Shown here: positions 1-64,000 of the stretch, one piece after another
Numbering within the stretch: position 1 is the first letter of the stretch
How the letters are laid out: the number at the start of each line of letters is the position of its first letter
Source of the DNA: Desulfovibrio intestinalis
Lineage (GTDB): Bacteria; Desulfobacterota; Desulfovibrionia; Desulfovibrionales; Desulfovibrionaceae
Assembly: GCF_014202345.1 (NCBI RefSeq)
Contig: NZ_JACHGO010000001.1
Coordinates: forward strand, 434,001 to 498,000
Direction: 5' to 3'
Length of the DNA stretch: 64,000 nt
Made by a program: the position numbers and the translations under genes
Notes under the pieces: model-generated
The model's input: the letters and a program-made list of their open reading frames with translations, nothing else
Databases searched by the model: none
Told to the model about the DNA's origin: nothing

Positions 1-105
1 CTATGCCTGCCTTACCAAGCCATTGAGTTTCAACGTATTTCTTGAAACTTTGGAATCCGCCGTTCGCGAAGGCCGCGCGGCCGAGTCCCGCCAAGGAGGC
101 CGTTC

Positions 106-798
106 ATGAATACCAGTCAATGCACGGCACGCCTCTTGGCCTCGGCAGTACACGACATGCGCAACGTGCTTGCGGTGATTCGCGAGTCTGCCGGGCTTGC
201 GCAAGATCTGGCCGCACTGGCAGACGCTTCTGGCAGTGGAAAAACCGGGGGCAATAGTGATGCAGCCGCCGGGCAGCAAAGGCTTGGGTTAGCACTGACC
301 GAAGTGCAGCGTTCAGTGGGGCAGGGAGCAGCCTTGGCGGAAGCTATGGATTACCTGGCTCAATCTGGCGGTGCGGAAAGCGGCGAGCATGGCGGCCCCT
401 GCGATCTTGTTCGCGTTAACCGCAGTTTTTGCCTGTTGGCAGCGCGGCAGGCCCGCGCGGCCCAGATAAACCTTGTAAGCGGCGAAAGCGCAGAACCTGT
501 TTGGGCGGCGGTGCCCCCAATGGATGTGCTGCGCGCCCTGCTTGAAATTTTCGACCTTTGTGCTTCCGTTGGCGGTCAGGTGCAGCTGCGCTTTACCGCC
601 GGGCGACGGCAGAAGGAAGAAGGCATTGTGGTGGAAGTGCTGGAAGGGGCCAATCGTGAGCTGGCCCTGGCTGCCATGACAGGCAGCCCCATGCTCAGCG
701 GTATGCGCCCCGGCTGGCGGGCAGCGCTCATGCCGTGGCGTGAACAGGGACCGCGCTTCTTTCTTTCACTTTCCGCCTGCGATTCAGATGCAGCATAA
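106..798 (+). CDS. ChpT-like histidine phosphotransferase / degenerate histidine kinase
   Basis: A 230-residue soluble protein. Its N-terminus has an H-box-like stretch (VHDMRNVLAVI, His near residue 17), as in the dimerisation helix of histidine kinases. The C-terminal half has the length of an ATPase domain, but I see no N box, G1 (DxGxG) or G2 motif, so ATP binding is unlikely. A phospho-accepting helix pair plus a dead ATPase-like domain is the plan of ChpT-type phosphotransferases. A good ribosome-binding site (AAGGAGG) lies 6 nt before this ATG. It is followed by two two-component genes on the same strand, 39 and 43 nt apart, suggesting one phosphorelay operon. Alternative: a degenerate sensor-kinase fragment. 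The family call is inference. Confidence 0.6.
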   Translation: MNTSQCTARLLASAVHDMRNVLAVIRESAGLAQDLAALADASGSGKTGGNSDAAAGQQRLGLALTEVQRSVGQGAALAEAMDYLAQSGGAESGEHGGPCDLVRVNRSFCLLAARQARAAQINLVSGESAEPVWAAVPPMDVLRALLEIFDLCASVGGQVQLRFTAGRRQKEEGIVVEVLEGANRELALAAMTGSPMLSGMRPGWRAALMPWREQGPRFFLSLSACDSDAA

Positions 799-837
799 CC
801 TGCTCCGGCATGTGCCAGGGCCTTCAAGGAGAACTCC

Positions 838-1311
838 ATGACCAAGGAAGACATCAAGATCCTGCTGGTGGACGATGAAAAACAATTCGTGGACACGCTG
901 GCCGAGCGTCTTGCCATGCGCGGTTTTGCCGCCAGAGTGGCTTACGACGGGCCTGAAGCACTGCGTGCTGTTGAACATGCCACGGACGTTATCGTGCTCG
1001 ACCTGCGCATGCCCGGCATGGACGGTTTTGAAGTGCTGCGCAATGTGAAGAAAAGCAATCCGCAGGTGCAGGTCATCATCCTGACCGGGCACGGCGGTGA
1101 TGCCGAAGAACAGACCGCCTACCGCATGGGCGCTTACAACTTCCTGCGCAAACCTATGGATATTGACGAACTGCTCAGCAGCATCCGTATGGCTTACCGG
1201 GACAAGCTGGAAAATGCCATGGTGGCAGTGTCATTGGCTGAAGGCGGCGACTTTGATTCCGCCCGCGATGTGCTGAACGAAAAGGATATCCTGCAAGATC
1301 ACGAAAAATAG
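838..1311 (+). CDS. single-domain response regulator
   Basis: A 157-residue CheY-like receiver with a short C-terminal tail and no DNA-binding domain. The acidic pocket (VDDE), the phospho-acceptor Asp55 (VLDLRMPGMDG) and the conserved Lys (LRKPMD) are all present, so it should be phosphorylatable. AAGGAGA precedes the ATG. It lies between the ChpT-like gene and the REC-kinase gene, so it is probably the intermediate or output of that phosphorelay. The roughly 40-residue tail after the receiver is helical and charged and may bind a partner. Confidence 0.85.
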   Translation: MTKEDIKILLVDDEKQFVDTLAERLAMRGFAARVAYDGPEALRAVEHATDVIVLDLRMPGMDGFEVLRNVKKSNPQVQVIILTGHGGDAEEQTAYRMGAYNFLRKPMDIDELLSSIRMAYRDKLENAMVAVSLAEGGDFDSARDVLNEKDILQDHEK

Positions 1312-1354
1312 ACAAATGGCGGCGGCCTGATAGGGCCGCTCTATGGGAGCGTCC

Positions 1355-2641
1355 ATGCGCGTGTTGATTGTTGACGACGAACTGGCTTTTGCCGGGCCTT
1401 TGGCTCAGCGCTTGGGCCTGCGCGGCATGGAAACGCGCACGGCCCACGATGCCAACGAAGCCTTGAATATCTTGCACGCGTGGCCTGCTGAGCTGGTGTT
1501 TCTTGACGTGGGCCTGCCCGGCATGGACGGTGTGGCCCTACTCAAGATCATACGCGAAAAGCACCCGCAAACTGACGTGGTCATGCTTTCCGGCGCGGCA
1601 GATATGGGGAAGGCCGTGCAGGCCATGCGACGAGGGGCTTTCAACTGGCTCTCCAAGCCTGTGGACATCGAGCAGGTGCTGGAAGAATGCCACAAGGCGC
1701 GTGAGCGGGCAGCCGTGCGGCAAGAAGCTGCCCGTCTGGCAGAAGCCGCGCGCTGGCGCAGCCTGGGCCGAGTGGCAGAAGGTGTAGCCCACGAAGTGAA
1801 CAACCCGCTGAATATCGTGGTGCAGGCTGCAGGTCTTATTCGCGATTGCCTGGAAGAGCCGGAAGCTGAAGCTCTGCCGGATATTGATGAACTGCGCGGG
1901 GCCGTTAATACCATACGCACGCAAAGCCTGCGCGTGCGCGAGATTACCCGCAAGCTGCTCATGGTTGGGCATGGGTTGGACGCGCGTACTGGTCCGCTGG
2001 ACGTAGCGGCGATCGTTGAAGAAGTTATAGATCTGCTGCGGCACAGATCAGAGGCAGCAGGGCTGCATTATCAGGTGGATCTTTCAGGCGCTCGCCTGCC
2101 AGAAGGAGAAGCTGCGGCGGATGATCTGGTTGTTGAAGGCGCTTGGCGACCTTGGGGGTCCGCACCAGAGCTGCGGCAGATATTCCTGCATCTATTTGAA
2201 AATGCTTTGGATGCCATGCTCGAAGGTGGATTTGTACAGGTGACGGCCAGGGTAAGGCGTGACGGCCAGGGCAGGAGCTGGTACGATATGCTCGTGGCTG
2301 ACAACGGCCCCGGCATCGCGCCGGACATAATGCCCCATATTTTCGAGCCATTTTTTAGTTCGCGTGCCCTTCAAAGCGGATGCGGCGGTCATGTCCAATA
2401 CCATGACGGTCACAACGGCAGCACCATGCGCCCCGGTCCTGCCACACAATCCCACATGGGCCGCTATGCGGGTCTCGGTCTTGCCGTGGCCCGTTCGCTG
2501 GCGCACGCGCGCGGTGGTGAACTCTCCGCCGCCAATCGCCAGGAAGGCGGGGCAGTATTCTGTCTCAGCCTTCCTCTGGCACAAATGCCCTCAACCACCG
2601 GTCAGGTTGTGGGCGACCTTCCCCCGGGCGGCGGCCTTTGA
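1355..2641 (+). CDS. receiver-histidine kinase hybrid
   Basis: A cytoplasmic 428-residue protein. An N-terminal receiver domain (Asp51 in FLDVGLPGMDG) is followed by a HisKA domain with His146 (AHEVNNPLN) and a C-terminal HATPase_c domain (N box around HLFENALDAM, G1 DNGPGIAP, F box FEPFFSS, G2 AGLGLAVA). No transmembrane or PAS segment is seen, so input probably comes through the receiver. The ATP-lid between the F box and G2 carries about 30 extra residues rich in His, Gly and Ser. I chose the second ATG because GGGAG lies 5 nt before it, whereas the ATG at 1343 has no site. It ends in a strong terminator. Confidence 0.85.
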   Translation: MRVLIVDDELAFAGPLAQRLGLRGMETRTAHDANEALNILHAWPAELVFLDVGLPGMDGVALLKIIREKHPQTDVVMLSGAADMGKAVQAMRRGAFNWLSKPVDIEQVLEECHKARERAAVRQEAARLAEAARWRSLGRVAEGVAHEVNNPLNIVVQAAGLIRDCLEEPEAEALPDIDELRGAVNTIRTQSLRVREITRKLLMVGHGLDARTGPLDVAAIVEEVIDLLRHRSEAAGLHYQVDLSGARLPEGEAAADDLVVEGAWRPWGSAPELRQIFLHLFENALDAMLEGGFVQVTARVRRDGQGRSWYDMLVADNGPGIAPDIMPHIFEPFFSSRALQSGCGGHVQYHDGHNGSTMRPGPATQSHMGRYAGLGLAVARSLAHARGGELSAANRQEGGAVFCLSLPLAQMPSTTGQVVGDLPPGGGL

Positions 2642-2674
2642 TGGCCGCCCCCGGCGGCGTTTTAACGATACGCC

Positions 2675-2716
2675 AATAAACAAAGATCCCGGCCTTGACC
2701 GGGATCTTTGTTTATT
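2675..2716. terminator. bidirectional intrinsic terminator
   Basis: A perfect 18-bp inverted repeat (2675-2692 and 2699-2716) with a 6-nt loop, AT-rich at the base and therefore giving U-runs in both directions. It lies between the converging kinase gene and the LprI-like gene. Confidence 0.92.
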
Positions 2717-2810
2717 ATCAGGGATTCAAAATGCTGGCTGATGGGAAGCACAGGGTGGCTAGCTAGCCGCCGAAGTTGTTTTCAAGGCTGTGTCCAGTTG
2801 GCAAAAAACC

Positions 2811-3389
2811 TTATTCAGCACTTTCAGCGAGACTGTTAAGCCATTGTGCCATGCGTGCGGTCTGTTCCAGATGCCACAGCGAGGCGATAAGCGGAGAAAG
2901 TGTTCCTCCGTCAGGGTCATACATGGTCGCTGAACCATGCTTGCGCAAGGCTTCCCAGGCAGTGACGGCTTCATGCAGAGACTTGCTTCTTTCTTCCCCC
3001 AGCACAGGAGCCAGCGCTACCTGCTTGAAAGCAATAATTTTTTCCAGCCGCCCCAATTCTGTGTTGATGCAGTCCTGCATTTCTGTGGTCACTCCGGCGG
3101 CGCTGTCCATGCATATCTGGTATTCAGTGCTGTACAGGCTTTCAGCCTGAACCGGCGAAATATCGTCTTGCTCTTTGTCTTGCGCCGGGTCTGCCTTTAC
3201 GGCGGCGGTCGTATCACTGGCAGGAGCTTCCTTACCATTAGTGGTAGTGGACTGTCCGGCGGTAGGGGGGGCAGGGTGCGCGTTAGTGCGGTTTTCCGCG
3301 CTGACAGCGGGCAAGGCAAAAGCCAGCAGAGCCAGAATGGTAAAAACAGGCAAAGTTACGCGAAAAAACGCCAAACAGTTTCGCAACAT
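2811..3389 (-). CDS. exported protein with LprI/DUF1311-like domain
   Basis: A 192-residue protein with a Sec signal peptide (hydrophobic residues about 8-28, cleavage near AVSA). A low-complexity linker rich in Thr, Ala and Pro follows. The C-terminal region, about residues 85-190, has YQICMDSA...MQDCINTE...W and looks like the LprI/DUF1311 lysozyme-inhibitor-like fold, which is built on spaced Cys and Trp residues. AAGGAG precedes the ATG by 7 nt. Likely periplasmic. It is a single-gene unit converging on the kinase operon. The domain call is tentative and the function unknown. Confidence 0.65.
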   Translation of the reverse strand: MLRNCLAFFRVTLPVFTILALLAFALPAVSAENRTNAHPAPPTAGQSTTTNGKEAPASDTTAAVKADPAQDKEQDDISPVQAESLYSTEYQICMDSAAGVTTEMQDCINTELGRLEKIIAFKQVALAPVLGEERSKSLHEAVTAWEALRKHGSATMYDPDGGTLSPLIASLWHLEQTARMAQWLNSLAESAE

Positions 3390-3512
3390 CCTGCACTCCT
3401 TAGTGGAAATAACAATTATGCCTTCAGTGTACGCGCACGGCCAGAGGGGCGCAAGGGGCTCAAGGGCATAATCTGATTTAATCAGAAGGTTATGTTTTTG
3501 CCAGTGCAGTTC

Positions 3513-4202
3513 TTAGCGGTATTCTCTTCCTGACCAGAGAACTCTGCCGATAACTCTGAACTGGTCGGCTATGTCGCCGCGTAAATCAAGGTTGACGGGG
3601 GGATAGGCCGGATTGACGCTGTGCAATATGATTTTGCCGGGCACCTTGTCTATCCGCTTGATATAAATGGCGTCTTCAAAGCCAACCGCATACAGGCGGC
3701 CAGGGCTGATTTCCGTCTGTCCTTTGTCCAGCAGCACAAGGTCATTATCAAAAATTTCAGGTACCATGCTGTCCCCGGATACACGCATCAAAACCATGCG
3801 CCTGGGGTTGCCTTTGCGGCGTAAAAAATCTCCCCTGAAGGCGTAGCTGTCATCACTGCGTTCGCTGACTTCAAGGCTGCCCGTGCCCGCAGAAAGGCGG
3901 GCTTCAGCCAGGGGAACATGAATAAGATCTGTTTCGCAGTCGGCGGGGCTGGTTGGCAGTTCACCGTCTGCCGCTTCAGGAAGACGCATGGGGCCGCTGC
4001 CGAAAAACAGCCAGTGGGCGTTTACTCCGGTTTCTGCCGCGCAGGTCTGAATCCAGGCAGGTGGCACTTCTCCACGTTTGCGTGCGCCGCTGACAGATTG
4101 CGGTGTGATGCCGAGGGCACGGGCCAGCTCTGCATCGGTTGAGGCGTTCAAAGCCAGCATAAGCCTCTGCAAGGTTGTTTCAAATTCATTTTTATCAGTC
4201 AT
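3513..4202 (-). CDS. S24-family (CI/LexA-like) transcriptional repressor
   Basis: A 229-residue protein with an N-terminal helix-turn-helix of the bacteriophage CI type (about 8-70, ELARALGITPQSVSGARKRG) and a C-terminal S24 peptidase domain. The catalytic Ser145 (VSGDSM) and Lys182 (YIKRI) are both visible, so self-cleavage in response to a stress signal is possible. No typical Ala-Gly or Cys-Gly cleavage pair is obvious in the linker, which includes LSAGTGSLEV. No phage genes surround it, so it is more likely a resident stress regulator than an active prophage repressor. A palindromic site about 200 bp upstream may be its operator. Confidence 0.82.
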   Translation of the reverse strand: MTDKNEFETTLQRLMLALNASTDAELARALGITPQSVSGARKRGEVPPAWIQTCAAETGVNAHWLFFGSGPMRLPEAADGELPTSPADCETDLIHVPLAEARLSAGTGSLEVSERSDDSYAFRGDFLRRKGNPRRMVLMRVSGDSMVPEIFDNDLVLLDKGQTEISPGRLYAVGFEDAIYIKRIDKVPGKIILHSVNPAYPPVNLDLRGDIADQFRVIGRVLWSGREYR

Positions 4203-4499
4203 GACTGTCTCACAAACCGCGTCAACCGTGCCTTCAAGCTGGGCATGCCGCGCGGCGGGCTTGGGTCAGCCCACATAAGGCGGGCTGAAAAGTTTTTTGT
4301 GGTGGGTACAGCGACTGTCCTGCATGGCTGCAATGCCTGCGAAAACAGATGTATTAGGTTCAGGTTAACAATCTTGTTGGTGGCTGGCAAGGTTTTTATC
4401 AACTAAAAGTTTATACGTACTTTTAATTACAATGTTTAAATGGTAAGTGACAGGTTTTAATTGTTATTATTTCACCCGTCTAAGTGCTTTTATATGCTT
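4203..4499. other. intergenic region with candidate operator
   Basis: About 300 bp between two - strand genes, AT-rich from 4380. It holds the promoter side of the S24 repressor gene. The short reading frame across 4199-4402 shows no ribosome-binding site and no recognisable protein. Confidence 0.5.
4404..4425. promoter_or_regulatory. palindromic operator candidate upstream of the S24 repressor
   Basis: An inverted repeat with 7-nt arms (TAAAAGT at 4404-4410 and ACTTTTA at 4419-4425) and an 8-nt spacer in an AT-rich stretch. Its symmetry and size fit a dimeric helix-turn-helix protein. Binding by the adjacent repressor is inferred. Confidence 0.4.
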
Positions 4500-5495
4500 T
4501 TACTTATGACTTCGTTTGCGCTCTATCAGCCGAAGAATCATGTTGGATATAAGAACGCCACCGCAAGCCAGTATGGTATCAAGCAACCGCCAACTCAGTA
4601 AAGAAATGTCGCCTCCTGCATTCAGCATGGCTAGATCAATGAGCAGCAGCACGATGAAGGTGATGATGAAGCTGAACAGCATATAATGCCCGGCTTGGGC
4701 GTAAGGAATGAAAAGAGCTGCAAGGCCGATGGCAATGGCAAGAGGCAGAGGGGTGGGTATGCTGAAAACAGCAGGAGCCGCCGCTATAACGCCCAGCACT
4801 GTACCCAGGGCGCGGTCACGGATGCGGCGTAGTTCGGTTGCGCCGTTACTGTGCATGACAAAAAGCACGGTCAGGCCAACCCACGCGGGGTGGCTGAAGT
4901 TCAGGCCCCGCGCAGCCAGGGTACAGACAAGAACCGTCAGCGGCACTGCCATACCGAAGAGGTAGTCATTCATGGCTCCGCTTTTGAACGCCTTGAACTC
5001 TTCAAAGGGGCTTGCTCCATCGCCTTGCCCGCTGCCAAACTGGATGCCAAGCACGCTGAGCAGCGCACCAAAGGCCAGACCCGCCATAAAAAGTTCTGCT
5101 GCTGCCAAAGAGTTGGCCATACCAAAGTGCGTAAGCAGGGCGGCCGCGGACATGTTTTTGACTACAAGGCTGAGGTAGGCCTGGTCTGGACGGGGCAGAG
5201 CCGCAAGCCAACTGAACAGTACCAGAGGAATAAGGGCAAGATTGTTATTGCCTTGGGTCAAAACGCCCACTGAAGCGGCTATGCACACGAGCAGGCCGCC
5301 TGCGCCTATGCATAATACGCGTGGCAAAGGGCTATAACGTGGCGCAATGAACAGGGCGAACAGCGCCCCCAGTGCGCCAAGCAAAGCAACTTCCGGTTTA
5401 TTCCAGACTTGGCTGATAATAATGGGAATGCACATGGCCAGCATGTAAAGAACGCCTCGGACCATGAAGTTACGATGCTGGGAAGAGATGGGCAT
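4500..5495 (-). CDS. FUSC-family inner-membrane protein
   Basis: A 331-residue protein with two blocks of about four to five hydrophobic helices (roughly 12-125 and 195-320) joined by a short polar segment. The second block has HPAWVGLTVLFVMHSN and ELRRIRDRALGTVLGV, the pattern of the fusaric-acid-resistance/aromatic-acid-efflux (FUSC) superfamily. It ends in a basic tail (RLIERKRSHK). It lacks the long cytoplasmic domain of AaeB. Probable export of an organic acid or amphiphile; substrate unknown. Monocistronic by spacing. A second, larger FUSC protein is encoded at 21.9-24.1 kb. Confidence 0.72.
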   Translation of the reverse strand: MPISSQHRNFMVRGVLYMLAMCIPIIISQVWNKPEVALLGALGALFALFIAPRYSPLPRVLCIGAGGLLVCIAASVGVLTQGNNNLALIPLVLFSWLAALPRPDQAYLSLVVKNMSAAALLTHFGMANSLAAAELFMAGLAFGALLSVLGIQFGSGQGDGASPFEEFKAFKSGAMNDYLFGMAVPLTVLVCTLAARGLNFSHPAWVGLTVLFVMHSNGATELRRIRDRALGTVLGVIAAAPAVFSIPTPLPLAIAIGLAALFIPYAQAGHYMLFSFIITFIVLLLIDLAMLNAGGDISLLSWRLLDTILACGGVLISNMILRLIERKRSHK

Positions 5496-5989
5496 GCAGG
5501 CTCCGGAGAAATATGTAATGGCAGGTTATATCGTTTATTACTGATAATTATTGGTGATATGATACAGTAGCCTGTTATCAAAGGTCAAATACGAACTTGC
5601 AAATATAATACAGATAGATAAACTGAAGTAAGAGCTGTATTGGTTGTTTTTATATCCAGCTGTCTTTATATGTCTGCCTTTAATTCAAAATTAAATGTTA
5701 TTGACATAGCATGTCTGATAAACAATTCTGACCAGAATTTATTTATTTGTACAAATAGCGAAACAAAAAATACACGTCATATTCACATCAAGCAGGTAGT
5801 AGATCTGTCGGGTTGGCTTTTTTGACAAACTTACCAATTACTTTTTGTAACGCTCTTAAGGAATAAGATATTCGGGCGATTATCATATTGTGATGATTTG
5901 TCTTTAAGAGAATAGCGGACTGCCCCGAACGCAAGAGAAGCTGCCTGAGATTGCCTGCACGGTGAGAGCAGGCAGAGGAGGAACTGCAC
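5496..5989. other. AT-rich divergent intergenic region
   Basis: About 490 bp between the divergent FUSC and chemoreceptor genes. It should hold both promoters. I see AT-rich tracts and several short imperfect inverted repeats around 5535-5570, but no convincing gene or RNA. Confidence 0.5.
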
Positions 5990-8080
5990 ATGACAATCAA
6001 GGCCAGGGTTATATTAGGTTTTTTGCTGACAATCATTGTCATGGCTGGCAGCACCATTCCTTATGTTACCAGTAAAATGCGTGAAAATGCCGAGCAGGCT
6101 TACATGGAAGCTTCCCACGAGCAATTGCAGATTATGGGAAGCTATATTGAAGGCTTTATTGGCGAGGCTGAGCGCAATCTTGCAGTTCTGGCAGCTGATG
6201 AGGTTCTTATTAATGCAGAAGGGCTTTTTCCCATCTATGTAAACAAAACCAGTGAAACGGCCTACAAGCGCTCTGACCTTGATTCTGAGGCAGCCAAAGC
6301 AGCCATGCTCATTGCGCGCGTGGCTGAGGCCAATCCTGCCTATGCGGAAGTTTATGCGGGGTACCCTGACGGCAGTTACGGAACCTCAATGAAGGAAGGC
6401 CCGATTCCCGCCGGATTCAACTCTTCCAAGCGGCCCTGGTATGTGGGGCAGATGAATTCCGGCAAACCTATGGGGCTTGCCAACAGCTACCTGTCCATTT
6501 CAGGCGAAATGGTGCTGGCTGTTACACACATCCTTCGCAGCGACAAGGGTGCAATCAAGGGCGTGTTGGGGGTGGACGTTTCACTCAACGGGCTTTCAGA
6601 AAAATTTACCTCACTGAATTTCGGAAGCACCGGCTATTTCATGCTCATTGAAAATACGGGGCGCATTCTCTGCGATCCAAGAGATAAAGATCTCACGGGC
6701 AAGGTTATTGGCACGGAAGTCAAGGATCCCGGGCTGGAGCAGTTGTTCAGCACGCAGGATGGCCTTGTGCTCACCCGCATAAAAGATGTGCCTGTTCGAG
6801 CCAACGTGTTTACAACCAGCTTTGGCTGGAAGATTGTGGTTATTCAGGACGAGAGCGAAATTTTTGCCAGCGCCAACGAAGCCATACGTTCTGTGTCAAT
6901 CATTTACGGCATAGTGACTCTCATCATGCTGGCAGTGGCCTGGTATATCGTGCGGTCCATCAATCGGCCCCTGCACCTCATCGTTGCAGAGGCAGACAAG
7001 ATTTCTCAGGGCAACCTTGATGTGCATCTGGAACCGCGTGACTTTTACGGAGAATTGGCGGAACTGCGCCATTCGTTGCTCAACATGGTCACCAATCTGC
7101 AAAACATGATTACAACCGCGCATCAAAAGAGCAACGAAGCCGAAGAGCAAACCCTGCTGGCCAAGGCTGCCACAGAACAGGCAGAGGCTGCCCGTCAACA
7201 GGCTGAAAACGCAAGGCGTGACGGCATGCTGGCCGCAGCAGGGCAGCTGGAAGAAGTGGTGTTGGTCATCTCTTCCGCATCCAATCAGCTTTCGGCCCGT
7301 ATTGCGCAGTCGGACCATATTTCTGCGGAATCCGCAACGCGCCTCAGTGAGGCCGCCACAGCCATGAACCAGATGAACGCAACCGTGCGCGAAGTTGCTG
7401 GCAATGCTTCCGCTGCTTCGTCCATGTCAGATGAAACTAGGGGCAATGCCGAAAACGGAGCGCAGATCGTGCGGCAGGCCCTGGAGAGCATTGACCATGT
7501 GCACAGCGTTTCTATGGAGCTCAAGGGTGATATGTCTCAGCTGAATGAGCACGCCCTGGCGATTAACCGCATTATGGGCGTCATTTCTGATATTGCCGAC
7601 CAGACCAACCTGCTTGCCCTTAACGCCGCCATTGAGGCTGCACGCGCTGGCGATGCTGGACGCGGCTTTGCGGTAGTGGCCGACGAAGTGCGCAAACTGG
7701 CTGAAAAGACAATGGCCTCCACTCAGGATGTGGGCAATGCCATCAAGGCCATTCAGGAAAGTACAGCCAAAAGCGTGAGCGGTATGGACAAGGCGCTTAC
7801 GGAAGTTGAAACCGCCACGGGCTTTGCCCGGCAATCTGGCGAGGCTCTTCGCCAAATTGTCAGCAATGTGGAAACTACAGCAGATCAGGTACGGGCTATC
7901 GCCACGGCAAGTGAAGAACAGTCTGCCGCCAGCGAAGAAATCAACCAGTCCATTGTGCAGGTCAACGATATGTCCGGGCAAACCGCCCAGGCCATGAGCG
8001 AAGCCGCCCAAGCCGTTACCGAACTTGCGCAGCAGGCCCATCGGTTGAGCGCGCTTATCAGTAATATGAAGAAAGCCTAG
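5990..8080 (+). CDS. methyl-accepting chemotaxis protein (dCache-HAMP-MA)
   Basis: A 696-residue chemoreceptor. TM1 is at about 7-27, then a periplasmic double-Cache sensor domain to about 298 ([29 protein letters not shown]), TM2 at about 303-321, a HAMP domain, a coiled-coil adaptation region and the signalling tip around 533-575 ([37 protein letters not shown]). dCache domains usually sense amino acids, carboxylates or amines; the ligand here cannot be read. No C-terminal CheR-binding pentapeptide is seen. An SD-like GAGGAGGAAC precedes the ATG. It is a single gene between its own promoter region and a terminator. Confidence 0.95.
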
Positions 8081-8233
8081 GCAATGGTTTTGCGCGCGCC
8101 TTTCCAGTTGATTTGCGATGAATTTCAGCGTTATTCCGGTCGAGTATAATAAGACTGTCCCTGCATAAAGGGTTCGTTCTTCAACAATAACGTGTATCTC
8201 GTAATTACTTTGCCAGGGCGGCACCAAACATAC

Positions 8234-8268
8234 AAAACCCCCGACGCAGCAACGGCGCCGGGGGTTTT
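8234..8268. terminator. bidirectional intrinsic terminator
   Basis: Stem AAAACCCCCG (8234-8243) with CGGGGGTTTT (8259-8268), a 15-nt loop and T-runs on both sides. It lies between the converging chemoreceptor gene and proX. Confidence 0.88.
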
Positions 8269-8333
8269 TCTATTGCACAAAAGCATCATATGCACGCATT
8301 GGGGTGCGATGCCTGCGGCGCGGGTATGGCAGT

Positions 8334-9197
8334 TTATTTTTTCAGCCAGGCTTCCACCATTTCCGGGTGCTCCGTCATGAATCTGCGGGCGTTTTTCATC
8401 GGGTCTGCACCCTTTTCCTGATTCCAGGCCATGAGCTGCTGCAACTGATCTGCGCCAGTGAAGGCGAACTTGGACAAAAAGGCATGTGCTTCAGGATGGT
8501 CTTTTTTCAGATCTTTGCGTCCAACATTATAGATGGCTTCTTCGCTGCCAAGGCTCCCCTTGGGGTCTTCAAGATAGTGCAGGTTCCAGCGGCCAAAAAG
8601 CCAGTGGGGCGACCAAGCGGTGATCACAATCCACTTTTTGTTGCGGATAGCCTCGGCCAGACTGGATGTCATGATGGCATCGCTGCCTTCCATCAGTTCC
8701 ATATTATCTATGCTGTAATCTTTCAGAAGATTTTCGGTAAGACGCATGATGGCCGCGCCGGGATCAATGCCAATAATCTGCCCCTTGAATTTGCCGGCAT
8801 TGGCTTTCAGCTCTTCCACGGAGCGCAGGGGAACATAATCGGGTACGGCAAGGCCAATCCGTGCGCCATCCGTAAGCTTGCCCAACACTTCCAGCTTATC
8901 TTTGTACTTGTCGTACATGTCTTTATTGGTATTGGGCAGCCATGCTGTCACCATAGCATCGGCGTCGCCAGTGGCCAGGCTGGTCCAGAGGATGGGAAGC
9001 GTAACTGGCAGCAGCTCCACCTTATAGCCAAGTTTGTCTTCAAGAACGGCTTTGGCCAGATGGCTTGACGCATTGGCGCAGTCCCATTCCACATAGACCA
9101 GTTTGAGGTTCTTGTTCTCATTCGTATCCTTGGCTGTTGCGCCAACGGCGAACAGCATCACTATAGCCAGGGCAAGGCCCAGTATGCGAGATTTCAT
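8334..9197 (-). CDS. proX: glycine betaine/proline ABC transporter substrate-binding protein
   Basis: A 287-residue periplasmic protein with a signal peptide (residues 1-22, ending near ATAK). It belongs to the OpuAC/ProX family: LVYVEWDCANASSHL at the mature N-terminus, DADAMVTAWLPN, and several Trp residues (TAWSPHWLF) of the kind that form the aromatic cage for quaternary ammonium groups. It is the last gene of the - strand operon proV-proW-proX. A 200-nt gap with a stem-loop separates it from proW, which may allow extra expression of the binding protein. The exact substrate (glycine betaine, choline, proline) is inferred from the family. Confidence 0.9.
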   Translation of the reverse strand: MKSRILGLALAIVMLFAVGATAKDTNENKNLKLVYVEWDCANASSHLAKAVLEDKLGYKVELLPVTLPILWTSLATGDADAMVTAWLPNTNKDMYDKYKDKLEVLGKLTDGARIGLAVPDYVPLRSVEELKANAGKFKGQIIGIDPGAAIMRLTENLLKDYSIDNMELMEGSDAIMTSSLAEAIRNKKWIVITAWSPHWLFGRWNLHYLEDPKGSLGSEEAIYNVGRKDLKKDHPEAHAFLSKFAFTGADQLQQLMAWNQEKGADPMKNARRFMTEHPEMVEAWLKK

Positions 9198-9310
9198 TGG
9201 TATTCCTTATAAGAATATTGTTGCAGTATCCGCAGCCGCGTGGTTTTTCGGCCAGAGCATGTTTACCTTGAAACGCTCTGGCGGCGGCATGAGCAGACAC
9301 CAGCCGTGGA

Positions 9311-9344
9311 GGCGTACGCGCTATTTATTGCGCGATTAAACGCC
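9311..9344 (-). other. stem-loop between proW and proX
   Basis: GGCGT/ACGCC encloses CGCGC/GCGCG with an AT loop, about 115-150 nt before proX. A second palindromic stretch lies at 9365-9386. No U-run follows, so an mRNA-stabilising or processing role is more likely than termination. Confidence 0.45.
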
Positions 9345-9397
9345 GTACCGCGTGTGCTTTAGACTTTGAGAGCATATATGCTCAAAACTACTCAGCG

Positions 9398-10240
9398 CTA
9401 GGCGCATTTGCCTGAACTTCTTTGGGCCAGAGCGCGGAACAGCCGATCAAGGGTGATGGCCACAATGACTATGCCAAGTCCGGCTTCAAATCCCATGCCG
9501 ATATTAAGGCGCTGAATAGCCTTCCACACTTCGCCGCCCAAGCCGCGTGCGCCAATCATGGCCGCGATGACGGCCATAGAGAGGGCCAGCATGATGGTCT
9601 GGTTAACGCCTGCCACAATGGTGGGCATGGCCAGAGGCAACTCCAGTTTGTAGAGGCGCTGCATGCGTGTGGCCCCAAAGGCTTCTGAGCACTCGACAAG
9701 GTCCTGCGGCACTTGCTGAATACCCAGGCATGTCAGGCGAATGGCTGGCGGCACTGAAAAGATGACAGTGGCTACCACGGCGCTGACCTTGCCAATACCG
9801 AAGAAGGGGATGGCCGGGATAAGGTAGACAAATGCCGGCATGGTTTGCATGACGTCCAGCACAGGCATGACCACCTTGCGCACCGCAGGGTACATTGCAG
9901 CCATAATGCCGCAGGGTACGCCAATAAGTACGGAAAGCAGGGTGGCGGAAAGCACCAGTGCAAGAGTGCTGATGGAAGGAACCCAGAGGCCCAGATTCCA
10001 CAGCAGACCGAACCCCAGAACGACGAACACTGACAGGCCGGGTTTGCGTGTCACCCACCATGCAATACCAGCCAGTAACAGGATGAAAAGCCACGGTGGC
10101 GGCAAAAGGAGCATCTGCTCGAAATTGTCCAGCAGGCCCAGCATGAATTCTGATCCGGCGCGGGTAAAGCCGGAAACATGCTCAACCAAAAACTCCACAA
10201 GGCTGTCCACATAGCTGGCCAATGGCAATCTAGGCAGCAT
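9398..10240 (-). CDS. proW: glycine betaine/proline ABC transporter permease
   Basis: A 280-residue membrane protein of the ProW/OpuAB family with about six to seven helices. The EAA loop that contacts the ATPase is visible (ECSEAFGATRMQRLYKLELP), as is MPAFVYLIPAIPFFGIG. I place the start at 10240 rather than the upstream 10276 because AAGGGAGG lies 8 nt before it. That start overlaps the end of proV by 11 nt, the usual translational coupling. It imports compatible solutes with ProV and ProX. Confidence 0.92.
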   Translation of the reverse strand: MLPRLPLASYVDSLVEFLVEHVSGFTRAGSEFMLGLLDNFEQMLLLPPPWLFILLLAGIAWWVTRKPGLSVFVVLGFGLLWNLGLWVPSISTLALVLSATLLSVLIGVPCGIMAAMYPAVRKVVMPVLDVMQTMPAFVYLIPAIPFFGIGKVSAVVATVIFSVPPAIRLTCLGIQQVPQDLVECSEAFGATRMQRLYKLELPLAMPTIVAGVNQTIMLALSMAVIAAMIGARGLGGEVWKAIQRLNIGMGFEAGLGIVIVAITLDRLFRALAQRSSGKCA

Positions 10241-11435
10241 TTGCGCCTCCCTTACTGTGCTCCACAAGAGAGCCAAGCAACAGGCCGCGAACTATAACGC
10301 CCTGAAGGCGTCGGCGTTCATCAACCACAGCCAGGGGATATGGCAGTTCGGCCATAAGGGGCACAATTTCAGTAACCGAGGTGTCGGGGCTGACGGTGAC
10401 AATGTCTGTGCTGGTGATTTCAGTGAGGTCGGATCGTCCTTCTGTGACCATTTGTTTTGCGTCTGCGGCGTTTATGACGCCAACAAAGCGGCGATGCCTG
10501 TCCAGCACGAAAAGCGACGCGATGGAATAGGCCCGCATTTTACGAAGGGCAGCGCGAGGCCCGTCCAGCCCCAGCACCGCGACATCTTCCGAGCGCTTCA
10601 TGACGCTGGCTGCTGTAAGCACCTGCGATGCGTCTGCCGAGGCCACAAAGCGGGCTACATAATCATTGGCAGGAGCCTGCAGAATGTTTTCAGGGGTGCC
10701 AGTCTGAACGACAGTTCCGTCCTGAAGCAGGACGATACGGTCCCCAAGTTTGAAAGCTTCGTTCAGGTCATGTGTAATGAAGACAATGGTCTTCTGTATG
10801 TCTTCCTGAAGCGCAAGCAGTTCGTCCTGCATCTCTTGCCTGATAAGAGGGTCAAGAGCGCTGAAAGCTTCGTCCATAAGCAGAACTTCCGGCTCCAGGG
10901 CAAGGGCGCGGGCAAGGCCAACACGCTGCTTCATGCCGCCAGAAAGCTGCCCGGGGGAAGAATTTTTCCACTGCGCCAGTCCCACCCGTTCAAGCACTTC
11001 TTCACTTTTTTTCAGGCGGTCGGCTTTGGGTATTCCCATAACCTCAAGGCCGAAGGCTGTGTTCTGCAAGACCGTTCTATGGGGAAAGAGCGCAAAGTTC
11101 TGAAAGACCATGCCAAAGCAGCGATGTCGCACATGACGCAGCTTTTGATCGTTCATGGTGGTGATGTCTTCGCCGTCCACAAGAATGCGCCCGGTAGTCG
11201 GCATGATAAGGCCATTGAGGCAACGCAACAGTGTTGACTTGCCACTGCCGGAAAGGCCCATTATGACAAGCAATTCACTGTCGGTGATGTCTAAAGAGAT
11301 GTCGAACAGGGCAACTGTGGTGCGGGTTTTGCGCAGAATGTCAGCCCGCGAGACGCCTTTGGCTGCAAGCTCAAGAGCTTGTTTGGGATGTGGACCAAAA
11401 ACCTTAGAAACGTTTTGGATAGAAATTTTTGCCAT
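10230..11435 (-). CDS. proV: glycine betaine/proline ABC transporter ATPase with CBS domains
   Basis: A 401-residue ATPase. Walker A is GLSGSGKST (about 60), the signature is LSGGMKQR, Walker B is VLLMDEAFSALD and the switch His lies in VFITHDLNEA. The N-terminal extension (PKQALELAAKGVSRADILRKT) and the C-terminal tandem CBS domains (about 285-390) are typical of ProV/OpuAA; in OpuA the CBS pair senses ionic strength. AGGAGGG precedes the ATG. It is the first gene of the operon, behind a structured leader. Confidence 0.95.
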   Translation of the reverse strand: MAKISIQNVSKVFGPHPKQALELAAKGVSRADILRKTRTTVALFDISLDITDSELLVIMGLSGSGKSTLLRCLNGLIMPTTGRILVDGEDITTMNDQKLRHVRHRCFGMVFQNFALFPHRTVLQNTAFGLEVMGIPKADRLKKSEEVLERVGLAQWKNSSPGQLSGGMKQRVGLARALALEPEVLLMDEAFSALDPLIRQEMQDELLALQEDIQKTIVFITHDLNEAFKLGDRIVLLQDGTVVQTGTPENILQAPANDYVARFVASADASQVLTAASVMKRSEDVAVLGLDGPRAALRKMRAYSIASLFVLDRHRRFVGVINAADAKQMVTEGRSDLTEITSTDIVTVSPDTSVTEIVPLMAELPYPLAVVDERRRLQGVIVRGLLLGSLVEHSKGGANAA

Positions 11436-11469
11436 ATACCCTCCTTCTGCCGGGGCATTTGCATGCCGC

Positions 11470-11600
11470 GGGTGTAGTCCGTAAACGGACGAGTATATGG
11501 AAGGACGACCAATGTGTGACCGTCAAAACGAACTTGCTGGAGTCATCAGCGTTGAGGGCACCAGCAGATGAACGCCTCCTCGGTATAAACCGAACTTCCA
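11470..11600 (-). promoter_or_regulatory. structured 5' leader of proVWX, possible riboswitch
   Basis: On the - strand the leader can form a small hairpin (CGGT/ACCG, 11581-11592), then stem 1 GCGTT (11571-11575) with AACGC (11549-11553). The loop of stem 1 contains TGCTGG (11561-11566), which can pair with CCAGCA (11535-11540) downstream of the stem, giving an H-type pseudoknot. GGAG (11576-11579) can also pair with CTCC near 11539-11542. A further hairpin (GTCCGT/ACGGAC) sits at 11477-11490, about 40 nt before the proV start. I do not recognise a named riboswitch class. Confidence 0.45.
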
Positions 11601-12238
11601 TAAAATGTTAAAAACAATCGTGATTAAGACAAACATATCCACTAGCCGAAAAACTGGTCAGGGTATTTCTTCTTTTTGCTCCTCCAAGACGCAGAGAAAT
11701 AGAGCGGTTGCAGATGAGCCGACAGAGACAGCTCAGAAGGCAAGATTGTGAGAGGGGTTAGGGTTTTTAAGTGTCGTTGAATTGTTGTGGTTGGATTATT
11801 TTTCTTGTGTATTCTGTGATTGTAGTACCTTTTTTATGTGTAATTTTAATATGATTTATTTATTATGACTCTATTTTTAGGATCGTGCACGTCCAGTATA
11901 TGAAAGTGTTGCTAAAAAATTATTAACATGCAAGAATTAAAAGTTTTTATCGGAATGTTTTTGTACTATAAGATATAATAGTGCGTAAATCAAGGTTAGA
12001 TTTTATTTATTAACTTGTTGGGTTTGGAAAATATGCTGTTGGGAAATTTGTGCGCTCTGTGCGGGCGTTTAAGCAGTGCGGCAAGAAATATCTGGCAGGG
12101 CAGTTAACCCTTGCGGCATGAGCTTAACCGGGGGCAAGGCTTGCGTATGCCAAATTTGCGGCAAGCATTCAAGCTCAACCCCTTGAGAGTTTCCACACAG
12201 ATTTTTTTCTGAAAGTCCCCGAACAGGTTGCCACGTCA

Positions 12239-12288
12239 AAATTGAGCAGCAGCGCCATACTCTACATAGTGGCGCTGCTGCTCAATTT
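12239..12288. repeat. 19-bp perfect inverted repeat
   Basis: Arms 12239-12257 and 12270-12288 (ending AGCAGCAGCGCCA/TGGCGCTGCTGCT) with a 12-nt loop. There is no adjacent U-run and no gene ends beside it. It may be a relic terminator, a small-RNA hairpin or a repeat element. Confidence 0.7.
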
Positions 12289-12432
12289 GTAACGTGCGTT
12301 GATATTTTGGATTTTAGTGAAATCTTACTGTGAGAAGGCGTGTTGTCTCGAAGGGGTTATTTGTGCCCTTCGGTTTCAAATTGGGAATCCATATGTGACT
12401 TGCTGGAAAAACCGTAACGCTTTCTAAGGGAA

Positions 12433-12470
12433 GTGGGAGAGGCCCCTTTTGTAAAAGGGGCCTCTCCCAC
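12433..12470. terminator. probable terminator of the formate dehydrogenase operon
   Basis: An 18-bp perfect inverted repeat (12433-12450, 12453-12470) with GC-rich arms and an AT-rich tip, 84 nt beyond the nrfD stop. The U-run in the - direction is weak, so termination may be partial. Confidence 0.6.
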
Positions 12471-12553
12471 AAGGCAATGCAAAGTAAATATGCTCTGGCA
12501 GTTGCGGCAAAGACTCAACTGTGATGCTTCTCGCTTTGCACAGATGAAAATCC

Positions 12554-13513
12554 CTACACGCCGCGTGTGGGCAGTACAAAGCTGTGGCGGCCCATAAGGG
12601 CCGATGCGGCAATAGCCAGCACGGCAAGCGCTACCAGGGCCGGATTTCCCACACCAGCTATTACAGCCAGCAGACAGGCAAAGGCCGCTGCGTCAAGCAC
12701 GGTTGCTGTGCCGAGATTTCTGCGTTGCAGAGTGCTGGAGCCGTCGCGCATGGCTGGCCGCAAATGAAATTGGAGCAACAGCATGTCGATTACCAGCATT
12801 ACCAGCATGGCGGGGAAAAGTTTGTGCAGGCCATTGGTTACGTGCAGGGCCATGCCCAAACCGATAAACAGTGCGCAGCCAAGCAGTATACCGCCATTGG
12901 TCAGATAGGCCGAAAACCAGCGCGTCTTACGCCATACTGGCCGTGAGGTGGCAGAAAAAAGCACACCCTTGTAGCAGAGCCCGCCAGCAGCGCAGATGAT
13001 GCCAAGGGCTATGAACGTCACCAGTATGTTCACCGCCGCATCTGAATCAAGAACGGCCATAATGCTGGCCGCGCATGCCGGGGGCAGCAGCTCAAAACCG
13101 TTCATAAGGCCCAGCGCTCCCCAAAGGGCCGGAATGAGAATGGTCACTGACGACAGGGTCAATGCCCATACGCCAACCCACATGGGTGAGGTTGGACGAA
13201 AAGTGCGCAGCATGTGGTGAAAACGGCGCGGGTCGCCAAGGTCGGCCACAAGCATGAGCAGGTCGGCAACAAGAAGCAGCCATGCCAGCACAAACGCAGG
13301 TTGGGCCAGAATGCCGAAGGTCACCGGCCGTAGCAGCAGGGCGCACGCCGTTACAATGTAGAGTCCCAAAGCCGCGTTGTTGAGCCAGACGTCAATAACG
13401 GTCATGACTCCCCACGGAGGAAGGTGCGGGATGACGTCTTCTGAATAGTCCTGGCTGTATGCCTTGCAGGCACTCTGCGGAGTGTCTTTTTGCATGGTTT
13501 TGGTCGTCTCCAT
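12554..13513 (-). CDS. NrfD-family membrane subunit of formate dehydrogenase
   Basis: A 319-residue integral membrane protein with about eight hydrophobic helices. It starts with a polar tail and PPWGVMTVIDVWLNNAALGL, and the loop LVADLGDPRRFHHML is the hallmark of NrfD/PsrC/DmsC-type quinone-interacting subunits. Its start overlaps the fdhB stop by one base (TAATG). It replaces the cytochrome b subunit (FdnI) found with the closest alpha/beta relatives in enterobacteria. It presumably exchanges electrons with the menaquinone pool and carries no haem. Confidence 0.88.
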   Translation of the reverse strand: METTKTMQKDTPQSACKAYSQDYSEDVIPHLPPWGVMTVIDVWLNNAALGLYIVTACALLLRPVTFGILAQPAFVLAWLLLVADLLMLVADLGDPRRFHHMLRTFRPTSPMWVGVWALTLSSVTILIPALWGALGLMNGFELLPPACAASIMAVLDSDAAVNILVTFIALGIICAAGGLCYKGVLFSATSRPVWRKTRWFSAYLTNGGILLGCALFIGLGMALHVTNGLHKLFPAMLVMLVIDMLLLQFHLRPAMRDGSSTLQRRNLGTATVLDAAAFACLLAVIAGVGNPALVALAVLAIAASALMGRHSFVLPTRGV

Positions 13514-14388
13514 TACAGGTATCCTCCAAAAACTACGGATGCGCCCACTATTGCCATGCCCGCCAAAACCCCGGCAATGGCCCGTGCATAATCACCCTTG
13601 AGGCGCCGGGCCGGATGTATAGGGTCTTCGGGCAGTCCGTATTTTGCAGGATTATCCAACAACAGAAAAATATTATGCAGGGAAGAGTAGTTCTCTGTGG
13701 CGTCCAGCCCGTAAAGCCGGGCGTTGGTTACTCCTTGGGCCTGCAACTGGGTAAGGCGGTTGCGGGCCGCATTACGCATGTCTTCAAGTTTGCCAAAACG
13801 TATGGAGGCCGCCGGGCAGGTTTTGGCGCAGGCCGGATGCAGGCCGTCTCTCACACGGTCAAGGCAGAAGGTACACTTGTGCGAATGACCTGTTTCCTCG
13901 CTTCTGGCTATGACGCCGAAGGGACAGGCCGCCACGCATGAGGCGCAGCCGTTGCAGATGTCCGATTGCGGGTATACGCCGCCTACCTCGGTGCGGATAA
14001 GCGCGCCCGTAGGGCAGGCCCGCAGGCAGGGGGCGTCTTCACAGTGCTTGCAGCTGTCGCTGGCCAGCAGCCAGCGTAGCCCTTGGCGATTGTTGGCTGG
14101 CACGTCCGGGGTGATGACTTCCGCAAATTTAACATGCCGCCATGTTTTTGCTGACAGCTCCAGCGTGTTGTCGTAGCTGCGGCCTGAAAGGCGCGGCTCG
14201 AGGCCGGGCAGCATGTTCCAGTGTTTGCAGCCCACCTGACAGGCCTTGCAGCCGATGCAGACGGACGTGTCGGTAAAAAAGCCCACGGCTTCCTGCTGCT
14301 CTGGTTGCGCGCCGCGCTGGAAGGGATAGATCACCCGTTGCAGGAACCCACGCGGTTTCTGCGGAAGATGCTGCGTATCAGTTGTCAT
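13513..14388 (-). CDS. fdhB: formate dehydrogenase iron-sulfur (beta) subunit
   Basis: A 291-residue ferredoxin-like subunit with four [4Fe-4S] binding motifs: Cys44/47/50/54 (CIGCKACQVGC), CKHCEDAPC, CNGCASC and CTFC...CAKTC. A single C-terminal helix (about 268-290) anchors it, as in E. coli FdnH. Residues before the helix are basic (HPARRLKGDYAR), which by the positive-inside rule puts the cluster domain in the cytoplasm. AGGGAGG lies 8 nt before the ATG; the gene overlaps fdhA by 11 nt. No Tat signal is visible. Confidence 0.93.
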   Translation of the reverse strand: MTTDTQHLPQKPRGFLQRVIYPFQRGAQPEQQEAVGFFTDTSVCIGCKACQVGCKHWNMLPGLEPRLSGRSYDNTLELSAKTWRHVKFAEVITPDVPANNRQGLRWLLASDSCKHCEDAPCLRACPTGALIRTEVGGVYPQSDICNGCASCVAACPFGVIARSEETGHSHKCTFCLDRVRDGLHPACAKTCPAASIRFGKLEDMRNAARNRLTQLQAQGVTNARLYGLDATENYSSLHNIFLLLDNPAKYGLPEDPIHPARRLKGDYARAIAGVLAGMAIVGASVVFGGYL

Positions 14389-17300
14389 AATCCAACCTCC
14401 CTTCGGGCTTGCAAATCCAGGGCACGTTTTTCATAGGGGCATCCGGCAGGGGCGTGTACGCGTCGCGGAAATCGTCCTTATGCTCGCTGCGAGGAGTGAG
14501 CCTGCCCGGCCTGATGCGGCAGGCGATGGATTTGACGCTGGCAATGTCCGAATTGGGGCCAAGGGACAAGGCGGTGAGCACGTTGACAGAATCGCCGGTC
14601 ACTTCGCCCTTGAAACCAAAATGCATGGGCACGCCAACAACATGCACCTTGCTGCCGCAGACCATGAGGGGAGCCATCCTCGGCGTTACCAGCACCCGTC
14701 CTTCAATGGATCCCCGTTTGCTTTCGGCAATAACCCAGTCCAAAGTGCGCAGGTTGAGGCTTTCAGCCAGTTCCTGATCCATTTCAAAAAACAGGCTGGG
14801 TTGCAGTTCGTTGATCCAGCTTGACCGCCGCGTCATAACGCCGGCCACAAACTGTTCCGTTACCCGGTAGCTTGTAAGGATAATCGGGTAGCGCGGGTCG
14901 CCCTGGGCTGCGATGGCGTTGCGCGAATCTTCAATAAGCGTGGTGGAAGGCGATATCTGCTGTGCTGCCATCGTATTGCGTACAGGGGTTTCCAGCGCTT
15001 CATAGTGCACAGGCATGGGGCCGTCCGACAGGCCAAAGGGCGCAAAGAGCCAGCCCAGTCCGTCAAAATGCACCGTAAAGGGCGCGTTGCCCGGTATGGC
15101 GTCCATTCCCCTGCTTTCCGGGGTGGGGCGGTAATCTGGGGCCTTGTCCAACACATAGTTGGGCACGTCTGCTCCGGTCCAGCGTTTGGCGTTGGAGTCC
15201 CAGTGGATGATGGCCTTGCGCTCTGACCAGGGCTTGCCTTCAGGGTCGGCAGAGGCGCGGTTGTAAAGAATACGCGAGTTGCCGGGCCATGCCCACGCCC
15301 AGTTGAGATAGAAGTTTTCGTCGTCGCTGATGGTGCCGCGCCTTTTGGCAAGGTTCTGGTCTTGTGCCGGGTAAACGCCGCAGTAGAGGCGGCAGCCGCA
15401 GGCCGTGGAGCCGTCGGCTGCAAGCTGGCCCGTGCTTTTGAGGTGTTCGCCAGTGACGGTGTTGAAGCCGTTCATTTCGCGCAGCACAAGCTCGGGGTCT
15501 GGCTCATCGTCACCCGGTTTGCAGTAGTCCCAGGTAAGCTGTTGCAACGCCTTGTCGCGTTCCAGAGTGGAATCGGCATACAGGGCCTTGAGCCGCTTGC
15601 CCAACTGGTAGACGTACCAGAGGTCGGATTTACTGTCGCCGGGCGCTTCCAGTACAGGTTCGTGCCATTGCACCAGACGTTCGGTATTGGAGACGGAACC
15701 GCCTTTTTCCATTGCCAGTGAAGCTGGCAGCAGAAAAACTTCAGTGCCTACAGTTTCAGGGCCGGGGCCGTTGGGGTCGGCATACCAGACGGCGGCGCTT
15801 TCTGTTTCAAATGCGTCCACCACAACCAGCCAGTCCAACCTGCGCATGGCTTCACGGTGAAAGCCGGAGTTGGGCGAGCTGACAGCGGGATTTTGCCCAA
15901 AAACAAACATGCCGCGCACAATGCCTTGCAAGGTTTCCTTAAAGAATATCTGCTCGGATTCGTCCTTCTGCATCTTGGGCAGATTTTGGTAGCAATATTC
16001 ATTTTCTGCTGTGGCGGCATCGCCGTACCAGGCCTTGAGCAGGCTGACCATGTAAGAGGGCATGGCTGCCCACGCGCCCTTGATGCCTTCCTGACGCCAC
16101 ATGCCTCTTTCGCCCTTGCCCCGGCGTCCGCCCAGGCCGTGTCCGTATTCAAGCAGACTCTTGAGCGTAGCGTGTTCGGGGATGGCCTTGGGCTGGGGAA
16201 TATAGTTGGGCAAATTGTTAAACAAGGTGGGAATGTCCGTTGCGCCCTGCACGTTGGCATGGCCCCGCAAGGCTACGATGCCGCTGCCGGGGCGGCCAAT
16301 GTTGCCCAGAAGCAACTGGATGATGCCTGCGGCCTTGATGATTTGCGTACCGCTGGTGTGCTGGGTCCAGCCAAGGGCATAGGCCATAACCGAAGTGCGG
16401 TCAGTGCCAGAATTGGCCATAAGCAGGTCGGCCACCAGTTCAACGTCTTCCGGGGAACATCCGCATGTTTCCGCAGCTTTTTCCGAGGTGTAGCTTTCAA
16501 AATGCTTTTCGAGCACGCGAAGCACACACCGGGGATGTTGCAGCGTGGAATCTGTTACGGGCATGCCCTGGGCATCCAGCTCATAGTCCCAGGCATCCGG
16601 TTCCTGGTCATACGTGCGCGTGACAGGATCAAAGCCCACGAAAAGCCCCGTATTTTCATCAAAGGAAAACTTTTCGCTCACCAGAGTTGCAGCGTTGGTG
16701 TACTGGCTGACAAAATCTGTGAAATAACCTTTTTTCTTGATAATAAGGTTAATAAGCGCGCCAAGAAAGGCCAGGTCTGAATCGGGCCTGATGCGCACAT
16801 GGTGGTCGGCTACAGCCGAGGTACGCGTGAAACGCGGGTCCACATGTATGAGGGTCGCGCCCCGTTCCTTGGCTTCCATTACCCACTGAAAGCCCACAGG
16901 GTGAGACTCCGCCATGTTGGAACCCATAATAAGGATGCAGTCGCTGTTGCGCATGTCGCGCGGGAAGTTGGTGCAGGCACCGAAACCGAATGATGCGCCC
17001 AGACCGGGCACGGATGCGGAGTGTCAGAGACGGGCCTGGTTTTCCACGTCGAGCATGCCGAGCCCGCCCGTGAAGAGTTTTTTCATGAGGTAATTTTCTT
17101 CATTGTCGCTGGCGGAACCGCCAAGAGAAGCAATGCTGTGGCATGTATTAACCGTCATGCCCGCCGCGTTTTTTTCCTGAAATCCCGCCTCGCGGGAAAC
17201 CTTCATGAGCTGGGCTATGCGGTCCATTGCCCAATCCATCGGGCGGTCTTCCCACTGGCTTGAATAGGGCGCGCGGTAGCGCACGGTTGCCACGCGATGG

Positions 17301-17530
17301 GGGCTGCGCACCACCTGCAGGGTATTGGAACCCTTGGGACACAAGCGTCCACGGTTCACCGGGCTTTCGTCATCGCCTTCAATGCCGACGACGTCCCCCT
17401 TGTATTTGTAAATATTGAGACTACAGCCGATGGCACAATACAGACAGACGCTATGGTGTTTTTCAGCATCGCGGTACCTGCTGTGACACACAGCTGTACG
17501 CGGGCTGAAAGGCTCTTTATGGTGGGACAT
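14378..17530 (-). CDS. fdhA: selenocysteine formate dehydrogenase alpha subunit
   Basis: Molybdopterin oxidoreductase catalysing formate/CO2 interconversion. The frame is interrupted by one TGA (17024-17026), exactly where FdnG-type enzymes carry catalytic Sec (QARL-U-HS); reading through gives about 1050 residues with Sec169, matching family length. A [4Fe-4S] site (Cys29/32/36/64, CLYCAIGC...CPKG) precedes it, followed by MGSNMAESHPVG and the bis-MGD fold to the C-terminal domain (VHVVGVPMHFGFKGEV). A SECIS-like hairpin follows the UGA. No twin-arginine signal is seen from this start, from the alternative ATG at 17584, or in the upstream frame. The start is not certain because the ribosome-binding site is weak. 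moeA and fdhD lie upstream, fdhB and nrfD downstream. Confidence 0.93.
16997..17026 (-). promoter_or_regulatory. UGA recoding signal with SECIS-like stem-loop
   Basis: The in-frame UGA (17026-17024) is followed after 18 nt by a GCCC/GGGC stem (17009-17006, 17000-16997) with the loop GGUCU (17005-17001). The loop sequence and the UGA-to-loop distance match the E. coli fdhF SECIS bound by SelB, as I recall it. Confidence 0.85.
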
Positions 17531-17754
17531 GATTTGGCTCACAGTGTTAAGGCAATGGGGAATTGGCGGAGCGCAGCACGCCATAAATTTCTTCACGCTT
17601 TTTCTATAAGTGGCTATATGGTAACGCCTATTTATGTGGTGTGCAATAGTAATGTTTATTACTATTTGGTATCCATACCTTTTCTGGCCGCAGGAAATTT
17701 GCGTGACTATTCTATCAAGGATGAGCTGGTTCGCCCAACAGTGTGGGGCTTCGC

Positions 17755-19020
17755 CTAAGCCAAAATGACGTCCACCTCCATGCCGCGTCGCAAAGGAGGG
17801 CATCCAGCCGGTATGTCCACAAAGCAGTTGCAGTCATCCCACAGGGCAGGTTGCCCGATACTTTCGTTCTCGGGTCGCATGTAGACCTCTGTTCCTTCAA
17901 GCCGCGCCATCATAAGGCGGCGCGCGTCCTTGCGGCATGAGCCGAAATCGTTGCGCATTATACCGCGCTGCCTTTGTAACCCGTAGCGCGCCCGGCCGGA
18001 AATTTTACGGATGAGAGGCCGGGCCAGCAGTTCAAATGCCGCCGCAGCCGCCACGGGGTTGCCAGAAAGGCCAAGCAGAACACTGTTGCCCACAGCTGCG
18101 CCCAAGGTCATGGCCCCGGGCTTCATGTGCAAACCTCGGAACAGCATGCGGCCGCCGTGACGGGCCGCCAGTTCTTCCGCCAGACGCGAGATGAGGTCAC
18201 GCGGCCCCCATGATACGCCGCCAGTGGTGATGACCAGATGGCTTTGCCCCAGCATGGTTTCAATGTGACGCCGCAACTTGTCGTAGTTGTCGGGGCAGGT
18301 GCTCATGCTCTGAACACTGGCGCCAAGATTTTGCAAACGTACGCCAAGCAGCGTTCCGCTTATGTTATAGATGCCGCCTCTGGGCAGAGGGTGCCCCGGC
18401 GGGCACAGCTCGTCTCCCGTAGAAAGCATGCTGACCGTGGGACTACTGTATACATATGTGTGCGTGTGCCCCTGCCCGGCCAGCAGACCAAGTGTTCCGC
18501 TATGCAGAACATCGCCGCGCCGTACCAGCGACCGCCCCACAGCGACGTCATGCCCGCAGGGATGGCAGTTGCGGCCCGGGGACAGCTTGTGGCGTATGGT
18601 GACGCCACAGCTGTCGACCGTTGTGTCTTCCTGCCACATGACGCAATCCGCCCCTTGGGGCATCATGGCCCCGGTGGTTATACGGGCCGCCTGTCCGGGC
18701 AAAAGAGGATCACCTGGGCCGCCGCCCGCATACAGGTATTGAACCACTGGCAAGGTGACGGGAAAATCTGGATTGGCCAGGGCAATATCCGCGCTGCGCA
18801 GGGCATAGCCGTCTACCTGGGCGCGGTCAAAAGGAGGCTGAGGCAGGCTGGCGCAAATGTCGGCTGCGCTGACGCGTCCATAGGCCTCAAGTAAGGGCAG
18901 AAGTTGGGTCTGCTCCGTCGGGCGGGCGCAGGCAAGCAGGGCAGCCAGCGCTTTTTCCAGAGGCAGGATGTCTTTTTTTCCTGATATATGCGGCGATGCA
19001 TAGGGTGGGCAAAAAGACAT
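17755..19020 (-). CDS. moeA: molybdopterin molybdenumtransferase
   Basis: A 421-residue MoeA. It inserts molybdate or tungstate into adenylylated molybdopterin. Visible motifs are FDRAQVDGYALR, ITTGAMMPQGADCV, STGDEL, ITTGGVSWGPRDL and GLSGNPVAA. A C-terminal domain IV (about 340-421) is present. It begins one base after fdhD ends, so the two are co-transcribed. A 224-bp gap follows before fdhA, holding TTGCAC and TACCAT boxes 17 bp apart that could be an internal promoter. The location suggests a copy dedicated to formate dehydrogenase. Confidence 0.92.
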   Translation of the reverse strand: MSFCPPYASPHISGKKDILPLEKALAALLACARPTEQTQLLPLLEAYGRVSAADICASLPQPPFDRAQVDGYALRSADIALANPDFPVTLPVVQYLYAGGGPGDPLLPGQAARITTGAMMPQGADCVMWQEDTTVDSCGVTIRHKLSPGRNCHPCGHDVAVGRSLVRRGDVLHSGTLGLLAGQGHTHTYVYSSPTVSMLSTGDELCPPGHPLPRGGIYNISGTLLGVRLQNLGASVQSMSTCPDNYDKLRRHIETMLGQSHLVITTGGVSWGPRDLISRLAEELAARHGGRMLFRGLHMKPGAMTLGAAVGNSVLLGLSGNPVAAAAAFELLARPLIRKISGRARYGLQRQRGIMRNDFGSCRKDARRLMMARLEGTEVYMRPENESIGQPALWDDCNCFVDIPAGCPPLRRGMEVDVILA

Positions 19021-19021
19021 A

Positions 19022-19969
19022 TCAGACTATCCTGTGCGGGCAGGTATAGATGTTGATGTTGTCTTTGCGCACGAAACCAAGAAGGCTTACCTGCTTGGTT
19101 TCAGCCAGCTCTACCGAAGCCAGGGAGGGCGCGCCCGGCGCTATAAGCAGACGAACACCGCTCACAACGGCTTTTTCCAGCATATCCACGGCCAGACGCC
19201 CGCTGAATATCATAAGCTTGCCCTGCGGCGACACCGCTTGAAGCTGCATGGCCCCGATGAGCTTGTCCAGGGCGTTGTGGCGGGCGATGTCTTCATAAAA
19301 CATCAGAATGCCCTTCTCGGTAGCCAGGGCGCAACTGTGGGCAGCCCCAGTTTGCCGGAAGAGCACGCAGCGTTCTTCAAATTCCGCCTGAAGTTTGTGC
19401 ACCTGGGCAGCTGTAAGCCGCACCTCGGCTTCCTCAGTGGCATTGTCTGTTGAAAGTTCAGATGTTGTGGTTATCCATATGCTTCCGGCACTGCGAGGCT
19501 TTTCAAGGCTCTGCGCTTCAAGGTTTTGGCCTTCAAGGTTTTGCTCGTGCTGCAAAATTGTTGCGGTGCATGCCGTATCCTCTACGCTGGTTGTCTTTTC
19601 GGCGTGGGTAGCAGCAATGGTATGGGCCGCAGCAACCTGGCTTGTGACATCCCGATCTGGAAGATCTTTGTCAGAAGTAGCGCGGGCCGGGTCTTTTGAG
19701 GTTCTGGCGTTCTGAACCAGGGGATGCTGGATGCGCAAGGACGTTATCTGGCAGGCATCCTGCAACATACCCATAGTGAAAAGGCGGCCAACCGCCAGTT
19801 CCTCAAGGTGCGTGGGCATGCAGTGCATGCGGGCTACGGTTTTGTCATTACAAATAAGGTCGTAAGCCTCTTCGCGCAGCAGTATATCCTCCACCTCGCG
19901 CCTGCCCGTATTGTTAATACGGGTGATGGTGCGCAAAACACAGGCTGGTGGCAGTGAAAACGTGGGCAT
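19022..19969 (-). CDS. fdhD: FdhD-family formate dehydrogenase accessory protein, atypical
   Basis: FdhD passes sulfur from IscS to the molybdenum cofactor of formate dehydrogenase. Family motifs at both ends are clear: LEELAVGRLFTMG, FRQTGAAHSCALA, EDIARHNALDKLIGA, FSGRLAVDMLEKAV and the ending LGFVRKDNINIYTCPHRI. However the middle (about residues 85-185) is a low-complexity, Thr/Glu/Ala-rich stretch, and the CGxCG motif whose cysteines carry the sulfur in E. coli FdhD is not present. Remaining cysteines (in DTACTA, EERCVLF, HSCAL) could substitute, or the protein may act only as a binding chaperone. At 315 residues it is longer than usual (about 260-280). First gene of the cluster. Confidence 0.82.
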   Translation of the reverse strand: MPTFSLPPACVLRTITRINNTGRREVEDILLREEAYDLICNDKTVARMHCMPTHLEELAVGRLFTMGMLQDACQITSLRIQHPLVQNARTSKDPARATSDKDLPDRDVTSQVAAAHTIAATHAEKTTSVEDTACTATILQHEQNLEGQNLEAQSLEKPRSAGSIWITTTSELSTDNATEEAEVRLTAAQVHKLQAEFEERCVLFRQTGAAHSCALATEKGILMFYEDIARHNALDKLIGAMQLQAVSPQGKLMIFSGRLAVDMLEKAVVSGVRLLIAPGAPSLASVELAETKQVSLLGFVRKDNINIYTCPHRIV

Positions 19970-20316
19970 GGTGGGGGAGAATTCTCCTGCGGGAAGGGTT
20001 AGGGGCGAACGGGTTGGCCTTCAGGTTGAAAGCTTTCCATAGCAGGATGTATTGTTATCCTGATATGCCAGCAAGATGTTTTTTTATTTTCGATCAAAAT
20101 GCTTTGAAAAACAAGAGCACTGGGTAATATGCATTCATGCCGTTTTTTACGGTTTGAGCACAGAGCCTTGAAAGCTCCGCGTGGCCGCCCTGAGAGCGGG
20201 GGAGCATGCTGAAAAAGATGCTTTCCAATACCAGTTTACTCACATATATATAAACAAGCGGTATCTTTCGCCGTTATTTATTATACCCCGAAATCTTTGA
20301 AAAAGGAGACATTGCC
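19970..20316. other. divergent intergenic region with two palindromes
   Basis: About 350 bp between fdhD and the exported-protein gene. A 12-bp perfect palindrome (GGAGAATTCTCC, 19976-19987) overlaps the fdhD ribosome-binding region. A spaced repeat CAGGAT-N8-ATCCTG lies at 20043-20062, about 75-95 bp before fdhD, and is a candidate operator. No gene is seen. Confidence 0.5.
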
Positions 20317-20778
20317 ATGAAAAAACTGCTGCTCTGCCTTTTTCTTCTGCTTCTGGCCGTTCCGGCGGATGCGGACGGCGGCGATCTGGTCTGGAAAGAA
20401 TTTGAATCCAGATGGATGAAGGCTTTTACTCCCGGTTCTGTTACTGTGCAGGATCAGGGTCAGGTAAAGATATGCACTCTGGACGAAGGAGTGACAGCAA
20501 CGTTTTTTTTGAATGCTGACGATAAAGTAGAGCGTGCCGTGGTGGTTAATACGGCTGCTTCCTCTGCCCGGTATTTTGAGGGCGTAGCTCAGACCATCAA
20601 GGTTCTTGCGGGCCAAATTCCTCAGGCTGAGGCCGTCAGCGCCGCTTTTGCCACAGTGCAACCTGCCACCCTCTGGCGCGCGATTGGTGATTTTTGTTTC
20701 GAGCGCGTGCAGGATTCAGATGCCGGCTGGTTTTTTTATGCCAGCCGCAATGAACAATGCCCTACTGAAGTCCGGTAG
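20317..20778 (+). CDS. exported protein of unknown function
   Basis: A 153-residue protein with a clear Sec signal peptide (MKKLLLCLFLLLLAVPADA). The mature part is small and mixed alpha/beta, with two to three cysteines (VKICTLDEG, GDFCFER, NEQCPTE). AAAGGAG precedes the ATG. I do not recognise the family. It lies 39 nt before a GNAT-like gene on the same strand, so they may be co-transcribed, but nothing in the sequence links their functions. Confidence 0.7.
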   Translation: MKKLLLCLFLLLLAVPADADGGDLVWKEFESRWMKAFTPGSVTVQDQGQVKICTLDEGVTATFFLNADDKVERAVVVNTAASSARYFEGVAQTIKVLAGQIPQAEAVSAAFATVQPATLWRAIGDFCFERVQDSDAGWFFYASRNEQCPTEVR

Positions 20779-20817
20779 AGCGTAGCATAGGGAGCTGGCG
20801 AGCGAGATCTGTACCGT

Positions 20818-21831
20818 ATGGAAAAAATTCCATTTCACGATCTTGAAGGGCATAAAGGGTGGCAGCAAGCAGCGCTGCATTCTGGACAGGCCGACCCTTT
20901 TTGCTGTCTGCCTGCATGGCAGCTTTCCTTTCACGAGGTTTTTGCGCCGGAACGCCGTCTTCTTGTGTGGCACGAAGCGCGGCATACTTCGCACAGTATG
21001 CTGGTGCTGGCAGAGCAGGCGTTTGCGGCAGATTCTGTTCTGCTGACGCCAATTGATACCTTGTGGTTCTTCAGTTCCCCTCTGCTCGGCCTTCATGCCG
21101 TGGATATGCTGGCACGTGTGACGGACGAACTTGCAGCCCGTTACGCTCCTTTCTTTCCCCGTATCGTTCTCAGCGGCTTGCAACCGGGCAGTTTGCTGCC
21201 GCAGCGCCTGCTGCGGACATTTGCATACAGTTTTGATTTCTTCATGCACTCTGAAGCCATACAATGCGCAGCCTCTCTTGAGGGCGGCTTGGACGGGTTT
21301 TTGTCTCGCAGGTCAGCCAATCATCGGGCAAAATTGTCCAAGGGGCGGCGACGCGCTCAACAGCGCGGCATTGAGTACGAACGGCACATTCCCGCCACCG
21401 GGGCTGAAGCTCAAGCTGTTTTCGAGCGCATGCTGGCAGTGGAGAACAAGAGTTGGAAGGGCGTGGGGCAGTGCGGCATGGCAGAAGAACCCGCCAAAAG
21501 TTTTTATGACGTCATGTTGCGGCGTCTTGCCCCCGCGCGTGGCGCGCGCATTATGTTTGCCACGCACGAGGGGCAGGATGTGGGATTTATTTTTGGCGGC
21601 ATGGCGGGCGATGTGTACCGGGGCCAGCAATTCAGTTATGATCTGGAATGGAAAGACGCGGGCATCGGAAACCTTATGCAACTAGAGCAGGTTGAATGGC
21701 TGTGCGAGCAAGGGGCAAGCCGTTATGATATGGGGCCGCTTACTGGCCCGCGCATGGGCTACAAGGCTCACTGGACTGAAAGACGCCTGCCCATACAAAC
21801 GTGGCTGATGGTCAAAAAGCAGCCGGATTGA
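20818..21831 (+). CDS. GNAT/FemAB-like acyltransferase
   Basis: A 337-residue cytoplasmic protein related to the CelD/BcsL-type GNAT_acetyltransf_6 group, whose members share the FemAB fold of two GNAT domains. Supporting signs are RRSANHRAKLSKGRRRAQ, a central ENKSWKG, the hydrophobic strands GARIMFATHEGQDVGFIFGG, and QFSYDLEWKDAGIGNLMQLE followed by YDMGPLTGPRMGYKAHW. Such proteins transfer acyl or aminoacyl groups to polysaccharides, peptidoglycan precursors or lipids. The substrate cannot be read. No exopolysaccharide genes are nearby. Confidence 0.75.
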   Translation: MEKIPFHDLEGHKGWQQAALHSGQADPFCCLPAWQLSFHEVFAPERRLLVWHEARHTSHSMLVLAEQAFAADSVLLTPIDTLWFFSSPLLGLHAVDMLARVTDELAARYAPFFPRIVLSGLQPGSLLPQRLLRTFAYSFDFFMHSEAIQCAASLEGGLDGFLSRRSANHRAKLSKGRRRAQQRGIEYERHIPATGAEAQAVFERMLAVENKSWKGVGQCGMAEEPAKSFYDVMLRRLAPARGARIMFATHEGQDVGFIFGGMAGDVYRGQQFSYDLEWKDAGIGNLMQLEQVEWLCEQGASRYDMGPLTGPRMGYKAHWTERRLPIQTWLMVKKQPD

Positions 21832-21968
21832 CCTTGCCTCTGGCTTTGGGCGGCAAGCCCGACAGATTGTGAATCTATAACGTGCCGAATTATCCACCTT
21901 CCCTGATGTTCTGATTTTGCCGGGCTTATACCGGGTATCCGCTTTCTCCAACGGTTTTCACCTGCTCT

Positions 21969-24122
21969 TCATGCCCCGCCTGTGGGATGTTTCGCCGCCG
22001 CAATGTCGGCGTTTGCCGTATTTTCACTCAATACCCTTGCTGCGGAATTTGCCGAAACTCCGGGCGTCTGTTCAAGTAATCCTGCCAGATAGCCAATTTC
22101 GCTGTTGACGTCGCACAAAAAGCTGCCGTTGCGCGTATCGTGCGCGTAGGGGCATACGCGTTGCTCGTGGGCGTGGTTTTCGTGCGCCAGATTTTCCATC
22201 CGCCCGGCGAGAACTTCCACTTGTGCCGGGTCTGGCATGACGCTGCCCAAGGTTCGGCCAGAGCTAAAGGCCGTAATGCTGTCGCACAGGCGTTCAGCCC
22301 CGGCAATTATTGGCAGCCATGCCGCAGCACGGATTCCTGCCGGGGGCGGTTCCGCCATATGTTTTTGTAGTTGCGAGCGGATGTTGGACAGATCCCTGTA
22401 AGCCAGATGGCGGGCGTCAAAAATGCGTTGCCGCTGCACGCTGTGCAATCTGGCGTCATCCCGGTCTTGAGCGCAGGCTGCGCGCAGGTAGTTGGCGGCA
22501 TCTGTAAGAGCCATGATAAAGGAATTGCCCAATTGCTGCGTGTCCACCTTGGGCCAGAAGGCATAGCCAAAGACAATAACAATAAGCCCACCGATGGCAG
22601 TGTCCTCAAAGCGCTGCAATGCGTAGTCAATGGTTCCTGCACCGGGGACGATCACATCCACCAGAACCAGCACCAGAGGGGCCAGTATAACTGCCTGCAT
22701 GGCATAGGAGCGTGCCTTGCCCCAGGAAAGCAGGCCAGCCAACAGGGCGATGGCAAGGACCAACGGCTGACCTTTTGGTATGTAGGCCAGCATCAGGGCT
22801 GCGATGACAACGCCGCCCGCAGTGCCAAGGGTGCGCAAGACGGCGCGCGCGAACACAGAGCCGAAGTCTGGTTTCATAACAAGCGCCACAGTAAGGGGAA
22901 CCCAAAACCAGTGGCTGCCGTCAATCACATACTTGCTGGCAAAGGCCACGCCCATGCACAGCGCGAAAATAAAAGCATTGATGATAGCGTCATGACCAAT
23001 GGCCAGTTTGGCGCGTAAAAGCCAAGCCTTGTATTTAGCCCGTTCATTTTGGGGCAGAAGTTTGGTTTTTGGGGCGGGATGCGTCGCCATATCAGTGGTA
23101 TGGGCAAGGGCTGTGTTGGCTGCCTGGTCTTGCTCCTGATCGGGGTGAGCCGTGTCCACATAGGGGAGACTTCCCTTATGCCAAATGGCATCCACAAGCT
23201 GCTGCAAGCTGTGGTTCAGGTGGCTCTGGGTTGTCAGGGTATCTGGCAGGGACGGTGGTGGGCTGCGGTGGATCAGTGCGTCAGCTAGCGTGTTGAGCCA
23301 CAAGGCTACCGCATGCAGGCTCTGAATTTCGGTCTTTGGGGTCGCAGTTATAATGGAAAAAATACTGTCTGCCGCTTTGATTACCGCAGCCTTCTGCGCG
23401 AGGTCGGCGGAGTGCCCCTGATTGTTGCGGTAGCCTTCGGCCATCAGTGCCGCATACAGGGGATCAAAGCTGTCTGTAACTCTTCGGCGGGCCTGTTCGC
23501 TGCTGTCTTCCTTTATCGAAGTTTCGCCATCGTCAGCCTTTTGATCGGCAAAAGCCGCCAGGGCACGAATATGCGTGGCCAGAATAATCCGCTGTGGGCG
23601 TTGCCTGTCCATGAGGATTTCCAGGCCCAGCAGCAGGATGTAAAAGGCCGCGCCTACGAGAAAGAGCAGGGCGGGCATCCAGAAATTGCCGATAAAGGGC
23701 AAGCCTACGGCGATGCAGGCGGTGAGCATGGCCTGCATGCTTCCTACGGAAAAAACCGTGCCGTAGCTGCTTATGATCGCGGCGGCAAAAGAAATGACTG
23801 TCATAGCCGCCAGTGTGGCGGGATAGGGCAAGAGCGTAAGGTAGCCAGCCAGATAGCCCGCAGCCCCAATAGGCACGCAAATGAGGGTTTGCCGGATAAG
23901 TGCGCGGTATGTTGAAGTTCCGCTTTCGCCGGAGCAAAGCAGCAGGGTGCCCATAGATATCCACAGGCCAATCATGATGTCGCCTGCAATGATGCCAATG
24001 GACAAGGGCAGCCCAACACAAAGAGCTGCGCGAAGGGAAATATCCCAGCTAAGGTGGGCGGGATGCTGCCGCACCAGCTCGCTAAGCCAGCTTGCAGGTT
24101 CATTGTGTCGCAGAGGGGACAT
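21969..24122 (-). CDS. large FUSC-family (YccS/AaeB-like) membrane protein
   Basis: A 717-residue protein with two membrane blocks of about six helices each (residues about 25-165 and 370-520). A cytoplasmic domain follows each block, which is the plan of YccS/AaeB efflux proteins. Motifs include MIGLWISMGTLLLCSGE in the first block and HWFWVPLTVALVMKPDFGSVFARAVLRTLGT in the second, the conserved FUSC repeat. I start at 24122, where AAGGAGAAACC precedes the ATG, rather than at 24158. Probable efflux of aromatic acids or similar amphiphiles. Monocistronic. Confidence 0.82.
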   Translation of the reverse strand: MSPLRHNEPASWLSELVRQHPAHLSWDISLRAALCVGLPLSIGIIAGDIMIGLWISMGTLLLCSGESGTSTYRALIRQTLICVPIGAAGYLAGYLTLLPYPATLAAMTVISFAAAIISSYGTVFSVGSMQAMLTACIAVGLPFIGNFWMPALLFLVGAAFYILLLGLEILMDRQRPQRIILATHIRALAAFADQKADDGETSIKEDSSEQARRRVTDSFDPLYAALMAEGYRNNQGHSADLAQKAAVIKAADSIFSIITATPKTEIQSLHAVALWLNTLADALIHRSPPPSLPDTLTTQSHLNHSLQQLVDAIWHKGSLPYVDTAHPDQEQDQAANTALAHTTDMATHPAPKTKLLPQNERAKYKAWLLRAKLAIGHDAIINAFIFALCMGVAFASKYVIDGSHWFWVPLTVALVMKPDFGSVFARAVLRTLGTAGGVVIAALMLAYIPKGQPLVLAIALLAGLLSWGKARSYAMQAVILAPLVLVLVDVIVPGAGTIDYALQRFEDTAIGGLIVIVFGYAFWPKVDTQQLGNSFIMALTDAANYLRAACAQDRDDARLHSVQRQRIFDARHLAYRDLSNIRSQLQKHMAEPPPAGIRAAAWLPIIAGAERLCDSITAFSSGRTLGSVMPDPAQVEVLAGRMENLAHENHAHEQRVCPYAHDTRNGSFLCDVNSEIGYLAGLLEQTPGVSANSAARVLSENTANADIAAAKHPTGGA

Positions 24123-24684
24123 GGTTTCTCCTTGAAGTGCGGCATAGCGGAAAGGCAAAACGTAGTGTCGGCATATTTGATATTTTTGTGTCGCTTAAGG
24201 CAGAATTTGGCTGAAGCAACCCTTTTCTTCATTGTAGGAAATCACGGGCTTCATGTACATCCCGCTTTGAAACCAAGGACAACGGCAAATGAGCTGCTGT
24301 TATGATTAATGGCGTATTTGAGTGTAATCATATTGCACCAGCCAGAGCATTCTGCACTTAAAATAGTCGTTTCACAGTGAGAATAGTTCGCCTGCGCCTA
24401 TTTCGTGATAAGGGTTTGCACGCAAGTAGTTGCAGAGTCATTAATTTATTTCACTCGTAACATGCTCTAGTAATGGGTGATATTTCTGTTGAGTCAAAGG
24501 TTAAGTCTGAAGAATATGGCTATGCCAAACTCGTTCAAAAATGAAATTTTCAGCGTCTGCATTTCCTTGAGCAGCGCAGATATGATAGGAAAAATATAGA
24601 AAATTTATTGACATTTTCTAATGATTATCCCAAATTTAAGGCTGCCCTCGTAAAAATCTGAGGGAAAGTACTAGGAGGACTGTC
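24123..24684. other. divergent intergenic region, promoter of the beta-barrel gene
   Basis: About 560 bp, AT-rich. A TTGACA box at 24608-24613 with a weak -10 (AAATTT, 24632-24637) lies before the outer-membrane protein gene, and CCCTC/GAGGG (24645-24664) could form a short 5' UTR hairpin. No other gene is credible. Confidence 0.5.
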
Positions 24685-25362
24685 ATGAAACGTTTTATAG
24701 TTGCTATGGCGCTTGCTCTTTCGCTTGCGCTGCCGGGCTTGGCCGCTGCCGAGGGCACCGGCATGTATTTGGCCCCCAAATTTCTCATGAGCATGCAGAA
24801 CACCGGACAGATGGAACGCAGCAGCGGTCTGGCCGGCAGTGGCTTGGACAGCTACAGCCAGTTCACCCTTGGTGGCGCTCTGGCTCTGGGTTACGACTTC
24901 TGGCCCCAGCAGATGCTGCCCATTCGCGCTGAAATTGAATTCGCCCTGCGTGGCAACAGCGAAAAAAGCTGGAGCGACAGTGGTACCAACCTGCGTGACG
25001 TCAAGGGCGTGTGGAACAACTCCACCCTCTTTGCCAACCTGTTCTGGGATTTCCGTAACGACAGCGCCTTCACCCCCTATGTGGGCGGTGGTCTCGGCCT
25101 GGCGTTCAACTACACGGGCTACACCCTCAGGGGCAACGACGGCAGCAAGTTTGAAGCAGATGACCGCTTCACCAACTTCGCCTGGAACCTGGGCGCCGGT
25201 GTTGCCTACAACATTAACGAAAACTTCACCGTTGACGCTTCTTACCGCTTCGTGGGCCTCGGCTACAATGAAGTCAGCGCCAACGTCGGTGGCGTTAAGT
25301 ATGAAATCGGCAACCGCCCCTACAACAACGAATTCATGCTTGGCCTGCGTTACGGTTTCTAA
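24685..25362 (+). CDS. outer-membrane beta-barrel protein
   Basis: A 225-residue protein with a signal peptide (MKRFIVAMALALSLALPGLAAA). It has alternating polar and aromatic strands typical of an eight-stranded barrel of the OmpW/Opa/OmpX superfamily: FTLGGALALGYDF, PIRAEIEFALRGN, TPYVGGGLGLAFNYTGY, FTVDASYRFVGLGY. It ends in Phe (GLRYGF), the C-terminal signature recognised by the BAM machinery. TAGGAGG precedes the ATG. The strongly biased codon use (AAC, CTG, GGC) suggests high expression. Exact function unknown; likely an adhesin or small porin. Confidence 0.88.
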   Translation: MKRFIVAMALALSLALPGLAAAEGTGMYLAPKFLMSMQNTGQMERSSGLAGSGLDSYSQFTLGGALALGYDFWPQQMLPIRAEIEFALRGNSEKSWSDSGTNLRDVKGVWNNSTLFANLFWDFRNDSAFTPYVGGGLGLAFNYTGYTLRGNDGSKFEADDRFTNFAWNLGAGVAYNINENFTVDASYRFVGLGYNEVSANVGGVKYEIGNRPYNNEFMLGLRYGF

Positions 25363-25505
25363 GCCGTAGAAAGAAAGACAAGGGTTTTCCGCATAGTGAT
25401 GCCTGCTCCAGTTGAGACTGCGGCGGCGTTTTAGGTTGATCCTTACTGTCCACAGGTGTCGGGTTTTATGTCCGACGCTTCAAGGGCAGCATGCCACAGG
25501 CTTTG

Positions 25506-25534
25506 AAAGCTCCCCAGAGTATCTGGGGAGCTTT
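25506..25534. terminator. intrinsic terminator downstream of the barrel gene
   Basis: A 13-bp perfect stem (25506-25518 with 25522-25534) with a 3-nt loop, AAAGCTCCCC/GGGGAGCTTT, and U-rich ends in both directions. Confidence 0.85.
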
Positions 25535-26009
25535 TGTAGTTATAGGATAAGCGTTACTGTAGCCATTCCTTAAACTGCTCCATCACCTAAATCAGAAGTC
25601 TGTTTTGTTTTATCCTTGAACCTTTTGCCAAACAAAAAATGAAAATTTGTAATACTCTGGCTAATGGAAAAAAATCTTTTTTCCCCCTTGACAATCAGCC
25701 CGGCCTTACAGTTCGGAACTTTTTATGAACATGCGAAAAAATCGGAGAATTTCTAAGAAAAACAGAGTAAAATTAAATTGTAATTGTTTAAAACTAAAAT
25801 TGTATTTGTTAATATGCAGGCATCTATTTTGAAAACCCTTGTGTGCTAAGGCTTTTCAGGGCGGCCCATGTAGACCGCCAAATACAAAAAAATAAAGAAT
25901 CTCTGCTGATTATCCTGCAGGGCCGTTGGGGAAAGCAAAAGGGCGTTCTGCCTCAAACAGCCTTTAATCATCAATTGCCCGTCTCCCTCGTTTTAGGCTA
26001 CAAGGCCTC
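25535..26009. other. AT-rich region upstream of dnaA
   Basis: About 475 bp with a strongly AT-rich core (25610-25830). It resembles a DNA-unwinding or promoter region, but I find no consensus DnaA box (TTATNCACA) on either strand, so I do not call an origin. Confidence 0.5.
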
Positions 26010-27446
26010 ATGCAAGACAAATGGGCTGAAATTTCTGTAAATCTCAAAAAAATGCTTAAATCCGGACTTTTCAAAGTCTGGATTGCTCCCTTACACGCTA
26101 CCGTGGATACCTTCGGGTTGCGCCTTGTTGCGCCCAATGCCTATGTAGCAAGCAGGCTGGAAAGCATGATGTTGACGACCTTGCAAGAGGCGGCAGCTCC
26201 CGTATTGGGGCTCGAACCTGCGCAGGTAAAAGTGCACATTGAAGCAGCCGATCAGGACGCTCAGGTATCCACTGCTGTGGAGCATAAGAGCGCAGGGCAG
26301 AAACCCGAGGTTGAGCTTGCTCCTTCAGAAGCTTCTTCCGAACCTGTTACGGTGGCTGCAAGCTCTGTTTTGCAGCAGGCATCTCTTCCTCTTCCGGCTG
26401 CCGCTGTGTACCGCAGTTCGCAGAACTGGCGATTTTCTTTTGCCGACTTTGTTGTGGGGCCCACCAATAATATGGCAGTGGCCGCCGCGCAGGATGTTAG
26501 CCGTAAATATGGCTGCGTGCGCACCCTGTTTGTAAACTCTGCATCAGGCCTTGGAAAAACGCATCTGGCGCAGGCCGTGGGCCGTGCAATCAATGAAGAA
26601 GGCGGCAATGCGCGCGTGGGTTACCTAACTGCCGAAGAATTTGCTTCGCGCTTTGTTACCGCTCTTCGTGCGCAAGATATTGAAGGCTTCAAAGCCCGTT
26701 TCCGTGAGTTGGACGTGCTGCTGATGGAAGACGTGCATTTTTTTCAGGGTAAGGAAAAAATGCAGGATATGGCCCTGGCTGTGGTTAAAAATCTGCAGGC
26801 CAAGGGCGGTCGTGCCATCTTCACCTCGTCCTTTTCTCCTCGCGAACTGCAGAAGGTGGACAGCCAGCTTGTATCGCACTTCTGCTCCGGAATTTTGACG
26901 GACATGGGCCGCCCCACAAAGGATATGCGCTGTGACATCCTTGGGCAGAAGGCCAGAAGCTTTCAGGTACTTTTGCCCGATTCCGTCTGTGAATTGCTTG
27001 CCAGCCGCCTGAGCGGCGATGTGCGGCAAATGGAGTCTTGCCTTAACAGTCTTATTTTCAAGGCGCGCTTGCTCAACTGTGGCCTGAATCTTGATCTGGC
27101 CATGGAAGTGCTGAGCCAGTATGCAGATGTTGCTTGTGGCCCGGACTTTTCAACCATTCTGCGTCTTGTATGCGAAAGCTACGGCCTCAACGAACGCCAA
27201 TTGGCTTCGAAATCCCGCCGCAAGGAATGCGTTACTGGCCGCAATACCGCTTTTTATCTGGCTCGCAAACACACGGAAATGACTCTTGAAGAAATAGGCG
27301 AGAAATTCAATCGCCGTCATTCCACTGTCATCAAGGGCATCACTTCTCTGGAACGTGAATTGTCCAAAGAGTCTACCGAAGGACGGCGTATTGCCCGCGC
27401 TGTAACGTTGATTGAGCGAAATGCAGGCCTCGGCGCACGCGTCTAA
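26010..27446 (+). CDS. dnaA: DnaA-family replication initiator, divergent paralogue
   Basis: A 478-residue protein with the full DnaA layout: domain I (1-80), a linker rich in Ala/Ser/Glu (to about 145), an AAA+ core with Walker A SASGLGKTHL (Lys183, Thr184) and Walker B LLMEDVHFF (Glu240, Asp241), and a C-terminal helix-turn-helix (about 390-478). Changes from the consensus are ED for DD in Walker B and FNRRHSTV in place of FGGRDHTTV, the segment that reads the DnaA box. It stands alone, without dnaN, recF or gyrB. Some Desulfovibrio genomes are recorded with two dnaA genes; this is probably the non-origin copy. AAGG precedes the ATG. A strong terminator follows. Confidence 0.85.
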   Translation: MQDKWAEISVNLKKMLKSGLFKVWIAPLHATVDTFGLRLVAPNAYVASRLESMMLTTLQEAAAPVLGLEPAQVKVHIEAADQDAQVSTAVEHKSAGQKPEVELAPSEASSEPVTVAASSVLQQASLPLPAAAVYRSSQNWRFSFADFVVGPTNNMAVAAAQDVSRKYGCVRTLFVNSASGLGKTHLAQAVGRAINEEGGNARVGYLTAEEFASRFVTALRAQDIEGFKARFRELDVLLMEDVHFFQGKEKMQDMALAVVKNLQAKGGRAIFTSSFSPRELQKVDSQLVSHFCSGILTDMGRPTKDMRCDILGQKARSFQVLLPDSVCELLASRLSGDVRQMESCLNSLIFKARLLNCGLNLDLAMEVLSQYADVACGPDFSTILRLVCESYGLNERQLASKSRRKECVTGRNTAFYLARKHTEMTLEEIGEKFNRRHSTVIKGITSLERELSKESTEGRRIARAVTLIERNAGLGARV

Positions 27447-27471
27447 CCGTCTCTCTTCTGCTTCTGAATTT

Positions 27472-27506
27472 AGCGACCCGATTGTTAAGATCGGGTCGCT
27501 TTTTTT
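27472..27506 (+). terminator. intrinsic terminator of dnaA
   Basis: An 11-bp stem (AGCGACCCGAT, 27472-27482; ATCGGGTCGCT, 27490-27500) followed by six T residues, 26 nt after the dnaA stop. Confidence 0.93.
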
Positions 27507-27898
27507 CGGTCGTTGATGCTTCGACTGGGCATCACGCAAAGCGTGCCCTCCTGCTGACAGACGGGCACGTTTTGCATGCTTTGGGCACGGTGCGTCATCA
27601 TAAAGGAATAGTCGCCGATCCAGGATAACGGCAAGCCTCTTCAGGCCGTTGCGCCTTGCTGTGGCTGCAGCCCAGAAAGGGGCCTGAGAGGAATATGAAG
27701 CTGCTCCACTAGCAGCGCCAGTATTAAGCATAAGGCAAACACAAGAAGCTTGTGTCCCGTTCGGAAACTATATGGCGTTGCAGTTCGGCTGCATCAGATA
27801 ACAATGAATTTTTAAAAAATATCAGTTGCCAGAAAATTCGGTCAGAATTGCCTGAAAAACATCAACCCAAAGCAAAGTCAAAAGAGAGCGCAGATAGA
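27507..27898. other. intergenic region between dnaA and hyaD
   Basis: About 390 bp between converging genes. The - strand reading frame across 27150-27731 runs into dnaA antisense and shows no family features. Nothing else is recognised. Confidence 0.5.
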
Positions 27899-28423
27899 TC
27901 AGTGCAGCAGGGCATCCAGAGCCGAGGCTGACAGATGGCGCGGTTCGCTACGGCGTACAGGTTCCACGCCCCAGGTGCGCAAAAGATCCAGTGTCATAGC
28001 TTCACCTTTGTCCATGCACAGGGCTACAGCCGGAGAAAGAGACGCGCCAAGCGTCATGGCTGCGGGTTGAACGCCAATGAGCGCGCAGTGTTCGGGCATG
28101 TTGCCGCGCAAGGTCGCAAGGCCAAGCACCTCGGAAAAGCTGTTCTGGTGAGGTCCAATTTTCTGGGCTGTGAGGTAGGCTGGCACTTGGTCACGCAACA
28201 CCATTTCCCCCGGTTCAAGACCAAAATCCACAGCATCCAGCACAAGTAGCTTATCTGCGCGTTCTACATGCGTCAGCAGGGTTTGCCCCTGTGTACCGCC
28301 ATCCACAATTTCCACATGTTCGGGGAAGTCCCAGCGCGAATAGATATTTTGGGCCAGCCTTACGCCGTAGCCTTCGTCACCGTAGAGAATATTGCCCAAG
28401 CCGATGATGATTACCGATTCCAT
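27899..28423 (-). CDS. hyaD: [NiFe] hydrogenase maturation protease
   Basis: A 174-residue protease of the HyaD/HupD family, which removes the C-terminal tail of the large subunit after nickel insertion. Nickel-sensing acidic and His residues lie in GLGNILYGDEGYGVR, LVLDAVDFGLEPG and HQNSFSEVL, as in E. coli HyaD, to which it is closely similar along its length. Last gene of the hyaABCD operon, 90 nt after hyaC with a hairpin in the gap. No hyaE, hyaF or hyp genes are in the window. Confidence 0.93.
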   Translation of the reverse strand: MESVIIIGLGNILYGDEGYGVRLAQNIYSRWDFPEHVEIVDGGTQGQTLLTHVERADKLLVLDAVDFGLEPGEMVLRDQVPAYLTAQKIGPHQNSFSEVLGLATLRGNMPEHCALIGVQPAAMTLGASLSPAVALCMDKGEAMTLDLLRTWGVEPVRRSEPRHLSASALDALLH

Positions 28424-28464
28424 GAAAAATCCTGTTATTGTGCAGACAGTGCCTGCATGCAGAA

Positions 28465-28490
28465 GGCGGCCTCACTGTAGTGAGGCCGCC
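28465..28490. other. intercistronic hairpin hyaC-hyaD
   Basis: An 11-bp GC-rich perfect stem (28465-28475, 28480-28490) with a 4-nt loop and no U-run on either side. It is more likely an mRNA processing or stability element, which could lower hyaD relative to hyaAB, than a full terminator. Confidence 0.6.
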
Positions 28491-28513
28491 CTGTTATCGT
28501 GCCCGAGATGACT

Positions 28514-29218
28514 TTAACTCTTACGCCGTTCCCTGTAACCGCTGAACATGGCGGATACAAGAGTGGTCTTGCCCATGATTTCTTCACGGATGACCATGTA
28601 TATGTGTACTGTCACAAAGGTAACAAGCAGCAGCATGCCAAGGCGGTGCCAGCTGCGCAATTCTTGATCGTTGCCGCCTACCCAGTACGCGAAGTCCAGT
28701 ACAAAGAGGAAGGGTTTGAAGAATGCCTGATGGCTGCTTTCAGCATACATGCCAAGGCCTGTAAGCATGATGATAAGCATGAAGACCATGCCCACAGCCA
28801 TCCCGGCCTGCGCCAGGGGGTTGTGCCCCACATACGCGCGCGGTTCCTTATCCAGAAAAAGGTACCAGCGTATGTCATGCCACAGGTCGTTCCACCATGT
28901 TTTGCTCCAGACTGGCAAAATGATCAGCTCACGCGAATAACGGTTGCCGAAGATGCCGTACAGGTAGCGAAACACTGTGGATATGATGAGAACAAAACCT
29001 GCGATGAAGTGCGCCATGCGCGTATAGCCCATATAGAAGGTATCGTAGGCCGAAGTTCCTGATACAGAAAGCCAGGGTTTGCCTATGATGTAGCCTGTAA
29101 TAATGAGCACGCACACGCAAATAACCATGACCCAGTGCCAGATGCGTATGGGCAGTTGGAATACGTAGACGCTCTTGCCCAAAGGCATTTCAGGCAGAGT
29201 TTCTTTTATATCGCTCAT
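28514..29218 (-). CDS. hyaC: Ni/Fe-hydrogenase b-type cytochrome subunit
   Basis: A 234-residue membrane protein (E. coli HyaC has 235) with four to five helices. Conserved His ligands for two b haems lie in RIWHWVMVICVCVLIITGY, RMAHFIAGFVLI, SWHRLGMLLLVTFVTVHIY. It takes electrons from the distal cluster of HyaA at the periplasmic face to the quinone pool. Co-transcribed with hyaA and hyaB (53-nt gap). Confidence 0.93.
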   Translation of the reverse strand: MSDIKETLPEMPLGKSVYVFQLPIRIWHWVMVICVCVLIITGYIIGKPWLSVSGTSAYDTFYMGYTRMAHFIAGFVLIISTVFRYLYGIFGNRYSRELIILPVWSKTWWNDLWHDIRWYLFLDKEPRAYVGHNPLAQAGMAVGMVFMLIIMLTGLGMYAESSHQAFFKPFLFVLDFAYWVGGNDQELRSWHRLGMLLLVTFVTVHIYMVIREEIMGKTTLVSAMFSGYRERRKS

Positions 29219-29271
29219 GATAGTTCTCCTACGCTTGAGGCGCTTGTGCGCCGGCGTCAGCAGGGCTGGAG

Positions 29272-31086
29272 CTACATGCCCCGATCCATGCGCACAGTGA
29301 GCAGATCCTTGCCGTCAGGCCCAATAATGTGGGTAGAGCAGGCCAGGCAGGGGTCAAAGCTGTGCAGTGTACGCAGGATTTCCAGTGGTTGCTCTGGAAT
29401 GTCCATATGCGTGTTCATAAGTGAGGCTTCATAGGCGCTCAACTGACCATCAGGGCTGCGGGGCGCGCCGTTCCAGGTGGTGGGCACCACGCACTGATAG
29501 TTTTCGATCTTGCGGTCCTTGATCTTGATCCAGTGGCCCAAAGCGCCACGGGGAGCTTCGGTAAAGCCAACGCCACGCAGTTCGGTTGTGGGCCAGGTTT
29601 CAGGCTTCCACTTTGTGGTGTTGGCCGTTGCGCGCACGCCGTTTTTGAGGTTGGTGATAAGGCGGTCATAGAAGTAGCGCATTTTTTCCGCAGACCACGC
29701 CAGTTCCAGTGAACGGGCTGCAATGCGGCCCAAGGTGGACTGAAGGACGGTGACAGGCACGCCGCCAGCGCGGCCCAGAAAATCATCAACCAGATCCGTT
29801 ATTTCGCTATTCTTGCGGGCGTAGCCAATAAGCATACGGGCCAGAGGGCCAACTTCCATCTGATGACCGCGCCACAGCGGTGTTTTGAGCCAGGAATAAC
29901 GGTCCCGTTCATCCACCTGCTTGAGGGCAGTGGGTGTGCCCTTGATATTGGGGCCAGGATTGTAATGCGGTTCCGTAATGCCTTCCCAGGGGTGCAGACC
30001 AATTTTCCCGGCAGGGTAGGACTTGTACCATGAGTGGTTGACCGTTTCCTGAATTTCTTCAGGATCGGTGAGGCTTACGGGCAGCACTTCGTTGAAGTTG
30101 CCGTTAATGATGGCGCCGGGGGGCAGGAGCAGGCTTTTATCGGTGTAGTCGTTGGCAATGTCGGGAATACCGCCGTACGCCAAAACCGAAAGCTTGGACA
30201 ACCCGCCGCCGATGTTGAGCCAGTCGCCATAGAAACTGGCAAGCGCCAGCGTGTCGGGAATAACTACTTGCTGGGCAAAGGTGCGGCAGCGTTCAATGAC
30301 CTGAAGGATGAAGTCAAGGCGTTCCTGGTTGATGACGTCCGCCGCGCCCACACCGTCAATGTTGAGCGAGCAGGGCACCCCGCCCACCAACCAGTTGGGG
30401 TGGGGGTTCTTGCCGCCAAAGATGGTGTGGATGTGCACCACGTCTTTCTGGAAGTCCAGAGCTTCAATATAGTGGGCGACCACCATAAGGTTGGCTTCGG
30501 GCGGTAGCTTGTAGGCCGGGTGGCCCCAGTAGCCGTTGGTGAAGATGCCGAGCTGCCCGGAATTGATGAGCTTGAGCAGCTTGTCCTTGACGGACTGGAA
30601 GTAGCCCGGCGAGGAGTTGGGCCAGGGCGACAGCTTTTGCGCCAGTTCCGAAGTTGCCTTGGGGTCGGCTGTGGAAGCCGAAACCACGTCCACCCAGTCC
30701 AGACCGGTAAGGTGGTACAAATGTACCAGATGGTCATGGTACATGAGGCAGAGCTGCATGAGGTTGCGGATGATGTTGGCATTGTCAGGAATATCAATGC
30801 CAAGCGCATTTTCAACGGCCTGCACAGAAGACAGGGCGTGCGTGCCCGTGCATACGCCGCAGATCCGTTCGGTGAAGGCCCAGGCGTCGCGGGGGTCACG
30901 GCCTTTGAGGATGATTTCTATACCGCGAAAAATAGTGCCGCAGGAAACGGCATTGGTAATGACGTTGTCGTCATTGATGTTCACTTCGCAGCGCAGGTGC
31001 CCTTCAATGCGGGTCACAGGGTCCACGACGAGGCGGCGGCCAGCGTCAACAACGTTATATCCTTGCGTCTTGTATTCGTAGGACAT
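29272..31086 (-). CDS. hyaB: [NiFe] hydrogenase large subunit, HyaB type
   Basis: The 604-residue catalytic subunit. Nickel ligands are Cys76/Cys79 in RICGVC (same numbers as E. coli HyaB) and Cys580/Cys583 in DPCLACSTH. Eighteen residues after His586 form the tail that HyaD removes. Similarity to E. coli HyaB runs end to end ([24 protein letters not shown]-like segment, [16 protein letters not shown]), placing it in the Hyd-1-like group rather than with the usual Desulfovibrio HynA enzymes. It is exported with HyaA on the latter's Tat signal. It oxidises H2 at the periplasmic face. Gap to hyaA is 11 nt. Confidence 0.95.
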
Positions 31087-31097
31087 GGGTGCGTTCC

Positions 31098-32204
31098 TTA
31101 GCTCTTGCTGGTGTCTTCGTTAACTTCCGGGGCTTTCTTCTTGTCGCAGCAGGCATGACGTACCATGCTGGCCGCGCCATGAATGGCCACACCCGCTGCC
31201 ACACCGGCCACAGCGGCAACACCAACGGTTTCAGCCGTGGAGTTGGTGCCCATATGCGGAATGGTAGTGATGCGGTCATAGAATGACTGCTGATCCCAGA
31301 AGTTCTGTTCCGAGCAGCCAATGCAGCCGTGCCCGGACTGGATGGGGAAGGATACGCCGTTGTTCCAGCGGGTGGAGGGGCAGGCATTGTATGTGGTCGG
31401 GCCTTTGCAACCCATTTTGTACAGACACAGGCCTGAGCGTGCGCCCTCGTCGTCCCACGATTCCACAAACTGGCCCGCATCGAAGTGGGCGCGGCGGTAG
31501 CACTGGTCGTGCACGCGCACGCCGTAAAACATTTCTGGGCGTCCCTGCGAATCAAGGCTCGGCAGACGATCATAGGTAATGATGTACGTCAGAATAGCAC
31601 TCATGACTTCCGGGATAGCCGGGCAGCCGGGAACCTTGATCTGAGGCTTGTTGGGGAAAAGCTTGTGCAGAGGGGTGGCTGCCGTGGGGTTGGGCGAAGC
31701 AGCCTGTACACAGCCCCAGGATGCGCATGTGCCCCAGGCTACCACAGCCTTGGCATGCTCCACGCCCATCTTGAGCTTTTCATAAAAAGGCTTGCCGCCA
31801 TCAATGCAGTACATGCCCTGTTCGTTCATGGGCACGTTGCCTTCAAGAGCCAGAATGTACTGGCCCTTGTATTTCTCGATGGCCTGCTCGTAAGTTTCAT
31901 TGGCCTGATGGCCAGCCGCAGCCATGATGGTATCCTGGTAGTCCAGAGCAATCATGGAAAGAATAATGTCCGCCGCAAGGGGATGGGCGGTTCTCAGGAA
32001 GGATTCGGTGCAGCAGGAACAGGAAAGTCCGTTGATCCAGAGCACCGGCAGACGAGGTTTGGTAGAAAGGGCCTGAGCAATGGCCAAGTCCGCGCCGGGG
32101 CCAAGCCCCATAGCAACGGCAGTAAGCGCGCAGAACTTCATGAAGTCCCGGCGGCTGACGCCCCTGTTGCGCAAAACCTCAGCGGTTGTTTCAAGATGTG
32201 CCAT
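31098..32204 (-). CDS. hyaA: [NiFe] hydrogenase small subunit with oxygen-tolerance cysteines
   Basis: A 368-residue subunit with a Tat signal (SRRDFMK, residues 17-23), three Fe-S clusters and a C-terminal membrane helix (about 325-345). Six cysteines surround the proximal cluster: Cys62, 64, 65, 160, 165, 194. With a constant offset of 45 these equal Cys17, 19, 20, 115, 120 and 149 of E. coli HyaA, including the two supernumerary residues (19 and 120) that make the [4Fe-3S] cluster of oxygen-tolerant membrane-bound hydrogenases. Standard enzymes have Gly there. Medial and distal cluster motifs ([29 protein letters not shown]) are complete. First gene of hyaABCD. Confidence 0.95.
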
Positions 32205-32540
32205 AGTTACCTCAACGCTTGCTGGTTGGAAGTGAGTCGTGAGGGTGGGGATGCATCGAGCTGGAAAAGCCAGCTTGGTTTGCCTTTATCATAAAAGCTA
32301 TCGATAAGATTATAGCCCTCGATGTGCAAAGGCAAGTGAAAAATAATTAGGGGGTTACATATTTAAGTGCAGGGTTTTTCGATTATGGCAGTGCGTGAAT
32401 CATATTAATGATAGTTTAGATATATCAGTGTGATGTATGATAAGGCATGAGATGCGTCAAAGAAGACGAAAAAAAGGGGGCTTTCGCCCCCCTTATTGGT
32501 GCAGACAGGCGGTAAGGCATGTCTGTGTTTCTTTGGTTGC
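32205..32540. other. intergenic region upstream of hyaABCD
   Basis: About 335 bp, AT-rich between 32280 and 32460. It holds the hya promoter and the terminator of the upstream - strand unit. I see no clear sigma-54, FNR or Rex site. Confidence 0.45.
32469..32491 (-). terminator. intrinsic terminator of the DsrMK/TmcCB-like pair
   Basis: On the - strand GGGGGC-GAAA-GCCCCC (stable GNRA-type tetraloop) followed by seven T residues, about 50 nt after the stop of the CCG protein gene. Confidence 0.92.
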
Positions 32541-34145
32541 TTAGTCGTCAGCGCCTTCTTCACCTTCAAACTTGATGAAGCCTGGGTTCACGTTGGTCAT
32601 GGCGTTAACAATCAGTTCCACCAGGCCGCCGTAGGCGAAGTTGTTCTTGGTGTACAGGTCGTTGTGTTCAAGGATTTCACGAATCTGGCCCTTGCAGTTG
32701 GAGCAGGGGGCGCAGATGTACTTGCGGGTTTCGGGTCCCAGGCAATCCTTGAAAGCTTCGCTGATCTGCCACATCTTTTTACGGCCAGAGATGTTGCCGC
32801 GCCATTGTTCGATATTGTTGCGCGTCATGATGGCAAAGCCTGAGCCACCGCCGCAGCAGTAGTTGTCCACTCCGTTATGCGGCATTTCGCGGAACTGGGG
32901 CGCGATCTTACGGATAATTTCGCGTTGGGGTTCGACGATGCCCATGAGGCGAACCACGTTGCAGGGGTCGTGCAGCGTCACAGGGAAATCGTTGCGTGAG
33001 GGGTCCAGCTTCAGGCGGCCACTCATAACGATGTCACGCAGGGTGACGTAGCAGCTTTCGCGCGGCACCTGATACTCAAAGGGAATCACGCGGTCGGCGA
33101 TGACCGTAAGGGCTTTGTGGGCATGGCCGCACTCGCCGATGACGATCTTTTTCACGCCCAGTTCCTTGGCGGCCATCATGTGCTGCAGGGCGATACGGGC
33201 GGTCTGGGCGTCGTCATAAAACACGCCGTAGTTCACGCCGTCATAGGCCAGAGCCTTGCTGGAAAGCGTCCACGACAGGCCGGCTTCCTGAAAGATCAGA
33301 GAGAAAGAAGCGATGTTTTCAGGCCAGGCCATGATTTCACCGGCATTGTGCAGCAGCATGATGTCTGCGCCCTGCACGTCAAAGGGCGTATGGATGCCCA
33401 CGCCGGTGATTTCCGTATAGTCCTCATCAATAAACTCTACGTTTTCCTTCACCACTTCGGGCGTCATGCCCGTAGAAGAACCAGCCTTCATGTGGTTCAT
33501 GGTGCCGCGTTCGTGCAGTTCGCGGGGGTAGATGCCCATTTCCTGGCTGAAAAGCTTGCGGATTTCGCGGGCCAGAAGGCCGTTGTCCACGCCAATGGGG
33601 CAGGTCTGGGCGCAACGGCGGCAAAGGTTGCAGCGGTAGGCCAGTTCACCCAGGCGGGCCACTGTCTTCCAGTTCAGTTGCATGTCGCCGTAACGCCATT
33701 TGGCCAAGGGTTCTTTCTTTACATACTGCTTGTAAATGCGGCGAAAGATTTCAGAGCGAAAGTTGGGGCGATACATTTCGTTTTCGCCTGACATTTCATA
33801 GAGATGGCAGGCTTCAGAACAGGAGTTGCACTGGGCGCAATAGTCCATGCTGGTTTCAAGCATGGGCAGGAAGGTCCAGTTGTTTTCCTTGGTGAACAGC
33901 TTGCGCATACCGTCGAGGAACTTGTTGACCAGCTCTTCCTCTTCTTCACGGTTCTTGGGCTTGGGGATGTTCAGCACGCTGACTTCATCAAGAATACAGG
34001 CCGTGTTTTCCTTCTGCTCGTCGGTGAAGGGCTTCCAGGGCATGGTATGCATGTCCACGGCCAGATCGGGAATTTCCTTCAGGTCAATGCTGACCATCTG
34101 CCCGTCGACGGTAGAGACGTCTGTCAAACGGAGGTTGTCTTTCAT
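32541..34145 (-). CDS. CCG-domain iron-sulfur protein (HdrD/DsrK/TmcB-like)
   Basis: A 534-residue cytoplasmic protein. Two ferredoxin-type [4Fe-4S] motifs (CAQCNSCSEACH near 104; CNLCRRCAQTCP near 173) are followed by a GECGHAH segment and a complete CCG motif (DPCNVV...YCCGGGSG...CAPCSNC), which in HdrB/HdrD binds a noncubane cluster that acts on thiols or disulfides. It is paired (11-nt gap) with a NarI-like cytochrome b, the arrangement of DsrMK, HmcEF, TmcCB and OhcCB. The order (b, then CCG) and length resemble DsrMK, but the cytochrome b looks different from classical DsrM and dsrJOP are absent. Role: passing electrons between quinone and a cytoplasmic thiol carrier. Confidence 0.85.
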   Translation of the reverse strand: MKDNLRLTDVSTVDGQMVSIDLKEIPDLAVDMHTMPWKPFTDEQKENTACILDEVSVLNIPKPKNREEEEELVNKFLDGMRKLFTKENNWTFLPMLETSMDYCAQCNSCSEACHLYEMSGENEMYRPNFRSEIFRRIYKQYVKKEPLAKWRYGDMQLNWKTVARLGELAYRCNLCRRCAQTCPIGVDNGLLAREIRKLFSQEMGIYPRELHERGTMNHMKAGSSTGMTPEVVKENVEFIDEDYTEITGVGIHTPFDVQGADIMLLHNAGEIMAWPENIASFSLIFQEAGLSWTLSSKALAYDGVNYGVFYDDAQTARIALQHMMAAKELGVKKIVIGECGHAHKALTVIADRVIPFEYQVPRESCYVTLRDIVMSGRLKLDPSRNDFPVTLHDPCNVVRLMGIVEPQREIIRKIAPQFREMPHNGVDNYCCGGGSGFAIMTRNNIEQWRGNISGRKKMWQISEAFKDCLGPETRKYICAPCSNCKGQIREILEHNDLYTKNNFAYGGLVELIVNAMTNVNPGFIKFEGEEGADD

Positions 34146-34156
34146 GTCTGAACTCC

Positions 34157-35092
34157 CTAGTCTTCTTTCTTTTCTGTGGGGTTGGTCGTGGCAACGTCTA
34201 CCCAGCTCTTGGGGGTGCCATCACCGGCGATATGCTTGGCCGACCAAGTCACATTGAACTTGAGGGCCTCAAGAATCTTTGCTTTGTTCTTGTCGCTGCT
34301 GCTGGTGGGCTCGTCGCCCCAGCGGATGTCATGATAGGTGAAGTACTTCATGAACACATGGCCCATGTGCGTCATGGGAATCCAGATGAGCAGGAAGAAA
34401 CCGATCAACAGGTGCAGGCTGAACAGAACGCTGGTTTGAGGAGCGAAGTTGAAGGTGATCAGATTGTAAATAAAGGTGCGGGCCAGTTCGAAGTAAGAAG
34501 GAGAGAAAGCCCACGCGGCCAGACCAAGCAGGCCGAAAACTATGAATATGACCAGATTGAAATAATGCTCGGGCGTGCTGTAGCGGCGCAGGCCTTCGTC
34601 ATTGCGGCGGCGTTCAATCAGGCCGATGCCGCCAATGATGATGCACAGCGTGCCGACCAGCACCACGGCGTTGATAATATTGCCCACAAAGATCATGAAG
34701 CCGCCCTGCGGGTTCAGACCAAAGAGCTGGGCAAAGACTGCGCAAAGCACGATGATAGTGCCGCCCATGAGCATGTACATGCCCACATGGAAGGGGTAGG
34801 AGCGCACCCACAGCTTGAGGTTATGCTCGAACGTGGCGTGCAAAAACAGTACTTCAGTAAGCAGCGCCTTGATGTCGCCCCAATGGGAAATGTGGCGGGG
34901 CTTGGTCCACCAGTCTTTTTCTTCCATGAAGCTGCCGCCGTAAACAGTCTTACTGCCCTCGTGCGGCACAGGATAAAGTTCCCAGCGCACATGCAACGGG
35001 CTGGATGCCATGTAAGATCTGATCTTCAAGTAGGCCATGCAAATGAAGCCGGCTACCGCCAAATAGCCCAAGATGTAAAACAAAGTGGTCAT
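34157..35092 (-). CDS. NarI-like cytochrome b membrane subunit
   Basis: A 311-residue membrane protein with an N-terminal helix (5-25), a polar stretch (about 27-85) and four more helices to about 260. Candidate haem-b His ligands are in LFLHATFEHN, YPFHVGMYM, LHLLIGFFLL and THMGHVFMKYF. The C-terminal 50 residues are cytoplasmic. It is the first gene of a two-gene unit with the CCG iron-sulfur protein and should pass electrons between menaquinone and that partner. Confidence 0.85.
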   Translation of the reverse strand: MTTLFYILGYLAVAGFICMAYLKIRSYMASSPLHVRWELYPVPHEGSKTVYGGSFMEEKDWWTKPRHISHWGDIKALLTEVLFLHATFEHNLKLWVRSYPFHVGMYMLMGGTIIVLCAVFAQLFGLNPQGGFMIFVGNIINAVVLVGTLCIIIGGIGLIERRRNDEGLRRYSTPEHYFNLVIFIVFGLLGLAAWAFSPSYFELARTFIYNLITFNFAPQTSVLFSLHLLIGFFLLIWIPMTHMGHVFMKYFTYHDIRWGDEPTSSSDKNKAKILEALKFNVTWSAKHIAGDGTPKSWVDVATTNPTEKKED

Positions 35093-35894
35093 GCGTTTTC
35101 TCCCGTAGGGTCAAGATGCCGCTGGAACGTGGGTTCGACGGGCCCGGCCCGGCCGTGCGCCGCAAAAAGCCCGGCATGCGTCTGCTTGCCTTGCAACCTC
35201 TCCTTAATAATTATCGAACGAGCAATTATGGCGATATTCCCGGCAGAGAATTCATCACAATAAGCTGTAGAACAGAGTCGCCCGATGGCACTCCTGATAC
35301 ATAAAATATAAAAATAATGCAAAGATTTCGTAAGGATTCATCACGACAATTTTAATCATGATTGACCTAATTTTGTTTAAAAAAATCAAGTAGATTAAGA
35401 CCAAAAAAAGTGTTTTTTGCAAGAAAAAATATTTTTTGCATGTAATAAAACTGAGAGAAGAATTTTCATATTTAATTTGTATGTTTAAATAATATCAAAA
35501 AACTATGAAAATAGTGGTCAAATATGGATAGTGATGTAGGTTAGCCAGATAGTACAGAGTGTTATAAAATAAAAATCACCTAATACAACTAGTAGATAGT
35601 AAAAAATTGTTAATGATAGCTAAACTATATTCTAATTAATATGATATTACTATGTAATTATAGTGCGTAATTATCACGGCAAGTAGCAAGGTGGTGGCCT
35701 GCCCAGACGCCAAGCTTCCCGCAAGAAGGCCTGTCATGAGTTCGTAATAACCGGGGAGGGGAGGGGTGAACACGCTGCGTTAGCAAGCGTGTTCATTGGA
35801 GTCGTGTGCAAATTGAAAATGGAAGAGCCGTTTGTGTGCCGCTGATACCATCAGGACAACAACAATGGTTTGGCGTTGCGGTGGCGAAGATCCC
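35093..35894. other. long AT-rich gene-free region
   Basis: About 800 bp upstream of the cytochrome b gene, extremely AT-rich from 35270 to 35680. A near-palindrome with two TTTTTTGCA copies lies around 35412-35442. It probably holds the promoter of the redox pair; no gene or RNA is recognised. Confidence 0.55.
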
Positions 35895-36311
35895 TCAGCG
35901 TAAAAGACGGTCGTCCTGCATAAGGTCACGCAAGGTAATGGATTCAAACACTCCATCCAGAGTTGATTGAAGGCTTTCCCACGCTTTGCGTACCTCACAG
36001 GCATCAAACCGGGAGCAGTTTCCTGGCTTTTCCAGGCAGCCGCTTAGCTCAATGCCTCCTTCCATCAGCCGGACAATACAGCCAAAGGTGAGATCCTCGG
36101 GTTTGCGCACGAGCACATGCCCCCCCTTGGCGCCACGCACGCTGCCAGTAATGCCAGCCAGACGAAGCTGGCGCAGGATCTGTTCAATAAACTGCGAGCT
36201 GATGCCAGTTTTGTTTGCAAGCAGGCTTGATGATATAGGCTGTTCAAGCCCATTTTTTGCCAAATAAAGCAAGATACGGGCTGCATAGCGTGTTTTTGCT
36301 GAAAGTTTCAT
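35895..36311 (-). CDS. Rrf2-family regulator with Fe-S cysteines
   Basis: A 138-residue winged-helix protein (MKLSAKTRYAARILLYLA, SVRGAKGGHVLVRKPEDL). Cys92, Cys99 and Cys105 form C-x6-C-x5-C, almost exactly the IscR/NsrR/RsrR cluster site, so it should bind [2Fe-2S] or [4Fe-4S] and respond to redox state, NO or iron. I start at 36311, where GGGGGA lies 6 nt upstream; the ATG at 36332 has none. It is divergent from a second Rrf2 gene lacking these cysteines. Target genes probably include the neighbouring redox modules (inference). Confidence 0.9.
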   Translation of the reverse strand: MKLSAKTRYAARILLYLAKNGLEQPISSSLLANKTGISSQFIEQILRQLRLAGITGSVRGAKGGHVLVRKPEDLTFGCIVRLMEGGIELSGCLEKPGNCSRFDACEVRKAWESLQSTLDGVFESITLRDLMQDDRLLR

Positions 36312-36653
36312 TACGAATCCCCCGAGGAGCATATGTAAAAGGGGAAATCAAAAGGATCCGATCGTCTCATCGGGCTGAGACATAAATTCGGTATCCGAAG
36401 CATAGCTGAATTCTGTAAATAGTAACATCATTGTAGCAATTAAGATATTACTTTTTTGTCTTATCTTACTGATTGCGAAAGTATTCACACTCTCAATTTG
36501 CGGTTGTGCGAAATTTATGAGTCATGAAAACCGGCTTCGCAGAGTCGCTTGACGCCCAAAGTCGCTTGAGATAAGAATCATGAGTAAAGCAGTCTAAATT
36601 AGACCCATCCAGTATCGTCAACTTTATTGCCTCCAGCAAAATAAGGAATAAAT
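36312..36653. other. divergent Rrf2-Rrf2 intergenic region
   Basis: About 340 bp between two divergent Rrf2-type regulator genes. It holds a short inverted repeat TTCGG-TAT-CCGAA near 36388-36400 and a longer candidate operator (listed separately). Both genes should be controlled from here. Confidence 0.5.
36441..36468. promoter_or_regulatory. candidate Rrf2 operator
   Basis: Inverted repeat TAAGATA (36441-36447) and TATCTTA (36462-36468) with a 14-nt T-rich spacer, in the gap between the two divergent regulator genes. AT-rich dyads of about 25-28 bp are typical of Rrf2 operators. Confidence 0.4.
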
Positions 36654-37199
36654 ATGCGTATTTCCACAATGGCCTGTCATGCGCTGCATTTGCTATTGTG
36701 CCTTTCTGAACAAGATCAGGCCATGCCTGCATCTGCTTCAGAGCTTGCGGCATGTACAGGCATCTCTGAAAAATTTGTGCAAAAGATCATGCGTTTGTTG
36801 CAGGCTGAAGGCATTGTCAAAAGCGTGCGTGGTATCGCTGGGGGGCATATGCTTGCCCGTAACCCTGACGCCGTAACCCTTGCGGACATAATTAACGCTG
36901 TTGAAGGGGGAATAACCCTGCCTGGCGTTAACAGCGAAGCCCCTGCTGGCAAAGCTGCATTTGATGTTTGGGACAAGGCCGCCATGACCTTACAAAACTC
37001 CCTGGACGCAGTGACCCTTAGTTCTGTTCGCCAAAGTGCGGGATTTTCCCAGCGCCCTGGCACGCGCCGCAAGGCAGATCATGCAACCTCAAGACGCCCA
37101 GAATCCGAATCCGGAGGCTCCAATGCAAAAGCATATTCTCTTGGTAGACAGCGATGCCGCAAGCCTAAGCAGGATGTCGCAGGTCTTACGTCAGTCTAA
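36654..37199 (+). CDS. Rrf2-family regulator without Fe-S cysteines
   Basis: A 181-residue protein with the Rrf2 winged helix (MRISTMACHALHLLLCL, SVRGIAGGHMLARNPDA). In the region where IscR carries its three cluster cysteines (EGGITLPGVNSEAPAGKAAF) there is none, so it should be cluster-free, like CymR. The 40 C-terminal residues are basic, Ser/Arg-rich and overlap the next gene for 77 nt, which suggests the stop may have drifted. The pair with the receiver gene recalls rrf2/rrf1 beside hmc in D. vulgaris. Confidence 0.85.
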   Translation: MRISTMACHALHLLLCLSEQDQAMPASASELAACTGISEKFVQKIMRLLQAEGIVKSVRGIAGGHMLARNPDAVTLADIINAVEGGITLPGVNSEAPAGKAAFDVWDKAAMTLQNSLDAVTLSSVRQSAGFSQRPGTRRKADHATSRRPESESGGSNAKAYSLGRQRCRKPKQDVAGLTSV

Positions 37200-37479
37200 C
37201 TATCAGGTAAGTGTGGCCTGTAGCTGCGATGAAAGCCTGAATATGGTCAATGACCGCAAGCCTGATTGCATAATCTTTGATGTTGATCTTGAAGGCACTT
37301 CAGGAACAATCATGTACAGCCGCTTGCGCAGGAACTCGCAAACCCGTGGCATTCCGGCGATTGTCTGCACCAATGTGGGCCCCAGGCCGGTATGCTTTGG
37401 AACCGGCATACCCGTTTTGAGCAAAAATTGTTCAGGTGATGCCCTATTGGGTGCCGTTTCGGCAGCTTTTGCCTGCTAG
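37123..37479 (+). CDS. Rrf1-like single-domain response regulator
   Basis: A 118-residue receiver domain (HILLVDSDAAS, Asp53 in IIFDVDLEGTSG, Lys101 in VLSKNC). It has no output domain. GGAGG lies 6 nt before the chosen ATG; an upstream in-frame ATG at 37081 lacks a site. In D. vulgaris rrf1 encodes such a receiver downstream of hmcF; here it lies convergent to the HmcF-like gene. It overlaps the Rrf2 gene by 77 nt in another frame. Confidence 0.85.
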   Translation: MQKHILLVDSDAASLSRMSQVLRQSNYQVSVACSCDESLNMVNDRKPDCIIFDVDLEGTSGTIMYSRLRRNSQTRGIPAIVCTNVGPRPVCFGTGIPVLSKNCSGDALLGAVSAAFAC

Positions 37480-37568
37480 CTTTTGCCTGCTACTTTTTGC
37501 GACAAACCAGCGCATAACCATAGCTTATATCTAATCTTTCATCTGCGCCATTGGGCAGAGTCTTTATT

Positions 37569-37616
37569 GTTGGCCGGGCAATGGGATATTTGCCCGGCCA
37601 ACGGCCTTTAAAGGCC
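37569..37616. terminator. paired hairpins between converging genes
   Basis: A 13-bp perfect stem (37569-37581, 37590-37602) with an 8-nt loop, directly followed by a 14-bp palindrome (GGCCTTTAAAGGCC, 37603-37616). It lies between the Rrf1-like gene and the 3' end of the HmcF-like gene. U-runs are weak. Confidence 0.65.
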
Positions 37617-37677
37617 CATGTAAAGCAGAGGCCCGGTCGCAAAAGGACAAAATCGCCGTTTCTCTGCTGCTATTGTG

Positions 37678-39066
37678 CTACTCCAGCTCATTATGGCGAA
37701 TGTGTGGAGGCACGATTATCATTTCAGCAAGCAGGGGTTTTAGGAAGGACCACTTGATATTGTGTTCCTCGTACACTTCCATCATGTCGCGGATGGCGTC
37801 CCAGCAGTTGTGGCAAGGAGTGACGACCAGCTCAGCCCCTGTGGCCTTGATCTGATCCAGCTTGTTTTTGAGGCCGACATTTCGTTCCTTGCGGTACACG
37901 CCAATGCCGTTGAGTCCTCCACCACCGCCACAGCAGAAGTTATGATCCCCCTTGGGATCCATTTCTCTAAAATCTTCAGCTATGTAGCTCATGATTTCCC
38001 GCGTAGCGCTGCCGAGTCCGTCATTGCGGACATAGTTGCAGGAATCCTGCAAGGTACACGGCACCTTGATTTTTTTGGCGGGATCAATCTTCAGCTTGCC
38101 CGTGCGCAGCATTTCGGCCACCCACTCAACATAGTGCATGAAGCGTACTGGCGCGTCTCCGCTTTCGCGTCCTGCCCAATACGGCCCTTCGACAACCGTG
38201 GCACGATGGGCATGTCCACATTCCGTTCCCACAACTACCTTGGGCTTGATGCGGTCTATGGCTGAGTAAATGCGTTTGACATTCTGCGCGCAACCTTCCC
38301 AGTCGCCAGCAAACATCGTCAATGAGGTATTTTCCCACCCTTCGCGCGGCACGGTCCAGTCGGTATCTGTGACGTGAAAAAGAATTGCGGCCAGCGCGAT
38401 GTCTTCTGGATAGTGCTTAACCTCACGGGCATTGAGGATATACATGACATCCGCATGCTCTTTTTCCACAGGAATTTCGAGGTCAGGCCATTCTTCCTGC
38501 TGTTCTTCCACCATCCATTCGCAGGTTTCCAACCAATCTTCTTCGGTTACGTCCATCTGCGCGCCATACACACGGTGCATGCCAGATCCGATCTTCATTT
38601 CCCACGGAATAAAGCCATGCTTGAAGAGGATGCCGCGCAGGTAGCTGAACATGACGCCAGTGTCTATGCCGTGCGGGCAGTACACAGCGCAGCGGTTGCA
38701 ACAGGTGCACTTGCCCCAGGCCGCATCCATGCACTTGATCATGAACTCTGCATCAACCTTGCCCTTGCGGCGTATGAGTTCGCCCAGGGTCGCCTGAATT
38801 TTGTAGGATGGAATCTGAGTGGGATCATTGTTGTTTGTTCTGTAAAAAAAGCAGCTGTCTGCACACATGGCGCAATGTGCGCAGACATTGAGCCATGTGC
38901 GGGTGCGAGATTTACTGGTCTGCTCCAAGTCGCGGGCGAGGGCAGCCTGATCAACTTTCATTTCCTTCATCTGGCTGTAGTATTGCGCCCCTACCTTATC
39001 TTTCAGCAGTTCAAGAATGCCTTCTTTGGTGGTGATTGGGGTAGGGGTGCAAAGCAATTCGGACAT
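37678..39066 (-). CDS. HmcF/TmcB-like CCG-domain iron-sulfur protein
   Basis: A 462-residue cytoplasmic protein, the same size as HmcF of D. vulgaris (about 461). Two [4Fe-4S] motifs ([11 protein letters not shown] near 62; [14 protein letters not shown] near 120) are followed by TECGHAH and a CCG motif (DSCNYVRN...FCCGGGGGL...CHNCWD). It receives or supplies electrons via the adjacent HmcE-like cytochrome b and is expected to act on a cytoplasmic disulfide or another redox partner. Last gene of a three-gene operon with a periplasmic cytochrome. Hmc or Tmc subfamily cannot be settled without a tree. Confidence 0.88.
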
Positions 39067-39109
39067 AATCCGCTCCTTTCAGGCGAGAATAATGATACAG
39101 TTTCCCGAT

Positions 39110-39790
39110 TTACCAGGGGAATGCGCCACCGCGTGTGGCTCCGCCTCTTTTGATGGCGAAGTCCATACCGATCTGAGCGCGCGACATGAAGAAGAGAACT
39201 ATGTGTGAAAGCTTGGTAAAGGGTGCCAGAATAAGGAAAAGTTCGCCGCTCAGCACATGCAGAATCATCCAGCTTTGATAGGCGGAGGTGTCCAGCCGGG
39301 CTATAAGCCCCGTGGCAAAGGGCAAAAATGTCAAAACCAGTATGAGCCAGTCTGATCCGCTGTTCAGCTGTCTAAGGGCAGGTGATACCATGCGGCGTAT
39401 GCCCAGCAAAACAATGGCCGCAAGGCTCAGTACAGAGAGGATATCAGCCAGTGTTCCCGGCAGCGAGGGCAGGGTTATCCCTACATAGCGCTCAAGCAGC
39501 ACTGTATGTCCAAGCAAAAAGAGAGGCACAAGAACAGCGCCAAAATGCAAAAGGAAAAAGAGAACAGCTGCAACAGGTTGCGTTCGCCAGCCGTCAGTGC
39601 CGCCGGGGATCAGCCATTTGAAGATTGACGCCAGCGCGCCAGGCACAGAACGGTCTGTATGATATCGGTAGGCCACACGTTCGAGCCGCCAGTCCAGGCC
39701 GCGCACATACCAGAAAATACGGGCCAGCATACCCACCACAAAAATAACAAGAGAAATGACAAACAAGGGTCCGGTAATGAAATCAAGCAT
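39110..39790 (-). CDS. HmcE/TmcC-like cytochrome b membrane subunit
   Basis: A 226-residue membrane protein, the same size as HmcE, with five helices. Candidate haem His residues lie in FFLLHFGAVLVPLFLLGHTVLL, ILHVLSGELFL and TKLSHIVLF (each segment is within the NarI-like pattern). The polar ending KRGGATRGGAFPW resembles HmcE/TmcC as I recall them. It links the upstream periplasmic cytochrome to the downstream CCG protein. Gaps of about 45 nt on both sides indicate one transcript. Confidence 0.9.
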   Translation of the reverse strand: MLDFITGPLFVISLVIFVVGMLARIFWYVRGLDWRLERVAYRYHTDRSVPGALASIFKWLIPGGTDGWRTQPVAAVLFFLLHFGAVLVPLFLLGHTVLLERYVGITLPSLPGTLADILSVLSLAAIVLLGIRRMVSPALRQLNSGSDWLILVLTFLPFATGLIARLDTSAYQSWMILHVLSGELFLILAPFTKLSHIVLFFMSRAQIGMDFAIKRGGATRGGAFPW

Positions 39791-39835
39791 CTGATCGTCT
39801 CCTACGTTCTTTCTGTCTGATACAAGAGCTACCGA

Positions 39836-40240
39836 CTATTTTTTGGCGGCATGCTCAGATGCAATGCGTTCGCTATGGCAGACCCGGCAGTCAACAAGGC
39901 GGGGGCCCTTGGACAGTTTTACATGGCATTCGGTACAGGTAGCGTGCAGGTAATCCATCTGTTTTCGCGGGGCAATGTTTCGAACGTTCATGAGTGACTC
40001 TGCAAGACCCTCATCTGTCATGTCATGGCAGGTTGTACAGTCCTGCCCCTTGCCATCAAGGTAGGCAATGTGTTGATCGTGAGTGAAGAAGACCGGCGGC
40101 ATCTTTTTGGCACTGAAAGGCGGGTAGGTGAAGGGGATGCGCTCTTCACCCAGGGCCTCGCCCGAAGACAGCACCAGGCCTAGGGTCAAAACCAACAAGC
40201 AGGGGAGAATGATTCTGAATCTGACGTTTTTTTCCTGCAT
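39836..40240 (-). CDS. periplasmic three-haem c3/c7-type cytochrome
   Basis: A 134-residue protein with a Sec signal peptide (hydrophobic residues 9-27). Three CxxCH sites are present (CTTCH, CTECH, CRVCH) and three further His (in FTHDQHIAY and DYLHATC) could supply sixth ligands. The spacing is that of cytochrome c3 with haem II missing, which is the c7 plan; TmcA is described as tetrahaem and DsrJ as trihaem. It starts the operon with the HmcE- and HmcF-like genes, so it probably connects periplasmic hydrogenase or formate electrons to the membrane complex. Confidence 0.85.
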   Translation of the reverse strand: MQEKNVRFRIILPCLLVLTLGLVLSSGEALGEERIPFTYPPFSAKKMPPVFFTHDQHIAYLDGKGQDCTTCHDMTDEGLAESLMNVRNIAPRKQMDYLHATCTECHVKLSKGPRLVDCRVCHSERIASEHAAKK

Positions 40241-40312
40241 GGTTAATCCTTACTTCCTGGCATAATCCTGATGATGTTGCCCCGTACTAACCAGGCCGGG
40301 CGCAAATTATAA

Positions 40313-40343
40313 GGAAATCCCGAGCACATGCATCGGGATTTCC
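40313..40343 (-). terminator. probable terminator of the 94-residue ORFan gene
   Basis: An 11-bp stem (GGAAATCCCGA, 40313-40323; TCGGGATTTCC, 40333-40343) with a 9-nt loop. The U-rich stretch in the - direction is short. It lies 18 nt after the ORFan stop and before the cytochrome gene. Confidence 0.6.
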
Positions 40344-40360
40344 CCTGGTTTTGTGCTTAG

Positions 40361-40645
40361 CTATGAGTTGCCCCTGTGAAGCGTTTCAGCCGCATTGCGC
40401 ATGAAAACAGCGCATTTGTAAGGCTCGTTCTTCATACACCTCATGGCAAAAGCCGCTGAAAGGTAGAGGAAAAGGCGTGATTCATAGTCCAGTCGGTTGG
40501 TTTGCAGCCAATGATCGTGGGGGGCATCGCCCTGTGCCAGGTCTTTGGCTCGGTTAAGATCTTCCGCATACGCATCACCGGCAAGCTTGGAATACATTTC
40601 GCAAATTTCTTCGGCCAGGTACTCACGTTCTGATAAAGCAGACAT
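40361..40645 (-). CDS. small acidic protein of unknown function
   Basis: A 94-residue soluble, helix-rich protein (EREYLAEEICEMYSKLAGDAY, SRLFLYLSAAFAMRCMKNE), with no signal peptide or cofactor motif. AAAGGGG lies 6 nt before the ATG, supporting translation. A hairpin separates it from the cytochrome operon. It may be a four-helix accessory or regulatory protein. I do not recognise the family. Confidence 0.6.
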   Translation of the reverse strand: MSALSEREYLAEEICEMYSKLAGDAYAEDLNRAKDLAQGDAPHDHWLQTNRLDYESRLFLYLSAAFAMRCMKNEPYKCAVFMRNAAETLHRGNS

Positions 40646-41461
40646 GGCAACCCCTTTGCGTCACGCGCGGTTACGCCCCATTGTATATGAGGCACTAATA
40701 AAGAGCAATTAAACATTCAAATTCTTGATCTACTTAATCAATACAAAATAAATATTATATTAAAAATACTGCGTCAATGATGTTTCTGTTTTTTTGCATT
40801 AAAAAATTATAACTATATTAGTTTGTTAATCATAAAAGTTGACTTGTTAAATATAGTATTTTGGTCACAAGCATGTAGTTATGCAAATGTATTAATTGTC
40901 TACTTACAGTAAAAATCATACTTTATTACTGCAGTATGGTTTGTCTGTGTAATCATTTACATACGTTTTGTGTATGTTTTTATATTCGCAAGTAATTGCT
41001 TATGAAATTTTTGTGAACTAAAAGGAGGGCTTTAGCTGAGGAGGAAAATAACGACGCTAAAAAAGCATTTGAGGGGAGGCAAAATCCTGCAATTATGATT
41101 TCAAACTTGATTCCTTTGATCGCTGCTAGCAAAAGAGCTGTCTATAATATGTTTATATTATAGACAATGTTCTATTGAGACTATTTTCACAAATTATGCT
41201 GGTATTTCCCATCTTTTATTCGCCACAGTGAATATGCAGTCAGGTTCAAGTGGAGAAAGTGGTCGTGTTGCAAGGCTTTCTGCGGGCAGAAGTGCGCAGG
41301 CTAGGTTGAGCACACCTGAATAATAATTTCTGAATAATCAGCAGGTACGCATGTATACGCGCTGTGACACCGCGTGTGCTTGTAAAGCCAGACTGGTTCT
41401 AGCAGAGGCGGTAGTATTGACTGAGGGGAGGGGCTGATGGCAGGGCTGCGATGGGGGACAC
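40646..41461. other. long AT-rich gene-free region
   Basis: About 815 bp between rpoC's terminator and the ORFan. It is very AT-rich from 40700 to 41000. Several purine-rich SD-like runs (41020-41080, +) precede only a 22-codon frame at 41096, which I do not accept as a gene. Nothing else is recognised. Confidence 0.55.
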
Positions 41462-41494
41462 AAAAAAAGCGCAGGGAAACCCTGCGCTTTTTTT
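41462..41494. terminator. terminator of the rpoBC operon
   Basis: A 15-bp perfect stem with AAA loop (41462-41476, 41480-41494), GCGCAGGG/CCCTGCGC flanked by seven A and seven T, about 20 nt beyond the rpoC stop. Strong in both directions. Confidence 0.95.
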
Positions 41495-41513
41495 ATACTC
41501 TATATCCGGTGTT

Positions 41514-45683
<4,170 letters not shown>

Positions 45684-45730
45684 ATATAATACCTGCTTTG
45701 GTAAAAGCTCTATGGAATCGTTAACTATGT

Positions 45731-45771
45731 TGCTTCATCCGCAAGAGGATTGTCCGCTTGCGGATGAAGCA
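45731..45771. other. rpoB-rpoC intercistronic hairpin
   Basis: A 15-bp perfect stem (45731-45745, 45757-45771) with an 11-nt loop. There is no U-run, so an RNase III-type processing or stability site is more likely than a terminator. Confidence 0.7.
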
Positions 45772-45802
45772 GCGATTATCCGGGGCCGCCAGAACGGGCA
45801 GT

Positions 45803-48800
45803 CTACGCCTCGTCCTCGCGTTCTCTCATATAGCCCACGCGCTTGGGCTTCTTCTTGCCTTCTTCCTGGTGCAGGGTGACGTTGAGCCCAAGGCTCATGA
45901 GTTCCTTAACCAGAACGTTGAAGGATTCGGGCAAGCCAGCTTCAAGGAAGTTGTCGCCCTTGACTATTTTTTCGTACATCTTCACGCGTCCTGTCACGTC
46001 GTCTGACTTGACGGTGAGGAATTCTTGCAACAGATAGGCTGCACCGTAGGCTTCAAGCGCCCACACTTCCATTTCACCCAAGCGCTGACCACCGAACTGG
46101 GCCTTACCGCCAAGGGGCTGCTGGGTTACCAGAGAGTAGGGGCCCGTGGAGCGGGCGTGGATTTTTTCGTCCACCAGATGGTGCAGTTTGAGCATGTACA
46201 TGACGCCTGTGGTCACGCGGTTTTTGAAGGCTTCACCGGTACGGCCGTCGTAAAGAGTGGTTTTGCCGTCGTTGGCAATCCCAGCTTTTTCCATCCAGCC
46301 CCAGATCTCTTCTTCAGTAGCGCCGTCAAATACAGGAGTCTTGGTCACAATACCGTTACGCAGTTTGAGAACGGAGGCCTTGAATTCCTCGTCGTCCATT
46401 GCGTCGACCAGCGTGCTGATCTCGTTTGAGCTGTAAACGTTCTTGACCTCGTCGCGCAGAACCTGCATGGCCGCGCCAGAATCCAGCAATTCAGCCAACT
46501 GACGGCCCAGTTCTTTGGCTCCCCAACCAAGGTGGGTTTCCATGATCTGACCGATGTTCATTCGCGAAGGCACGCCAAGGGGGTTGAGCACAATGTCAAC
46601 AGGACGGCCGTCGGCAAAGAAAGGCATGTCTTCTTCCGGCAGAATGCAGGAAACAACACCCTTGTTACCGTGGCGGCCAGCCATTTTGTCGCCCACAGAG
46701 AGTTTACGCTTGATGGCAATGTGAACCTTGACCATCTTGATAACGCCAGGGGGCAGATCGTCGCCTTCGGTGACCTTCTCGCGTTTGGAGTCGTAAATGG
46801 CCCGCAGGTAATCGACCTGCTGGTCATAGGACTTGAGAATGTCAGCCACGGCATCGTTGACCTCTTTGCTCTTGAAAAGGCCAGCCAGCTTTTTCACGGG
46901 CAGGTCAGCCAGCATATCTTCGGTCAGGGCCGCACCGGCTTCCACCAGCACTTCACCCTTCTTTTTACCAGGCACAGAGGCGGCTACCTGCTTGCCATTG
47001 ACGTGCGGTGTCAGCAGCACGCGCGTACGGTCGGTAAGGGCGCGCAAGTGGTCGGCTTCTTTCTGGTCCAGCACAGACGTGTCGTGAACCTCAATAGCCA
47101 GAGTGCGGTCGTCCTTTTCACCCGAGCGGCGGTTGAAGACCTTGACGTCAATAATGGTGCCTTCCACTCCCGGCGGGACCTTGAGGGAGGTGTTCTTCAC
47201 GTCCCTGGCCTTTTCGCCGAAGATGGCGCGCAGCAGCTTTTCTTCAGGTGTCAGCTGGGTTTCGCCCTTGGGGGTGATTTTGCCCACGAGAATGTCGTCG
47301 GGCTTGACCGCAGCACCAATGCGGATAATGCCGCTTTCATCCAGGTTACGCAGCATGTCTTCGCTGACGTTGGGGATGTCGCGGGTGATTTCTTCGGGTC
47401 CAAGCTTGGTGTCACGGGCAACCACTTCGAATTCTTCGATGTGGATTGACGTGAAGACGTCTTCTTTCACCGTACGTTCGGAGATAAGGATGGAGTCTTC
47501 GTAGTTGTAGCCGCACCAGGGCATGAAGGCTACTACAAGGTTCTTGCCCAGAGCCAGTTCACCATCGTCAATGCCGGGGCCGTCAGCCAGGATCTGGCCT
47601 TTTTTGACCAGTTGGCCAGGACGGCAGGTGGGCTTTTGACCAAAGCAGGAGTTCTGGTTTGACTTGTGGTACTTCAGCAGGTCATAGGCGCGCACGCCGC
47701 CCTGCTTTTTGTACACTTCGCCTTCATAGGCCACCACGATGCGGTCGGCGTCAACGTACTCCACCTTGCCATCGGCAGGGGCCACGATGCACGCGCCCGA
47801 GTCGCGGGCCACATCCACTTCCATGCCCGTGCCCACAAGGGGCTTTTCAGAGCGCAGCAGCGGCACAGCCTGGCGTTGCATGTTGGAACCCATGAGCGCG
47901 CGGTTGGCGTCGTCATGCTCCAGGAAGGGAATAAGCGCCGCAGAGATGGAAACCATCTGGCTGGGCGAGATGTCCATAAGGTTCACTTCGTCACGGTGAC
48001 GCATTTCCACTTCGCCCTTGACGCGGACTGTGACGAATTCGTCCAGCAGATTGCCGTCCTCGTCCACAAGCGCGTTGGCCTGGGCAATGACCTGGTCGCC
48101 TTCACGCGAGGCATCAAGATGCACCACGTCTTCAGTGACGCGGGCTTCACGAACAACGCGGTACGGCGTTTCAATGAAGCCGAAGTCATTGACCTTGGCA
48201 AAGGTGGTCAGTGAAACAATAAGGCCGATGTTGGGACCTTCAGGCGTTTCAATGGGGCAAATGCGGCCATAGTGCGAGGTGTGCACGTCGCGTACTTCAA
48301 AGCCGGCGCGTTCACGGGTCAGACCGCCAGGTCCAAGAGCTGAAAGACGACGTTTGTGCGTCACTTCAGACAGGGAGTTGGTTTGGTCCATGAACTGGGA
48401 CAGCTGGGAAGTGCCGAAGAATTCTTTGAGCACAGCCGCCACAGGCTTGGGATTGATAAGGTCGTGCGGCATGAGCGTGGAAATTTCCTGCAGGCTCATG
48501 CGTTCCTTGATGGCACGCTCCATACGCACGAGGCCAATGCGGTACTGGTTTTCCACCAGTTCGCCAACCAGTCGTACGCGGCGGTTGCCAAGATGGTCGA
48601 TATCATCGGCAGGGCCGTGACTGTCCTTGAGGTTCACCAGAACCTTGATGGCGGTGAGAATATCATTGTCCGTCAGGGTGCGCAGGTCGGAAGACTCGTC
48701 CAGAGCAAGGCGCTGGTTGAGTTTGTAACGGCCCACGGGCGACAGGTCGTAGTAGTCGCCATTGCGGAACAGGTTGTCAAAGAAGCTGGCGGCAATTTCA

Positions 48801-49939
48801 GCCGTGGGCGGCGAAGAGGGACGCAGGCGACGGTAGATTTCTTCCTGCGCTTTCTGCTGGTCGGGAATACGGTCCAGCATAAGGGTGTCGCGAATGGAAG
48901 AAGACGTGTCGTTACCCTTGGTATGCAGCACGCTGACGCGGTCAATGCCCGCTTCACGAATACGATCCAGCAGGCCGGGCGTGATTTCGTCGGCTGCTTC
49001 TGCCAGAAGTTCGCCGGTCTTGGGGTCAGCCACATCCACAGCCAGAAACATGCTGTCCAGAGTATCGGGACGCATTTCAATGGCCTCAATACCTGCGTCA
49101 CAGATAAGACGCCAGCTGCGCTTGGTAATGGGCTTGCCAGCTTTAACAATGACGTTGCCTTCGCCGTCAACGATGTCGGCATAGGCATTGTCCTTGCGGT
49201 ACAGCTCCTTGCGCACTTCCCAGTAGATCGCGTTGCGATCTTCCAGTCGGTAAGTTTCACGAGAGTAGAAGTAGTCGAGGATCTGTTCCTTGCTCATGCC
49301 CATAGCCTTGAACAGGATGGTAGCGGGCATTTTGCGGCGACGGTCGATGCGGACGTAAAGAATGTCCTTGTGGTCAAAGTCAAAGTCCAGCCAGGAGCCG
49401 CGCATGGGAATGACGCGGCACGAATACAGCACTTTACGGCTGGTATGCGTTTTGCCGCCATCATGCTCGAAGATGATGCCAGGTGAACGCTGCAACTGGT
49501 TGACGATGACACGCTCTGTGCCGTTTATGATAAAGGTACCTTTTTCGGTCATCAGGGGCAGGGTACCAAAATAGATATCCTGTTCCTTGATGTCGCGAAT
49601 GGTTCGGTTGCCTGACGCTTCGTCGGCATCATAAACCACAAGGCGTACCTTGATGCGCATGGGGGCTTCGTAAGTCAGTCCCTTGGAGATACATTCAGCC
49701 TGATCGTACTTGGGCTCGCCAACTTCATAGCTGACAAACTCCAGGCTGGCGGTCTTGTTAAAGTCCTCAATGGGGAAAACTGTATGAAAAACGCCTTCGA
49801 GTCCTTCATCAGGGCGGCGGTCAGCTTCCGGAACGCCTTCCTGAAGAAATTTTTCATATGAATCTATCTGCAGATTCAGCAGATGAGGGATGGGGAGGGA
49901 AATCTTGATCTTGCCGAACTGTTTGGTGAGCTGGCCCAT
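45803..49939 (-). CDS. rpoB: RNA polymerase beta subunit
   Basis: A 1378-residue subunit. I start at [11 protein letters not shown] (49939), preceded by TTGAGG; the longer frame to 50095 reads through the leader. The rifampicin region is canonical ([21 protein letters not shown], split here: [11 protein letters not shown] then [13 protein letters not shown]), as are the switch and flap segments ([10 protein letters not shown]) and the C-terminal clamp contact ([17 protein letters not shown]). Wild-type-like residues Ser/Asp/His/Ser at the usual resistance positions predict sensitivity. It is separated from rplL by about 450 nt with two terminators. Confidence 0.98.
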
Positions 49940-50083
49940 GGGTACCTCAAGATAGGTAGCGGTTGCGCCCCGGCGGAGCGACAAGTGAATCATCTGCCGA
50001 AGCCGGCGGGCAAAACTTGTTGTCACTGCACCCTGAAAGCGTAAATCACGGTGGGAGGTAATGCTTACTGTGTAGGTAAGGCG

Positions 50084-50121
50084 AAAAAAACCCATCCCTG
50101 TCTGGGTAAACAGGGCTTGGG
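50084..50121 (-). terminator. leader terminator/attenuator before rpoB
   Basis: On the - strand a hairpin (ACAGGG/CCCTGT core, extended by GGG/CCC with a small internal loop; 50091-50121) is followed at once by seven T residues (50090-50084), about 145 nt before the rpoB start. Confidence 0.75.
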
Positions 50122-50135
50122 CTCAGGCATCAGCC

Positions 50136-50198
50136 TTAAAAATATGTACTTATACAGTAAGATATATTAAACAGAAAAAGGCCTCCTAAGCCGTTCAT
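50136..50198 (-). CDS. possible 20-residue leader peptide
   Basis: A short frame (ATG 50198, TAA 50136) that ends 15 nt before the rpoB leader hairpin. It encodes a hydrophobic peptide rich in Phe, Leu, Ile and Tyr. The ribosome-binding site is weak (no clear AGGAG). Offered only because its position before a terminator resembles attenuation leaders; it may be chance. Confidence 0.2.
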   Translation of the reverse strand: MNGLGGLFLFNISYCISTYF

Positions 50199-50340
50199 GA
50201 AAGAGGATACATAATGGAAATTTTAAATTTTAGCAAGCTTTTTTTTGAGGTATGTTTACCGCTTTGCAAATATAAACAAAAATCACATTGATGGCAAAAA
50301 GAAATTGCACCTCAAATAGATTAAAAATAAGCAGCCAAAA
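50199..50340. other. rplL-rpoB spacer with candidate internal promoter
   Basis: An AT-rich spacer. On the - strand TTGCTA and TATGTA are 17 bp apart (around 50207-50240) and could be a separate rpoB promoter between the two terminators. Confidence 0.35.
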
Positions 50341-50366
50341 TAAAAAAGCGGGGCCAAAGGCCCCGC
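50341..50366 (-). terminator. terminator downstream of rplL
   Basis: GCGGGGCC-TTT-GGCCCCGC on the - strand (50366-50348) followed by six T residues, 25 nt after the rplL stop. It should strongly limit read-through into rpoB. Confidence 0.92.
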
Positions 50367-50390
50367 CCATAAAGCACGGTAGAACCGAAC

Positions 50391-50771
50391 TTATTTCACT
50401 TCGACAACAGCGCCGGCTTCGGTCAGCTGCTTCTTGGCGTCTTCGGCTTCGTCCTTGGACACGCCTTCCTTCAGGGTGGAGGGGCAGCCGTCAACCTTTT
50501 CTTTGGCTTCTTTGAGGCCAAGGCTGGTCAGGGCGCGCACGACTTTGATGACGCCGATCTTGTTGGCGCCAGCTTCCTTCAGGATAACGTCGAACTCGGT
50601 CTTTTCTTCAGCAGCTTCAGCAGCGGCAGCGGGAGCGGCCATCATCATAGCGGCAGCAGGAGCAGCGGCGGACACGCCAAACTTTTCTTCCAGTTCTTTG
50701 ATGAACTCGGAAAGTTCAAGGACGGTCATGCTGGAGATAAATTCAACAACTTCTTCTTTGGTAACGGCCAT
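50391..50771 (-). CDS. rplL: 50S ribosomal protein L7/L12
   Basis: A 126-residue stalk protein: N-terminal dimerisation domain ([19 protein letters not shown]), Ala-rich hinge (about 38-55) and C-terminal factor-binding domain ([20 protein letters not shown]). Present on the ribosome in several copies, bound through L10. It follows rplJ after 51 nt. Alanine and lysine codon choice is strongly biased, as expected for a highly expressed gene. Confidence 0.98.
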
Positions 50772-50822
50772 GATAGTCTCCTAATCTTTGGCTTAAATTC
50801 TGATGATTGCGGTGATGCCCAA

Positions 50823-51347
50823 CTAGGCTGCATTGGACTTCTGCTCTTCGATACCCTTGAGGGCATAGAGCAGGCCACGCAGCACGTTGGCAAACAGCGA
50901 CACAAAGTTGGTGGGCACGGCGTTCATTGTGCCGAGCAACTGACCAAGAAGCTGTTCCCTGCCGGGCAGCTTGGCCAGCGCGTCCAACTGGGCGGCATCA
51001 AGAGCCTTACCGTCCAGGCTGGCGCAGCGAAGCTCAAAGAGCTTGCTTTGCTTGGCAAAATCACTCAACGCCTTGGCCACCGCCACGGGGTCATCGAACC
51101 CAAAGGCCACACCGATGTTTTCGCGGAAGTTATCCTTGATAACATCATGTGTGCCGTCGGTCAGAGCAATACGCGCCAACGTGTTTTTAACGACGAGATA
51201 TTCGCCGCCAGCCTTGCGCAGGCTAACACGAAGGTTTGTCAGCTCTTCCACCGTCATACCCTTGAAGTCCGTCAGCACAGCAAAGGAAGCACTGTCGGCC
51301 TTGGCCTTAATGGCTCCAATAACTGCGGCTTTTTCAGACCTGTTCAC
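50823..51347 (-). CDS. rplJ: 50S ribosomal protein L10
   Basis: A 174-residue stalk base protein that anchors L7/L12 and represses its own operon. It starts with GTG (51347), preceded by GAGAGG at 7 nt. Motifs are [31 protein letters not shown] and the C-terminal helix that binds L12 dimers. An L10-type mRNA leader lies just upstream. Confidence 0.97.
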
Positions 51348-51354
51348 GTGATAC

Positions 51355-51500
51355 CTCTCACGTTCGGGGTTGCCAGGTGGAATGCCGAGCCAAAGTAGAA
51401 GCGTCTGGGCAGGGCAATTAAGGGCGAACCCGCCTGCCGTCTTCGACTCGTATTCCGATCCTCAGACACAATAATAGCGGCCTGGAGTACAGGCCGCTAT
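51355..51500 (-). promoter_or_regulatory. L10 (rplJ) mRNA leader
   Basis: On the - strand the leader has a 10-bp hairpin (51474-51483, 51491-51500), then the element at 51401-51446 with CGAAGACGGCAGG, CTTAAT and CCTGCC-AGACG. This is the kink-turn stem recognised by the L10(L12)4 complex in autogenous control (Rfam L10_leader pattern from memory). It ends at the rplJ ribosome-binding site. Confidence 0.7.
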
Positions 51501-51515
51501 CACTCTTGAGAGAGT

Positions 51516-52223
51516 TTATCCCTCAAGAAATTTTTTGACCTGGGTCATATCAACCTTGAAACCAGGGCCCATGGTGGTGGAAACCGCCATAGAAACCATG
51601 TAGGCACCCTTGGCTGCCGAAGGCTTGAGGCGGTTCACAGCGTCAAGCAGGGCCTTAAGGTTGCCCAAAATCTTTTCAGCGCCAAAAGAGGCCTTGCCCA
51701 AGGGAGCGTGCAGCACGCCCGCCTTGTCAACCTTGAAGTCAACGCGGCCAGCCTTCAGTTCGGTCACGGCCTTGGCAACGTCAAAGGTCACCGAGCCGGT
51801 CTTGGCGTTGGGCATAAGACCACGGGGGCCAAGCACTCGGCCGATCTGACCCACAAGGGCCATAACATCGGGGGTAGCAACGGCTGCGTCAAAGTTCAGG
51901 TTGCCTTCCTTGATCTGAGCGACCAGATCTTCGGCACCAACCACGTCTGCACCGGCTTCACGGGCTTCAGCCTGCTTTTCGCCCTTACAGAACACGGCCA
52001 CGCGCACAGTTTTGCCAAGCCCGTGGGGCAAGGTAACGGCGCCGCGCACCATCTGGTCAGAATACTTGGGGTCAACGCCAAGACGAATGGCCACATCAAC
52101 GGTTTCGTCAAATTTGGCAAAGGCCGCGCCAAGCGATTTGCTTACAGCGTCTTCAATGCTGAAGCGTTCCTGAAGATCGGTGCCTTCGAGAACTTTACGA
52201 AAATTTTTGCCGTGTTTAGGCAT
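51516..52223 (-). CDS. rplA: 50S ribosomal protein L1
   Basis: A 235-residue protein of the L1 stalk. I start at [14 protein letters not shown] (52223), with AAGGA upstream; the longer frame has no support. Motifs: [54 protein letters not shown]. It follows rplK after about 175 nt. L1 also acts as translational repressor of the rplKA unit in other bacteria. Confidence 0.98.
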
Positions 52224-52397
52224 GGGATAATCCTTGTCGTTTTGCATCTCCTGCCGCACTTCAGCTTGAGTGAAAGCAGCAGTACAATTGATTTCAACGA
52301 TGGCGACTTCGGAACTATTAAATAGTTGCTGAACCGTCGCCCAAGGCCAGAAAACCTGCAAACTGCGGAAGCGTTGCCTCCGCAAAGCGGTATGGCC

Positions 52398-52820
52398 TTA
52401 TTTTACGTCAATGCCCATGCTGCGAGCAGTACCCGCAATGGACTTAACCGCAGATTCAATGCTGGCTGCGTTGAGATCGGGCAGCTTGAGCTTCGCGATT
52501 TCTTCAATCTGAGCCATGGTCAGGCTGCCAACCTTGTTACGGTTGGGTTCGCCAGAACCTTTTTCAATCTTGGCGGCCTTCATGATCAGCACCGAGGCCG
52601 GAGGGGTCTTGGTGATGAAGGTGAAAGAGCGGTCAGCATACACCGTGATAACCACGGGGATGATCATGCCTTTCTGGTCTTGAGTGCGGGCATTGAATTC
52701 TTTGCAGAAGCCCATGATGTTCAGGCCGTGCTGACCGAGGGCCGGACCTACCGGCGGGGAGGGGTTGGCCGCGCCCGCAGGAATCTGCAATTTAATCTTG
52801 GCAACTTCTTTTTTAGCCAT
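52398..52820 (-). CDS. rplK: 50S ribosomal protein L11
   Basis: A 140-residue protein of the GTPase-associated centre that binds 23S rRNA ([28 protein letters not shown] shortened: [16 protein letters not shown]). Pro residues of the thiostrepton-site helix and the C-terminal RNA-binding domain ([16 protein letters not shown]) are intact. First ribosomal gene after nusG. Confidence 0.98.
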
Positions 52821-52991
52821 TTGCTTTATCCTTCATCGCTGCTCGCGCTGCTCGGCATGAGGCCGCTGCGCGGGGGCAAGTCATTAAGCAAGGTTAGGTG
52901 ATATTTGCCCCGGCATGCTGTGCAAGTAGTACAAACACACCGTACGGACAAGGAGAGAATCCCGTCCGCAGAACCCTTGTGTGAAAGGGGT

Positions 52992-53564
52992 CTAGCCTTT
53001 GGAAACCTGTGCGAAATCCAGTTCCACAGGGGTTTGACGCCCAAAAATGGAAACGGAGACCCGCAGCTTTCCCTTGTCGTAGTTAACGTCTTCAACCACG
53101 CCGTTAAAGCCCCCAAAGGGACCTTCAATGACGCGCACATCGTCACCCCTGTCAAAGTTGAACTTGGGCCGCGGGGTTTCCTGGCGTGATTCCATCAATT
53201 CCAGAATGCGTTCGGCTTCGCCATCACGCATGGGGGTGGGACGGTTTTTCCCCCCCACAAATCCGGTAACTTTGGGGATGGACTGCACCAGATGCCAGGA
53301 CAGGTCGGTCATGACCATGCGAACCATCACATAGCCAGGGTAGAACTTGCGCGTTGATGTACGCTGCTGTCCACCCTTGGTGGGTTCGATGACCTTCTCG
53401 GTGGGTACCACCACTTCCTCAATAAGGCCCTGTTCCTGCCCGGTGCGGCGCAACTCGTTAATGGTTTTTTGCACACGCTGCTCGAATCCCGAGTAGGTAT
53501 GCACAATGTACCAGCGAGCCTTTTGAGAGAGCTCGGAAGTTTCGTCGATAGCGGGATCTTTCAT
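52992..53564 (-). CDS. nusG: transcription termination/antitermination factor NusG
   Basis: A 190-residue factor with an NGN domain (ARWYIVHTYSGFEQRV, KFYPGYVMVRM) and a C-terminal KOW domain (GDDVRVIEGPFGGFNGVVE). It binds RNA polymerase and couples it to Rho or the ribosome. A short N-terminal extension of about 15 residues (MKDPAIDETSELSQK) is present. It begins 8 nt after secE. Confidence 0.97.
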   Translation of the reverse strand: MKDPAIDETSELSQKARWYIVHTYSGFEQRVQKTINELRRTGQEQGLIEEVVVPTEKVIEPTKGGQQRTSTRKFYPGYVMVRMVMTDLSWHLVQSIPKVTGFVGGKNRPTPMRDGEAERILELMESRQETPRPKFNFDRGDDVRVIEGPFGGFNGVVEDVNYDKGKLRVSVSIFGRQTPVELDFAQVSKG

Positions 53565-53572
53565 ATTGGCCT

Positions 53573-53812
53573 TCAGGACAGTATGGTCTTGATCAGGGAT
53601 GACAGACCAAGGTCAACCAGCCCAAGAATGACGGCCATCACGGCGACAAAGCCCAACACAGCCAGAGTGGCCTTGCGTGTTTCTTTTACCGTGGGCCAGG
53701 TCACCTTGCGCAACTCTGCCTTGGCGTCTTCTACGTAACGCAGGAAGCGTACGAAAACGTTGGGGGCTTTGTCGGCCTTGAGGTCACCAGCCTGAGCTTG
53801 TTTTTTTGCCAT
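53573..53812 (-). CDS. secE: preprotein translocase subunit SecE
   Basis: A 79-residue single-helix form: polar N-terminus, amphipathic segment (FLRYVEDAKAELRKVTWPTVKE) and one membrane helix (about 48-70). It clamps SecY in the translocon. Between tRNA-Trp and nusG, the usual bacterial order. Confidence 0.97.
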   Translation of the reverse strand: MAKKQAQAGDLKADKAPNVFVRFLRYVEDAKAELRKVTWPTVKETRKATLAVLGFVAVMAVILGLVDLGLSSLIKTILS

Positions 53813-53834
53813 GGTGTTGTCCGGAGATAAAAAA

Positions 53835-53911
53835 TGGCAGGGCAGGAGGGATTCGAACCCCCAACATGCGGTTTTGGAGACCGCCGCTCTAGCCGTTAGA
53901 GCTACTGCCCT
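53835..53911 (-). tRNA. tRNA-Trp (CCA)
   Basis: Cloverleaf with acceptor AGGGCAG/CTGCCCT, anticodon CCA in CTCCAAA, TTCGAAT T-loop and encoded 3' CCA (53837-53835). It lies between rpmG and secE. Confidence 0.96.
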
Positions 53912-53922
53912 GCGTGCCGTCC

Positions 53923-53941
53923 GGGGGGCTATAAGCCCCCC
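53923..53941. other. hairpin between rpmG and tRNA-Trp
   Basis: GGGGGGCT/AGCCCCCC with an ATA loop (53923-53930, 53934-53941) directly after rpmG. No U-run follows. It probably helps processing of the tRNA from the mRNA. Confidence 0.55.
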
Positions 53942-53953
53942 AGCGGAATTATG

Positions 53954-54103
53954 TTACCTGGTTTCGCGATGCAACGTGTGCTTCTTGTCCCAGGGGCAAT
54001 ACTTTTTCATTTCCAGCCGACCGGTAGTAGTTTTCTTGTTCTTCCGGGTGCTGTAGTTGCGGCGTTTGCACTCAGTGCAAGCCAGAAGTATGTTAACTCT
54101 CAT
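53954..54103 (-). CDS. rpmG: 50S ribosomal protein L33
   Basis: A 49-residue protein ([19 protein letters not shown]...[15 protein letters not shown]). The first CxxC of the zinc-binding (C+) form is present, but the second pair is C-P-W-D, so only three of the four zinc cysteines remain. It starts 4 nt after the tuf stop and is co-transcribed with it. Confidence 0.95.
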
Positions 54104-54107
54104 AGGT

Positions 54108-55301
<1,194 letters not shown>

Positions 55302-55512
55302 TGTACGTCTCCCTGGAGAAAATAATGTTTGCGTTTTACCTGCGTTACAAAAAAGTGCTTCAAGCTTTGCGTGTGTAACGCCTGCTCCTCGCGTAACGGC
55401 TGCGGCAGTGGGAAAAAAACCGTTGGGCGGCCCGCTGTCCGCATTCAGTCCCTGGACACCAGGGAACGTGCATTGGCGGACGGGTTGACTGAGGGGAGGA
55501 AATCAGCAGGAA

Positions 55513-55588
55513 TGGAGCGGGAAACGGGATTCGAACCCGCAACCCTCAGCTTGGAAGGCTGATGCTCTAGCCGTTGAGCTATTCCCGC
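55513..55588 (-). tRNA. tRNA-Gly (TCC)
   Basis: Acceptor GCGGGAA/TTCCCGC, anticodon TCC in CTTCCAA, T-loop TTCGAAT, encoded CCA. It lies just upstream of tuf. Confidence 0.96.
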
Positions 55589-55689
55589 ACGCTACCGTAG
55601 TTCCCCGACAGGCACCCTGTCTCCTACAGCCAAGGCAGTTTTTTGTAACCAGCCACCAACCGTCTGAGTTTATGGAGACGGAAAAGTGG

Positions 55690-55775
55690 TGGTGGAGGGG
55701 GGTGGATTTGAACCACCGAAGTCTTACGACGACAGATTTACAGTCTGTTCCCTTTGGCCACTCGGGAACCCCTCC
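55690..55775 (-). tRNA. tRNA-Tyr (GTA)
   Basis: An 86-nt class II tRNA with long variable arm, acceptor GGAGGGG/CCCCTCC, anticodon GTA in CTGTAAA, encoded CCA. Confidence 0.96.
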
Positions 55776-55827
55776 ACTCGTGCCGCTTAAGGTAGGGCAA
55801 GTGTCCTTCCTTTGACCGGCGTAATTC

Positions 55828-55903
55828 TGGAGCTGGCGATGGGACTTGAACCCGCAACCTGCTGATTACAAATCAGCTGCTCTGCCAGTTGAGCTACGCC
55901 AGC
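55828..55903 (-). tRNA. tRNA-Thr (TGT)
   Basis: Acceptor GCTGGCG/CGCCAGC, anticodon TGT in TTTGTAA, encoded CCA. First gene of the tRNA-tuf operon. Confidence 0.96.
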
Positions 55904-55914
55904 GGCAAGAGTGC

Positions 55915-55943
55915 TATTTAGCGACTTCTGATGTGCTTGGCAA
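55915..55943 (-). promoter_or_regulatory. sigma-70-type promoter of the tRNA-tuf operon
   Basis: On the - strand TTGCCA (55943-55938), a 17-bp spacer and TAAATA (55920-55915), with the 5' end of tRNA-Thr 12 nt downstream. An AT-rich upstream stretch with a 14-bp palindrome (55947-55960) could act as an UP element. Confidence 0.7.
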
Positions 55944-56054
55944 GTAAAAAATGCATTTTTGCGAATTTTTTTTATAACTTTCTCTGGCGCGGCAGTCGGA
56001 TAAGTCCTAAAAAGCAGCGCCAAATCTGAAGAAATGGCGTTTTGTCGTCAAAAA

Positions 56055-56936
56055 CTAGCGACAGGTTCGACGAGCCACTGTGCAGCGCTCAAACCCGGCC
56101 AAATCTCTATGAGTCTCGGTATGTTCAAAAAAATTGCTCGCCCGCAGCAGGCGACGTGTGCTTGCACCCTGTGCTGCGCCGTGTTCCAGCAACAGCCGCC
56201 CACCGGGTTTGAGCGCACCGCCTGCCGCATGAATAACGGCTTCAAGGTGGGCCAGCCCCTCATGCGGCGAAAATAGCGCGCTGTGCGGTTCGTAAGCAAG
56301 CACTTCGTCCATTACCATAGAGCGCTCGCCTTCGGCAATATATGGCGGGTTGCTTACCAGCATGGCGTATGCCCCTTGCTCCAGAGGCGCTCTGTGCATA
56401 TCGCCACGCACGAGGGCCACGCAGTGTTGCGCTTTGAGCCGATGAGCATTTTGCTGTGCGGTTTCCAGTGCGTTGCCGCTGATATCCATGAGCAGGCCAT
56501 GCCACCGGGGAAGCTCCAGAGCCAGTGTAATGCCAATGCAGCCCGAGCCTGTGCCCAGGTCTGCGAAATGAAGACCTGCGCCCTGCATGTCCATCTGGGA
56601 TTCTAGTTCTTTTGCCGCCTCAAGAGCTTTATCAATGAGCAACTCTGTTTCGGGGCGTGGAATTAGCGTATGGGACGTCACCAAAAAGTCGCGCCCGTAA
56701 AATTCCTTGCTGCCTGTTATGTGGGCCACCGGTTCCCCACCAGTTCGGCGGCCAATGAGCGCATTAAGGCTGGTAAGTTCATGTTCCAGCAGTTCGCGTT
56801 CGCCTTGGACCACGCAAGCGATACGATCCAGGCCGAGTACGTGGCCTACCAGCACATGCGCGCAAAGGCGGGGGCTGTCCACCCCCGCCTTTTGCAGTGT
56901 TTGTGCGGCTTCAGTAAGGTACTGGCGCAGCTTCAC
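56055..56936 (-). CDS. prmC: peptide chain release factor N5-glutamine methyltransferase
   Basis: A 293-residue HemK/PrmC. An N-terminal helical domain is followed by a SAM-binding fold (ADLGTGSGCIGITLAL) and the catalytic NPPY motif (SNPPYIAEGE, near residue 193), which methylates the Gln of the GGQ loop in RF1/RF2. It starts 5 nt after lon and is probably co-transcribed. It is not next to prfA here. Confidence 0.95.
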   Translation of the reverse strand: MKLRQYLTEAAQTLQKAGVDSPRLCAHVLVGHVLGLDRIACVVQGERELLEHELTSLNALIGRRTGGEPVAHITGSKEFYGRDFLVTSHTLIPRPETELLIDKALEAAKELESQMDMQGAGLHFADLGTGSGCIGITLALELPRWHGLLMDISGNALETAQQNAHRLKAQHCVALVRGDMHRAPLEQGAYAMLVSNPPYIAEGERSMVMDEVLAYEPHSALFSPHEGLAHLEAVIHAAGGALKPGGRLLLEHGAAQGASTRRLLRASNFFEHTETHRDLAGFERCTVARRTCR

Positions 56937-56941
56937 TAGGC

Positions 56942-59569
56942 TCAGGCTCCAGCTTCATCGCCGGAGCGGCTGGTCTTGCGTCTGGGGCCAGCAGGAGCTG
57001 TCGCCTTGCGAGCACGGGCAGCTACCACGCCTTTGTCCTTCTTGCCGTCTTCAGTTTTGTTTTTGCCGTTCTTGTCGGAACCTGAAGCCCCGCCCCGGCC
57101 GCTCTTGCCTTCAAAAACGAGGGGGAGCAGCTCGTCGTAGTGGTGCACAGGATGCACGCTTATACGCTTAAGCAGTTCCTTGGGCACATCTTCAAGATCC
57201 TTGGTGTTCTGCCAGGGGATGATCACGTTCTTGAGGCCACGCGCCACGCCTGCCAGAATTTTTTCCTTGATGCCGCCCACGGGCAGCACCCGGCCTTGAA
57301 GGGTTATTTCACCAGTCATGCACAGGTCGGCCCGCACACGGCGGCCGCTGAGGGCCGAAATGAGGGCTGTGGTAAGGGTGACGCCTGCCGACGGCCCATC
57401 CTTGGGGGTGGCCCCGGCTGGCACATGCACATGGATGTCGAATTCCGATACAAAAGACGGATTTACACCCAGTTCTTCGGCGCGGCTGCGGATATAACTC
57501 AGTGCAGCCTGGGCGCTTTCCTTCATTACATCACCCAACTGGCCTGTGAGCGTAAGGCCTCCCTTGCCCTTCATGACAGTGGCCTCCACGGTAAGCACTT
57601 CGCCGCCCGCAGGAGTCCAGGCCAGACCAAGAGCCATGCCGGGCATGAGCTTCTTTTCCTTTTCGTCTTCTATGAAGCGCGGCGCACCCAGCAACTTCTC
57701 CACATCGGCCACGTCAACCTTGAAGGGGCCTTTTTTGCCTTCAGCCTTGCGGCGTGCAAGCTTGCGGCAGATGGAAGACAATTCGCGTTCGAGGTTGCGC
57801 AGGCCCGCTTCGCGCGTGTATTCTTTAATAACCTTTTCCAGCGCCGCTTCTTCCAGAACCACGTCCTTTTCTTCCAGGCCGTTTTCCTTGATTTTCTTGG
57901 GCAGCAGATGCTTACGCGCTATTTCGGCTTTTTCCTGCATGGTGTAGCCGGGTAGGGTAATGACCTCCATACGGTCTCGCAGGGCCGCCGGAATGGTTTC
58001 AAGGTGGTTGGCCGTGCACAGAAACATCACCTTTGACAGATCAAAGGGCACATTCAGGTAGTGGTCGCTGAAGGTGTAGTTCTGTTCCGGATCCAGCACT
58101 TCCAGCAGGGCCGAAGACGGGTCGCCCCTGAAATCCGAGCCGAGCTTGTCCACTTCGTCCAGCACGATAACCGGGTTACGCGTGCCTGCCTGTTTGAGGC
58201 TTTGAATGATGCGGCCAGGCATGGCTCCGATATAGGTGCGCCTGTGCCCGCGGATTTCTGCCTCATCGTGCATACCGCCCAGCGAAAGCCTTTGGAACTT
58301 GCGGCCCAGCGCACGAGCGATGGAGCGGCCCAAAGAGGTTTTGCCAACACCGGGAGGGCCCGCGAAGCAGAGAATCGGCCCCTTGGACTGCGGGTTGAGC
58401 TTGCGCACGCTCAGGAATTCAAGGATGCGGTCTTTAACCTTTTCCAGACCACAGTGGTCTTCATCTAGAATTTGCTTGGCATAGGCTATGTCCAGCCTGT
58501 CACGCGAAAGCTTTTTCCACGGCAGCTCTACCATCCAGTCAAGATAGGTACGCACAACGTTGGCTTCGGAGGAATCCGCATGCATGCCCGCCAGACGCCG
58601 CAGTTGCTTGTCAGCTTCCTTGCGAACATCCTTGGGCAGGCCTGCCTTGTCCAGAGCGGCCTTCAGGGTTTCCAGTTCCTCTTCGCCTTCCTCTTCCTTA
58701 TCGCCAAGCTCCGTGCGGATGGCTTTAAGCTGTTCGCGCAAGAAGTAGTCTTTCTGCGCTTTATCCATCCCTTCGCGTGCGGAACTCTGGATGCGAGCCT
58801 GAACTGTGGCTACCTCCACCTCGCGTTGCAGCTGGGTATTGACCAGCATGAGGCGGTCCAGAGGATCTTCAGCCTCCAGAATACGCTGGGCGTCAGAGGT
58901 CTTCATGCGCATATTGGCGGCAATGAGGTCGGCCAGGCGACCCGGATCGTCAACACCTTGCAGAACGGCCAGCACGTCCGGCGAAGAAAGGCCGCGCAAC
59001 GACAGCACCTTTTCGCTCTGTTCGCGTACTGATCGCAGCAAGGCTTCCACCGTGGGATCTATCTTGGGCGTGGTTTCTTGCAGGGTTTCAATCTGAGCTT
59101 CAAGGAAAGGCTCAACCTGACTGAAGCTGCGTACACGTGCGCGGCTTACGCCCTGCACAAGAATTTTCACCCGAGAGTCGGGCATCTTGAGCATGCGCAT
59201 GACCTGCACAACCGTGCCAACCTGATAGAGATCGTCCGGGCCGGGGTCTTCAGTGCCTTCTTCTTTTTGGGCGCAGACAAGCAGATGACGTCCGTTTTTC
59301 AGGGCCGCATCCACAGCCTGAACGGATTTTTCACGACCAATGAAGAGGGGTAGAATCATGTAGTTAAAAATAACCACGTCGCGCACGGGCAGAACGGGCA
59401 GCGTATCCGGTATGCTTTGCATGGCAGCCATGAGGCCGCCTTCGTTTTCCGACGTATCCTGCGCGAGAGGGTTAGTGTCCCGCTGTTCTTCATTTTCGAT
59501 GCCCGGGTCAGTGCTTGAGCCGAGCTCTTCCATATTCAGGAAAATATTTTTGTCATTGTAATCAGCCAT
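56942..59569 (-). CDS. lon: ATP-dependent protease Lon
   Basis: An 875-residue protease: an N-terminal substrate domain (about 50-250), AAA+ core with Walker A GPPGVGKTSLGRS (about 410) and Walker B VIVLDEVDK, and C-terminal Ser-Lys protease domain (PKDGPSAGVTL, Ser about 724; GIKEKILAG, Lys about 766). Extra polar tails are present at both ends (about 45 residues N-terminal; a Lys/Arg/Ala-rich C-terminal tail of about 60). Degrades misfolded and regulatory proteins in the cytoplasm. It follows radC after 20 nt. Confidence 0.97.
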   Translation of the reverse strand: MADYNDKNIFLNMEELGSSTDPGIENEEQRDTNPLAQDTSENEGGLMAAMQSIPDTLPVLPVRDVVIFNYMILPLFIGREKSVQAVDAALKNGRHLLVCAQKEEGTEDPGPDDLYQVGTVVQVMRMLKMPDSRVKILVQGVSRARVRSFSQVEPFLEAQIETLQETTPKIDPTVEALLRSVREQSEKVLSLRGLSSPDVLAVLQGVDDPGRLADLIAANMRMKTSDAQRILEAEDPLDRLMLVNTQLQREVEVATVQARIQSSAREGMDKAQKDYFLREQLKAIRTELGDKEEEGEEELETLKAALDKAGLPKDVRKEADKQLRRLAGMHADSSEANVVRTYLDWMVELPWKKLSRDRLDIAYAKQILDEDHCGLEKVKDRILEFLSVRKLNPQSKGPILCFAGPPGVGKTSLGRSIARALGRKFQRLSLGGMHDEAEIRGHRRTYIGAMPGRIIQSLKQAGTRNPVIVLDEVDKLGSDFRGDPSSALLEVLDPEQNYTFSDHYLNVPFDLSKVMFLCTANHLETIPAALRDRMEVITLPGYTMQEKAEIARKHLLPKKIKENGLEEKDVVLEEAALEKVIKEYTREAGLRNLERELSSICRKLARRKAEGKKGPFKVDVADVEKLLGAPRFIEDEKEKKLMPGMALGLAWTPAGGEVLTVEATVMKGKGGLTLTGQLGDVMKESAQAALSYIRSRAEELGVNPSFVSEFDIHVHVPAGATPKDGPSAGVTLTTALISALSGRRVRADLCMTGEITLQGRVLPVGGIKEKILAGVARGLKNVIIPWQNTKDLEDVPKELLKRISVHPVHHYDELLPLVFEGKSGRGGASGSDKNGKNKTEDGKKDKGVVAARARKATAPAGPRRKTSRSGDEAGA

Positions 59570-59589
59570 ATAGTCTCCCTGACTGCCTA

Positions 59590-60279
59590 TTATATGGTCT
59601 GCATCTGCGTGATGCTGTAGCAGTCTCCCTCAGTAACAATAACGTGATCCAGAAAGCGCAGGCCCAATTGTGGTGCAAGTCTTTGCAGTTCGGCGGTAAA
59701 AGTTTTGTCCGCCTCCGAAGGAGCGGGGTTGCCGCCGGGATGGTTGTGCACCATTATGATACCGCTGGCCTTACGCAACAGCGCTGTCTCAAACACTTCT
59801 CTGGGTTTCATAGAAACCTCTGCAACTCCACCTCGCCGCAAACACTCCCACGATGTAAGCCTGTTTCGCTGGTCTACCAGCGCCAGCCAGCATTCTTCGT
59901 GAGGGCAACCCGCCAATCGGCTTTGAGCCATGCGGGCCACTGCTTGAGGTGTTGCCAGAACTTCTCTTTTGCGCATGGCCGAAGCCAGATAACGGCTGCG
60001 GGTTTCGCGTATGACCTCAAAAAAGGTCATCAGTCCTGGCCCAAAACCGGGGACTGCCAGAAGTTCATCTGGCCGGGCGTCCATAACGCCCCTGATGCTG
60101 CCAAACCTTTGCAGCAGTTCCTTGGCCAGAGGTTTGGTGTCCTTCCGTGTGAGGCCATAGCCCAACAGCAGTTCCAGTACCTCGTAATCTGCCACAGCTG
60201 CTGGTTCATGCTCAAAACGCTCACGCAGTCTGGCTCTGTGGCCTGCGTGTAGTGGGGTCGGGTCTGGCTTTGCTGTCAT
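59590..60279 (-). CDS. radC: RadC/JAB-domain protein
   Basis: A 229-residue protein with an N-terminal helix-hairpin-helix-like region (ELLLGYGLTRKDTKPLAKEL, GVMDARPDELLAVPGFGPG) and a C-terminal MPN/JAB metal site (IMVHNHPGGNPAPSEAD). Historically linked to DNA repair, but its role is not established. Upstream of lon on the same strand. Confidence 0.93.
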   Translation of the reverse strand: MTAKPDPTPLHAGHRARLRERFEHEPAAVADYEVLELLLGYGLTRKDTKPLAKELLQRFGSIRGVMDARPDELLAVPGFGPGLMTFFEVIRETRSRYLASAMRKREVLATPQAVARMAQSRLAGCPHEECWLALVDQRNRLTSWECLRRGGVAEVSMKPREVFETALLRKASGIIMVHNHPGGNPAPSEADKTFTAELQRLAPQLGLRFLDHVIVTEGDCYSITQMQTI

Positions 60280-60375
60280 AAGGTAAGCAGTCTTGGAGGT
60301 TATGCAAGAGGCAGAGAGGTGACTACAGGGATTTTGCCCGCAGTGGGCGGGAAACTGGGTGTTGCTTGCGGTGGA

Positions 60376-61443
60376 TCATGCGCGGCCCTGTGCGCGGGCA
60401 AAAAGGGCTGTCATGCGGGCTGCCAGAAAATCCAGGCTTTGTTCCGGGCTGCGCCGGCCACTTTTTACGAACAGCTCCGCGTCGACCACAAGGGTCATCC
60501 CCTGAGCGATGCCTTCTGCCCCCAAGCGTTGGGCGAGCTGTTTCTTTGTGCCAGCGTCCTGTGGGCGCATGCGTGGGTTTTCGCCTGCATGACACTGCCA
60601 GAGGAGGCGCAGTTCGCGGGCCAACAGAGCCAGAAGGGAAAACAGCAGACTGTCGCCGTCTTTACTGCGCGCAAGCTCTCTCCACACGGCAGGCAAATTG
60701 CCAGCCTGCATATGGCGTATGCAGGCAAAAACGTCACACTCCGGGCTCCACGAGGCAGTGGAAATCATTGCAAGGCTTATGTTGCCCTCAGGGTTGCCGG
60801 GCGCATCGCCAGTGGGGTTGCCCGCCACATCTTCGCCCTTTGTCAGCGTTGCGCGGAGCAGAAGCAGTTTTTCGAGTTCATTTTCAATGGCCAGCGCGTC
60901 AGGAGGAACAGAAGCGCAGAACTGCTCAAGAGCATCGGGCTCAAACCGCAATCCAAGTGATTGGCAGCGTTGCAGCACATGTTTTTTAACCGTGCGCTCG
61001 TTAAGCCCTTCATGCCGCCATATCCAGCCCTGCTTGTCGGCAAAGCCCGTGCAGGGCAATTTGCCCAAGTGAGCGGGAATTTTGGGTTGGCCCCGTTCCC
61101 AGTTTACTTCAAGGCAGAAGAAAGGCCAGCATTGGTCTGAAGGGCGAGCCAAAGCGTGGGAAATTTTTTTCCACACAGCAGCGGGCCACTGGTTGGCCTG
61201 CCGTATGATCAAGGCGCGTGGCGCTCCAAAGAGTCCTTGAAGCGTGAGGTGTTCCCAGAAGCGCTGGGGAGGTTCTTCATCCCCCCAATAAACGTGGCGT
61301 TCCCACTGAACGGAACTGGCCTGGGGCATAAGGCCGCCGCCAGTTACTGGAGGATGCGCGGCCAGCAGTCGGTTCAAATGGGCGCGTAGCAGCTGCCCGT
61401 CGGGGCAGACAAGGAAGGTAAAACCGGGATGGGCGGTGCTCAT
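60376..61443 (-). CDS. holA: DNA polymerase III subunit delta
   Basis: A 355-residue clamp-loader subunit with a degenerate AAA+ N-terminal domain and a helical C-terminal collar (LFSLLALLARELRLLWQCHAGE, then LFVKSGRRSPEQSLDFLAARM), typical of HolA. Sequence conservation in this family is low, so the call rests on the C-terminal pattern and size. It lies downstream of leuS, as in many proteobacteria, but a terminator separates them. Confidence 0.85.
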   Translation of the reverse strand: MSTAHPGFTFLVCPDGQLLRAHLNRLLAAHPPVTGGGLMPQASSVQWERHVYWGDEEPPQRFWEHLTLQGLFGAPRALIIRQANQWPAAVWKKISHALARPSDQCWPFFCLEVNWERGQPKIPAHLGKLPCTGFADKQGWIWRHEGLNERTVKKHVLQRCQSLGLRFEPDALEQFCASVPPDALAIENELEKLLLLRATLTKGEDVAGNPTGDAPGNPEGNISLAMISTASWSPECDVFACIRHMQAGNLPAVWRELARSKDGDSLLFSLLALLARELRLLWQCHAGENPRMRPQDAGTKKQLAQRLGAEGIAQGMTLVVDAELFVKSGRRSPEQSLDFLAARMTALFARAQGRA

Positions 61444-61555
61444 GTTTGAATGCCGTGCTGTAGTGGTTCCGGCAGTGGCCAGACCATTGTGTCAAGGGTA
61501 AGCCTGTCAGGGCAGTAGCATACCGATAAACGCTTTTGCAGGGAAGAGGAAAGGA

Positions 61556-61587
61556 GAAGGGACGCTTTTTTGCAAAAGCGCCCCTTC
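61556..61587 (-). terminator. terminator downstream of leuS
   Basis: A 14-bp stem (61556-61569, 61574-61587) with a GCAA loop in the - direction and one G-U pair. The U-run after it is poor, so read-through to holA is possible. Confidence 0.65.
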
Positions 61588-61618
61588 AATAAAGTGTTCC
61601 AGTGGAGCGTTATGAAGC

Positions 61619-64000
61619 CTAGTTGGCCACAATGTTGACCAGCTTGCCCGGCACCACCACCACCTTGCGTACGGTGAGCCCGGCAAGATGACGCTGCACA
61701 GCGCTGTCGGCAAGGGCAGTGGCTTCCATAGCGGCCTTGTCAGCCTCAGCAGGAATTTCCACAGTGCCCCGCAGTTTGCCATTGACCTGAAGGGCTACGG
61801 TAAGCATGTCCTGAGCGGTTGCTGCCTGACTCCAGTCTGGCCAGAGTTCGTCAGAAACCGGGGTGCTGTGACCAAGACGCTCCCAAAGTTCATCACAAAC
61901 GTGGGGGATAATAGGCGAAAGCAAGGTTATGACTGTGCTCATGGCGGAGGAGAACACGCGGCGGTCAGCCTCATCCATGCCCAACTTTTCCCGCGAAAGG
62001 TACATGCTGTTGACCAGTTCCATAACTGCGGCGATAGCCGTGTTGAACTGGAACCGATCGCCCATGTCTTCTCTGGATTTTTTGACAGTGAGGTGTTCAC
62101 GGCGGCGCAGGTCGCGGGCTTCGGAACTTACAGCGTCCTGCTCGGTGGAGGCGCAGGCCTTGATGGGCAGCAGACGCTCCTGTTCTTCCGAGAACAGTCG
62201 CCATACGCGGCCAATAAAGCGTGAAGCGCCCTCGATGCCGGAATCGGACCAGTCAAAATCGCGTTCCGCCGGCGCAGCAAAAAGGCAGAACAGACGCACG
62301 GTATCAGCGCCGTATTTTTTGATCATTGCCGTGGGGTCCACCACGTTGCCCTTGGATTTGGACATCTTGCCGCCGTCTTTGAGCACCATGCCCTGAGTGA
62401 GCAGGTTGCTGAAAGGTTCGGCAAGTTCCGCAGGAAAGAATCCCATATCGCGGAGCAATTTGGTGAAAAAGCGGGAGTAGAGCAGGTGCAGAATAGCGTG
62501 CTCCACGCCGCCTATGTACTGATCCACAGGCAGCCAGTATTTTATGGCCTCTATATTGAAGGGGGCTTCACTGTCACGGGCGCTGGTAAACCGGGCGAAA
62601 TACCAGGACGATTCCACAAAGGTATCCATAGTATCGGTTTCGCGCCGGGCAGGGCCGCCGCACGTGGGACACGTGCAGTGCGCAAACGATGGGGTGTCAG
62701 CCAGGGGCGAACGTCCATCGCTGTGGGTCTTTACATCCAGAGGCAAAAGCACAGGCAGGTTTTCTTCCTTTTCAGGAACAATCCCGCACTGGTCGCAATA
62801 AATTATAGGAATGGGTGAACCCCAGTAGCGCTGGCGCGATATGTTCCAGTCGCGCAGGCGAAACTGTGTGGTGGCCTTGCCTTTGCCTTGTTTTTCAAGG
62901 CTCTGGGCCACGGCCTTTTTGCCATCATCGTTGGGCATGCCGTCAAAGGGGCCGGAGTTGACCATAACGCCGTCGCCGGTGAAGGCCTCGGTCATGGTTT
63001 CCGGGTCCAGTGCCTCGCCTGCGGGATTTATGACAACGTGCAGGGGCAGGCCATATTTGCGGGCAAACTCAAAGTCTCGTTGGTCGTGGGCAGGCACACC
63101 CATGACCGCGCCTGTTCCATAGTCGGCCAGAACGAAATTGCCGAGCCACAGAGGCACGCGCTGCCCTGTGAACGGATGTATGGCATAAGCTCCGGTGAAA
63201 ATGCCTTCTTTTTCGACGGCATCAGACTGGCGATCCAAACGGTCCATATTGCGGATACGTTCCACAAAAGCACGAACTTCTTCGGCCTTGGGGTATCCCT
63301 CAATAAGCTTTTCAACCAGGGGATGCTCGGGCGCCAGGGTCATGAAGGTAACACCAAAGACCGTGTCAGGCCTGGTGGTGAACACGTCGATGCCTTCGAT
63401 ACCCTTGATGGCTTTTTCAAGACCAAAGGAAATGGAGGCGCCAGTGGATTTGCCAATCCAGTTGCGCTGCATGGCGATAACGCGGTCGGGCCAGCCACCT
63501 TCGAGTTTTGCAAGATCTTCAAGCAGCTCATCGCCATAGGCGGTGATTTTGAGAAACCACTGCGTCAGGTCCTTTTGCACCACAGGGCTGTCGCAACGCC
63601 AGCACAGGCCATCGATGACCTGTTCGTTAGCCAGCACGGTATGGCAAGACGGGCACCAGTTTTGAGGAGCTTTTTTGCGGTAGACCATGCCCTTTTCCAG
63701 CAGGCGCAAAAAAAACATCTGTTCCCAGCGGTAGTATTCCGGGCGGCAGGTGGCGAGTTCGCGGGACCAGTCATAAGAATAGCCCAACCGCTTCAGTTGC
63801 GTACGCATGTTGCTGATATTGGCGTAGGTCCATTCAGCGGGGTGGGTATTATTTTTGATGGCTGCGTTTTCGGCAGGCAGGCCAAAGGCGTCCCAACCCA
63901 TTGGGTGCATCACGTTGAAGCCCTGCATGCGCTTGCTGCGTGCCACCACATCCCCGATGGAATAGTTACGTACATGGCCCATGTGGATGTTGCCCGAAGG
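61619..64000 (-). CDS. leuS: leucyl-tRNA synthetase, 5' end beyond the window
   Basis: Class I synthetase. The visible 793 or so residues begin inside the HIGH-type motif (PSGNIHMGHVRNYSIGDV); the first 40-odd residues lie beyond base 64000. Also visible are a CP1 editing domain (FTTRPDTVFGVTFMTLAPEH), a zinc-ribbon-like insert (CDQCG...CTCPTCGG), KMSKS (GGKMSKSKGNV) and the anticodon-binding C-terminus. Complete at its 3' end. Confidence 0.97.
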   Translation of the reverse strand, partial: PSGNIHMGHVRNYSIGDVVARSKRMQGFNVMHPMGWDAFGLPAENAAIKNNTHPAEWTYANISNMRTQLKRLGYSYDWSRELATCRPEYYRWEQMFFLRLLEKGMVYRKKAPQNWCPSCHTVLANEQVIDGLCWRCDSPVVQKDLTQWFLKITAYGDELLEDLAKLEGGWPDRVIAMQRNWIGKSTGASISFGLEKAIKGIEGIDVFTTRPDTVFGVTFMTLAPEHPLVEKLIEGYPKAEEVRAFVERIRNMDRLDRQSDAVEKEGIFTGAYAIHPFTGQRVPLWLGNFVLADYGTGAVMGVPAHDQRDFEFARKYGLPLHVVINPAGEALDPETMTEAFTGDGVMVNSGPFDGMPNDDGKKAVAQSLEKQGKGKATTQFRLRDWNISRQRYWGSPIPIIYCDQCGIVPEKEENLPVLLPLDVKTHSDGRSPLADTPSFAHCTCPTCGGPARRETDTMDTFVESSWYFARFTSARDSEAPFNIEAIKYWLPVDQYIGGVEHAILHLLYSRFFTKLLRDMGFFPAELAEPFSNLLTQGMVLKDGGKMSKSKGNVVDPTAMIKKYGADTVRLFCLFAAPAERDFDWSDSGIEGASRFIGRVWRLFSEEQERLLPIKACASTEQDAVSSEARDLRRREHLTVKKSREDMGDRFQFNTAIAAVMELVNSMYLSREKLGMDEADRRVFSSAMSTVITLLSPIIPHVCDELWERLGHSTPVSDELWPDWSQAATAQDMLTVALQVNGKLRGTVEIPAEADKAAMEATALADSAVQRHLAGLTVRKVVVVPGKLVNIVAN

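Follow-up and report, generated by a model that had tools for sequence, protein, structure and literature searches.

A group 1d-type [NiFe] hydrogenase unit, hyaABCD, with six proximal-cluster cysteines and no detected HyaE or HyaF in Desulfovibrio intestinalis and its relatives

The hyaABCD genes of Desulfovibrio intestinalis, located in the 64,000 nt stretch of DNA analysed here (the window), encode what is, by sequence, a group 1d [NiFe] hydrogenase. The small subunit (HyaA) carries six proximal-cluster cysteines and groups with enzymes of this class in a phylogenetic tree, a HyaC-type subunit is encoded alongside, and the large subunit (HyaB) has Glu73 and His229. Very probably, this is a membrane-bound, H2-uptake enzyme that would pass electrons to quinone by way of HyaC and would tolerate O2; the unit was probably gained once from Pseudomonadota. 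The features of the region are collected in Table 1.

Table 1. Features of the hya region and its upstream neighbours (window positions).
Feature	Position	Strand	Basis or content
hyaA (small subunit)	31098..32204	minus	Tat signal, six proximal-cluster cysteines, C-terminal hydrophobic stretch
Ser61 codon (E. coli Hyd-1 Glu16)	32022..32024	minus	alignment; position by arithmetic
Cys62 codon (E. coli Cys17)	32019..32021	minus	alignment; position by arithmetic
Cys64 codon (E. coli Cys19, supernumerary)	32013..32015	minus	alignment, script check; position by arithmetic
Cys65 codon (E. coli Cys20)	32010..32012	minus	alignment; position by arithmetic
Cys160 codon (E. coli Cys115)	31725..31727	minus	alignment; position by arithmetic
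Cys165 codon (E. coli Cys120, supernumerary)	31710..31712	minus	alignment, script check; position by arithmetic
Cys194 codon (E. coli Cys149)	31623..31625	minus	alignment; position by arithmetic
hyaB (large subunit)	29272..31086	minus	both CxxC pairs; Glu28, Glu73, Asp118, His229, Arg509 equivalents
hyaC (b-type cytochrome anchor)	28514..29218	minus	TIGR02125 above cut-off; five invariant histidines
hyaD (maturation endopeptidase)	27899..28423	minus	Pfam HycI, NCBIfam TIGR00072 above cut-off
Terminator-like stem (9 pairs) and T run, gap between DsrK-like gene and hyaA	32473..32494	minus	consensus match only
DsrMK-like pair, neighbour	32541..35092	minus	NarI-like cytochrome b 34157-35092; DsrK-like iron-sulfur protein 32541-34145

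The hyaA open reading frame starts with ATG and encodes 368 aa, with a twin-arginine signal domain recognised by profile TIGR01409. The top matches in a phmmer search of PDB were the Hydrogenase-1 small chains 6fpi and 3uqy (E ~2e-155, ~520 bits), which we take to be those of E. coli, and residues 47–350 of HyaA aligned without gaps to residues 2–305 of the PDB chain, an offset of 45. The same offset was obtained with HyaA of E. coli K-12 (NC_000913), where 230 of 367 aligned positions were identical (62.7%) and Cys was present in all six columns. These alignments confirm the proposal of the earlier note that Cys62, 64, 65, 160, 165 and 194 are equivalent to the proximal-cluster cysteines of E. 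coli, and neither of the supernumerary positions (Cys64 and Cys165) is occupied by Gly. In an alignment of small subunits (129 rows, some repeating one protein), all six cysteines were found in 23 of 23 Desulfovibrionaceae relatives of HyaA (E ≤ 1e-100), while the second small subunit of the same genome (L002) and E. coli HybO showed C-G-C-C-G-C at the six positions. The conservation of all six in the 23 relatives, together with the identity to E. coli HyaA, excludes chance as their source. A further arrangement, Cys-Gly-Asp/Asn-Cys-Gly-Cys, was seen in small subunits from Desulfobacterota and Nitrospirota (L112–L127, L129, L131, L025–L028 and L030); those of L025–L028 and L030 belong to hyaABCD-like operons (five with flanks compared).

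The four genes lie head to tail on the same strand in the order hyaA-B-C-D, as had been claimed, with gaps of 11, 53 and 90 bp. Their products are 62.7, 64.2, 49.8 and 48.3% identical to E. coli HyaA–D, respectively, which bears out the likeness to Hyd-1 described for all four. HyaC scored 192.8 bits against TIGR02125 (cut-off 121.5), and its five histidines were invariant in all 35 aligned sequences, 19 from Desulfovibrionaceae and 16 from elsewhere. The terminator-like stem upstream of hyaA suggests that hyaABCD is a transcription unit of its own; consensus matching over 9 kb gave 21 terminator-like sites, a count that includes overlapping ones, where 10.1 would be expected. Sigma-70-like sites were at chance level (7 found, 6.2 expected), and no conserved regulatory motif is claimed upstream, where the sequence aligns well among near relatives only. 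The next gene past hyaD is convergent and specifies a DnaA-family protein that has the full set of three DnaA domains (26010–27446). The four genes form a complete-looking catalytic unit, predicted to be group 1d, whose maturation set is reduced; as a kind they are ordinary.

The same operon was sought in other Desulfovibrio, as the earlier note had advised, and carriers were found in 20 genomes of the window's genus. Across the family, hya occurs in 23 of 288 Desulfovibrionaceae genomes (E ≤ 1e-100), in 18 of the 205 good ones and in 3 of 44 genera; later searches within the genus covered 79 genomes. The HyaA proteins of the 23 carriers have identities to that of the window down to 63%, and that of a D. 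desulfuricans isolate other than L4 (L005) is 89% identical. The order A-B-C-D was complete in 18 of 20 relatives' loci, the other two reaching contig ends. The site varies between genomes: in 7 of the 20, hya lies close to the DsrMK-like pair, and in five other loci (L095, L097–L100) it is near ORF clusters; those of L098 include members matching the FtsK and chemotaxis-receptor families. Ca. Bilophila faecipullorum, one of the carriers, is described, in the passage available to us, as coming from chicken faeces (PMC10095559). A sulfate-reducing host, as first supposed, agrees with the presence of dsrA in the genome of D. intestinalis. The gene was detected in 19 of the 23 carriers (17 over the cut-off, 2 partial) and in none of 14 control genomes, so that the search had no positive control beyond the carriers themselves. 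There was no dsrA match in two of the 18 near-complete carriers (G012, G016) or in the incomplete G037 and G081; given the two near-complete ones, the hya unit is not strictly tied to sulfate reduction. Two dsrA matches over the cut-off were present in the D. intestinalis genome (G000:C2:214358 and G000:C9:23408), and G036 and G057 also have two.

Among the second-sphere residues of the large subunit, Glu73 is, according to passages from two papers, a conserved feature of O2-tolerant enzymes, its place being taken almost always by Gln in sensitive ones (PMC3940037, PMC4747160). The residue is Glu in the window; the 23 carriers have Glu (20) or Gln (3), Gln predominates in 4C enzymes (20/21), and other 6C enzymes have Glu (10/17) or Gly (7/17). 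Since Gln and Gly both occur at this position among 6C enzymes, Glu73 is no strict mark of them. Glu28, Asp118 and His229 were kept in all 23 carriers, and Arg509 in all 21 with letters there, but 4C enzymes keep all four to the same degree, and none of them separates the two types. According to an excerpted report, E. coli Hyd-1 does not strictly require even its large-subunit Glu28 (PMC10430524).

Several residues of the small subunit, some of them beside the cluster, were altered in the carriers. Residue 61, equivalent to E. coli Glu16 (next to Cys17), is Ser in 22 carriers and Thr in one, whereas Glu was present at this position in 17/17 other 6C and 19/21 4C enzymes compared. His13 was changed in all 23 carriers and Glu57 in 22. 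Glu16 and Thr18 of the small subunit have a role in a proton path, with Glu16 in proton exit; the excerpts of papers on proton transfer that were consulted do not deal with this residue in [NiFe] hydrogenases. The altered positions were picked post hoc: a scan across every column left 15 in the small subunit and 20 in the large one that passed a single filter. When the comparison was widened to 80 other small subunits, Glu16 was lacking in 24 (19 of these 24 have Asp/Asn at the Cys20 position), so within the 6C enzymes its loss marks the Desulfovibrionaceae branch but overall it is not unique, and the case for Glu16 as a universal residue is weakened.

In a small-subunit tree of 72 sequences, the Desulfovibrionaceae 6C rows formed their own clade (support 100/98) with HyaA of the window inside it. 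E. coli HyaA was the sister of this clade (100/99), and C. necator HoxK and rhizobial enzymes joined the two next (100/99). Here, E. coli HyaA and C. necator HoxK are taken to be group 1d, Desulfovibrio HynA (and HynAB as a whole) group 1b, and E. coli HybO group 1c. All 38 6C rows fell on one side of a branch with weak support (90/52). HynA of the same genome, which is of the O2-sensitive Desulfovibrio type, was placed far away, among Desulfovibrio 4C enzymes, and E. coli HybO also lay apart from HyaA of the window. Trees of HyaC and HyaD made by a quick method (36 and 34 rows) likewise had E. coli as sister (98 and 94). The description of the enzyme as Hyd-1-like and group 1d-like is upheld by this grouping with Hyd-1 and HoxK, and a group 1b Desulfovibrio hydrogenase is ruled out by the six cysteines and the separation from HynA.

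The genes probably result from one old transfer from a pseudomonadotal donor to an ancestor within Desulfovibrionaceae, and are now patchy. Gain by transfer had been put forward with a 'perhaps', and a horizontal origin is the likelier reading, with HyaA nested beside E. coli in Pseudomonadota enzymes. Apart from that of E. coli, the trees of HyaA, HyaC and HyaD contain no 6C sequence from Gammaproteobacteria, so they do not fix the donor or the direction of transfer. A recent transfer was rejected on composition: the GC contents of hyaA, B, C and D (0.578, 0.572, 0.506 and 0.564) and their GC3 values (0.68, 0.71, 0.65 and 0.59) lie mostly within the ranges of 13 other window genes (0.528–0.611 and 0.59–0.74), only the GC of hyaC being below, and a transfer would consequently be old. 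Vertical inheritance from a Desulfobacterota ancestor, with loss in most lines and no transfer, is quite unlikely. It would accord with the patchy distribution in the family and with a 6C enzyme in another genome of the phylum (L111), but not with the nested position of HyaA. Of 395 genomes of the phylum, 51 matched (E ≤ 1e-95), including 9 from the genus. Among the remaining 42, that same L111 gave the best match, with 50% identity, and it grouped with Verrucomicrobiota (94/89). Of the 42 genomes matching outside the genus, 21 were read as outside-family loci (L111–L131), and in 20 of these the enzyme was not 6C.

The earlier description of the system as complete did not hold for its maturation genes. 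In E. coli, hyaD is followed by hyaE, hyaF and then appCB, and C. necator has HoxO and one further expression/formation protein among other maturation genes. HyaF/HupH (PF04809) was matched in none of the 23 carrier genomes, and among 14 control genomes in E. coli alone. HyaE (PF07449) gave no match over the cut-off in the 23 carriers, with one weak match (9.3e-4) in G042, far from hya; this profile is less specific, matching 7 of the 14 control genomes, E. coli included (3 over the cut-off). Five of the 23 carrier genomes are less than 90% complete, and the 18 good ones give the same picture. HypD was present in all 23. With HyaE and HyaF not found, assembly must go another way, and the carriers offer a natural set of enzymes, predicted to be of the [4Fe-3S] type, with which the purpose of those maturation proteins could be probed.

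In the mechanism that we propose, HyaA and HyaB would be exported by the Tat system and H2 split by HyaB at its Ni-Fe site in the periplasm. Electrons would pass through the six-cysteine proximal cluster, presumed to be [4Fe-3S], to HyaC, which would reduce the (mena)quinone pool and by-pass the cytochrome c3 route of HynAB. When O2 reached the active site, the cluster would supply an extra electron and O2 would be reduced to water, allowing H2 oxidation to continue under trace O2. The quinol might be consumed by cytochrome bd or by anaerobic reductases. The enzyme may conceivably serve in the gut mucosa, as the earlier note supposed. The cydA gene is present in the D. intestinalis genome; as a link between hya and bd oxidase this is uninformative, cydA being found in 74 of 79 genomes of the genus.

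A second functional reading, which we regard as doubtful, is that the six cysteines were kept by descent in an anaerobic, high-potential H2:menaquinone enzyme for which O2 tolerance is reduced or irrelevant. The failure to detect HyaF, or HyaE over the cut-off, in the 23 genomes would fit this, as would the replacement of Glu16 and His13 in every carrier and the three carriers with Gln73; in addition, an excerpted study of sulfate reducers states that an O2-tolerant hydrogenase need not reflect the O2 tolerance of its host (PMC9448743). Against it, both supernumerary cysteines persist in 23/23 proteins as far as 63% identity to the window, suggesting that they are still under selection, and Glu73 is kept in 20 carriers. 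More tentatively than the O2-tolerant uptake enzyme preferred here, the Desulfovibrionaceae enzymes might be a distinct, long-diverged branch of Hyd-1, with a six-cysteine cluster made without HyaE and HyaF, changed residues beside it, and a differing proton exit, assembly and perhaps use. If so, they would differ from all studied group 1d enzymes, and they may serve for anaerobic H2 oxidation at high potential instead of defence against O2.

The upstream DsrMK-like pair is probably not part of the hya unit. That the pair belongs to the hydrogenase, in the manner of isp1-isp2 (Isp-type, group 1e), and sends electrons to a cytoplasmic sulfite pathway, is highly improbable. It is of the right types (NarI-like and DsrK-like), on the same strand as hyaA at a distance of 336 bp, and near hya in the 7 of 20 other Desulfovibrionaceae loci mentioned above, but a terminator-like stem intervenes and HyaC already provides an anchor. 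The DsrK-like gene also occurs in 64 of 79 genomes of the genus, against 20 for hya, and none of 12 stretches (up to 20 kb) around the pair elsewhere, from 8 genomes without hya and 4 with hya at another place, contained hya. In Isp-type hydrogenases, isp1-isp2 sit between the small and large subunit genes; by gene order this type was rejected, hyaA and hyaB being 11 bp apart with no genes between.

Among the closest known systems, E. coli hydrogenase-1 (hyaABCDEF) is alike in A-B-C-D order, six cysteines, Glu73 and His229, and is sister in the trees. It differs in having hyaE and hyaF, neither of which was detected in Desulfovibrionaceae carriers, in a bd oxidase gene beyond hya where the window has the convergent DnaA-family gene, and in keeping small-subunit Glu16 and His13, both replaced here. 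HoxKGZ of C. necator shares the six cysteines and the b-type cytochrome anchor (61.7, 59.7 and 39.6% identity for A, B and C), but its operon is long and brings along accessory genes, HoxO and others for maturation, which were not seen beside hya here. HynAB of the same genome (L002) is also a [NiFe] enzyme; its small subunit is 46% identical to HyaA, has four cysteines and is distant in the tree, and no HyaC-like gene was found in 3.9 kb around it.

A group 1d type is already in print for the genus Desulfovibrio. A 2021 report, seen in part, attributes group 1b and oxygen-tolerant group 1d hydrogenases to D. desulfuricans L4 (PMC8140134). That strain shares the genus name and is likened here by description, the passage being without sequence analysis; its two group 1 enzymes are paralleled by two [NiFe] large subunits in the D. 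intestinalis genome. In the portions available of other papers, Desulfovibrionaceae are tabulated with 1b and 1d (PMC10095559), acidobacterial sulfate reducers hold most of the 1d and 3d enzymes (PMC9448743), and gut Bilophila and Desulfovibrio are assigned 1a with no mention of 1d (PMC12911397). Added here are the failure to detect HyaE and HyaF, the change of Glu16 to Ser/Thr, and the location of hya at differing sites; openly accessible titles and abstract beginnings held no statement that HyaE and HyaF are missing in Desulfovibrionaceae. One branch of the anaerobic sulfate reducers and their relatives retains a signature of O2 tolerance that belongs to aerobic and facultative bacteria, and selection on tolerance can be asked about in organisms living mostly without oxygen. 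The interest is moderate, and lies in the host, the patchiness and the missing maturation helpers.

Other genes upstream of hya deserve a brief description. The DsrMK-like pair is, in several loci, near rpoC, an Rrf2 regulator and HmcEF-like genes, and in one locus (L091 9317-12138, genome G093) ~1.2 kb of foreign sequence interrupts the DsrK-like gene. In the window, the interval between the DsrMK-like and HmcEF-like genes (35895–37479) holds a receiver-domain protein and a pair of Rrf2-family regulators in divergent orientation. The HmcEF-like genes (37678–40240) match HmcF (878 bits, cut-off 750) and HmcE (296 bits, cut-off 275) and are accompanied by a short cytochrome c weakly like HmcA/TmcA, possibly representing a small Hmc-like complex without the 16-haem subunit.
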